The translations under genes were made by a program, and so were the position numbers. Positions 1-33,889 of a stretch of DNA of 33,889 nucleotides are shown in pieces (position 1 is the stretch's first letter; each line of letters begins with the position of its first letter). Below the pieces are notes generated by a model that saw only the letters and a program-made list of their open reading frames with translations, did no database searches and was not told the origin of the DNA. This DNA comes from Gemmata sp. Its GTDB lineage: Bacteria; Planctomycetota; Planctomycetia; Gemmatales; Gemmataceae. The DNA lies in contig JALHNS010000025.1 in NCBI GenBank assembly GCA_022843445.1, positions 1 to 33,889 on the forward strand, read 5' to 3'.

Positions 1-114
1 CGCCTGCCTCGCCGCACGGCACGCGGGGCAACGGGCGTGGTGCCAGAGATCCCACGCCAGCCACGGGACGAGGATGACGGCGTAGGCCAGCACCACCCAC
101 TCCCACCACGCCAT
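1..114 (-). CDS. Small membrane protein, cassette gene (3' end cut by window)
   Basis: Reading leftward from the ATG at 112-114, 38 codons run to the window edge without a stop. The product starts MAWWEWVVLAYAVILVPWLA, a single hydrophobic segment, followed by a CPAC motif that could bind metal. A GAGG Shine-Dalgarno-like stretch lies about 8 nt before the ATG. The start is 21 bp from the attC-like site at 136-227, the same layout as the other cassettes. The gene is incomplete here and I do not recognise a family. The open frame, ribosome site and cassette position support it as real. Confidence 0.6.
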   Translation of the reverse strand, partial: MAWWEWVVLAYAVILVPWLAWDLWHHARCPACRAARQA

Positions 115-135
115 CGCGCGCCCTCGGTTTCTGGT

Positions 136-227
136 GCCGAACGACTAAGCTCAGCAGCCCCGCCACCAGTGCGCTGAGCGTCAGAAATAACCTACGAGGC
201 GGGGTCTGCTGCAGCGCCTGGTTCGGC
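136..227 (-). repeat. attC-like site 1 (92 bp)
   Basis: The outer boxes are GCCGAAC (136-142) and GTTCGGC (221-227). Inner arms CAGCAGCCCCGCC and GGCGGGG-T-CTGCTG pair perfectly except for one extra T. Between outer and inner boxes are unpaired spacers of about 8-9 nt, as in attC unpaired central spacers. The site follows the stop codon of the 237-755 gene by 9 bp, so it is that cassette's own site. Confidence 0.78.
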
Positions 228-236
228 GTCTGGGCG

Positions 237-755
237 CTACCCGCCGGCACGCTTGGCACTCTTGAGGCGGCGGAGGTCCTTCTTCGCTGCGGCCTCGTCC
301 GCTGTTTCAGCAAACCCAATGTGCGCCACTCGCTCCCGATGGGCGACGACCCCGATGCCGTGCTCGTACTCCATCCCGTTGAACACGAACCCGGTGTACG
401 CCACCCCGTCTCCGGCAGACGAGAACACGATCACATCCGCCAACTCCAACACCCCCGCCACGGCATCCCAGTCGGCGCTCGGCAGTTCCGGGACATTGGC
501 CCGAAGGCTCGATAACACGGCCGCCGCGGTCGGTGACGCGGGGGCGAGCAGCAGACGGAACGCGGCCACTTGCTCGGCCGTAGGTGGCGGGGCGGCGGTC
601 GGCTTGGTCCGCTCAGCGGCATCTGAACAAGCCGACCGGACGAGCAGTTCGACCCCTCGGGCGGACCGAATCCAGGGGAGGACACATCGCCCGCGCCAGC
701 ACCACCCGTCCCACTTCAGGGCTGGGAACGGGTTATCATCGGTCCCCTTCGCCAC
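237..755 (-). CDS. Cassette-encoded hypothetical protein, 172 aa
   Basis: The start is GTG at 755 with GGAGGG about 9 nt upstream, and the gene begins 16 bp after the attC-like site at 772-867. The product begins MAKGTDDNPFPALKWDGW and is soluble. It has a Trp-rich N-terminus, a Pro/Ala linker (about residues 52-60), a helical middle, and a C-terminal part with EYEHGIGVVAHRERV followed by a Lys/Arg-rich tail. The pattern of an N-terminal LPW segment and a late HGIGVV-H-V segment reminds me of the DUF6985 proteins, but this is from memory and weak. No function is assigned. The GTG start and leader are nearly identical to those of the cassette gene at 2936-3424, although the proteins differ after the first few residues. 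Confidence 0.8.
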   Translation of the reverse strand: MAKGTDDNPFPALKWDGWCWRGRCVLPWIRSARGVELLVRSACSDAAERTKPTAAPPPTAEQVAAFRLLLAPASPTAAAVLSSLRANVPELPSADWDAVAGVLELADVIVFSSAGDGVAYTGFVFNGMEYEHGIGVVAHRERVAHIGFAETADEAAAKKDLRRLKSAKRAGG

Positions 756-771
756 TCGCGAGCCCTCCGTC

Positions 772-867
772 GCCGAACGACTAAGCTCAGCAGCCGGGGC
801 CGCCGAGGGGGAATGAAGTCCCAGAACCGATAAGGCGGCCCCGGTCTGCTGCAGCGCCTGGTTCGGC
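772..867 (-). repeat. attC-like site 2 (96 bp)
   Basis: The outer boxes GCCGAAC (772-778) and GTTCGGC (861-867) enclose arms CAGCAGCCGGGGCCGCC and GGCGGCCCCGG-T-CTGCTG, again with the single extra T next to CTGCTG. The stem is longer than in site 1 and the centre differs, but the two spacers are the same. The reading frame of the 787-1308 gene continues into this site and stops at 787, so most of the site is coding. Confidence 0.78.
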
Positions 868-1308
868 CTGCCTCTGCCTGGCCCCGACCTCCTGCCCGAT
901 GCGACCGGCCACCCACACGAACAGCCCGACGAACACGACCACGAACAACTCGATGCCCCACGTCTTGGAGTCCGATGGGTTCTCCGCGTAGCTCCTCAAC
1001 GGAAGCCCCAACAACAAGAGCGGGACCAGGACGGTTGGGGCCGCCCGGCGGATGCCACGCCACCCAACCAACGCACCGACCACTCCGTTCATGGCTGCGG
1101 CTGCTGCGACCCCAGCCCAATACGGGAGTGCCTCCCGGTTGCTGAGGGCGGACCAGACCGCGGAGAAGTACGAGGGTTCGTCCGTCGTATCCGACATCCG
1201 CCGGCGGTCATCCCACGTATTGGCGGCGACGAAGATGACCGGTCCGAGGATGCCGATGAGCAACCCGGCCACCAGACCGGATGTCGCGACTCGCAGCGCC
1301 CGGAGCAT
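787..1308 (-). CDS. Cassette-encoded integral membrane protein, 173 aa
   Basis: ATG at 1308 is preceded by GGAGGGG. The protein has about four hydrophobic segments: near residues 8-30 (SGLVAGLLIGILGPVIFVAA), 63-85, 91-105 and 120-138. A polar stretch between the first and second contains DDRRRMSDTTDEPS. The family is not recognised. The last 25-30 residues, rich in Arg, Ala and Gly, are translated from the attC-like site itself. That tail may be fortuitous rather than functional. Membrane location is inferred from hydrophobicity alone. Confidence 0.75.
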   Translation of the reverse strand: MLRALRVATSGLVAGLLIGILGPVIFVAANTWDDRRRMSDTTDEPSYFSAVWSALSNREALPYWAGVAAAAAMNGVVGALVGWRGIRRAAPTVLVPLLLLGLPLRSYAENPSDSKTWGIELFVVVFVGLFVWVAGRIGQEVGARQRQAEPGAAADRGRLIGSGTSFPLGGPGC

Positions 1309-1333
1309 CGCCCCTCCGATCCACCTTTCCGCG

Positions 1334-1424
1334 GCCGAACATAAAGCTCACCTGCACCGCCATCATACCGTCAGCGACGCGTCACAAACGAGCGGGCGGT
1401 GTCAGGTGCAGCGCCCGGTTCGGC
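1334..1424 (-). repeat. attC-like site 3 (91 bp), with compensatory changes
   Basis: The outer boxes GCCGAAC (1334-1340) and GTTCGGC (1418-1424) are unchanged. The inner arms read CACCTGCACCGC and GCGGTG-T-CAGGTG instead of the CAGCAG/CTGCTG pair found in the other five sites. Both arms have changed together, so pairing and the extra T are kept. This argues that the folded strand is what is selected, as for attC. Confidence 0.8.
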
Positions 1425-1772
1425 CTATTGGCGACGACCTCGAACGAACTGCGCCCGCGACTGGACTTGACCGTCCGCGCCCCAAAGCACCTCAAACCCA
1501 TGAACCATATCCCGGCTCATCTCGCGGTACAACTCGATGCGGCCGTCGTGCCGCCAAGCCACTGACACGCCCTCGGCCAGACCGTTGGCAAAGTGGGCCA
1601 CGCTCTCCAACCCACCATCCTCCCAACGGGTGTAGCACAGCCCGGTGAACGGCTCACGATCAGCCCGACAGTACTGGCCGGAGTCGGGATCGTAGATCAG
1701 CGCACGGAAGTCAACAGCGTCGGCTGGCAGACGCCTGGATACGGCCTCCCGATCCAACCACGCCTCAACCAC
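1425..1772 (-). CDS. MORN/YwqK-like repeat protein, cassette gene, 115 aa
   Basis: The start is GTG at 1772 and the stop abuts the attC-like site at 1424. After an N-terminal stretch (MVEAWLDREAVSRRLP) the protein contains short repeats of the MORN-2 type: RWEDGGLESVAHFANGLAEG, then VAWRHDGRIELYREM, then GFEVLWGADGQVQSR. These are the toxin-antitoxin YwqK-like or MORN variant repeats found in many small bacterial proteins, and they form stacked beta hairpins. No transmembrane segment or signal peptide is seen. A role as an antitoxin or immunity protein is possible given the family name and the cassette setting, but nothing in the sequence proves it. Confidence 0.8.
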   Translation of the reverse strand: MVEAWLDREAVSRRLPADAVDFRALIYDPDSGQYCRADREPFTGLCYTRWEDGGLESVAHFANGLAEGVSVAWRHDGRIELYREMSRDMVHGFEVLWGADGQVQSRAQFVRGRRQ

Positions 1773-1791
1773 CTCAGGAAGCCCTCTTGAG

Positions 1792-1888
1792 GCCGAACGA
1801 CTCAGCTCAGCAGCCGGCGGGGCTGAGGAGCCTACACGCCCCAGAAACCAATCGTGCCCCGCCGGTCTGCTGCAGCGCCTGGTTCGGC
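1792..1888 (-). repeat. attC-like site 4 (97 bp)
   Basis: The outer boxes GCCGAAC (1792-1798) and GTTCGGC (1882-1888) enclose CAGCAGCCGGCGGGGC and GCCCCGCCGG-T-CTGCTG, which pair with the same single extra T. It follows the stop of the 1900-2313 gene by 11 bp. Confidence 0.78.
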
Positions 1889-1899
1889 GTCTGAGGCGC

Positions 1900-2313
1900 T
1901 CACAGCTCCTCGGCGGCCTGGCCGTCGAACACGAACACCCCGCGGAACCCCGAAAGAACGCCCGCCACGGCTGCGACGGCTGGCCCGCCCTCGTCGCCAG
2001 CGTCGGCGCTCCGGCCCGCGAACTCGACCCGCCGACCGGGGGCGGTCATCTCCGCGGCACGCGGATGATCCCCGTACACCTCGGCGAACTCGGCCCAGTT
2101 CGGATCGCCCGGCCGGGCGTGCGACTCGTAGAGCCACACCCGCCACTCACCCCCGGCGATCTCGATGCCTTGCGGGCAGGTGCGGATGTCGCATCCGGGG
2201 AGTGCATCCCGGAGACGCTCGACGAGCACGGCCGGCGAGTAGTCGGAACCGTCCGGTACGAACGCCGTCACGCCGAGCCACTCATCCGCGACCACGCGGT
2301 CCGGGTCATCCAC
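1900..2313 (-). CDS. Cassette-encoded hypothetical protein, 137 aa
   Basis: I chose the GTG at 2313, which has GGAGGG 8 nt upstream. A nearby ATG is in another frame. The product is acidic and soluble, starting MDDPDRVVADEWLGV. It mixes short beta-like stretches (GIEIAGGEWRVWLYES) with a Pro/Asn/Trp segment (PGDPNWAEFAEVYGDHP) and an Ala/Gly-rich C-terminal third ending FDGQAAEEL. I do not recognise a family. It is placed exactly like the other cassette genes, 18 bp after one attC-like site and 11 bp before the next. Confidence 0.75.
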   Translation of the reverse strand: MDDPDRVVADEWLGVTAFVPDGSDYSPAVLVERLRDALPGCDIRTCPQGIEIAGGEWRVWLYESHARPGDPNWAEFAEVYGDHPRAAEMTAPGRRVEFAGRSADAGDEGGPAVAAVAGVLSGFRGVFVFDGQAAEEL

Positions 2314-2331
2314 CGCCGATGCCCTCCGCCC

Positions 2332-2427
2332 GCCGAACGACTCAGCTCAGCAGCGGCGGGGCACCGGTGAGCTATGGGTCGCAGAAACGAATCATGCCCC
2401 GCCGTCTGCTGCAGCGCCTGGTTCGGC
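2332..2427 (-). repeat. attC-like site 5 (96 bp)
   Basis: The outer boxes GCCGAAC (2332-2338) and GTTCGGC (2421-2427) enclose CAGCAGCGGCGGGGCA and TGCCCCGCCG-T-CTGCTG. The extra T and spacers are as in the other sites. It follows the stop of the 2436-2816 gene by 8 bp. Confidence 0.78.
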
Positions 2428-2435
2428 GTCGGGCG

Positions 2436-2816
2436 CTACCGATCCCGCCAGAGCTTGTACCCCACCAGCTCGTCCTCGGTGACGGGCTGCTCCAGAAGCA
2501 GTACCGGCTCCCAGTTGCGGAACCCGGCCTCGGACAGCGGGACGTGCCCGATGGCGACCTTCAACTCCTTCGGGTCGATGGCCGCCGGCCGCTCCTTGTA
2601 GCGGTTCGTGTGCAGCCGGGCGTGAACCCCGCCGTCCTCGACCACCAGCACCTTGACGATGCTGAAGTCGCCGTCGCCGCTCTTGCACGAGTAGATACCG
2701 CCCGGCTTGATGACCATCGCACCCTCCACCTTCGGGCTGCTCGGAGGCGGTGTTGGCGGCGCGGCCGGCTGTCCGCACCCCGCCGCGACAGCGAGTAGCA
2801 GAGGAAGGAGTCGCAT
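2436..2816 (-). CDS. Small lipoprotein, cassette gene, 126 aa
   Basis: ATG at 2816 is preceded by GGAGGGG. The N-terminus MRLLPLLLAVAAGCGQ is a lipoprotein signal: one basic residue, a short hydrophobic core and a lipobox AAGC with Cys14. A Pro/Ser-rich linker (about residues 17-28) leads to a small globular domain of about 95 residues. That domain contains KPGGIYSCKSGDGDFSIVKV and ends YKLWRDR. The mature protein is expected to be anchored to a membrane facing the periplasm. The domain is not recognised. The stop lies 8 bp from the attC-like site at 2332-2427. Confidence 0.78.
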   Translation of the reverse strand: MRLLPLLLAVAAGCGQPAAPPTPPPSSPKVEGAMVIKPGGIYSCKSGDGDFSIVKVLVVEDGGVHARLHTNRYKERPAAIDPKELKVAIGHVPLSEAGFRNWEPVLLLEQPVTEDELVGYKLWRDR

Positions 2817-2843
2817 CGGTTCGCCCCTCCGCGGACTTCCGCC

Positions 2844-2934
2844 GCCGAACGACCCAGCTCAGCAGCCCCGCCACGGGGAGATGAACCATGGGAACAACCT
2901 ATGAGGCGGGGTCTGCTGCAGCGCCTGGTTCGGC
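2844..2934 (-). repeat. attC-like site 6 (91 bp)
   Basis: The outer boxes GCCGAAC (2844-2850) and GTTCGGC (2928-2934) enclose CAGCAGCCCCGCC and GGCGGGG-T-CTGCTG. The arms are identical to those of site 1, but the spacer carries GACCCAGCT in place of GACTAAGCT and the central loop differs. It belongs to the 2936-3424 gene, whose stop lies 1 bp away. Confidence 0.78.
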
Positions 2935-2935
2935 G

Positions 2936-3424
2936 CTACCCCTCAAGGGGACCGAAGGCGTCGGCCTCCGGGTCGTACCGCGAGAGGCAGGAGTGCTCGC
3001 CGTCGTCGGCGAATCGGAACGACACCCGCAGGTCGCACGAGCACATGTCCTCGTCCGGGTCCAGGTAGCGGTACACCTCTACCCCGGCCCGCGTGGCCCG
3101 GCCGACGATCTGCTCGGTCGGGGCGATCACCGCACGGAGCTGGCCAATGAACTCGTCCCGGCGGGCGGCGAACCGCTCGCACAGCCCGAGCATCTGCTCG
3201 TCCGGGTCAAATCGGCCCTCGGCCCGGGGCAGGTCGCTGACATCCGTGCAGACCCGCAGCGACATCGGCAGCCAGCCGTTGCGGAGCGGCGGCGGGTCGG
3301 TCCACCGGATGGTCAGGGTGTCGGCGTCGGCGTCCACCATCCACGGCCCGAAGGCATCCAGTCGGTGACGGTTCGCCGCCAGGAACGAGGCCGACAGCTC
3401 TGCTTTGGCACCGCCCTTAGCCAC
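2936..3424 (-). CDS. Cassette-encoded hypothetical protein, 162 aa
   Basis: The frame is open further upstream, but I chose the GTG at 3424. It sits 16 bp inside the cassette boundary with GGAGGG about 9 nt before it, and the same leader and MAKG start occur in the 237-755 gene. The product is soluble. It contains RHRLDAFGPWMVDADADTL, a helical middle (LCERFAARRDEFIGQLRAVI) and an acidic Cys-containing stretch (DPDEDMCSCDLRVSFRF), ending FGPLEG. No family is recognised. It is the first cassette of the array in reading direction, so it would be the best expressed if a promoter lies to its right. Confidence 0.75.
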   Translation of the reverse strand: MAKGGAKAELSASFLAANRHRLDAFGPWMVDADADTLTIRWTDPPPLRNGWLPMSLRVCTDVSDLPRAEGRFDPDEQMLGLCERFAARRDEFIGQLRAVIAPTEQIVGRATRAGVEVYRYLDPDEDMCSCDLRVSFRFADDGEHSCLSRYDPEADAFGPLEG

Positions 3425-3440
3425 CCGCAAGCCCTCCGTC

Positions 3441-3473
3441 GCCGAACTTGGAATTAGCCCGCGCGCGTTCGGC
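3441..3473 (-). other. Array boundary: GCCGAAC/GTTCGGC pair 33 bp apart
   Basis: The box GCCGAAC (3441-3447) is joined to the leader of the first cassette gene exactly as in the attC-like sites. To its right there are only 19 bp (TTGGAATTAGCCCGCGCGC) before an inverted GTTCGGC at 3467-3473. There is no CAGCAG arm and no long fold. This is where the chromosomal attachment site (attI or a secondary site) would be expected. Which of these it is cannot be told from sequence alone. Confidence 0.5.
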
Positions 3474-3798
3474 ACCTGCTCATTGCGCGGCGCGCGGACC
3501 AACACGGGATAACGTACGCCAGATTACCCAGTGTTAGTTTGCGCGCCAAGTGTCAAAAGGTTGGCGGGGCGCACGCGGCGCGCGGAATAACACCGGAACG
3601 CTCCCGCCGTGATAGCCCGCGCGGCGCGCGGAATAACACAGTAACAACGGTTCCGCGCGCGGAGACACGGCCGGCCAGTTCATTGTTCTCTCATCGGGCC
3701 GGTCTACGAACTATGACCGACCGCAACGTCGGCGCACTCTTTGCGGCAGCGTGTGTTACCGCTTCTGTGCCTGTAGGCCTTTGTCCCGGCCCTTCCCG
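3474..3798. other. Gene-free spacer between array and nagB fusion gene
   Basis: About 325 bp hold no convincing gene on either strand. They contain a 19-bp direct repeat GCGGCGCGCGGAATAACAC at 3575-3593 and 3621-3639. On the minus strand there is an exact TTGACA at 3556-3551, which could be the -35 box of a promoter reading into the cassettes. I see no good -10 at 16-18 bp, only a TAACAC at 14 bp. The region is poorer in GC than its neighbours in places. No piece of an integrase was recognised. Confidence 0.5.
3575..3639 (+). repeat. Two copies of a 19-bp direct repeat
   Basis: GCGGCGCGCGGAATAACAC occurs at 3575-3593 and again at 3621-3639, 46 bp apart start to start, just outside the cassette array. 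attI sites carry accessory direct repeats bound by the integrase, so these copies are worth noting. They are longer and further apart than the known class 1 repeats. Confidence 0.6.
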
Positions 3799-5682
3799 CT
3801 ACTCGGTCCACTTCACGAACGCTTCCAGCGCGAAGTATTCCGGCAGGCCCAGCGCGTCGTAGGTGCGGGCGGTGGCGAGGTTCCGCGCCTCGGCCCGCTG
3901 CCAGAACTCGCGGCGGTCGGTGCCGCCGGGGAACATCGCGCGGTCCTTCTGGCTCTGGTGCCGGAAGATCGCTTCCTTCTTGCGCTCCAGCACGTCCGGC
4001 GACAGCGGAACGGCCATCTCGATTTCGTGCGGCTCCCACTCTTCCCAAGCGCCCTTGTACAGCCACACGTCCGGGTTCAATCCGTCGGCGCGCACGCGGC
4101 GGACGGCCGCGAACACCGCCTCGGCGCAGATGCGGTGCGTGCCGTGCGGGTCGCTCAGTTCGCCCGCCACGTACACCTGCGCCGGGTTCAGCTTCTTCAA
4201 GAGCGCGACGATGTCGTCGATGTCTTCGGGCTGGATCGGCTTCTTGGTTTTGGTGCCGGTGTGGTAGAACCGCAGGTTCATGAACTCCAACTGCTCCGCC
4301 GGGATGCCGCACACCAGCGCGCCGGCCCGGGCCTCGGTGGTGCGGATCAGCGCCTTGATCTTCAGCACCTCCGCGCTGTCCTGATCGCCGGGCTTCTTGG
4401 CGTCGAGGAACGTGCACACGCGGTCCTTGATGGTGCCCGCGGCCGAGTGCTCGTTCGGCGCGTCGAACGCCGCGAGGAACTCGTCGATGAAGTCCACGAA
4501 CCGGCGCGCGTCGTGGTCGAACACCGCGACGTTCCCGCTCGTCATGTACGCCACGTGCACCTTGTGGCCCTGCTCGAACAGGCGGATCATGGTGCCGCCC
4601 ATCGAGATCACGTCGTCGTCCGGGTGCGGCGAGAACACGAGGATCGGCTTCGCCTCTTCGGGCTTGGTCACGCGGCCCGCGGGGAACGGCGTGATGGTCG
4701 CCATGCGGTCGTGGAACACCGCCTCGCCGATGCGCTCGGCCGGCCCCTTCTCGCGCAACAGTTCGTACAGGTGGTGGAACCGGAAGTCTTCGTCGTTCAG
4801 TTGCTGAAGGCCCTTCTTCGCGCTCAGCGACAGCTTCACGACGGCCTTGCGCACCAGCTCCGGGGTCCAGTTGCACGGCCCCACTTCCCACGGCTGCCGG
4901 ATGGCGGTGAGTTCGCCGGCGGCGGCTTCGTCCAGCACCACGGTGGCGTCGCGGTGGTCTTGCAGGAAGCTCGCGCTCACGGCCTCGGTCGGCGCTTCTT
5001 CCACCGCCTTGTAGACGATGCCGGCCTTGTGCTCGCCGAACGCCATCAGGAAGATGCGGCGCGCGTCCAGAATGCTCGCGACGCCCATGGTGATCGCGTT
5101 GTGCGGCACGTTCTTTTCGCCGAAGAACCCGTCGGCCGCGTCGCGCCGGGTGATGCTGTCGAGCGTGACCAACCGCGTGCGGCTGTTCTGCGGGCTGCCC
5201 GGTTCGTTGAACGCGATGTGCCCGGTGCGGCCGATGCCCAGAATCTGAATGTCGATACCGCCCGCGGCGCGAATCCGCTCTTCGTAGTCGGCGCACCACG
5301 CGTCCACTTCGTCCGGCTTCAGGGTGCCGTCCGGGATGTGGATGTTTTCCCACTTCACGTTGATGTGGCTGAACAGCGTTTCGTGCATCCAGCGGAAGTA
5401 GGAGTGCTGGCTCTCCCGCTGCATGGGGAAGTATTCGTCGAGGTTGAAGGTGACGACGCGGGAGAAGTCCAACCCCTCGTCTTTGTGGAGGCGAATGAGT
5501 TCGCGGTACAGGCCGACGGGCGTGCTGCCGGTGGCGAGCCCGAGCACGGTGGGCTTGTTCGCGGCGTTGCGCGCCCGCACCAGCTTGTCGATCTCCTTCG
5601 CGACGTGCTTGGACGCGGCGACCGAGTTGGCGAACTTGAGGGTGCGAACGCGGGTGTGCGGGAGCGGGTGCGAGATGCTCAT
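3799..5682 (-). CDS. nagB: Glucosamine-6-phosphate deaminase fused to PIG-L (LmbE-like) deacetylase
   Basis: The 627-residue protein has two enzymes in one chain. Residues about 15-270 are NagB-like, converting glucosamine-6-phosphate to fructose-6-phosphate and ammonia. They carry the phosphate-binding ATGSTPVGLYREL, the catalytic-Asp segment FNLDEYF, and GIGRTGHIAFNEPGS with the catalytic His and Glu. The usual Asp before GHI (GxDGHI) is Thr here. Residues about 345-620 are a PIG-L/LmbE domain with the zinc motif SPHPDDDVISMGGT and a later DPHGTHR. That family removes acetyl groups from N-acetylglucosaminyl compounds. Together they suggest use of amino sugars in the cytoplasm; no signal peptide is seen. 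Fusions of this layout are known in several bacterial phyla, so this is family knowledge rather than novelty. ATG at 5682 was chosen as the first start before the conserved region. Confidence 0.9.
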   Translation of the reverse strand: MSISHPLPHTRVRTLKFANSVAASKHVAKEIDKLVRARNAANKPTVLGLATGSTPVGLYRELIRLHKDEGLDFSRVVTFNLDEYFPMQRESQHSYFRWMHETLFSHINVKWENIHIPDGTLKPDEVDAWCADYEERIRAAGGIDIQILGIGRTGHIAFNEPGSPQNSRTRLVTLDSITRRDAADGFFGEKNVPHNAITMGVASILDARRIFLMAFGEHKAGIVYKAVEEAPTEAVSASFLQDHRDATVVLDEAAAGELTAIRQPWEVGPCNWTPELVRKAVVKLSLSAKKGLQQLNDEDFRFHHLYELLREKGPAERIGEAVFHDRMATITPFPAGRVTKPEEAKPILVFSPHPDDDVISMGGTMIRLFEQGHKVHVAYMTSGNVAVFDHDARRFVDFIDEFLAAFDAPNEHSAAGTIKDRVCTFLDAKKPGDQDSAEVLKIKALIRTTEARAGALVCGIPAEQLEFMNLRFYHTGTKTKKPIQPEDIDDIVALLKKLNPAQVYVAGELSDPHGTHRICAEAVFAAVRRVRADGLNPDVWLYKGAWEEWEPHEIEMAVPLSPDVLERKKEAIFRHQSQKDRAMFPGGTDRREFWQRAEARNLATARTYDALGLPEYFALEAFVKWTE

Positions 5683-5769
5683 GCGCGTGCCCTGTGTGCC
5701 GTGCGTGGGAGTGTGTGGGCTGTTCTAGAAGGGCCGCGCGCCGGCGCACAGGTGAAGCGTCAACGGCCG

Positions 5770-6495
5770 TCAGCGCGAATCGGCCGCGCGCGTTTCGGCC
5801 GGCCAGTACTCCGGGAGCGGGGCTTCCACCGCAATCTGCGCCTTCGTGAACGGGTGCGCGAGCACCAGCCGGCGCGCGTGCAGCGCGATCGCGCGCTCCC
5901 GCGACACTTCCGCCGGTGGGCCGAACGCGCGCGTGGTCCCGTACTGCGCGTCGCCCAGAACCGCGTGCCCGCGCCACGCGAGCTGCACCCGCAGTTGGTG
6001 CATCCGGCCCGTTAAGGGCGAAAGTTCAACCAGCGCGCAGTCGGCGAAGCGCGCCAGCACGCGGTATTCGAGCGTCGCGAGTTTCGCACCGGGCTCGCCC
6101 TCGGTCGCGCGCACGGTGCGGCTCTCTTCCGCGATCTTTCGCACCCAATCGTCCCACACGCCGGTGTCGGCCTCCGGCGAACCTTCCACAAGCGCCCAAT
6201 AGGTTTTGGAGACGTGCCGCTCGGAGAACTGTGCGTGCACGCGCTGCGCGGCCTTCGTGTTGCGCGCGAAGCACACGACGCCGCTCACCGGGCGGTCCAA
6301 CCGGTGCGGGATGCCGAGGTACACGCCCGCGGGCTTCGCGTACTTCTCCTTGATGTAGGCTTTCACTTGCGCTTCGAGGCTGGGCACGCCGGGCGGCGCT
6401 TGCGTGAGCAAGGGCGCGGGCTTGTTCGCGATGATCAGGTGCGGGTCTTCGTACAGCACCGCGAGCGGCGCGGCGGGTGCGGGTGTGTCGCTCAC
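5770..6495 (-). CDS. RluA-family pseudouridine synthase
   Basis: The 241-residue cytoplasmic enzyme is expected to isomerise uridine to pseudouridine in rRNA or tRNA. It has the RluA core: VLYEDPHLIIANKPAPLLTQ near residues 14-33, the catalytic-Asp motif HRLDRPVSGVVCFARN near residues 64-79, and the late LTGRMHQLRVQLAWRGHAVLG. It lacks an N-terminal S4 domain, like the smaller RluA/RluC-type members. The start is GTG at 6495. It precedes the nagB fusion gene on the same strand with an 87-bp gap, so joint transcription is possible. The exact target base cannot be inferred. Confidence 0.9.
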   Translation of the reverse strand: MSDTPAPAAPLAVLYEDPHLIIANKPAPLLTQAPPGVPSLEAQVKAYIKEKYAKPAGVYLGIPHRLDRPVSGVVCFARNTKAAQRVHAQFSERHVSKTYWALVEGSPEADTGVWDDWVRKIAEESRTVRATEGEPGAKLATLEYRVLARFADCALVELSPLTGRMHQLRVQLAWRGHAVLGDAQYGTTRAFGPPAEVSRERAIALHARRLVLAHPFTKAQIAVEAPLPEYWPAETRAADSR

Positions 6496-6510
6496 GGCGG
6501 GCCTTTATCG

Positions 6511-6592
6511 TGGCGCGACGCTCCGCGTCGCGTTCGGTTTCGTTCGTGCGGTTCGAGTCGGGCCGCGAAGAACGACGCGGAGCGTCGTGCCA
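6511..6592. repeat. Inverted repeat with hairpin arms
   Basis: Arms 6511-6530 and 6573-6592 match as inverted copies in 19 of 20 positions. Each arm is itself a small palindrome (CGACGC-GGA-GCGTCG). It fills the gap between the ppk1 stop and the pseudouridine synthase start. It resembles the other nested inverted repeats at 9920, 11011, 26918 and 30424 in design. Confidence 0.85.
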
Positions 6593-6606
6593 CAATCAGA
6601 CGGCGC

Positions 6607-8739
6607 TCAGCGCCCGCGGCGCTTGGAGCGCATCGGCTTCGGCACTTCCGGGGCCGCGGGCGGGGCGGGCGGCGGTTCGCTGCTCTGCTCCAAGAACCGG
6701 TACTGGCTGCGCACCAGCGGCGCGCCCTCCGGCGGCTTCACCCGCGAGTAGGTGCCGTCCGCGTGCAGCTCGCGGGCCTTCACGTTGTCCGCCAGCGTCG
6801 TCTTCAGCAGGTCGATCACCCGCTGCTTCAGGTCCGGCTGCTCCACCGGGAACACCACCTCCACGCGGCGGCTCAGGTTGCGGTCCATCAGGTCGGCGCT
6901 GCCCACGTACACCTCGCTCGCGCCGCCGTTCTCGAAGTAGAAGATGCGACTGTGTTCCAAGAACCGGTCCACGACGGAGACGACGCGAACGGTTTCGCTC
7001 ACGTCGGGCACGCCGGGGCGCAGCGAGCAGATGCCGCGGCACGCCACGTCGATCTTCACCCCGGCTTGGCTCGCGCGGTACAGCGCCTTCACCACCGCCG
7101 GCTCCAGCAGGCCGTTCACCTTGAACAGCAGCCGCGCCGGCCGCCCGGCCTTCTGGTGCGCGGCCTCGCGGTCGATCTTCTCGATGATCTGGCTCTGCAA
7201 CCGCGACGGCGCGACGAGCAACTTGCGCATGGGCGGCAGCGCGGTGCTGGCGGTCAGGTGGTTGAACAGGAGCGTCACGTCTTCGGCCAGATCGACGTTG
7301 CAGGTGAACAAGCCGAGATCGGTGTACACGCGCGCGGTCTGCGGGTTGTAGTTGCCGGTGGCGAGGTGCACGTAGCGGCGGAACGAGCCGTCCTCCTCGC
7401 GCCGCACCACCAGCGCCACCTTGCAGTGCGTCTTCAGCCCCACGAACCCGAAGACGACGTGAACGCCGGCCTTTTCCAGCTCGCGGGCCCAGAGGATGTT
7501 CCGCTCTTCGTCCATGCGGGCCTTCAGTTCCACGACGGCCGTCACCTGCTTGCCGCGGTCGGCGGCGCGCTGGAGCGCCCGCACGATGGGCGAATCGCTG
7601 CTGGTGCGGTACAGCGTCTGCTTGATGGCGAGCACGCGGTCGTCGGAGGCCGCGGCCTCGATGAAATCGACCACCGGGGCGAACGACTCGAACGGGTGGA
7701 ACACGAGCACGTCGCGCCCGCGGATCGCGGGCCACGGGGCGGCGGCCTGCGCGAACGCGGGCACCGCGGCCGGGGTGAACGGCGGGTCGCGCAGGTCGGC
7801 GAACCCGGGCACGCCGAGCAGTTGGAACAGGCCGGTGAGGTCCAGCGGGCCGGGGATCGCGTACACGTCGGCCGGGTTCAGCTTCAGCCCCTCGGTGAGG
7901 AACTGCGGCACGTCGGGCGGCGCGCCGGCGTCGATCTCGAGCCGCACCGGGTGCCCGCGGCGCCGCGCGCGCACGTGCGCCTCGATCTCTTCCAGCAGGT
8001 CGTCCACCTCGTCGTCCAGCTCGTACTCGCTGTCGCGGGTGACGCGGAACGCCGCGGCGCTCACCACCTCCAAGCCGGGGAACAGTTCGGTCAGGTGCAA
8101 CCGAATGGCGTCTTCGAGCGCGAAGAACGCGTGCCCCGGCGCGCCCTCGGCGGCGGGCAGCGCGAGGAACCGCGGCAGCACGCCGGGCACCTGCACCACC
8201 GCGTACAGCGGGTCCGCGTCGTTCGGGCGGCGCAGCGTGACCGCGAGGTTCAGCGACTTGTTCAGCAGGTGCGGGAACGGGTGCGCCGGGTCGGTCGAAA
8301 GGGGCGTGAGTACCGGGAAGATCTCGCGCCGGAACGCGGCCCGCACGTGCGCGAGTTCGGGTTCGCGCAGTTCGCCGCTGGTGCGAATGACGATGCCGCG
8401 GGCCGCGAGTGCCGGGAGGATCTCCGCGCTCAGCACCTTGTACTGGTCGGCGACCAGTTCGCGCGTGGTGCGGCGCAGGTGCTCCAGTTGCACCCGCGGG
8501 GGCATCTGATCGGCCCCGGAGCCGATCGGAATGTTCGCCTGCACCTTCTGCTGCACGCCGCCCACGCGCACCATGAAGAACTCGTCCAAGTTCGAGCTGA
8601 AGATGGCGACGAACTTGAGCCGCTCCAGCATGGGAACGGACGGGTCTTGGGCCTCTTCGAGGACGCGCTTGTTGAACGCGAGCCAACTGAGGTCGCGGTT
8701 GATGTACAGGGCGGGGTCGTCGAGGTTCGCCGGGTTCAC
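6607..8739 (-). CDS. ppk1: Polyphosphate kinase 1
   Basis: The 710-residue enzyme reversibly makes polyphosphate from ATP; Ppk1 proteins are usually about 690-720 residues. The N-terminal domain starts LYINRDLSWLAFNKRVLEEA and continues SSNLDEFFMVRVGG. The catalytic C-terminal part has KQTLYRTSSDSPIV, then HLATGNYNPQTARVYTDLGL with the phospho-accepting His458 (usually HLGTGNYN), then FLEHSRIFYF with the second conserved His. The frame stays open far upstream, but the GTG at 8739 lies just before the conserved N-terminus and has GGAG about 9 nt upstream. The C-terminus is a Pro-rich, then basic tail (PPPAPPAAPEVPKP...RRGR). It is transcribed divergently from the phosphatase-like gene at 8861. 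Confidence 0.93.
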   Translation of the reverse strand: MNPANLDDPALYINRDLSWLAFNKRVLEEAQDPSVPMLERLKFVAIFSSNLDEFFMVRVGGVQQKVQANIPIGSGADQMPPRVQLEHLRRTTRELVADQYKVLSAEILPALAARGIVIRTSGELREPELAHVRAAFRREIFPVLTPLSTDPAHPFPHLLNKSLNLAVTLRRPNDADPLYAVVQVPGVLPRFLALPAAEGAPGHAFFALEDAIRLHLTELFPGLEVVSAAAFRVTRDSEYELDDEVDDLLEEIEAHVRARRRGHPVRLEIDAGAPPDVPQFLTEGLKLNPADVYAIPGPLDLTGLFQLLGVPGFADLRDPPFTPAAVPAFAQAAAPWPAIRGRDVLVFHPFESFAPVVDFIEAAASDDRVLAIKQTLYRTSSDSPIVRALQRAADRGKQVTAVVELKARMDEERNILWARELEKAGVHVVFGFVGLKTHCKVALVVRREEDGSFRRYVHLATGNYNPQTARVYTDLGLFTCNVDLAEDVTLLFNHLTASTALPPMRKLLVAPSRLQSQIIEKIDREAAHQKAGRPARLLFKVNGLLEPAVVKALYRASQAGVKIDVACRGICSLRPGVPDVSETVRVVSVVDRFLEHSRIFYFENGGASEVYVGSADLMDRNLSRRVEVVFPVEQPDLKQRVIDLLKTTLADNVKARELHADGTYSRVKPPEGAPLVRSQYRFLEQSSEPPPAPPAAPEVPKPMRSKRRGR

Positions 8740-8775
8740 GGGGCGCGCTCCGAACAGTGCGGCAGCAAAACGGAC

Positions 8776-8804
8776 AGTATACCCGGCGGGCCGCGTCGGC
8801 GCAA
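8776..8804 (-). promoter_or_regulatory. Candidate promoter of ppk1
   Basis: On the minus strand TTGCGC (8804-8799) and TATACT (8781-8776) are separated by 17 bp. Transcription would start near 8769, about 30 nt before the GTG of ppk1. The -10 box matches five of six consensus bases and stands out in GC-rich DNA. Confidence 0.45.
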
Positions 8805-8860
8805 CTGCGCGCCAACTTGCCCTTCCCCTGTTGCGCGTCTTGTGGCATTCTCCGCCGCGC

Positions 8861-9892
8861 ATGGACGCACCCCAACCCACACCGCCCGCGCAGCCGGGCG
8901 CGCCACGCCGGTTCACGCGCCGCGGGCTGCTGAAACTCACCGCCGGTGCCGCCGGAGCGGCGCTCGCGGCCGAGTTCGCGCGCGTCGTGTTCCTCTCGAA
9001 CGAGCACACCGTGATTCCCGGGCGCGTGTACCGCACCGCGCAACTGAAGCCGGAGCGACTGTCGCAGTTCATCGCCGACAAGGGGATTCGCACCGTCGTG
9101 AACCTGCGCGGCGTGTGCGCGAACATGCCGTGGTACATCGACGAGTGCCGCGCCACGCACGCCGCGAACGCGAACCAAGAAGACATCACCCTCTCCGCGA
9201 AGCGCCTGCCGGCACCAGCGGAAGTGCGGCGGCTCGTGGAAGTGCTCGACCGCACCGACTACCCGATCGTGTTCCACTGCGCGCGCGGGGCCGACCGCAC
9301 CGGCCTTGCGGCCACCGCGGCGCGCCTGCTGCTCACCGACGATTCGCTCTCCCGCGCGCGCCGCCAACTGTGGCCGCGGTACGGGCACGTCGCGGTCGGG
9401 CGCACGTACGCCATCGACAAGTTTTTCGATTACTACGAAGCGTGGCTGAGCGCGCGAAACGAAGAGCACGCGCCGAACCGCTTCCGGCAGTGGGTGAACG
9501 CCGACTACTGCCCCGGCGCGTACCGGGCGAAACTCGAACTCGTTGGGCCGTCGCACTTCGCGGCCGGGCGCGGGTTCGCGGTGGACGTGCGCGCGACGAA
9601 CACGAGTATCGAGCCGTGGGACTTCACGCCGGGCGCGGCCGGCGGGTTCCGCATGCGGTACACGCTCAGCACCCCGTCGGGCCTGAACATCCGCCGCGCG
9701 TTCTGCGGGCAGTTCGCGCGCATCGTGAAGCCGGGCGAATCGGTGACGCTCGCGTGCGGGTTCCCGCCGCTCGCACCGGGAACGTACCTGCTGAACGCGG
9801 ACCTGCTCGAAGCCCAACCGATCGAACTGCTGAACACCGAGTTCGTGCAGTACGGCTCCGAGCCGCTGCTCGCGGGGCTTGAGGTGGGGTGA
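8861..9892 (+). CDS. Tat-exported dual-specificity/tyrosine phosphatase-like protein
   Basis: The 343-residue protein begins with a twin-arginine signal (RRFTRRGLLKLTAGAAGAAL, about residues 14-33), so it is likely exported folded. Residues about 50-185 are a cysteine-phosphatase domain: IRTVVNLRG, then the active-site loop HCARGADRTG with the CX5R pattern, followed by the helix LAATAARLLL. Many bacterial members of this family act on phosphotyrosine, phosphoinositides or other phosphates. The C-terminal 110 residues look like a separate beta-sandwich (FAVDVRATNTSIEPWDF, then GTYLLNADLLEAQPIELLNT), which may bind a partner or surface. ATG at 8861 is the only start that keeps the Tat signal intact. 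The substrate is unknown. Confidence 0.82.
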   Translation: MDAPQPTPPAQPGAPRRFTRRGLLKLTAGAAGAALAAEFARVVFLSNEHTVIPGRVYRTAQLKPERLSQFIADKGIRTVVNLRGVCANMPWYIDECRATHAANANQEDITLSAKRLPAPAEVRRLVEVLDRTDYPIVFHCARGADRTGLAATAARLLLTDDSLSRARRQLWPRYGHVAVGRTYAIDKFFDYYEAWLSARNEEHAPNRFRQWVNADYCPGAYRAKLELVGPSHFAAGRGFAVDVRATNTSIEPWDFTPGAAGGFRMRYTLSTPSGLNIRRAFCGQFARIVKPGESVTLACGFPPLAPGTYLLNADLLEAQPIELLNTEFVQYGSEPLLAGLEVG

Positions 9893-9919
9893 CGCCGCGC
9901 CGACGACAGGAGCGTCTGG

Positions 9920-9990
9920 GCGAGCGGCACGCGTGAGCGTGCCGGTTGTTGGGCGCGCGAATCACCGGCACGCTCACGCGTGCCGCTCGC
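9920..9990. repeat. Perfect 27-bp inverted repeat with hairpin arms
   Basis: Arms 9920-9946 and 9964-9990 are exact inverted copies with a 17-bp loop. Each arm contains its own hairpin, GGCACGC-GTGA-GCGTGCC. It lies between the phosphatase-like gene and the glycosyltransferase gene, so it could also end or shape transcripts. No T-tract follows either arm. Confidence 0.9.
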
Positions 9991-10020
9991 CTTGCAGATT
10001 TTTCGACTGGTGAGGCCGCT

Positions 10021-11004
10021 ATGCTGATTTCCGTGGTCGTGCCGGTGAAGGACGAGAGCGACAACGTGCGCCCGCTGTTCGAGCGCGTGCGCGACGCGCT
10101 CGACGCCGAGCGCGCGTGGCCGTGGGAACTCGTCTTCGTGGACGACGGCAGCACCGACGACACGTTCGCGCAACTCGAAGCGCTCGGGCGCGGCGACGAC
10201 CGCGTCAAGGTGGTGCGCCTGCGCCGCAACTTCGGCCAAAGCGCCGCCACGCAAGCCGGGATCGACGCCAGCCGCGGCGACATCATCGTCACGATGGACG
10301 GCGACCTCCAGAACGACCCCGCGGACATCCCGCGCATGGTGGCGAAGCTCGAAGAGGGCTACGACGCGGTGCTGGGGCTGCGCGAGAAGCGCCAAGACAA
10401 GCTCTTGGTGCGGAAGCTGCCGAGCCTGATGGCGAACGCGCTGATCCGCAAGATTCTGGCGATCCCGTACAAGGATTTCGGGTGCGCGATGCGCGCCGTG
10501 CGGCGCGAAGTGTTCGAGGGCATGGTGCTGTACGGCGAGATGCACCGGTTCATCACGGCGCTCATCTTACAGCAGGGCGCGCGCGTGACGCAGATTCCGG
10601 TGCGGCACCACGCGCGCACCGCGGGCAAGTCGAAGTACAACTTGTCGCGCACGATCCGCGTCGTGCTCGACCTGATGACGGTGAAGTTCCAAGGCAGCTA
10701 CCAAACGCGCCCGATGCACCTGTTCGGTGCGATGGGCCTCGTGTGCCTGTTCGCGGGCATGGTGAGCGTGATCGCCAGCGTGGTGATGAAGTACACGACC
10801 GGCCCCGGGATGACGCAGAACCCGCTGTTCCTGCTCGGCGCGGTCGCCGGGCTGATCGGCGTACAGTTCGTGTCGCTGGGGCTGATGGGCGAAGTGCTGG
10901 CGCGCGTGTACTTCGAGAGCCAAGGGAAGCGCCCCTACACGATCCGCGAGCGCCGCAACCTCGACGTGCCCCCGTTCGCCCCCCGCGACCGCGCCGCGGC
11001 GTGA
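10021..11004 (+). CDS. Family 2 glycosyltransferase, DPM1/ArnC-like membrane enzyme
   Basis: The 327-residue protein is expected to move a sugar from a nucleotide donor to a polyprenyl phosphate. The N-terminal GT-A domain starts MLISVVVPVKDESDNVRPLF, continues WELVFVDDGSTDDTF and has the metal-binding MDGDLQNDP, followed by LRRNFGQSAATQAGI-type family segments. The C-terminal third has two hydrophobic segments, about residues 233-258 (MHLFGAMGLVCLFAGMVSVI) and 271-295, that anchor it in the membrane. GAGG lies 5 nt before the ATG. Family members include dolichol- or undecaprenyl-phosphate mannose, glucose or aminoarabinose transferases; the sugar here cannot be told. Confidence 0.9.
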   Translation: MLISVVVPVKDESDNVRPLFERVRDALDAERAWPWELVFVDDGSTDDTFAQLEALGRGDDRVKVVRLRRNFGQSAATQAGIDASRGDIIVTMDGDLQNDPADIPRMVAKLEEGYDAVLGLREKRQDKLLVRKLPSLMANALIRKILAIPYKDFGCAMRAVRREVFEGMVLYGEMHRFITALILQQGARVTQIPVRHHARTAGKSKYNLSRTIRVVLDLMTVKFQGSYQTRPMHLFGAMGLVCLFAGMVSVIASVVMKYTTGPGMTQNPLFLLGAVAGLIGVQFVSLGLMGEVLARVYFESQGKRPYTIRERRNLDVPPFAPRDRAAA

Positions 11005-11010
11005 CCCTCT

Positions 11011-11110
11011 GTAGCCCGACGCGTGAGCGAGGGTGTTTTGGTTTTTGGAACGAAACACCCTCGCTCACGCGTCGGGCTACCAAAGGCACCCTCGCTCACG
11101 CGTCGGGCTA
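11011..11110. repeat. Perfect 28-bp inverted repeat plus a third partial copy
   Basis: Arms 11011-11038 and 11053-11080 are exact inverted copies with a 14-bp loop. A third copy of 24 bp (11087-11110) follows in the same direction as the right arm. The unit contains CCCGACGC-GTGA-GCGAGGG and begins with GTAG on the left arm, recalling the GTAG head of REP sequences. The centre ACGCGTGAGCG is shared with the repeat at 9920-9990. Confidence 0.9.
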
Positions 11111-11168
11111 GAAGGCGCGACCGCGCTGCGCGGCGTGATACAATGCGGTTCCCACACGGGAGCCGCCG

Positions 11169-12476
11169 ATGCCCGACACCGCCGACGCGCAGTGCTTGCG
11201 CGAACTGCACGTTCTGCTGAACGAACGCGCCGCGTCCGACTTGCGCGGTTCGCTGGGCCGCGCGCCCACGCTCGCCTACACCGATCTCATTTTCGCGTTC
11301 GCGTTCGCGCGGATCGGGGCCGAGGCCGATTCGCAGGGGTGCGAGCGCGCCGCAGTCGAACTGCTGGCGGATCGAACCGAACTCGCGCACCAGTGGCTGC
11401 TGGGCCTGTTTCGGTATCGCATCGGCGCGGCCCGGCGCGGCGTACCGCACGGCGGGATCGTGCCGGCGGGAGTCGGCCCACCGGCCGCAACGGAACTGTT
11501 GGCGCAACACGACGGGCGCGTGCCGGTCGATCTGTCGCGCGAGTTCTACACGGCGCGAACGCTGATCTGCCGCGTTCCGGTGTTGGACCCGGAAGGAGTG
11601 ACGGACCCGTATTCGGACTGGACGCAGCACGTCAATTCGTTCGACCGGGCCGTGGCGCGCCTCGCGGACGAGCGCGACCCGGCGCGCGTCGCGTCGGAAG
11701 CGGTCGCCCTCTTGCACCCGTTGGACGACCTCGCCGCACTCCAACGGTTGCGCGCGTGGGTGCGCACGTTCCCGCTCGTGCGGCGCGCCGGGCGCGCGCT
11801 CGCCGTCGAGATGGTACTCGCCCTGCCGCACGTCGTGCGCGTGCCGCACAGCCGGGACACCGACTGGACGGGCCTCACCGTGCGCGCCTTGGGCGGCGCG
11901 CTCGATTTCGTTTCGCGGTTGGACGACACGGAAGCGTTCCCGCCGCTGCTGGACGCGCTGGGCGAGCGCGTGCGCGACGCGCCGACGGCGGCTGACCGTG
12001 ACCAGACGCTCGCGGGTCTGGCATGGCCGTGCGTGCGCTGGTTCCGCCGCCTCGGGCGCTCCGAGGCCGCAGCGCTGCTCGACCGCACTCGCGACCGGTG
12101 GCCCGACGTCGCGAGCACGGCGCAGCTCTCCACCGAGCGCGCGCTACAGGTGACCGAAGCGCACCTCGCCGGTGCTGTGGTGCGCGAGTACGCGGGCGAA
12201 GACGGGGCCGTTGCGCGCGCGCTCGCGGAGGTGTCGCGTGCCAGCGCCGCACGCTCGCAAGCGCTGCACACGCACGACAGCGCGGCGCTGGCACGCGCGG
12301 CCGCGAGCGCGAGTGCCGCCGTTTCGACCGAACTGGCGCGCGCCACGATCCCGGAGTTCGTGCGCGCGGTGCCGCGAATCACGAACACGTTCACCACCGC
12401 CGATTTCTACTCGCGCTGGCACCTGCTGCTCGCGGAGGCCGTGGCGACCGCGCTTCCGGCGGTCGGCGATTGGTGA
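11169..12476 (+). CDS. Hypothetical protein, 435 aa, mostly helical
   Basis: ATG at 11169 is preceded by GGGAGCC. The protein is rich in Ala, Arg, Leu and Glu, with no signal peptide or membrane segment. It appears to be almost entirely helical, with helices such as LREFHV-like N-terminal segments, DLAALQRLRAWVRTF, and ALAEVSRASAARSQALHTHD near residues 350-370. Conserved-looking aromatic segments include DPYSDWTQHVNSFDRAV and NTFTTADFYSRWHLLL. I recognise no catalytic motif. It ends 10 bp from the end of the convergent ABC permease gene. The clear codon bias toward G/C at third positions supports it as a real gene. Confidence 0.72.
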   Translation: MPDTADAQCLRELHVLLNERAASDLRGSLGRAPTLAYTDLIFAFAFARIGAEADSQGCERAAVELLADRTELAHQWLLGLFRYRIGAARRGVPHGGIVPAGVGPPAATELLAQHDGRVPVDLSREFYTARTLICRVPVLDPEGVTDPYSDWTQHVNSFDRAVARLADERDPARVASEAVALLHPLDDLAALQRLRAWVRTFPLVRRAGRALAVEMVLALPHVVRVPHSRDTDWTGLTVRALGGALDFVSRLDDTEAFPPLLDALGERVRDAPTAADRDQTLAGLAWPCVRWFRRLGRSEAAALLDRTRDRWPDVASTAQLSTERALQVTEAHLAGAVVREYAGEDGAVARALAEVSRASAARSQALHTHDSAALARAAASASAAVSTELARATIPEFVRAVPRITNTFTTADFYSRWHLLLAEAVATALPAVGDW

Positions 12477-12486
12477 CGCCACTCGT

Positions 12487-13467
12487 TCAGTAGTCCATCT
12501 TGCGGAACTCGTAGGCGGCGAGCAGTAGCGCGCCGAACGCGAACGCGAGCGACGCCAGCACCGACAGCTCCGGGTGGAACTGCCCCTTCTCCCGCGCCGC
12601 TTGCAGTTCCGGCACCGGCGACGCGTACCCGTGCGCGTTCACCGCCTCGAAGAAGATGCCGCTCAGGTCCAGCGGCTTCGGCAGGAACCAGTAACCCGCT
12701 TCCACCATGAACGACCCGAACGCGGAGATGCCCTCCGGCGGCGCGGCGATCAAGCGCAGGTGCGTGAAGTTCATCGCCCAACACAGCACCCAGAACAGGA
12801 GCGTGCCGAACACCGACACGACCGTGCTGCGCGTGCACACCGCGAGGAACGCGCTGAACGAGTAGAACACCGCGAAGTTCGTTACCAAGAGCGGGACCGC
12901 GAGCCAGTACCGCGCGTCCCACACGCCGGTCGAAACGCCCAGCCCGACCCACGTGCCGAACACGAACAGGGTGGCGTGCAGTCCCACGAACGCGACCACG
13001 CCCGCGTACTTCCCCGCCAAGAGCGCCCAGCGCCCCGGCGGCTTCGCCAAGAGCACCGCGACCGCGTGCGGCTCGAGGAACGTGGGCAGGAACCCGGCCG
13101 TCCAGAGCAGCGCGAGCAGCACGCCCGCGGTGTCGGCGAGAATCCCCGCGAGCCACACCTGCAGCTCGCGCACACTGTCGGCGCGCGTCTTCGCCACCGG
13201 GTACGTGACCATACCGAAGCCGAGCGTGACCGCGCCCTGCGGCGCGGCGATGCCCTCGGCCGCTTGGCCCCGCGGCAGGTACAGCGGCAGTTCGTAGGGG
13301 TGCTTCTCGCGGTCGTCGGTCCCGGTCACGGTGGTGCTCAGCGCCAGCAGCGTGCAGAGCGCCGTGATGCCGAGCATGACCCAGAACAGCCGCGACGCGA
13401 GCGACTGCCGGAACGTGTCCCGCACCATCCACCGCAGGGTGCGAATCGCAACGGGCGTCGCGCTCAT
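12487..13467 (-). CDS. ABC-2 type transporter permease
   Basis: The 326-residue membrane protein has about six hydrophobic segments: near residues 27-45 (LFWVMLGITALCTLLALS), 110-135, 155-175, 185-215, 220-240 and 300-320. It has no ATP-binding motif. Its ATG (13467) overlaps the stop of the ATPase gene by 4 bp (ATGA), so the two are translated together and should form one transporter in the inner membrane. The loop after the first segment (about residues 47-85) is long and hydrophilic. The substrate cannot be told. The C-terminus ends YEFRKMDY. Confidence 0.88.
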   Translation of the reverse strand: MSATPVAIRTLRWMVRDTFRQSLASRLFWVMLGITALCTLLALSTTVTGTDDREKHPYELPLYLPRGQAAEGIAAPQGAVTLGFGMVTYPVAKTRADSVRELQVWLAGILADTAGVLLALLWTAGFLPTFLEPHAVAVLLAKPPGRWALLAGKYAGVVAFVGLHATLFVFGTWVGLGVSTGVWDARYWLAVPLLVTNFAVFYSFSAFLAVCTRSTVVSVFGTLLFWVLCWAMNFTHLRLIAAPPEGISAFGSFMVEAGYWFLPKPLDLSGIFFEAVNAHGYASPVPELQAAREKGQFHPELSVLASLAFAFGALLLAAYEFRKMDY

Positions 13468-14183
13468 TGCGCCCCCTTCGAGTACAGGTCGTGCAGCGCC
13501 GCTTCGAGGGTGCGGTCCCGCTTCAGGTCGGCCACCGCGCCCTCGTACACCACCTTGCCTTCCACCAGCACGGCGGCGCGGGAGCACAGTTCGTCCACTT
13601 CCGGGAGCACGTGCGACACCAGCAGCACGGTCTTGCCCGCGGCCGTGCGCTCGCGCACCACGGCCCGCAGCAGTTGCCGGCCGAACAGGTCCAGCCCTTC
13701 GGTGGGTTCGTCGAGGATGAGCAGGTCCGGGTCGTTCAAGAGCGCTTGCGCGAGGCCGAGCCGCTGCACCATGCCCTTGCTGAACCGGGCGATCGGCTCG
13801 CGGGCCCGGTCGGCGAGGCCGACGCGCGCGAGCAGTTCGGGCACCCGCGCGTCGAGCGCCGCGGCCGACGCGCCGGACAGCCCGCCGTAGAAGTGCAGCA
13901 GTTCGCTCGCCGAGAGGTACCGCGGGAACGCGTGGTTCTCGTGCATGTACCCCACGCGGGCGAGCGTGGTGCGGTCGCTCACCGGCGCGCCGAGGCGGGT
14001 CGCGGTGCCGCCCGTGGGGTGCGCGAGGCCGAGCAGCAGCTTGATGAGCGTGGTTTTGCCGGCGCGGTTCGGGCCGAGCAGCGCGAACGCGCCGCCCGCG
14101 GGCACGCTCAGCGACACGCCCCGCACCGCCGGCACGCGGCCGTAGGTCTTGGTGATCTGGTCGAACGCCGCGGCTGCGGTCAC
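13464..14183 (-). CDS. ABC transporter ATP-binding protein
   Basis: The 239-residue ATPase energises the permease encoded directly downstream. It carries a Walker A loop GPNRAGKTT (about residues 38-46; the common form is GPNGAGKTT), the signature FSKGMVQRLGLAQAL, Walker B LLILDEPTEGLD and the switch His in LLVSHVLPEVDELCSRA. This matches the CcmA/NatA-type ATPases that pair with ABC-2 permeases. The start is GTG at 14183. The Arg in Walker A does not break the G-x4-G-K-T pattern, so activity is expected. It may be transcribed from within the gap 14184-14294. Confidence 0.93.
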   Translation of the reverse strand: MTAAAAFDQITKTYGRVPAVRGVSLSVPAGGAFALLGPNRAGKTTLIKLLLGLAHPTGGTATRLGAPVSDRTTLARVGYMHENHAFPRYLSASELLHFYGGLSGASAAALDARVPELLARVGLADRAREPIARFSKGMVQRLGLAQALLNDPDLLILDEPTEGLDLFGRQLLRAVVRERTAAGKTVLLVSHVLPEVDELCSRAAVLVEGKVVYEGAVADLKRDRTLEAALHDLYSKGAQ

Positions 14184-14294
14184 GCCGGCCCCCGTATCGA
14201 GCGGTTAGCGGTGTTGCCGAAAGGAAACATAGCTCACGCCGCGCGGGGAGGTGCGAAATTGAACCCGACGCGCGCGAGGGAGTGTTCAACGCAA

Positions 14295-14320
14295 CAACCC
14301 CGGCCAGTCGACCGGGGTTG
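14295..14320 (-). terminator. Candidate hairpin terminator of the TadG-like gene
   Basis: CAACCCCGG (14295-14303) and CCGGGGTTG (14312-14320) form a perfect 9-bp stem with an 8-nt loop. It lies 60 bp beyond the stop of the leftward TadG-like gene. No T-run follows, so a classic intrinsic terminator is uncertain. Confidence 0.4.
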
Positions 14321-14380
14321 AGGACTTGCGCTTTCTGTCTCCCACCAACCGCCAACCTCTCATCACGAGCCACTCGCCCG

Positions 14381-17305
14381 TCACTCCACGAGCACCACCG
14401 AGACGCCGCCTTGGAAGATGCGCTCGAGGGTATCGCGCAGGCGGGTGATGCGCTGCTGGTAGGGGCCGGTGATGATCTGATCCGCCGGCAGCGTGGTCGC
14501 GCCCGCGGGACCGGTGCCGCCGTGCTCGGCGCACTTGGCGAGGAACGACAGCGCGGTCGGGCGGAAGGTGGCACCGGGGGCGAGCACCTCGTCGAACAGG
14601 TCGCCGAACGCGATCGGGTACACGCGGGCCGGGGCGTTGGGCAGCGAGTGCCCGCTGTCCGGGCCGGTGCTCGTGGTGCCCACGGTGGACATGGGCTTCA
14701 CGATCTGCTGAATCACCGCGTAGGTGTGATTCATGTTGGTGGTGTCGCCGTTGGACGCACTCACGGTGCCGCCGAGCGTGAAGTACGAGTTGAACCCGCG
14801 GGCGTTGAACGTGGGCACGCGGTAGCTGTTCGGCACGCCGTCGGTCTCGAAGATGACGATCTTCTGCGCGCCGCGCCGCCCGCCGCCGGTGCCCACCGCG
14901 GTGGCGGCGCTCAGGTTGGACGACGACAGCAGGTTGTAGGCGTAGCTCAGGCCGGTCGCCGGGTCGGTGCTCCCCGAGGCGTTGGGGATTTCGGCCGCGT
15001 TGTACCCGCCGAGGCCCGTGTTGTACGGGCGGTACTCGTTGGTGATGTTGCCCGAGTCGATCGCGTTCAGCAGGCTGCGCGGGTAGAACAGCGCGTTCTT
15101 GAGCCGCGTGAAGTTCTGGTTCATGCCCACCCGCACGCCGTTGTGTTGCGAGAGGGCGAAGAACACCATGCCGGCGAAGTCGTTGGGGTGGTTGTTCTTC
15201 ACGTCGTCGAGCACGGCGCTGACGCCGGCCTTCAGTTGCCAGCACTGGGCCTCGTAGCAGGTTCCCGGCAGCCAGTTGCCGTTCACCGCGCCGAGGAAGT
15301 CCATGAAGCTGAGCGGGCCGAACCAGAAGTGCAGCCGCGGGCGGCGCGGGCTGTCGGTGTACCGCATGTACGGGCGGGTCGGCGCGTCGGCGAGCGGCTG
15401 CCAACCGAACTTGTACGTGGTCAGGTCGCTGGTGGTGATGCTCTGCGCGCTGGCGGACCAACTGTCGGCCGAGCCGTACATGTTCCCGGCGCTGGTGTAG
15501 CTGCCGATGCCCAGCACGAAGTCGATGTACGCCTTCCAGAACGCCTTATCGAGGCGCTCTTGGGTGCCGCCGGAGCCGGTGTCCACGTCGTTGGGGATCG
15601 AGGAGTAGAACAGCACGCGGCCGGCGCGCAGGTTCGGCGGCATCACCTGCGGGCCGCTCTTGATCCACCGCAGGATCGCGCCGTAGTTCACTTGGCCCGG
15701 TACGGACACCGAGGAGGCGAGCGTCTGCCCGCTGCCGGTGCTGAACAGCACCTCGTTAATGCCGTCGGTGGTGCCGGCGGTGTTGGTGGTGTTGTTGTCG
15801 CCCTGCGGGTTGAGGGCCGCGCCCGCGGTCGTGCCGTTGCGGTTCAGGAAGTACCGCCGCCGCCAGTCGCCGGGCTGGTAGTTCGCGTCGCCCGGGTTGC
15901 CCACCGGGGCGCGCGGGTCCGGCGGCCAGATGTAGAACGTCTTGCCCCAGTAGCCCGGCCCCATCGAGAACCCCTTGTACCGGTCGTCCACCGGCAGCAG
16001 GATGTTCGCGTCGCTGTTCCCGTTGTTCGCGCGGAACGCGTCCGGGTCCATCGGCGGGCCGCCGGCGCGCTGCGCGCGGTACTTCACCACGTCCAAGTCG
16101 TAGCCCCACCGCTCCCACACCGGGTCGCGGAAGTTGAGCCAGTCGGTGGTGAACGCGGGCGTGACGCCGGTGGGCGGGGTGGTGCCGTAGCCCAGCAGGT
16201 CGGCGACGTGCCGCGCGGGGCGCGTCGCGGCGCTGCCCGCGCCCCACGTCGTTTCGGTCTTGTCGATCGCCCCGGTGCCGCGCCGCCACCGGTCGCCGTG
16301 GTAGGTCACGGTGCCGCTGTCGGTCATGGTGCCGTAGAAGCCCGGGGCCGGGATCGGGCCTTTGGGGTTCGCCTCGGTGCCGTTGTGCGTCGGGTCGTAC
16401 TGGCTGAAGTCGTAGGTCACCGCGGTGTAGGTGTCCGAGTTGCCGCCGCTCTCCGGCGGGCTCCACCGGTGGAACGCGTTCCGCAGGTTCGGGATGCCGC
16501 CCGCCGTGGTGAGCGGGAACGCCGGCACCAGCGGGTCGCCCATGTTCGTCGGGTCGAAGTAGAAGTTGCGCACGATCGGCGGGCCGCCCGGGGTGCTGAT
16601 CGTGAAGTTGTTCCGCTGGATCGCCTCGCCGCTGCCGTTCGCCTCGTTCGCCGTGGAGACGAGGCTCGCGGAGTTGCCCGCGTAGTGCCCGAACGCCGGC
16701 ACCAAGGGGTCCGGGTTCTGCGACCGGTTGTTGAAGTTGAACGTGCTGCTGAACGCCATCGAGCCGGTCATGTCCAGCGTGAAGGCGATGTCCCGCGGGC
16801 GGTACACGGCGGTGGCCCGCGCGCCGCTGGCCATGCTGTTCACGCCCAGCACCCGCATGAAGTACGTGGGCTGGTTTACGCCCAGCGTGACCCGCATCGC
16901 GGTCCACGACCCGCTCGGCGCGGCCACCGCGCCGCCGTTGGTCACATCGGCCCACGTGTTCACGCGGAACGTCTGGCTCGCGCCGTCGTACAGGTACTGC
17001 CCCACCTCGATCTTGGTGATCTGCGAGCCGCTGAAGTTCGCGCTCAGGTGCGGGTTGCCCGTCGCCGAGGCCCGCGCCGCGGCGACCGCCGCCGGCAGGT
17101 TGTTGAAGCTGACGCCGTCCTTGTTGTTCAGCGTCCGCGTGCCCACCAGCGCCGCGACGTCGGCCGCGTTCTGGCTCTGCGTGCGCGACACGGCGAGCAC
17201 GCCGAGGTCGATGGCGAGCGCCACGAACGCGAACAGCCCGATGAGGCACACGCCGAGCATCGGCAGCACCGTGCCGGGGCGAGACGGGCGGCGGTTGGCG
17301 CGCAT
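14381..17305 (-). CDS. Very large TadG-like protein with VWA domain
   Basis: The 974-residue protein starts with a TadE/TadG-type segment: a basic N-terminus, the hydrophobic stretch VLPMLGVCLIGLFAFVALAI and DLG...RTQSQNAADVAAL (residues about 13-55). This is typical of minor pseudopilins of the Flp/Tad system. A von Willebrand factor A domain follows: DIAFTLDMTGSM with the metal-site DMTGS at residues 178-182, and much later KIVIFETDGVPNSYR. Between these lies a long Gly/Asn/Pro/Tyr-rich insertion of several hundred residues. Usual TadG proteins are about 400-600 residues, so this one is unusually long. It is expected to be membrane-anchored with the bulk outside. GGAG lies about 10 nt before the ATG. 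No other tad gene is in view. Confidence 0.82.
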   Translation of the reverse strand: MRANRRPSRPGTVLPMLGVCLIGLFAFVALAIDLGVLAVSRTQSQNAADVAALVGTRTLNNKDGVSFNNLPAAVAAARASATGNPHLSANFSGSQITKIEVGQYLYDGASQTFRVNTWADVTNGGAVAAPSGSWTAMRVTLGVNQPTYFMRVLGVNSMASGARATAVYRPRDIAFTLDMTGSMAFSSTFNFNNRSQNPDPLVPAFGHYAGNSASLVSTANEANGSGEAIQRNNFTISTPGGPPIVRNFYFDPTNMGDPLVPAFPLTTAGGIPNLRNAFHRWSPPESGGNSDTYTAVTYDFSQYDPTHNGTEANPKGPIPAPGFYGTMTDSGTVTYHGDRWRRGTGAIDKTETTWGAGSAATRPARHVADLLGYGTTPPTGVTPAFTTDWLNFRDPVWERWGYDLDVVKYRAQRAGGPPMDPDAFRANNGNSDANILLPVDDRYKGFSMGPGYWGKTFYIWPPDPRAPVGNPGDANYQPGDWRRRYFLNRNGTTAGAALNPQGDNNTTNTAGTTDGINEVLFSTGSGQTLASSVSVPGQVNYGAILRWIKSGPQVMPPNLRAGRVLFYSSIPNDVDTGSGGTQERLDKAFWKAYIDFVLGIGSYTSAGNMYGSADSWSASAQSITTSDLTTYKFGWQPLADAPTRPYMRYTDSPRRPRLHFWFGPLSFMDFLGAVNGNWLPGTCYEAQCWQLKAGVSAVLDDVKNNHPNDFAGMVFFALSQHNGVRVGMNQNFTRLKNALFYPRSLLNAIDSGNITNEYRPYNTGLGGYNAAEIPNASGSTDPATGLSYAYNLLSSSNLSAATAVGTGGGRRGAQKIVIFETDGVPNSYRVPTFNARGFNSYFTLGGTVSASNGDTTNMNHTYAVIQQIVKPMSTVGTTSTGPDSGHSLPNAPARVYPIAFGDLFDEVLAPGATFRPTALSFLAKCAEHGGTGPAGATTLPADQIITGPYQQRITRLRDTLERIFQGGVSVVLVE

Positions 17306-17552
17306 GGGGAACGACTCCGGGCGAAAATTGAGACACTATCTGATGTGTGGAACGTAGTTCACGCTCGCGCCGCGTGCCGAGCGCGCGCGGCGAAAAAGTG
17401 GGCCGCGGGTGCGCGGCGCTAACCCGCGGAAGCGCGCCCCGCGCTCGCCGGGGGCGAAAAATGACACAATCCGCGCCGGGCCCTCGCGCCGACGGTGCCG
17501 GTAGTTTGGGGACGGTTCGCGGTTAGCCGCCCGGACGCTCGGAGTCAGCCTC

Positions 17553-18674
17553 ATGCTCGCGCATTCGTTCCTCGCGGCCGTTCTGTGCGCCCTGCCGCTC
17601 GGCGCGCGCGCCGAGAACCCGAAGCCCGAACGGACGTTCTCGACGGCCGGCGAGGTCAAGTGGCTCGCGTTCACACCGGACGGCAAGGCACTGCTCACCG
17701 CCAGTGAGCGCGAGCCGCGCGACGGCACCTACGAATTGCGCCTCTGGGACGTCGCCAGCGGCAAACTTCTCGCCGGGCCGGTCGCGTCCGAGCACGTTTC
17801 CGCGTCGGGTGCGATCGGCCCCGACGGCAAGACGGCCGTCACCGGTTCCTACGCCGGCACGTGGCAACTCTGGAGCCTCCCCGACCTGAAAGCGGGCGCG
17901 ACCGGCCGAGCCGGTCACGGGCGGGTTGACCGACTCGGATTCGCGCCCGATGGGCAGACCTTTGCCGCACTCCTTGCGGATTACCGCAAGAAGCTGACCG
18001 ACCCGTTCAAAGCCAACCGAGTGACCTACACCGCGTTTGCTTTCAACACCAAGTCGGGTAAAGCGGTCGGACAACCACAGAGTTGGCCCCGCGAAGTGTG
18101 GAAGAACGAAGAGCCCTCGGCCCCGCGCACGAGCGCCCCGGCCGGGTGGAGTGTCGGCATGACACCGGACTTCGGGAAGGACGGGCGGCCGATCCCCCCC
18201 ACAAAGGCGCAAACGATCGCGCTGGAGGTTCCCAACGATACCGAGAATTGCGGCGGCCCGAGCGCGTGTGCGATCAGCCCGAACCGGAAGTGGGCCGTTA
18301 GTGCCGGGTGCAACGGGACCGTTGTCTTTTGGGATTACCAGACGGGTAAGCCGCTCGGCGACCCGCTGCCCAAAGTAGGGAACGCGCGCGTCAGACGTGA
18401 CGAGTTGCTGTTCGCTCCGAAGAGCGACCGGGTCGCGGTCGTCCGAACCGAGGGCGGCCTCGGCGGGCCGTACCTGCCGGTCGTCACCGTGTACAACGCG
18501 GAGACCCGCAAGCCGGCGAGCGAACCGCTGGCACTCGGTCGGTTGGCGTGGCTGAGCGCAATTGCCCTCACCCCCGATGGCGACGCGGTCGCGGTCGCGT
18601 GTCAGACGCGCGGGGCCGATGAACAAAAGGCAACGCACGAGGTGCGGCTCTGGAAGTTGGTCCCGACGAAATAG
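17553..18674 (+). CDS. Exported WD40-like beta-propeller protein
   Basis: The 373-residue protein begins with a short signal peptide (MLAHSFLAAVLCALPLGARA, cleavage likely after ARA). Repeats with the WD40-like pattern follow: VKWLAFTPDGKALLTASE, then LRLWDVASGKLL, then GAIGPDGKTAVTGSYAGTWQ, LGFAPDGQTFAALLAD, VVFWDYQTGKPLGDP, and lastly IALTPDGDAVAVACQT with VRLWKLV. About six to seven blades can be traced, enough for one propeller, located in the periplasm or outside. Such proteins usually bind partners and are common in planctomycetes. GGAG precedes the ATG by about 9 nt. The partner is unknown. Confidence 0.85.
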   Translation: MLAHSFLAAVLCALPLGARAENPKPERTFSTAGEVKWLAFTPDGKALLTASEREPRDGTYELRLWDVASGKLLAGPVASEHVSASGAIGPDGKTAVTGSYAGTWQLWSLPDLKAGATGRAGHGRVDRLGFAPDGQTFAALLADYRKKLTDPFKANRVTYTAFAFNTKSGKAVGQPQSWPREVWKNEEPSAPRTSAPAGWSVGMTPDFGKDGRPIPPTKAQTIALEVPNDTENCGGPSACAISPNRKWAVSAGCNGTVVFWDYQTGKPLGDPLPKVGNARVRRDELLFAPKSDRVAVVRTEGGLGGPYLPVVTVYNAETRKPASEPLALGRLAWLSAIALTPDGDAVAVACQTRGADEQKATHEVRLWKLVPTK

Positions 18675-18718
18675 CGCCGCGCTCACCTTCGCCCGAGCGA
18701 ACTCCACCGGCGCGCCCG

Positions 18719-18747
18719 TTGACTTCCCCCAAAAATGAACATATTAT
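18719..18747 (+). promoter_or_regulatory. Near-consensus sigma70-type promoter
   Basis: TTGACT (18719-18724) and TATTAT (18742-18747) are separated by exactly 17 bp, in an A/T-rich island within GC-rich DNA. Transcription would start near 18754, about 105 nt before the GTG of the 97-residue gene. Confidence 0.65.
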
Positions 18748-18754
18748 CACATTG

Positions 18755-18773
18755 AAGCCCGCACTGCGGGCTT
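18755..18773 (+). other. Hairpin at the predicted transcript 5' end
   Basis: AAGCCCGC-ACT-GCGGGCTT is a perfect 8-bp stem with a 3-nt loop. It starts right at the predicted start of the transcript from the promoter at 18719-18747. It may protect the 5' end, or be a terminator of the preceding WD40-like gene; no T-run follows on the plus strand. Confidence 0.5.
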
Positions 18774-18858
18774 GCGCCGCGCGCACGCGGAACTCGGAGC
18801 GAGAGGGTGAAGGGCCAATTTCGCTTGTTTTTCGCTGAAACTCCCGCGGAGCGCGCCC

Positions 18859-19152
18859 GTGACCGAACAGCAACTCGCCGCGGTCCGTCTCTGTTTCGAG
18901 CGCCTCACTGAAGACCGCTCGCGCATCGGGTTTCGCTTCCGCGACGGGCGCGAGTTCCTCGGTTGGTCGTCTCAAACCGACGGAGTCGCCGTGTTTGTGG
19001 TGTGGGCACCGTCGCCCTTTTGCGCCCAAGCGACCGGCACCGACGACTGGGCACCGCCAGATGAACGAGTGCCGTTCGTGGAAATCGACCTCCCGTCACT
19101 TCAGTTCTGGGACGAGACCGCTCGCGTTTGGGTTGATGCGCTCACGGCCTGA
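18859..19152 (+). CDS. Hypothetical protein, 97 aa
   Basis: GTG at 18859 has GGAG about 7 nt upstream. The small soluble protein begins MTEQQLAAVRLCFERLTEDR, then has beta-like stretches (IGFRFRDGREFLGWSS, VAVFVVWAPSPFC) and an acidic C-terminal part (VPFVEIDLPSLQFWDETARV). No family is recognised. It has its own near-consensus promoter, while the respiratory genes starting at 19334 have a separate candidate promoter. A link with respiration is therefore only positional. Confidence 0.7.
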   Translation: MTEQQLAAVRLCFERLTEDRSRIGFRFRDGREFLGWSSQTDGVAVFVVWAPSPFCAQATGTDDWAPPDERVPFVEIDLPSLQFWDETARVWVDALTA

Positions 19153-19232
19153 TTGCCCGCGGCGTTTTTTCTTGGCGCGGCACTTCGCACCGGTCACACT
19201 CCCGATTCTTCGCGGTTTTGCGCGCGTGCCCC

Positions 19233-19262
19233 TTGCCAACCGACGAGCGGCGCGCGTAGGAT
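19233..19262 (+). promoter_or_regulatory. Candidate promoter of the act/cco gene cluster
   Basis: TTGCCA (19233-19238) and TAGGAT (19257-19262) are 18 bp apart. Transcription would start near 19268-19270, about 65 nt before the GTG of actA. The palindrome at 19273-19290 begins just after that point, where a bound repressor would block the polymerase. Confidence 0.5.
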
Positions 19263-19272
19263 AGTGGCAAGC

Positions 19273-19290
19273 TTGTGAAATATTTCACAA
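19273..19290 (+). promoter_or_regulatory. Rex-type operator (perfect 18-bp palindrome)
   Basis: TTGTGAAATATTTCACAA is an exact palindrome. It matches the operator TTGTGAAnnnnTTCACAA of Rex, a repressor that leaves DNA when the NADH/NAD ratio rises. Known Rex targets include respiratory oxidase genes in Gram-positive bacteria. The inner TGTGA-N6-TCACA also fits CRP/FNR proteins, so these remain possible. A place just downstream of the promoter favours a repressor. Confidence 0.72.
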
Positions 19291-19333
19291 AGTCAATTTC
19301 GCTGGAATTGTCTCGCTCTGAGGGAGTGCGGGC

Positions 19334-19984
19334 GTGCCGGCCATCTTCTCACGATCGCTCGACGGGCACTTGCGGCGGGCCGCCGTTGGCCTCGGCGTCG
19401 CGGTGACGCTCTTCGTGATTGGCTGGTACTACTACGCGCTGCCCAGTTACACCCGCGTCGGCTACCAGCCGGACCAACCGGTGCCGTTCTCGCACGAACT
19501 GCACGCCGGCAAACTCGGCATGGATTGCGCCTATTGCCACCAGTCGGTGTTCGAGTCGCCGCACGCGAGCGTCCCCGCGGCTCAGACGTGCATGAACTGC
19601 CACAACCCGAAGATGGCGAACGTGAAGGGCAACAGCCCGCTGCTCGCCCCGGTGCGCGCCAGTTACGACACCGGCAAACCGGTGGAGTGGAAGCGCATCC
19701 ACAAGTTGCCCGAATACGCCTACTTCAACCACGCGGTACACACAAACAAGGGCGTTTCGTGCGTCTCGTGCCACGGGCAGATTAACGAGATGAAGGTGGT
19801 TTGGCACGATCAGCCGCTCTCGATGGGCTGGTGCCTGAAGTGCCACAACGACCCGCACGAGCACCTGCGGCCGTTCGACAAAGTGACGGACCTGACTTGG
19901 AAGCCGAAGCCGGGCACGGGCGCGGAGATCGCGCAGCAGCTCGCGGTGAAAGCCCCGATGAGCTGCCAGAGTTGCCACCGGTAA
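19334..19984 (+). CDS. actA: Alternative Complex III pentahaem cytochrome c, ActA
   Basis: The 216-residue protein has one N-terminal membrane segment (about residues 17-36) and five CXXCH haem-binding motifs: CAYCH (65-69), CMNCH (86-90), CVSCH (143-147), CLKCH (167-171) and CQSCH (211-215). This is the pattern of ActA, which takes electrons in Alternative Complex III, the quinol:cytochrome c oxidoreductase unrelated to the bc1 complex. The haems face the periplasm. The start is GTG at 19334 with GGGAG upstream. It heads the respiratory cluster and lies about 45 bp after the Rex-type operator. The last haem motif is almost at the C-terminus (CHR end). Confidence 0.95.
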   Translation: MPAIFSRSLDGHLRRAAVGLGVAVTLFVIGWYYYALPSYTRVGYQPDQPVPFSHELHAGKLGMDCAYCHQSVFESPHASVPAAQTCMNCHNPKMANVKGNSPLLAPVRASYDTGKPVEWKRIHKLPEYAYFNHAVHTNKGVSCVSCHGQINEMKVVWHDQPLSMGWCLKCHNDPHEHLRPFDKVTDLTWKPKPGTGAEIAQQLAVKAPMSCQSCHR

Positions 19985-19989
19985 GGGGG

Positions 19990-20082
19990 AAGTGCCAGCG
20001 TGTGAGGGTCAGAGGGTGTGAGAGAGAAAGACAGTCTTCTCTCTCCACTCTGGCACACTGGCACTCTGGCACTCTGGCACTT
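19990..20082. repeat. Imperfect inverted repeat with 8-bp tandem repeats, actA-actB gap
   Basis: AAGTGCCA (19990-19997) is the inverse of TGGCACTT (20075-20082). The purine-rich left part (GTGTGAGAGAGAAAGAC) is opposed by a pyrimidine-rich right part (GTCTTCTCTCTCC). The right side ends in four 8-bp units, TGGCACAC, TGGCACTC, TGGCACTC and TGGCACTT (20051-20082). In mRNA the whole gap could fold into one long stem ahead of actB. Confidence 0.7.
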
Positions 20083-20104
20083 TCTGAATCAGAGCGGAAC
20101 CGCG

Positions 20105-23100
20105 ATGCCGACCGAACCCACCTACTACCGCACCCCCGACCCCGCGGCGCAGCCGGCGGATGCCGGCGAGTTCCCCGGGTTCGAGAACGTGTTCGAGTCC
20201 ACCGGCGAAGCGATTCCGCGCGACGCCGACCCGGAAGCCGCGGGGCTGAGCCGCCGCAAGTTCCTCGCGCTCTCGGCCGCGCTGGGTGTCGCGAGCGCGG
20301 CCGGGTGCCGTCGGCCAGATATCGCGATCCTGCCGTTCGCGAGTACGCCCGACGAACACATCGGCCACAGCGTGCCGGGCAAGCCCACCTTCTACGCGAC
20401 CGCGCTCCCGCGAGCCGGCGGCGCGCTGCCGGTGTTGGTGGAAAGTCACGACGGCCGGCCCACGAAGATCGAAGGCAACCCGCAGCACCCGTGCAGCCTC
20501 GGCAGCACCGACGCGCACGCGCAGGCCAGCATTCTGGACTTGTACAGCCCCGATCGCGTGATGTCGGACAAGCATCCCGGTGTGATGGAGGGGCGCGCGC
20601 CGCGCAAGTGGGAAGACTTCGACCGCTTCATCCGCGCAAAGGCCGACGAACTCGCTCGCGCGAAGGGTAAGGGGTTCTTCATCCTGACGGAGCAAACCGC
20701 GTCGCCGGCGCTGCGGTTGCTGCGCGACGCGATCAAAGAAAAGTTCCCCGAAGCGAGCTGGCACACTTACGAACCGACCGACCTCACCGAAGAACTCGAA
20801 CTGGGCAAGGCGCACTTCAACGGTGCGTTCGTGCAGCGTTACCGGTTCGACCGCGCCGAGCGCGTCCTCGCCCTCGATAGCGATTTCCTCGGCGGCGACG
20901 GCGACAGCGTGTATTACCAGCGCTCGTTCGCAGCGAAGCGCGCGGACGCGCACCACACGAACCGCCTGTATGTGGTGGAATCGACGTACACCGTGAGCGG
21001 CACGATGGCCGATCACCGGTTGCGGCTCCCCGCGATGCAGATCGGCGAATACCTGCTCGCGGTCGCGCGCGAACTTCAGACTTCGCATGGTGCGAAGCTG
21101 AAGCGGAACCCCATCGTACCGGGCACGATCCGGGTGCGCGAGTTCGACGCGAAGTGGATCAAAGCCGTCGCGAAAGACCTCGCGGAACACGCGGGGAAGT
21201 CGCTCGTGGTGGTCGGTCCGCGACAGCCGCAGTGGGTGCAAGTGCTCGCGCACTTGGTGAACGACGCGCTCGGCAACTACGCCGCGGGGATGGCCGAGTT
21301 CCGCGACGCGCCCCGCGAACTGGTCGATGGTACGCTGAAGCAACTCACCGATGCGATCAGCACTGGGAAGGTGAGCACGCTGCTGATTGTCGGCGGGAAC
21401 CCGGTGTTCAACGCGCCGGCCGATCTGAACTTCGCCACCGAACTGGCAAAGGTGCCGACGAAGTTGCGCTTGGGGCTGTTCCACGATCACACGTCCGAGA
21501 AGTGCGATTGGCACCTGCCGCTCGCGCACCCGCTCGAAAGTTGGGGCGACACCGAGGCCGCGGACGGCTCGCTGTGTTGCATTCAGCCGCTCATCGCGCC
21601 GCTGAATAGCGGGCGCACGTCGGCGGAAGACCTGTCGCCGCCCGCGCGCGGCGGGCGCTCGCTGCTGGAAGTGCTCGCGCTGATGGCGCAAGTGCCGGGG
21701 CCGGACGGCAAGCCGGTCGGCTCGTACTTCGCCGCGCAGAAGGCCGCCTACGCACTGGTTCGCAAGAGTTTCAGCGAGCGGAGTGGCGTCGCGCTCGATG
21801 ACGCCGCGTTCGAGACCGCCTTCAACCGCTACAAGCAGTGCGGCTTCCTTCCGGTCGATGCGGAGCGCGCGAAGGCGCTCGGCTTCGCCGCCCCGGACGC
21901 GAAGGCGCGGCAGCCGAAGCAGATCAGCATCGCGAACGCGAATGTGCGCATCGTGACCGAAAGCGCGCCGGCGCAACCGGACGTGGAGGTGACGTTTCGC
22001 CCGTCGTACAGCGTCGGCGACGGCCGCTTCGCGATGAACTCGTGGCTCCAAGAACTGCCGGACCCGATCACGAAGTTGGTGTGGGACAACGCCGCGGTGA
22101 TTAGCCCGAACACCGCGGCCGCGTTCGACATCGCGCACAACGACATGGTGGAACTCACCATCAGCGGGCGCGCGATTACGATCCCGGCGTTTGTGCTGCC
22201 GGGCCAAGCGGACGGCTCGGTGGCGCTCGCGTTCGGGCAGTTCGGCGACATGCGCATCGCGCACGTTCCGCAGGGCGGCGGCACGAACGTGTACCCGCTG
22301 CGCACCACCGGCCAACCGCACATCGCTCGCGGCACGCTGAAGAAGGTGCGCGGCAAGGGCGACCTCGTCTCCACGCAAGAGCACGGGTTCATTCCCGAGG
22401 GCCGCGACATCGTGCGCGTCGTCGATCTCGCCGACGAGAAGAAGCCCGCACACAAGCACGACCACGATTCGCACGGGCCGAAGATCGGCCTCGCCCCGGA
22501 CGCGCACCTCACCGAGGAGATGCTGAAGAAGCAGGTGCAGGGCGGCTACGGCAACCCGCAGCACCCGCGCGGCCCGGCGAAGGAGAAGCAGGAGCGGTTC
22601 CCGCTCGATCTTGCGCGCCCGGAGTTGCTCGATTCGCAGTTCCAATGGGGCATGGTGATCGACCTCAACGCCTGCACCGGGTGCAGCGCGTGCATGGTCG
22701 CGTGCCAAGCCGAGAACAACATCCCGGTGGTGGGCAAGCACGAGATCGCCCGCAACCGCGAACTGCACTGGATCCGCCTCGACCGCTACTTCACCGGCCC
22801 GGTGGACGAGCCGCGGATCGTGTCGCAACCGGTGGCGTGCGTGCAGTGCGAGGCCGCGCCGTGCGAACAGGTGTGCCCGGTGAACGCCGCGGTCCACAGC
22901 CCGGACGGCCTGAACCTGCAAGTGTACAACCGCTGCATCGGCACGCGGTACTGCGCGAACGCCTGCCCGTACAAGGTGCGCCGCTTCAACTGGTTCGACT
23001 TCAACAAGAGAAGGTTGGACGAACTGCGAGTTCCTACGCCGTTCGCGAGCGGCGGCGCGAGCCTCGGCGATAGCGGCGTGCCCGAATCGCTGAAGATGCA

Positions 23101-23539
23101 GAAGAACCCCGATGTGAGCGTGCGCATGCGAGGCGTGATGGAGAAGTGTACCTACTGCGTGCAGCGCATCGAGCGCGGGAAGTACGGGGCCAAGATCGCC
23201 GCCACCGAAGTGGCGCAGGGCCGCCGCGTGATCGACATTGAAGCGACGTTCAAGCCCGCGGAGGGCACCGCGTACAAGAAGCCCGCGAACCCGCGCGCCG
23301 CAGGCTACGACCTCGACCCGCAGGGTCGCGTAACGGTGCCGGACGGCGTGATCGTGCCCGCGTGCGAGAGCGCGTGCCCGTCGCGCGCCATCACCTTCGG
23401 CAACACGCTGGATGCCAACAGCCGCGTGAGCAAACTGAAGGCGCTGGAAGGCGATTACATGCTGCTCGGCGAACTGAACACGAAGCCGCGCACGAGTTAC
23501 CTGCCGCGCATCCGGAACCGCAACCCGGAGATGGGGTGA
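20105..23539 (+). CDS. actB: Alternative Complex III molybdopterin-like/iron-sulfur subunit, ActB
   Basis: The 1144-residue protein has a twin-arginine motif SRRKFLAL at about residues 49-56 followed by a hydrophobic stretch, so it is likely exported by Tat. Residues about 90-780 resemble molybdopterin oxidoreductases; in characterised ActB proteins this part holds no cofactor. The C-terminal part is ferredoxin-like: [15 protein letters not shown] (from residue 857), [49 protein letters not shown] and CESACPSRA. These supply four Fe-S clusters. ActB sits in the periplasm and passes electrons between ActC and ActA. The ATG at 20105 was chosen over upstream frame because it follows the repeat-filled gap. 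The next gene starts 42 bp later. Confidence 0.95.
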
Positions 23540-23581
23540 GAGCTACTCCGAATGCACGAACTCGGCACGATGGAGTAGAGC

Positions 23582-23917
23582 ATGGGCGCTGGTTCCGAAC
23601 CGCGCGTGATCGGCGAATGGGTGCTACCCGTTTGCACGGTACTTGGTGCCGGAGCAACTGGGTTCCTGTGGGGTATGCTCGACTCGGCCTCGAAAGAACC
23701 GATTGGGGCAACCATCTGGATCATCGGTATCGCGTTTGGGGCCGCCATCGGGTGGGGTGCGGGTTGGGTCGCGCGATTGCTCGCACCTGCGATAAGTCGA
23801 GGCGAAGCGGAAGCCGACGCGAGGTCGGACGTGTACGCCACGGGCATCGGGCTGACAGCGCTCTGCACCCTCTTGAGCGCGCTTGTGCTGGTAACGATTG
23901 AGGGCGCTTTGCGCTGA
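23582..23917 (+). CDS. Small membrane protein inserted between actB and actC
   Basis: The 111-residue protein has three hydrophobic segments: about residues 12-30 (VLPVCTVLGAGATGFLWGM), 40-62 (GATIWIIGIAFGAAIGWGAG) and 85-106 (GIGLTALCTLLSALVLVTIE). The loop between the second and third is acidic and basic (SRGEAEADARSD). GGAG lies 9 nt before the ATG. Known ACIII clusters place actC directly after actB, so this gene is extra. It could be an accessory subunit or just an inserted gene; I recognise no family. Confidence 0.75.
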   Translation: MGAGSEPRVIGEWVLPVCTVLGAGATGFLWGMLDSASKEPIGATIWIIGIAFGAAIGWGAGWVARLLAPAISRGEAEADARSDVYATGIGLTALCTLLSALVLVTIEGALR

Positions 23918-23941
23918 GCGAGAACGCGGAACAACACAGTG

Positions 23942-26032
23942 ATGAGTGCAACCACACACGAGACGCACGACACCGCGCACGGCCCGGCGCTGCCGGACCC
24001 GCTGCCGCGCATCCCGCTCGTGTGGGGGCCGGCCGACTTCGATTCCGTCTCGCAGCAGGTGAGCGAGATCACGGAGCAGCCGCAACCGGGTTGGTGGTGG
24101 CCGGCGTTCCTCATCTCCGCGGCGCTCTTGTGCGGCGGCGGCATTGCCGCGACCTACCTGATTTCCACCGGCGTCGGCGTGTGGGGGTCGAACAACCCGG
24201 TGAACTGGGCGTTCGACATCACCAACTTCGTGTTCTGGATCGGCATCGGGCACGCCGGCACGCTGATTAGCGCGATCCTGTTCCTGTTCCGCCAGAAGTG
24301 GCGCACGAGCATCAACCGGTTCGCGGAGGCGATGACGATTTTCGCCGTTATCTGCGCGGGCATCTACCCGGGCATTCACGTCGGCCGGTTCTGGTACGCG
24401 TGGTTCATGTTCCCGCTGCCGAACGCGAACCACATCTTCCCGAACTTCCGTTCGGCGCTGCTGTGGGACCTGTTCGCGGTGTCCACGTACTTCACGATCT
24501 CGCTGATCTTCTGGTACGTCGGGCTGATCCCGGACCTCGCGACGCTGCGCGACCGCGCGAAGTCGCGGTTGCGCCAAGTGATTTTCGGCTTCCTCTCGCT
24601 CGGGTGGCGCGGCAGTACGCGGCACTGGCGGCACTACGAAGTCGCGTACCTGATGTTCGCGGGCCTCAGCACGCCACTGGTGCTGTCGGTTCACTCGGTG
24701 GTGAGCTTCGACTTCGCCACGTCGCTGATCCCCGGTTGGCACACGACGATCTTCCCGCCGTACTTCGTCGCGGGGGCGATCTTCGGCGGGTTCGCGATGG
24801 TGCTTCAGTGCATGATCCCGGCCCGGGCGGTGTTCAAACTCGACAACGTGGTGACGATCAAGCACATCGACGTGATGTGCAAGTTCATCCTCGCGACCGG
24901 CACCATCGTGGGTTACGCCTACATCATGGAGCTGTTTGTCGCGTGGTTCTCCGGCAACCCGTACGAGTGGCAAACCTTCAAGAACCGCGCGTTCGACGGC
25001 GACTACACGTGGGCCTATTGGGTGATGATGACGTGCAACCTCATCATTCCGCAAGTGTTCTGGTTCAAGTGGTGCCGCCAAACGCCGTGGTTCGTGTTGA
25101 TTGTTGTTACGTTCGTGAATGTGGGGATGTGGTACGAGCGGTTCGTGATTATCGTGCAATCGCTGCACCACGATTTCCTGCCGGGGTCGTGGGGCCAGTT
25201 CCACCCGACGTGGGTGGATTGGCTCCAGATGATCGGCGACTTCGGACTGTTCTTCACGCTCACGCTGCTGTTCATTCGGTTCCTGCCGATGGTGGCAATG
25301 GCCGAAGTGAAGGGCGTACTGCCGATGGCGAACCCGCACTACAACTTCAAACCTGATGCAGAATACCTGAAGGGCGAGAACGGCGAGTACCCGACGGCGG
25401 ATCACGCGCTCGCCGCGAGCTACGGCCCGCCGACGCGCCCGCGAACGCACGTCGAAGCCCCGCCGGAGCCGGTGCCGCCGTTCGTGCCGAACGCGAGCGG
25501 AACCGGCGCGCCGTGGGGTGCCGTCGCCGAGTTCGCCAACGGTGCCGAACTGTTAGAGGCAGCGAAGAAGACGGTCGCCGCGGGCTACGTTCACGTGGAC
25601 GCGTGGACGCCCTACTACGTTCACGGCATGAAGGAGGCGATCGGCCGCACTCGCAGCCGGTTGCCGCTGTTCACGCTCGCGGGCGGCCTAACGGGCCTCA
25701 CGCTCGCGGTGCTGATGCAGTTCTACTTCTCGGCGTACTACTACCCGATCATCGTGGGCGGCAAAGAGTACCGCAGTTGGGAAGCGTTCATCCCGATCTT
25801 CTTCGAGATGACGGTGCTGTTCGCCGGTATTTTCACGCTGGTCGCGCTGGTCGGCCTGTGCGGGCTGCCGAAACTGTTCCACCCGATCGACGCGCACCCG
25901 ACGTTCGCGCGCGGCACGCAGGGCGGGTTCTTCCTGAGCGTCGAAGCGAAGGACGCGAAGTTCAACCCGGACGCGACCCGCGCGTTCCTCGAAGGGCTGG
26001 GCGGTAAGAACGTGGCCGTGGTGGAGGCGTGA
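23942..26032 (+). CDS. actCD: Fused ActC-ActD subunit of Alternative Complex III
   Basis: The 696-residue protein joins two usually separate subunits. Residues about 1-480 are ActC, an NrfD-like quinol-binding membrane protein with about ten segments; typical stretches include [40 protein letters not shown] and [21 protein letters not shown] Pro-rich linker (about 485-520) follows. Residues about 523-696 are ActD (DUF3341): [37 protein letters not shown], then two membrane segments and [13 protein letters not shown]. The frame runs through without a stop. I chose the ATG at 23942; an in-frame GTG lies one codon earlier. actE starts 1 bp after the stop. In the complex ActC oxidises quinol; ActD's role is poorly known. 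Confidence 0.92.
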
Positions 26033-26033
26033 C

Positions 26034-26912
26034 ATGTACATGATCGACACCAACGTGCTGATGAACGCCGTGCTGTGCGCGGTGCTGGTGGTCGGCGCGC
26101 TGGTGGTTGGCGCGACGGGCATCGGCGCGTGGAGCGGCGCGCGCGGCCGCGCCATGAGCTACCTCTACATGTTCAGTGCGATGTTCGTGACGTTCACCGC
26201 GATCGTGGCCGTCATGGGCTTTCGCGGCGCGAAGAGCGACGCGCGCCCGTGGCACTTCTTTTTGGACATGAAGTACCAGGCGAAGTACACGAGCCAAGGT
26301 GCGAGCAAGTTCTTCGCCGACGGCCGCAGCAACCGCCCGGCACTCGAAGGCACGATCCCGTTCGACGGCACCGATTACGCCGCGGACGCCGGCGCGCACG
26401 CCGCGCCGAACCCGGACTTCCTCAAGGCCGACAAGCGGTACTACACCGGCGTCGCGAACCCGACCGCGAAGGAACAGGTGGACGGTGTCGACGTGCCGGC
26501 GAAGCCGAAGTGGGAGAACGGCGCGCTAACGGGCGAGGGCTACTACGTGAACCGCATCCCGCCGCTCGCGGTGGAGCGCGCCGGGGGTTGGGAAGCCCTG
26601 TTCAAGCGCGGCCAAACGCAGTTCAACCGCAACTGCGCGGTGTGTCACGGCACCAGCGGCCGCGGCGGGGCCGGCGAACTCGCCTACGGCATCGTGGGCG
26701 CGTACGGCCTGAGCGTGCCGCCCTCGAACCTGTTGCTGCCGAACGTGCAAGCACAACCGGACGGCCAGTTGTATCACTCGATTACCAACGGCGTGCGCAA
26801 CATGCCCGCCTACGGCCACCAAGTAAAAGACCCGCTCGACCGGTGGGCGATTGTTGCGTACCTGCGCGAGTTGCAGTTCGCCTACGGGAACGAAGTGCTG
26901 GACAAGAAGTAA
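26034..26912 (+). CDS. actE: Alternative Complex III monohaem cytochrome c subunit, ActE
   Basis: The 292-residue protein has two N-terminal hydrophobic segments (about residues 10-33 and 42-62) and a C-terminal cytochrome c domain. The haem site is CAVCH at 201-205 and the likely axial Met is Met257 in NMPAYGH. The middle part (about 70-185) is hydrophilic with DMKYQAKYTSQGASKFFADG. The order after actCD and before actF identifies it as ActE, which faces the periplasm and hands electrons on to a soluble cytochrome or directly to the oxidase. Start codon ATG at 26034 lies 1 bp after the previous stop, which implies translational coupling. Confidence 0.92.
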   Translation: MYMIDTNVLMNAVLCAVLVVGALVVGATGIGAWSGARGRAMSYLYMFSAMFVTFTAIVAVMGFRGAKSDARPWHFFLDMKYQAKYTSQGASKFFADGRSNRPALEGTIPFDGTDYAADAGAHAAPNPDFLKADKRYYTGVANPTAKEQVDGVDVPAKPKWENGALTGEGYYVNRIPPLAVERAGGWEALFKRGQTQFNRNCAVCHGTSGRGGAGELAYGIVGAYGLSVPPSNLLLPNVQAQPDGQLYHSITNGVRNMPAYGHQVKDPLDRWAIVAYLRELQFAYGNEVLDKK

Positions 26913-26917
26913 GTGTT

Positions 26918-26977
26918 TTGTGGCACAGGCCTCTGGCCTGTGCAAACCGATACACGGGCCAGAGGCCTGTGCCACAA
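26918..26977. repeat. Inverted repeat with hairpin arms, actE-actF gap
   Basis: Arms 26918-26944 and 26951-26977 are inverted copies in 25 of 27 positions with a 6-bp loop. Each arm has its own hairpin, GGCACAGGCC-TCT-GGCCTGTGCC or near match. The element fills nearly all of the 76-bp gap inside the operon, so it is transcribed. Confidence 0.88.
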
Positions 26978-26988
26978 GAAAACGAGAA

Positions 26989-28248
26989 ATGACCACAGCG
27001 AGCGAACCCGCCGCGCCCCCCACGCACCCCGCCGGGCTGCCGGACCCGGTCGCGCCGATCGCGCCGGACGCGGTGAGCAGCGGCGCGCGGATGCTGTTCG
27101 CCGCGCTGCTCGCGTTCGGCCTGTTGCTCGTCGTCGGCGCGTTCCTCGACGCCAAACAGTTCTACCACTCGTACCTGTTCGGCTACACGCTCGCCTTGGA
27201 CATCGCGCTCGGCGCGCTGTTCTGGGTGCTGATCCACCACGTCGCGGACGCCGGCTGGTCGGTGGGGTTGCGGCGCGTGTTCGAGAACATGAGCCGCGCG
27301 CTGGTGCCGCTCGCGGTGCTGTTCGTGCCGGTGCTGGCGGGCCTCTTCAGCGGACACCTCCACAAGTGGTACGAGTTCGTACACGGCGACAAGCCGACCG
27401 GCCACTTGGAACACATTTGGCACGTGAAGCACATGTACTTCAGCACGCCGTTCGTGCTGGCGCGGGTCGCGCTCTACTTCGCGGTGTGGATCGGCTACTC
27501 GGTGCTGATGCGCAACTGGTCGATCCGCCAAGACACCGAAGGCGGGATCGCCCTCACGAAGCGCATGCAGTGGTGGGCACCGTCGGGCGTGGCGCTGTTG
27601 GGAATCACCGCGACGTTCTTCGCGTTCGATTTCTTGATGAGCCTTCAATACACGTGGTTCAGCACGATCTTCGGCGTGTACTTCTGGGCCGGCGGGCTGC
27701 GCGGGTCACTCTCGTTGTGCGTGTTGCTCGTGCTGGGTCTCCGCGCGGCCGGGTATTTGCGCAACACCATTACCATGGAACACATGCACGACGTGGGGAA
27801 ACTCATGTTCGGGCTAACGGTGTTCTGGACGTACATCGCGCTCTCACAGTACTTCCTCATCTGGTACGGCAACGTGCCGGAAGAGACGCAGTTCTATTTG
27901 CTGCGGCGCAACGGGGCGTGGTACCCGATGAGCGTCCTGCTCCCGATTCTGTATTTCGTGGTGCCGTTCTTCGTGCTGCTCCCGCGGGCGCACAAGCGCA
28001 GCCCGAAGTGGCTCGCGTTCGCGGCGGCGTGGATTCTGGTGATGCACGCCTACGACCTGTATTGGCAAATCATGCCGGTGCTGCATAACGAGACCGTACA
28101 CTTGCACTGGCTCGATTTCGCCGCGCCGGTGTTCATGCTGGGCGTGGTGTGCGCGTCCGCCGCTTACGGGTTCGTGAGCTACCCGCTGATCCCGGTGCGC
28201 GACGCGCGGCTGAACGAAACGATCGGGTACGAGAACGAGACGCCATGA
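26989..28248 (+). CDS. actF: Alternative Complex III membrane subunit, ActF
   Basis: The 419-residue protein has about ten membrane segments and resembles ActC distantly, as ActF does in known complexes. Typical stretches are MLFAALLAFGLLLVVGAFLD, WHVKHMYFSTPFVLARVALY, FFAFDFLMSLQYTWFSTIFG and HAYDLYWQIMPVLHNE. An N-terminal Pro/Ala-rich tail (about residues 5-30) is cytoplasmic or periplasmic. The ATG at 26989 is the first start after the repeat and comes before the first membrane segment. Its TGA overlaps the next gene's ATG by 4 bp. ActF is thought to pair with ActC in the membrane core; a role in proton movement is proposed for the family. Confidence 0.93.
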   Translation: MTTASEPAAPPTHPAGLPDPVAPIAPDAVSSGARMLFAALLAFGLLLVVGAFLDAKQFYHSYLFGYTLALDIALGALFWVLIHHVADAGWSVGLRRVFENMSRALVPLAVLFVPVLAGLFSGHLHKWYEFVHGDKPTGHLEHIWHVKHMYFSTPFVLARVALYFAVWIGYSVLMRNWSIRQDTEGGIALTKRMQWWAPSGVALLGITATFFAFDFLMSLQYTWFSTIFGVYFWAGGLRGSLSLCVLLVLGLRAAGYLRNTITMEHMHDVGKLMFGLTVFWTYIALSQYFLIWYGNVPEETQFYLLRRNGAWYPMSVLLPILYFVVPFFVLLPRAHKRSPKWLAFAAAWILVMHAYDLYWQIMPVLHNETVHLHWLDFAAPVFMLGVVCASAAYGFVSYPLIPVRDARLNETIGYENETP

Positions 28249-28625
28249 GTACCGAACCCGCCGCCGACGCGCCGAAGGGGTTCCCGTTCGTCACGGCCGG
28301 GGCCGCGCTCGGCGTGCTGTTCGCGTTCCTCGCGCTCACGGTGGTCGCGTACCGGTCGCCGGGCGCGCTGGACCCGGCACCGGACGGCGCGAAGGCCGGC
28401 GAGCCGCCGGTCGATGCCGCCGCGAAGGCGTCCGAAATCCGCGCGCGAAACGAGGCCGCGCTGAACGGCGTCGGTGCGAAGATGCCGCTGCGCGAGGCGC
28501 ACGGGAAGTTACTCGGCGCGCTGAAGGGGCCGAACGACGCGCTGCCGTTCCCGCGGCCCGAAGCACCGAGCCCGCCGCCCGCGAAGAAGGACGAACCGAA
28601 GAAAGACGAGAAGGCGAAGCAATGA
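28245..28625 (+). CDS. Small membrane-anchored protein between actF and ccoS
   Basis: The 126-residue protein has one membrane segment at about residues 13-37 (FPFVTAGAALGVLFAFLALT). A Pro/Ala-rich region follows, then a helical part (KASEIRARNEAALNGV), and a Lys/Pro tail ending PKKDEKAKQ. It overlaps actF by 4 bp upstream (ATGA) and the ccoS-like gene by 4 bp downstream. This coupling suggests it works with the complexes. It may be an ActG-like or oxidase-associated small subunit, but similarity is not clear from the sequence. Confidence 0.75.
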   Translation: MSTEPAADAPKGFPFVTAGAALGVLFAFLALTVVAYRSPGALDPAPDGAKAGEPPVDAAAKASEIRARNEAALNGVGAKMPLREAHGKLLGALKGPNDALPFPRPEAPSPPPAKKDEPKKDEKAKQ

Positions 28626-28894
28626 CCGCGCTCTGGCAACTGCTGTTCGCGGCGGGCCGCTACGGGCCGGACCACGACGCGCCCCTGAGCGGGGCCGACC
28701 TCGCGCTGTTCGCCACCGTGGTCGGCTCCATGCTGCTGTTCGGCGGCGGCGCGGTGCTCGCGCTCGGTTGGGCCTTCAAAAACAGGCAGTTCGAGAACTT
28801 CGACCGCGGCGCGAACTCGATCTTCGACGCCGACGAGCCCGTGGGCGAACCGACCGACGCCTTCCCCGGCGCGCGGGACCGCCGGCGCGCGTGA
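28622..28894 (+). CDS. ccoS: CcoS-like cbb3 oxidase assembly protein
   Basis: The 90-residue protein has one membrane segment (about residues 27-52) followed by WAFKNRQFENFDRGANSIF and DADEP. CcoS proteins share a segment of the form W(A/S)xxxGQFxDLxxPxxxxLxDD straight after a single helix. CcoS is needed to fit haem or copper into cbb3 oxidases. The protein is longer than usual (about 50-60 residues) by an N-terminal extension and an Arg-rich tail. It sits directly before ccoN, which supports the call. The start ATG overlaps the preceding stop. Confidence 0.75.
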   Translation: MTALWQLLFAAGRYGPDHDAPLSGADLALFATVVGSMLLFGGGAVLALGWAFKNRQFENFDRGANSIFDADEPVGEPTDAFPGARDRRRA

Positions 28895-28917
28895 CGAGCG
28901 AGAGAACCGGTAGCGGA

Positions 28918-28932
28918 GTCCCCTTCGGGGAC
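28918..28932 (+). other. Small hairpin ahead of ccoN
   Basis: GTCCCC-TTC-GGGGAC is a perfect 6-bp stem in the 63-bp gap between the ccoS-like gene and ccoN. It may affect mRNA processing or relative expression of the two parts; there is no T-run to suggest termination. Confidence 0.4.
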
Positions 28933-28957
28933 GTGTGCGAGAGGACCGAGCGCAGCA

Positions 28958-30409
28958 ATGACCGACGCGACCGCACCAGCCCCGAACGCCGACGCGCGCG
29001 CGAAGTCCGCGGGCGAGCGCGCCGCCATCGACGCGTCGTGCCGCGGCCCGGTGCTGTTCTTCGCCGCGAGCGCGGTGTTCTGGTTGCTCGTCGGCTCGGT
29101 ACTCGCGCTGCTCGCTTCGATTAAGTTGCACAGCCCGTACTTCCTCACCGGCAGCGCGGAACTCACGTTCGGCCGCGTGCGGATGGCGCACCTGCAAGCG
29201 GTGGGCATCGGGTGGTCGTCGCTGATGACGCTCGCGGCGAGCATGTGGCTCATGTGCCGGCTGTCGCGCGCGGAACTGCCGCTGCCCAAGGTGCTGTACC
29301 TCGCCGGCGGGCTGTGGAACCTCGGCACGTTCCTCGCGGTGTTCGGCATCCTGCGCGGCGACGGCACCTCGGTGGAGTGGCTCGACGCGCCGCCGTACGC
29401 GCAACCGTTCCTCGTGGCCGGCATCGGCACCGTGAGCGCGTGGGTGGTGGCGACGTTCCGCCGCCGCCGCGAGCCGCACGTGTACGTCACCCAGTGGTAC
29501 ATTCTGGGCGCGATGTTCTGGTTCCCGTGGATGTACTTGGTCGCCGCGTACATGATCTTCTGGAGCCCCGCGACAGGCGTGGTGCAGCCGATCGTGAACT
29601 GGTGGTTCGGGCACAACACGCTGGGGCTGTTCTTCACGCCGGTCGCGGTGGGCAGCGCCTATTACTTAATTCCGAAGATCATCGGCCGCCCGGTCCACAG
29701 CTATTACCTGAGCATCATCGGGTTCTGGAGCCTCGCGCTGTTCTACTCGTGGGCCGGGATGCACCACCTGATTGGCGGGCCGATCCCGGTGTGGCTGGCG
29801 ACCGCGAGCACCGTGGGCAGCATGATGATGATCATTCCGGTACTCGCCGTGGCGATCAACCACCACATGACGATGCGCGGGCACTTCCACCGATTGCGGT
29901 ACAGCCCGGCGCTGCGGTTCACCGTGTTCGGGAGCATCGCGTACACGGCGGTGAGTCTGCAAGGGTCGATCGAATCGCTCAAAGATTTCAGCGAAGTAAC
30001 GCACTTCACGCACTACACGGTGGCGCACGCGCACTTGGGCGCGTACGGGTTCGTCACGATGATCTTCTTCGGCCTGCTCTACTACATGGTGCCGCGGCTC
30101 ACGGGGCGCGAGTGGGCCAGCAGCGGCCTCATCCGCCTGCACTTCTGGTGCGCGGCGGTCGGCATCACCGCGTACTTCGCGGCGCTCTCGATCGGCGGCT
30201 GGTGGCAGGGCCGCATGATGAACAACCCGGACGTGCCGTTCGCCAACATCGTCATTTACTTGCAGCCGCACCTGTTCGCGCGCTCGGTCGCGGGCGTGCT
30301 GCTCACGGTGGGCCACGTCGCGTTCGCGGTGCTGTTCGTGATGAACCTGATGGGCCGCGGCCAGCCGCGCACCGGCGGCCCGACGTACTTCGTGGAACCC
30401 AAAGCGTGA
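28958..30409 (+). CDS. ccoN: cbb3-type cytochrome c oxidase catalytic subunit, CcoN
   Basis: The 483-residue membrane protein reduces oxygen to water. It has about 12 membrane segments and the haem-copper His pattern: MAHLQAVG (His78), WWFGHNTLGLFFTP (His219), AGMHHLIG (His269-270, with His219 the copper ligands) and HYTVAHAHLGAYG (His357, His359 for haems). The Tyr in GSAYYLIPKI after the second motif fits the cbb3-type position for the His-Tyr crosslink. The ATG at 28958 gives a polar N-terminal tail of about 30 residues (MTDATAPAPNADARAKSAGE). A short haem-binding region is followed by LGRQ-free C-terminus ending FVEPKA. It lies before ccoO and ccoP, as in other cbb3 operons. Confidence 0.93.
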   Translation: MTDATAPAPNADARAKSAGERAAIDASCRGPVLFFAASAVFWLLVGSVLALLASIKLHSPYFLTGSAELTFGRVRMAHLQAVGIGWSSLMTLAASMWLMCRLSRAELPLPKVLYLAGGLWNLGTFLAVFGILRGDGTSVEWLDAPPYAQPFLVAGIGTVSAWVVATFRRRREPHVYVTQWYILGAMFWFPWMYLVAAYMIFWSPATGVVQPIVNWWFGHNTLGLFFTPVAVGSAYYLIPKIIGRPVHSYYLSIIGFWSLALFYSWAGMHHLIGGPIPVWLATASTVGSMMMIIPVLAVAINHHMTMRGHFHRLRYSPALRFTVFGSIAYTAVSLQGSIESLKDFSEVTHFTHYTVAHAHLGAYGFVTMIFFGLLYYMVPRLTGREWASSGLIRLHFWCAAVGITAYFAALSIGGWWQGRMMNNPDVPFANIVIYLQPHLFARSVAGVLLTVGHVAFAVLFVMNLMGRGQPRTGGPTYFVEPKA

Positions 30410-30423
30410 GCCGTTGGGTTGTG

Positions 30424-30490
30424 GTCGAACCGCCGGCGTGAGCCGGCGGGTGCGCGAGACGAACCCGCCGGCTCGTGCCGGCGGTTCGAC
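30424..30490. repeat. Inverted repeat with hairpin arms, ccoN-ccoO gap
   Basis: Arms 30424-30451 and 30463-30490 are inverted copies in 26 of 28 positions. The left arm has an internal hairpin CCGCCGGC-GTGA-GCCGGCGG with the same GTGA loop as at 9920-9990. It is transcribed within the operon. Confidence 0.88.
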
Positions 30491-30526
30491 GGGGCTTTGC
30501 GGTGCACCCTTCTTGAGGTTCGTGTA

Positions 30527-31348
30527 ATGGACCGGGGACTGGTGATCTTCTTGGGCGCGCTGCTCACGTTCGCGTCGAGCTGGCTCGGCCTGATCCTGTT
30601 CCCGTTCTGGCAGCTCCAGACCGAGAAGCCGTTCGCCGCGGCCGAGGGCGACGCCCCGTACCCGCAGCCGCTCGCCGGGCTGGCGCTCGCGGGCAAGAAG
30701 GTGTATCAGGCGAACGGGTGCATGTACTGCCACTCGCAGCAGGTGCGCAGCGAGCGGTTCGGCAACTGGTGGGACGCGAGCGGCGAGCACCGCACCGGCG
30801 CCGACATCCGCCGCAGCTACGGCCTGCGCCGCACGGTCTCCCGCGACTACCTGCACGACAACCCCACGATGCTCGGCACCATGCGCACCGGGCCGGACCT
30901 CGCGAACATCGGCGTGCGGAACCCGTCGGCCGCGTGGCACCACACGCACCTGCTGAACCCGCGCAGCGCGAACGCGTGGAGCGTGATGCCGTCGTTCGCG
31001 TACCTGTATTCGCGCGCGAAAGTGACCGGCGCGCGGAGCGACAAGGCACTGTCACTGGGCCGCGAGTGGACCGTCGATCCCGGGTACCGGTGGCGGCCCA
31101 GCGCGAAAGAGTGGGACGCGATCCTGAGCGCCCGCGGCCCGGAGATTCTGGCGAGCGCGCTCGCGGTGCGGCCCGGTACGCAACTCGACCCCGCGACCGA
31201 CGCGGGGCGCGCGAACCTGCTGGAGTTCTGGCTCACCACGCCCGAAGAGAACTACCAGATTCTGCCCACCGCGGAGGGCGAGGCGCTGGTCGCGTACTTG
31301 CTCGCGCTGCGCAAGGCCGAAACCCCGCTGCCGGAGGCGAAGGAATGA
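30527..31348 (+). CDS. ccoO: cbb3-type oxidase monohaem cytochrome c subunit, CcoO
   Basis: The 273-residue protein has an N-terminal membrane anchor (about residues 3-28) and a cytochrome c domain with the haem motif CMYCHSQQVR (Cys65 to His69), the typical CcoO signature. Met154 in WSVMPSFAYL is the likely axial ligand. CcoO passes electrons to CcoN from the periplasmic side. The ATG at 30527 was chosen over upstream in-frame sequence, which lies within the repeat; GAGG lies about 9 nt before it. The chain is somewhat longer than common CcoO proteins, with an extra C-terminal part (about 180-250) before the end. The stop overlaps the ccoP ATG by 4 bp. Confidence 0.93.
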   Translation: MDRGLVIFLGALLTFASSWLGLILFPFWQLQTEKPFAAAEGDAPYPQPLAGLALAGKKVYQANGCMYCHSQQVRSERFGNWWDASGEHRTGADIRRSYGLRRTVSRDYLHDNPTMLGTMRTGPDLANIGVRNPSAAWHHTHLLNPRSANAWSVMPSFAYLYSRAKVTGARSDKALSLGREWTVDPGYRWRPSAKEWDAILSARGPEILASALAVRPGTQLDPATDAGRANLLEFWLTTPEENYQILPTAEGEALVAYLLALRKAETPLPEAKE

Positions 31349-32121
31349 GCACCGCGGACGCGCGCGAGCGCATCGACGAGGGCGGCGACGAACCCGGTGC
31401 GGGCGGGTCCGACTCCGTTCAGGGCATGCACCGAGCGGTGGTCCGCGAGCACGCGGAGCCGCGCGACGGGTTCGAGCCGATCCCGTTCTGGGTGGCCGCG
31501 GTGTGCGGCGCGCTCCTGATGTGGGGCGGCTTCTACATCGGCAGTTCGTCGGCGGACTTCCGCCGCGACGTGTACGACCGCACCGACCTCGTCGGCCTCA
31601 CGAGCGGCCCGGTCGCGCAGCCGCCGGACCCGAACCCGCGCACGGTGGACGACCTGAAGCGCGTCGGCGAGCAAAAGTACACCACGATTTGCGCCTCGTG
31701 CCACGGCCCGCAGGGGCAAGGGAACCCGGCGACGAACGTCCCGCCGCTCGACGGGTCCGAGTGGGTGGCCGGCGATCAGGCGAGCGCGGCGCGGCTGTCG
31801 CGCATTCTGCTCTACGGGATGACCGGCCCGGTGACGGTGAAGGGCCGCACCTACAACGGCGCGGTGATGCCCAATCAGGGCAACCTGCTGAAGGATTACG
31901 AGATCGCGGGGGTGATTACCTACATCCGCAACAGTTGGTCGAACAAGGCCGACGCGGACCCGGCGAAGCCGGCCGTGACCGCCGACGAGGTGAAGGCCGC
32001 CCGCGCGAAGGAAGGCGCGCGCAAGGCGAACGGCTCGCAGCCGGTAACGGCCGACGAACTGCTGAAACTGAAGCTCGATCACTCCGACACCGGGGCCGCG
32101 CCGCCGCCCGCGAAGAAGTAG
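31345..32121 (+). CDS. ccoP: One-haem CcoP-like cytochrome c subunit
   Basis: The 258-residue protein has a polar N-terminus, one membrane segment (about residues 46-66), one cytochrome c domain with CASCH at 116-120 and the likely axial Met175 in AVMPNQGN. Classical CcoP has two haems; here only one CXXCH is present. The C-terminal 60 residues are Lys/Ala/Pro-rich (AKPAVTADEVKAARAKEGAR) and carry no haem motif. The position after ccoO with a 4-bp overlap supports a CcoP-like role. With one haem fewer, electrons may reach it directly from ActA or ActE, an idea from context only. It is followed 10 bp later by the copper-ATPase gene. Confidence 0.87.
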   Translation: MSTADARERIDEGGDEPGAGGSDSVQGMHRAVVREHAEPRDGFEPIPFWVAAVCGALLMWGGFYIGSSSADFRRDVYDRTDLVGLTSGPVAQPPDPNPRTVDDLKRVGEQKYTTICASCHGPQGQGNPATNVPPLDGSEWVAGDQASAARLSRILLYGMTGPVTVKGRTYNGAVMPNQGNLLKDYEIAGVITYIRNSWSNKADADPAKPAVTADEVKAARAKEGARKANGSQPVTADELLKLKLDHSDTGAAPPPAKK

Positions 32122-32131
32122 CACGCCTGCC

Positions 32132-33889
32132 ATGCCCACCTGCGCGCAGTGCGGTGCCCCGCTTCCCCGCGAACCGTTCGCGGGGCGCGGCAACGCGCGG
32201 TACTGCTCGCCCGGGTGCCTCGACCTCGGCGAGCGCGCGTGCGGCCCCTCTTGCGCGCTGCCCGGCACGTTCAGCGGCACCGCGATCCGCCTCGGAATCG
32301 GCGTGCTGGTCGTCGGCCAGTCGATGACCTTCGGCCTCGCGCTGAATCTGCACGACGACGTGCCGCCCGCGGCCCGCGCGCTTACGCAGTGGCTGATTTT
32401 CGGCGGAACGGTGCTGGTCGCGGTGCTCCTCGGCGGGCCGCTCGCGAGCGCCGCGTGGGCTGCAGCGCGCCGCGGGCGCGTGACTATCGAGGCGCTGTTC
32501 GTTCTCACCGGCGCGGGCGCGCTCGCGGCTTCCCTTCAGGCGCACCTCACCGGCCGCGGGCACATCTACTACGAAGTCGTATCGGTGCTGCTCGTCGTGT
32601 ACACGCTCGGCAAGCTCATCGGGGCGCGGGCCGCGGAGCACGCCCGGGCGACGGCGCGCGCGTGGGGCGATTCGCTCGCGGTAGCGCGCGTGGTGTGCGC
32701 GACCGGCACGCGCACCGCGCCCGTGATCGAAGTGAGCGCCGGCGACGTAGTGGAAGTGCGTCCCGGCGAAGCCATCGCGGTGGACGGCGTGATCGCGGAG
32801 GGCACCGGGTTCGTGTCCGAGACGGCCGTGAGCGGCGAACCGTTCGCGGCGGTGCGCCGGCCCGGTGATCGCGTGCTCGCCGGCGCGGTCAGTACCGACG
32901 CGACGTTCCGCGTCCGCGCCACGGCGGCCGGCACCGCGCGGCAAGTCGATAAACTGCTCGCGGCAGTCGAAGCGGCGCGTGACAAGCCGCTGTCACTGCA
33001 AGCGCGCGCCGACGCGCTCGGCCGCTGGTTCTTCCCGCTCGTCGCGGGTACGGCGCTCGGCACGTTCGCCTACTGGAGCACAGCTTCGGGTTGGGAAACC
33101 GGACTGTTCAACGCGATGTCGGTGCTGCTCGTCGCGTGCCCGTGCGTCATCGGCCTCGCCACCCCGCTCATCGTGTGGACGGCCCTGAACCGGCTCGCGG
33201 AGCGCGGGATCGTGGTGCGCGGCGGCGACGCCGTGGAGCGCCTCGCGGAAGTTGACCGCGTGCTGTTCGACAAAACCGGCACGCTCACCGACGACCAGTT
33301 CGCACTCGTGGACATCGAAACCCCGACCGCGGGCGACGAGCGCGCCCGCGTGCTCGGCTGGCTGGCGCTGGTGCAAGCCCACAGCCCGCACCCGGTGGCG
33401 AAGCCGTTCGCGGAGTTGCCGAAGCCGTTCGCGCCCGGCACCGAACCGCGCGTCACGAACTTCGTCGCGGTGCCCGGGTGCGGCGTGCGCGCGGAACTGA
33501 CCGAACCCGACGGCACGCGGCACGCGATCCGCGTCGGCACGTCGAGTTGGATTCGTGGCGACCTACCCCCCCGGCCCCCCTCCCTAAAGGGAAGGGGGAG
33601 CGAAGCAACGGTGGTCGCGGAGATTGATGGCGCGGTGGCCGCGGTCGCGACGGTCGCGGAGCGCGTGCGCGATTCGGCGCGCGAAACGCTCGCGCACTTC
33701 GCGCGCCTCGGCCTGCCGGTGGAAGTGCTGACCGGCGACGCGCCCGGGCGCGCCGAAGCGCTCGGCCTGCCCCCGGCCCGCGCCGGGCTGCTGCCGGACG
33801 ACAAGCGCGCGACGGTCGAAGCACTCGTGAGCAACGGCGCGAAGCCGCTGTTCGTGGGCGACGGCATCAACGACGCGGCCGCACTCGCC
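32132..33889 (+). CDS. ccoI: Copper-type P1B ATPase, CcoI/CopA-like (3' end cut by window)
   Basis: 586 codons run to the window edge without a stop. The protein starts MPTCAQCGAPLP with Cys4, 7, 25, 29, 37 and 41, a small metal-binding head like that of CcoI-type pumps, and no separate HMA domain. Membrane segments follow, then an actuator domain with SETAVSGEP, the metal-transport motif CPC (336-338), the phosphorylation motif DKTGT (from Asp380), LTGDAP and the hinge GDGIND (576-581). Position after ccoNOP fits CcoI, which supplies copper for the oxidase. A repeat at 33562-33601 adds about 14 residues in frame (LPPRPPSLKGRGSE) in the nucleotide-binding region. The start ATG is 10 bp after ccoP. 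Confidence 0.9.
   Translation, partial: MPTCAQCGAPLPREPFAGRGNARYCSPGCLDLGERACGPSCALPGTFSGTAIRLGIGVLVVGQSMTFGLALNLHDDVPPAARALTQWLIFGGTVLVAVLLGGPLASAAWAAARRGRVTIEALFVLTGAGALAASLQAHLTGRGHIYYEVVSVLLVVYTLGKLIGARAAEHARATARAWGDSLAVARVVCATGTRTAPVIEVSAGDVVEVRPGEAIAVDGVIAEGTGFVSETAVSGEPFAAVRRPGDRVLAGAVSTDATFRVRATAAGTARQVDKLLAAVEAARDKPLSLQARADALGRWFFPLVAGTALGTFAYWSTASGWETGLFNAMSVLLVACPCVIGLATPLIVWTALNRLAERGIVVRGGDAVERLAEVDRVLFDKTGTLTDDQFALVDIETPTAGDERARVLGWLALVQAHSPHPVAKPFAELPKPFAPGTEPRVTNFVAVPGCGVRAELTEPDGTRHAIRVGTSSWIRGDLPPRPPSLKGRGSEATVVAEIDGAVAAVATVAERVRDSARETLAHFARLGLPVEVLTGDAPGRAEALGLPPARAGLLPDDKRATVEALVSNGAKPLFVGDGINDAAALA
33562..33601. repeat. Palindromic GC-rich repeat inside the copper-ATPase gene
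   Basis: A run of C, then CCTCCCTAAAGGGAAGGGGG, forms a hairpin-prone element of about 40 bp. It stays in frame, encoding a Pro-rich then Lys/Arg/Gly segment between GTSSWIRGD and ATVVAEIDGAVA of the ATPase. Base composition is unlike the flanking coding sequence. Confidence 0.7.

Follow-up and report, generated by a model that had tools for sequence, protein, structure and literature searches.

The cassette array in the 33,889-nucleotide stretch of Gemmata sp. DNA analysed here (the window; it forms contig C25 of a draft genome of 7.39 Mb and 636 contigs) is best explained, with a probability of roughly 0.85, as a chromosomal integron array that has its own attI-like head and is served in trans by a single integron integrase (IntI) encoded on contig C583, as one unit of a dispersed integron. 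Positions 1-3440 hold seven minus-strand cassettes parted by six attC sites (Table 1). The original prediction of an integron-type array was borne out, the six attC being recovered both by a covariance model and by a rule-based search. It had offered two sources of recombination, an integrase elsewhere acting on a CALIN or a variant recombinase belonging to the system itself. The first was supported by one intact IntI on C583, and the second is not needed because this recombinase is an ordinary member of the IntI family.

Two covariance models were used, R1, built partly from the window attC, and R2, built from 150 sites of one other species only. Because R1 had been partly trained on the window attC, these sites were re-tested with R2. 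On the minus strand of the 33.9-kb window R2 matched the six attC, with E values from 9e-9 to 3e-22, and nothing beyond them, so that the check by covariance model that had been proposed gave a match at every site. One weak R2 match was seen on the opposite strand, on attC 4. A rule-based structural search that assumed only GTT/AAC and complementarity returned exactly six sites in 1-3473, none in the 30.4 kb of 3474-33889 and none in 100 dinucleotide shuffles. An Rfam scan of the window gave no match. A genome-wide search for GCCGAAC...GTTCGGC sites had also been suggested; further attC do lie on six other contigs (C521, C182, C265, C52, C224 and C502), and the bare pattern GCCGAAC-N-GTTCGGC, found at 54 places in this GC-rich genome, was dropped as an attC marker. 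As the pattern is too frequent to be diagnostic, structure models were chosen.

When folded as DNA, the attC form an R''/R' stem of 7 bp on the outside (GCCGAAC/GTTCGGC), which a spacer of 5-6 unpaired nt separates from an L''/L' stem of 3+6 bp, followed by a variable inner stem. Two constant extrahelical bases, a C and a T on the plus strand, lie in one arm; the constant unpaired T reported earlier is real, and the C, which is a G on the gene strand, had been overlooked. Fold z-scores ranged from -3.5 to -5.8 for the plus (bottom) strand and from -2.7 to -5.3 for the minus strand. In an alignment of 13 attC from the same genome, 95% of the cells were paired, one inner-stem pair changed from CG to GC in 6 of the 13 sites, and two more pairs showed two-sided changes. 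The covariation score exceeded that of all 500 shuffles and lay far above that of slid versions. The window thus contains the tandem structured attC, with R''/R', L''/L', spacers and extrahelical bases, by which integrons are recognised. As predicted, the R' core reads GTTCGGC at all six sites and departs from GTTRRRY, position 4 being C in each; the invariant GTT/AAC triplets are present in 6/6. We treated GTTRRRY as a descriptive consensus that is not needed for integron membership. Among a small number of sites taken from other phyla for comparison, position 4 was A in 12 cases, G in 2 and C in 1. With six attC on a contig without intI, the array also fits the definition of a CALIN, in which two or more attC stand with no intI beside them.

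Table 1. Features of the array and of its edges in the window.
Feature	Position	Strand	Size	Description
attC 1	2844-2934	-	91 bp	R1 92.8 bits, R2 E 6e-16; fold
attC 2	2332-2427	-	96 bp	R1 78.2 bits, R2 E 4e-10
attC 3	1792-1888	-	97 bp	R1 77.2 bits, R2 E 9e-9
attC 4	1334-1424	-	91 bp	R2 103.7 bits, E 3e-22
attC 5	772-867	-	96 bp	R1 83.6 bits, R2 E 2e-10
attC 6	136-227	-	92 bp	R1 96 bits, R2 E 3e-15
attI-like module	3441-3660	-		array head; repeat, homology and anatomy
attI-like repeats	3624-3639 and 3578-3593 (GTGTTATTCCGCGCGC); 3490-3505 (GTGTTGGTCCGCGCGC)	-		within the attI-like module
attI-like terminal part	3441-3457	-		terminal inverted repeat, then CTAATTCCAA-GTTCGGC at these positions; within the attI-like module
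Cassette 1 ORF	2936-3424	-	162 aa	GTG start; no family
Cassette 2 ORF	2436-2816	-	126 aa	lipoprotein-signal-like N-terminus (by eye)
Cassette 3 ORF	1900-2313	-	137 aa	no family
Cassette 4 ORF	1425-1772	-	115 aa	no family
Cassette 5 ORF	787-1308	-	173 aa	probable membrane protein (by eye); overlaps its own attC
Cassette 6 ORF	237-755	-	172 aa	DUF6985, sub-threshold, E 0.015
Cassette 7 start	1-135	-		truncated by contig edge at position 1
Flanking chromosomal gene	3799-5682	-		Glucosamine_iso and PIG-L domains, not intI; outer edge of array

The earlier view of an array without integrase captured the attC cluster and missed the attI-like module at its head, which is homologous to a site beside intI. 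The crossover predicted in this module is G|TTCGGC, at 3447/3446. With one mismatch allowed, the whole 7.39 Mb contain five copies of the repeat GTGTTAKTCCGCGCGC, three at 3490-3639 of the window and two on C583, in the first 100 bp 3' of intI, and none outside these two places. The first two copies are 46 bp apart at both loci, and the window head and the intI 3' flank are 77.5% identical over 80 bp. Since the window head shares this repeat with the intI 3' flank only, the array looks attI-headed and served in trans. In relatives, intI and cassettes are co-oriented and attI lies 3' of intI; directly 3' of intI come GTG(T/A)TA... (at least one copy), a terminal inverted repeat and CTAA, followed after some six bases by GTTCGGC and the first cassette. 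The window has the same anatomy at 3441-3505. Homology, position and anatomy together point to an attI-like site at the array head, with a putative attI function. An insertion at a chance site (attG) would be another way to place cassettes here; this off-target route to CALINs has been proposed (PMC8618304), and Xanthomonas offers examples of dispersed CALINs (PMC12444791). We regard it as very improbable for the window, because the head has the attI anatomy of relatives, and because the intI 3' flank is the one other locus of the genome with this repeat and the 46-bp spacing. The attI-like site of C583 ends in ...CTCACATGG-GAACTG, with neither GTTCGGC nor a cassette beside it within the contig, and may be an empty or damaged attI.

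In agreement with the original prediction, no integrase was found on contig C25. The suggested genome search for intI detected one full-length IntI over the TIGR02249 cut-off (449.7 bits versus 265), on the 3.3-kb contig C583, and IntI matches (E<=1e-30, some of them partial) were obtained in 13 of 18 relatives. The C583 protein keeps the tyrosine-recombinase catalytic residues R167, K192, H298, R301, H324 and Y333. The integron integrase of this genome is found on C583 and not in the window. The remaining IntI-type matches in the same genome fell below the family cut-off and within the range of control genomes. Database matches to IntI included relatives with planctomycete names; outside that group, the nearest IntI come mostly from proteobacteria and are 60-66% identical. 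On C583, an HtrA-like protease gene lies upstream of intI. In relatives, the neighbours of intI include neither the window flanking genes nor HtrA, and the position of intI is therefore not conserved. As the genome is a draft, it is the shared repeat that ties C583 to the window array, and mis-binning of C583 is possible.

The window carries six complete cassette genes and one cut by the contig edge, all on the minus strand, with 458-636 bp per cassette; none of them gave a Pfam gathering-level, NCBIfam or PADLOC match. The original prediction overlooked that the contig begins at position 1, within a cassette that is repeated elsewhere. Contig C521 begins with a near-identical cassette 7 start that has a different attC in front. 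The two copies are identical for 119 bases from the contig edge; between there and the core, a 2-nt indel and a single substitution set them apart. As this cassette start is repeated on both contigs, both break there. In a comparison of the window array with 18 congeners, the 150 matches listed covered attC and a few flanking bases only, and no cassette body was among them (E<=1e-20); the gene order fixed in all relatives that would have spoken against a cassette array was thus not encountered. The repeated cassette behind different attC, together with the lack of cassette bodies among the matches listed in congeners, points to probable turnover.

attC matches were obtained in 19 of 19 genomes of the genus. 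G002, a complete congener genome of 8,999,201 bp with one intact intI, holds 353 attC (covariance model, E<=1e-4) across the five arrays examined. Of 334 G002 attC, 329 have the R' core GTTCGGC. All five arrays start with a near-identical attI. intI is present at one only, and the other four heads align to the intI locus from directly past the intI stop codon. In G002, pattern search and inspection turned up about 11 complete attI copies, of which one lies within array E. The 17-mer CTAATTCCAAGTTCGGC at 5.1476 Mb of G002 was rejected as an attI; the hairpin is absent and the occurrence was taken as chance. By a strict pattern and manual inspection, on which these counts hinge, G016 has three attI copies, G013 two or three, G010 and G005 two each, G014 several with a broken intI, and G007 one without an IntI match. 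attI-headed arrays or sites without intI are thus found in G016, G013, G010, G005 and the intI-less G007; the array heads of intI-less G012 showed no attI by the rule applied. attI-headed arrays under one intI are a trait of the genus; besides G002, four congeners have attI-headed arrays that lack intI. Homology upstream of attI extends between copies for <100 to about 3500 bp, and a precise mobile attI unit is unsupported, as the module has no fixed length among copies.

These genomes also bear on whether the window array is a relic CALIN, left behind by deletion of a local intI and no longer served. intI is indeed absent near the window array, and C-terminal IntI remnants beside attI in G002 (at 7.852 Mb; 35 aa, E 0.008) and in G014 (C128; 62 aa, E 5e-21) indicate that intI loss next to attI occurs. 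We nevertheless find a relic improbable, since the genome holds an intact IntI, all six attC retain the structure and the core, and the repeated cassette and the cassette bodies unshared with congeners (among the matches listed) suggest turnover. Moreover, intI-less arrays of G002 contain cassettes 100% identical to cassettes of its intI array.

Exchange between arrays was analysed with 329 cassettes cut at G|TT from the five G002 arrays and grouped into families at 99% identity. They fell into 247 families, 34 of which (97 cassettes) were present in at least two arrays. These shared cassettes (>=99% identity) lie in arrays megabases apart. Among 99 cross-array cassette pairs at least 99% identical, 90 had no identical neighbour, and the flanks were unrelated, with a median ungapped identity of 0.30. 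The commonest exact-match run past the crossover was 1-2 bases to the left and 6 to the right, the six right-hand bases being TTCGGC, common to all G002 cassettes. Identity of single cassettes that ends at G|TTCGGC points to in-trans exchange at the GTTCGGC core. Such a pattern would be expected after IntI recombination at G|TTCGGC, and it identifies the variant core as a putative working crossover. Cassettes might also be shared without IntI, if similar attC underwent homologous recombination or gene conversion; G002 attC are alike, most matching one window attC at 80-96% among the matches listed (attC 4 is nearest to G002 attC, at up to 96% among these matches), and for some shared cassettes the left identity runs 13-44 nt into the flanking attC. 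This route is quite improbable as the source of the sharing, since the flanking cassettes differ and identity most often stops 1-2 nt to the left of the crossover and exactly 6 nt to its right. Recent exchange of single cassettes is clear in G002; in the genome of the window, we observed one cassette start in two copies and two contexts.

The arrangement that we favour would comprise several attI-headed arrays at separate chromosomal places with one common integrase. IntI would bind the folded bottom strand of attC, as in known integrons, excise cassettes by strand exchange at G|TTCGGC and re-insert them at the attI or an attC of any array. We infer that the C583 IntI is active and uses the attI-like site; the strand and folding mechanism is likewise inferred, by analogy. 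More speculatively, and in our view rather unlikely, attI might be a self-multiplying module, by which an integron would spread copies of its own attI until arrays across the chromosome stand under one integrase. Such spread could perhaps proceed by IntI acting on attI-ended units, at which the attI within G002 array E may hint.

Integrons and attC of Planctomycetes are already documented in earlier reports (PMC8352920, PMC8618304, PMC2426708). With sedentary chromosomal integrons or superintegrons such as that of Vibrio cholerae (PMC8618304), the Gemmata arrays share the IntI family, structured attC, the G|TT crossover, long arrays of small genes of mostly unknown function and single-cassette movement. 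They differ in that arrays stand at several chromosomal loci, each with an attI-like head and all with one intI, in that the core is GTTCGGC and not GTTRRRY, and in that intI is co-oriented with the cassettes, with attI 3' of intI. Mobilisation of CALINs in trans is an accepted idea (PMC9668308, PMC12444791), and off-target insertion, intI loss and rearrangement have been proposed as their origins (PMC8618304). Like CALINs, the Gemmata clusters consist of attC without adjacent intI and are possibly mobilised in trans, but many of them keep a 5' attI-like site and the genome still has an intact intI. Reverse-oriented IntI, transcribed in the cassette direction, are known in Spirochaetes (PMC9668308); Gemmata belongs to another phylum and has multiple attI per genome. 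The Planctomycetes attC of Ghaly et al. (PMC8352920) come from the same phylum, and taxon-specific attC are already recognised there; the main text of that paper mentions neither a GTTCGGC core nor several attI. attI-type cassettes occur in mobile integrons, and these Delta-attI-type gene cassettes likewise carry attI away from intI and inside arrays (PMC12901181), but they are single cassettes, whereas the attI of Gemmata head whole chromosomal arrays. In the open-access part of the literature we found no description of several attI-headed arrays per single intI, or of a GTTCGGC core. The window array is a real integron array, and what appears to be new is the presence of many attI under a single intI together with the GTTCGGC core.

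Integrons are described as systems of a single array with one intI and one attI, and clusters remote from intI tend to be regarded as orphans. In several members of this genus, remote arrays retain landing sites of their own, and in G002, a genome that carries over 350 attC, intact cassettes were recently exchanged among five attI-headed arrays megabases apart. Annotation by attC and intI alone would call most such arrays CALIN and overlook the attI. The question of whether CALINs are active in trans becomes directly testable in environmental bacteria with cultured members, and GTTCGGC provides a natural core-site variant for studies of the co-evolution of IntI and attC.

Comparison of the six attC sites of the window with a covariance model built only from sites of the complete congener genome G002 showed that one of them scored 103.7 bits, against 47-77 bits for the other five. 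This score therefore suggests that the cassette carrying it derived from the G002 lineage. A repetitive body (GTGTGGTCCGCG...) is common to numerous cassettes of G002; it occurs in several registers, also at other array heads of that genome, and no obvious gene was seen in it. Three attC-like sites of the congener G013 are near-palindromic and are matched by the model on both strands; their usual strand preference might be lost. On contig C521 of the window's own genome, the last attC of the array has a damaged R'' core and is followed by two ORFs judged by eye, a long one for a putative tyrosine recombinase and another for a putative DNA cytosine methyltransferase.

Between the repeats of the window's attI-like module, the sequence GGCGCGCAAACTAACACTGGG resembles the right arm of an additional attI, arranged in tandem and unfilled. 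On contig C265 of the same genome, a cassette terminates in CCGAATTCCCAGTTCGGC, closer to the right half of the window attI than to attC, and is possibly an attI-ended cassette. In array E of G002, a full attI copy sits between cassettes, with ∼455 bp of upstream homology to other attI copies. Because remnants of the IntI C-terminus precede attI copies in G002 and in the congener G014, decayed intI-attI copies may be the source of some attI-only heads.

Coordinates of the attC- and attI-related features
Feature	Location	Coordinates	Strand
High-scoring attC	window	1334-1424	
Putative attI right arm	window	3520-3560	minus
Array end and following ORFs	C521 (L031)	1130-4201	
CCGAATTCCCAGTTCGGC terminus	C265 (L033)	1203-1237	
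Repetitive bodies	G002 (L112)	8300-9300	
attI between cassettes	G002 array E (L257; 7.6017 Mb)	11672-11689	
attI copies preceded by IntI remnants	L264; L273 (G002 and G014)	3925-3941; 4044-4060	
Near-palindromic sites	G013 (L111)	4460-4551, 6958-7049, 8314-8405
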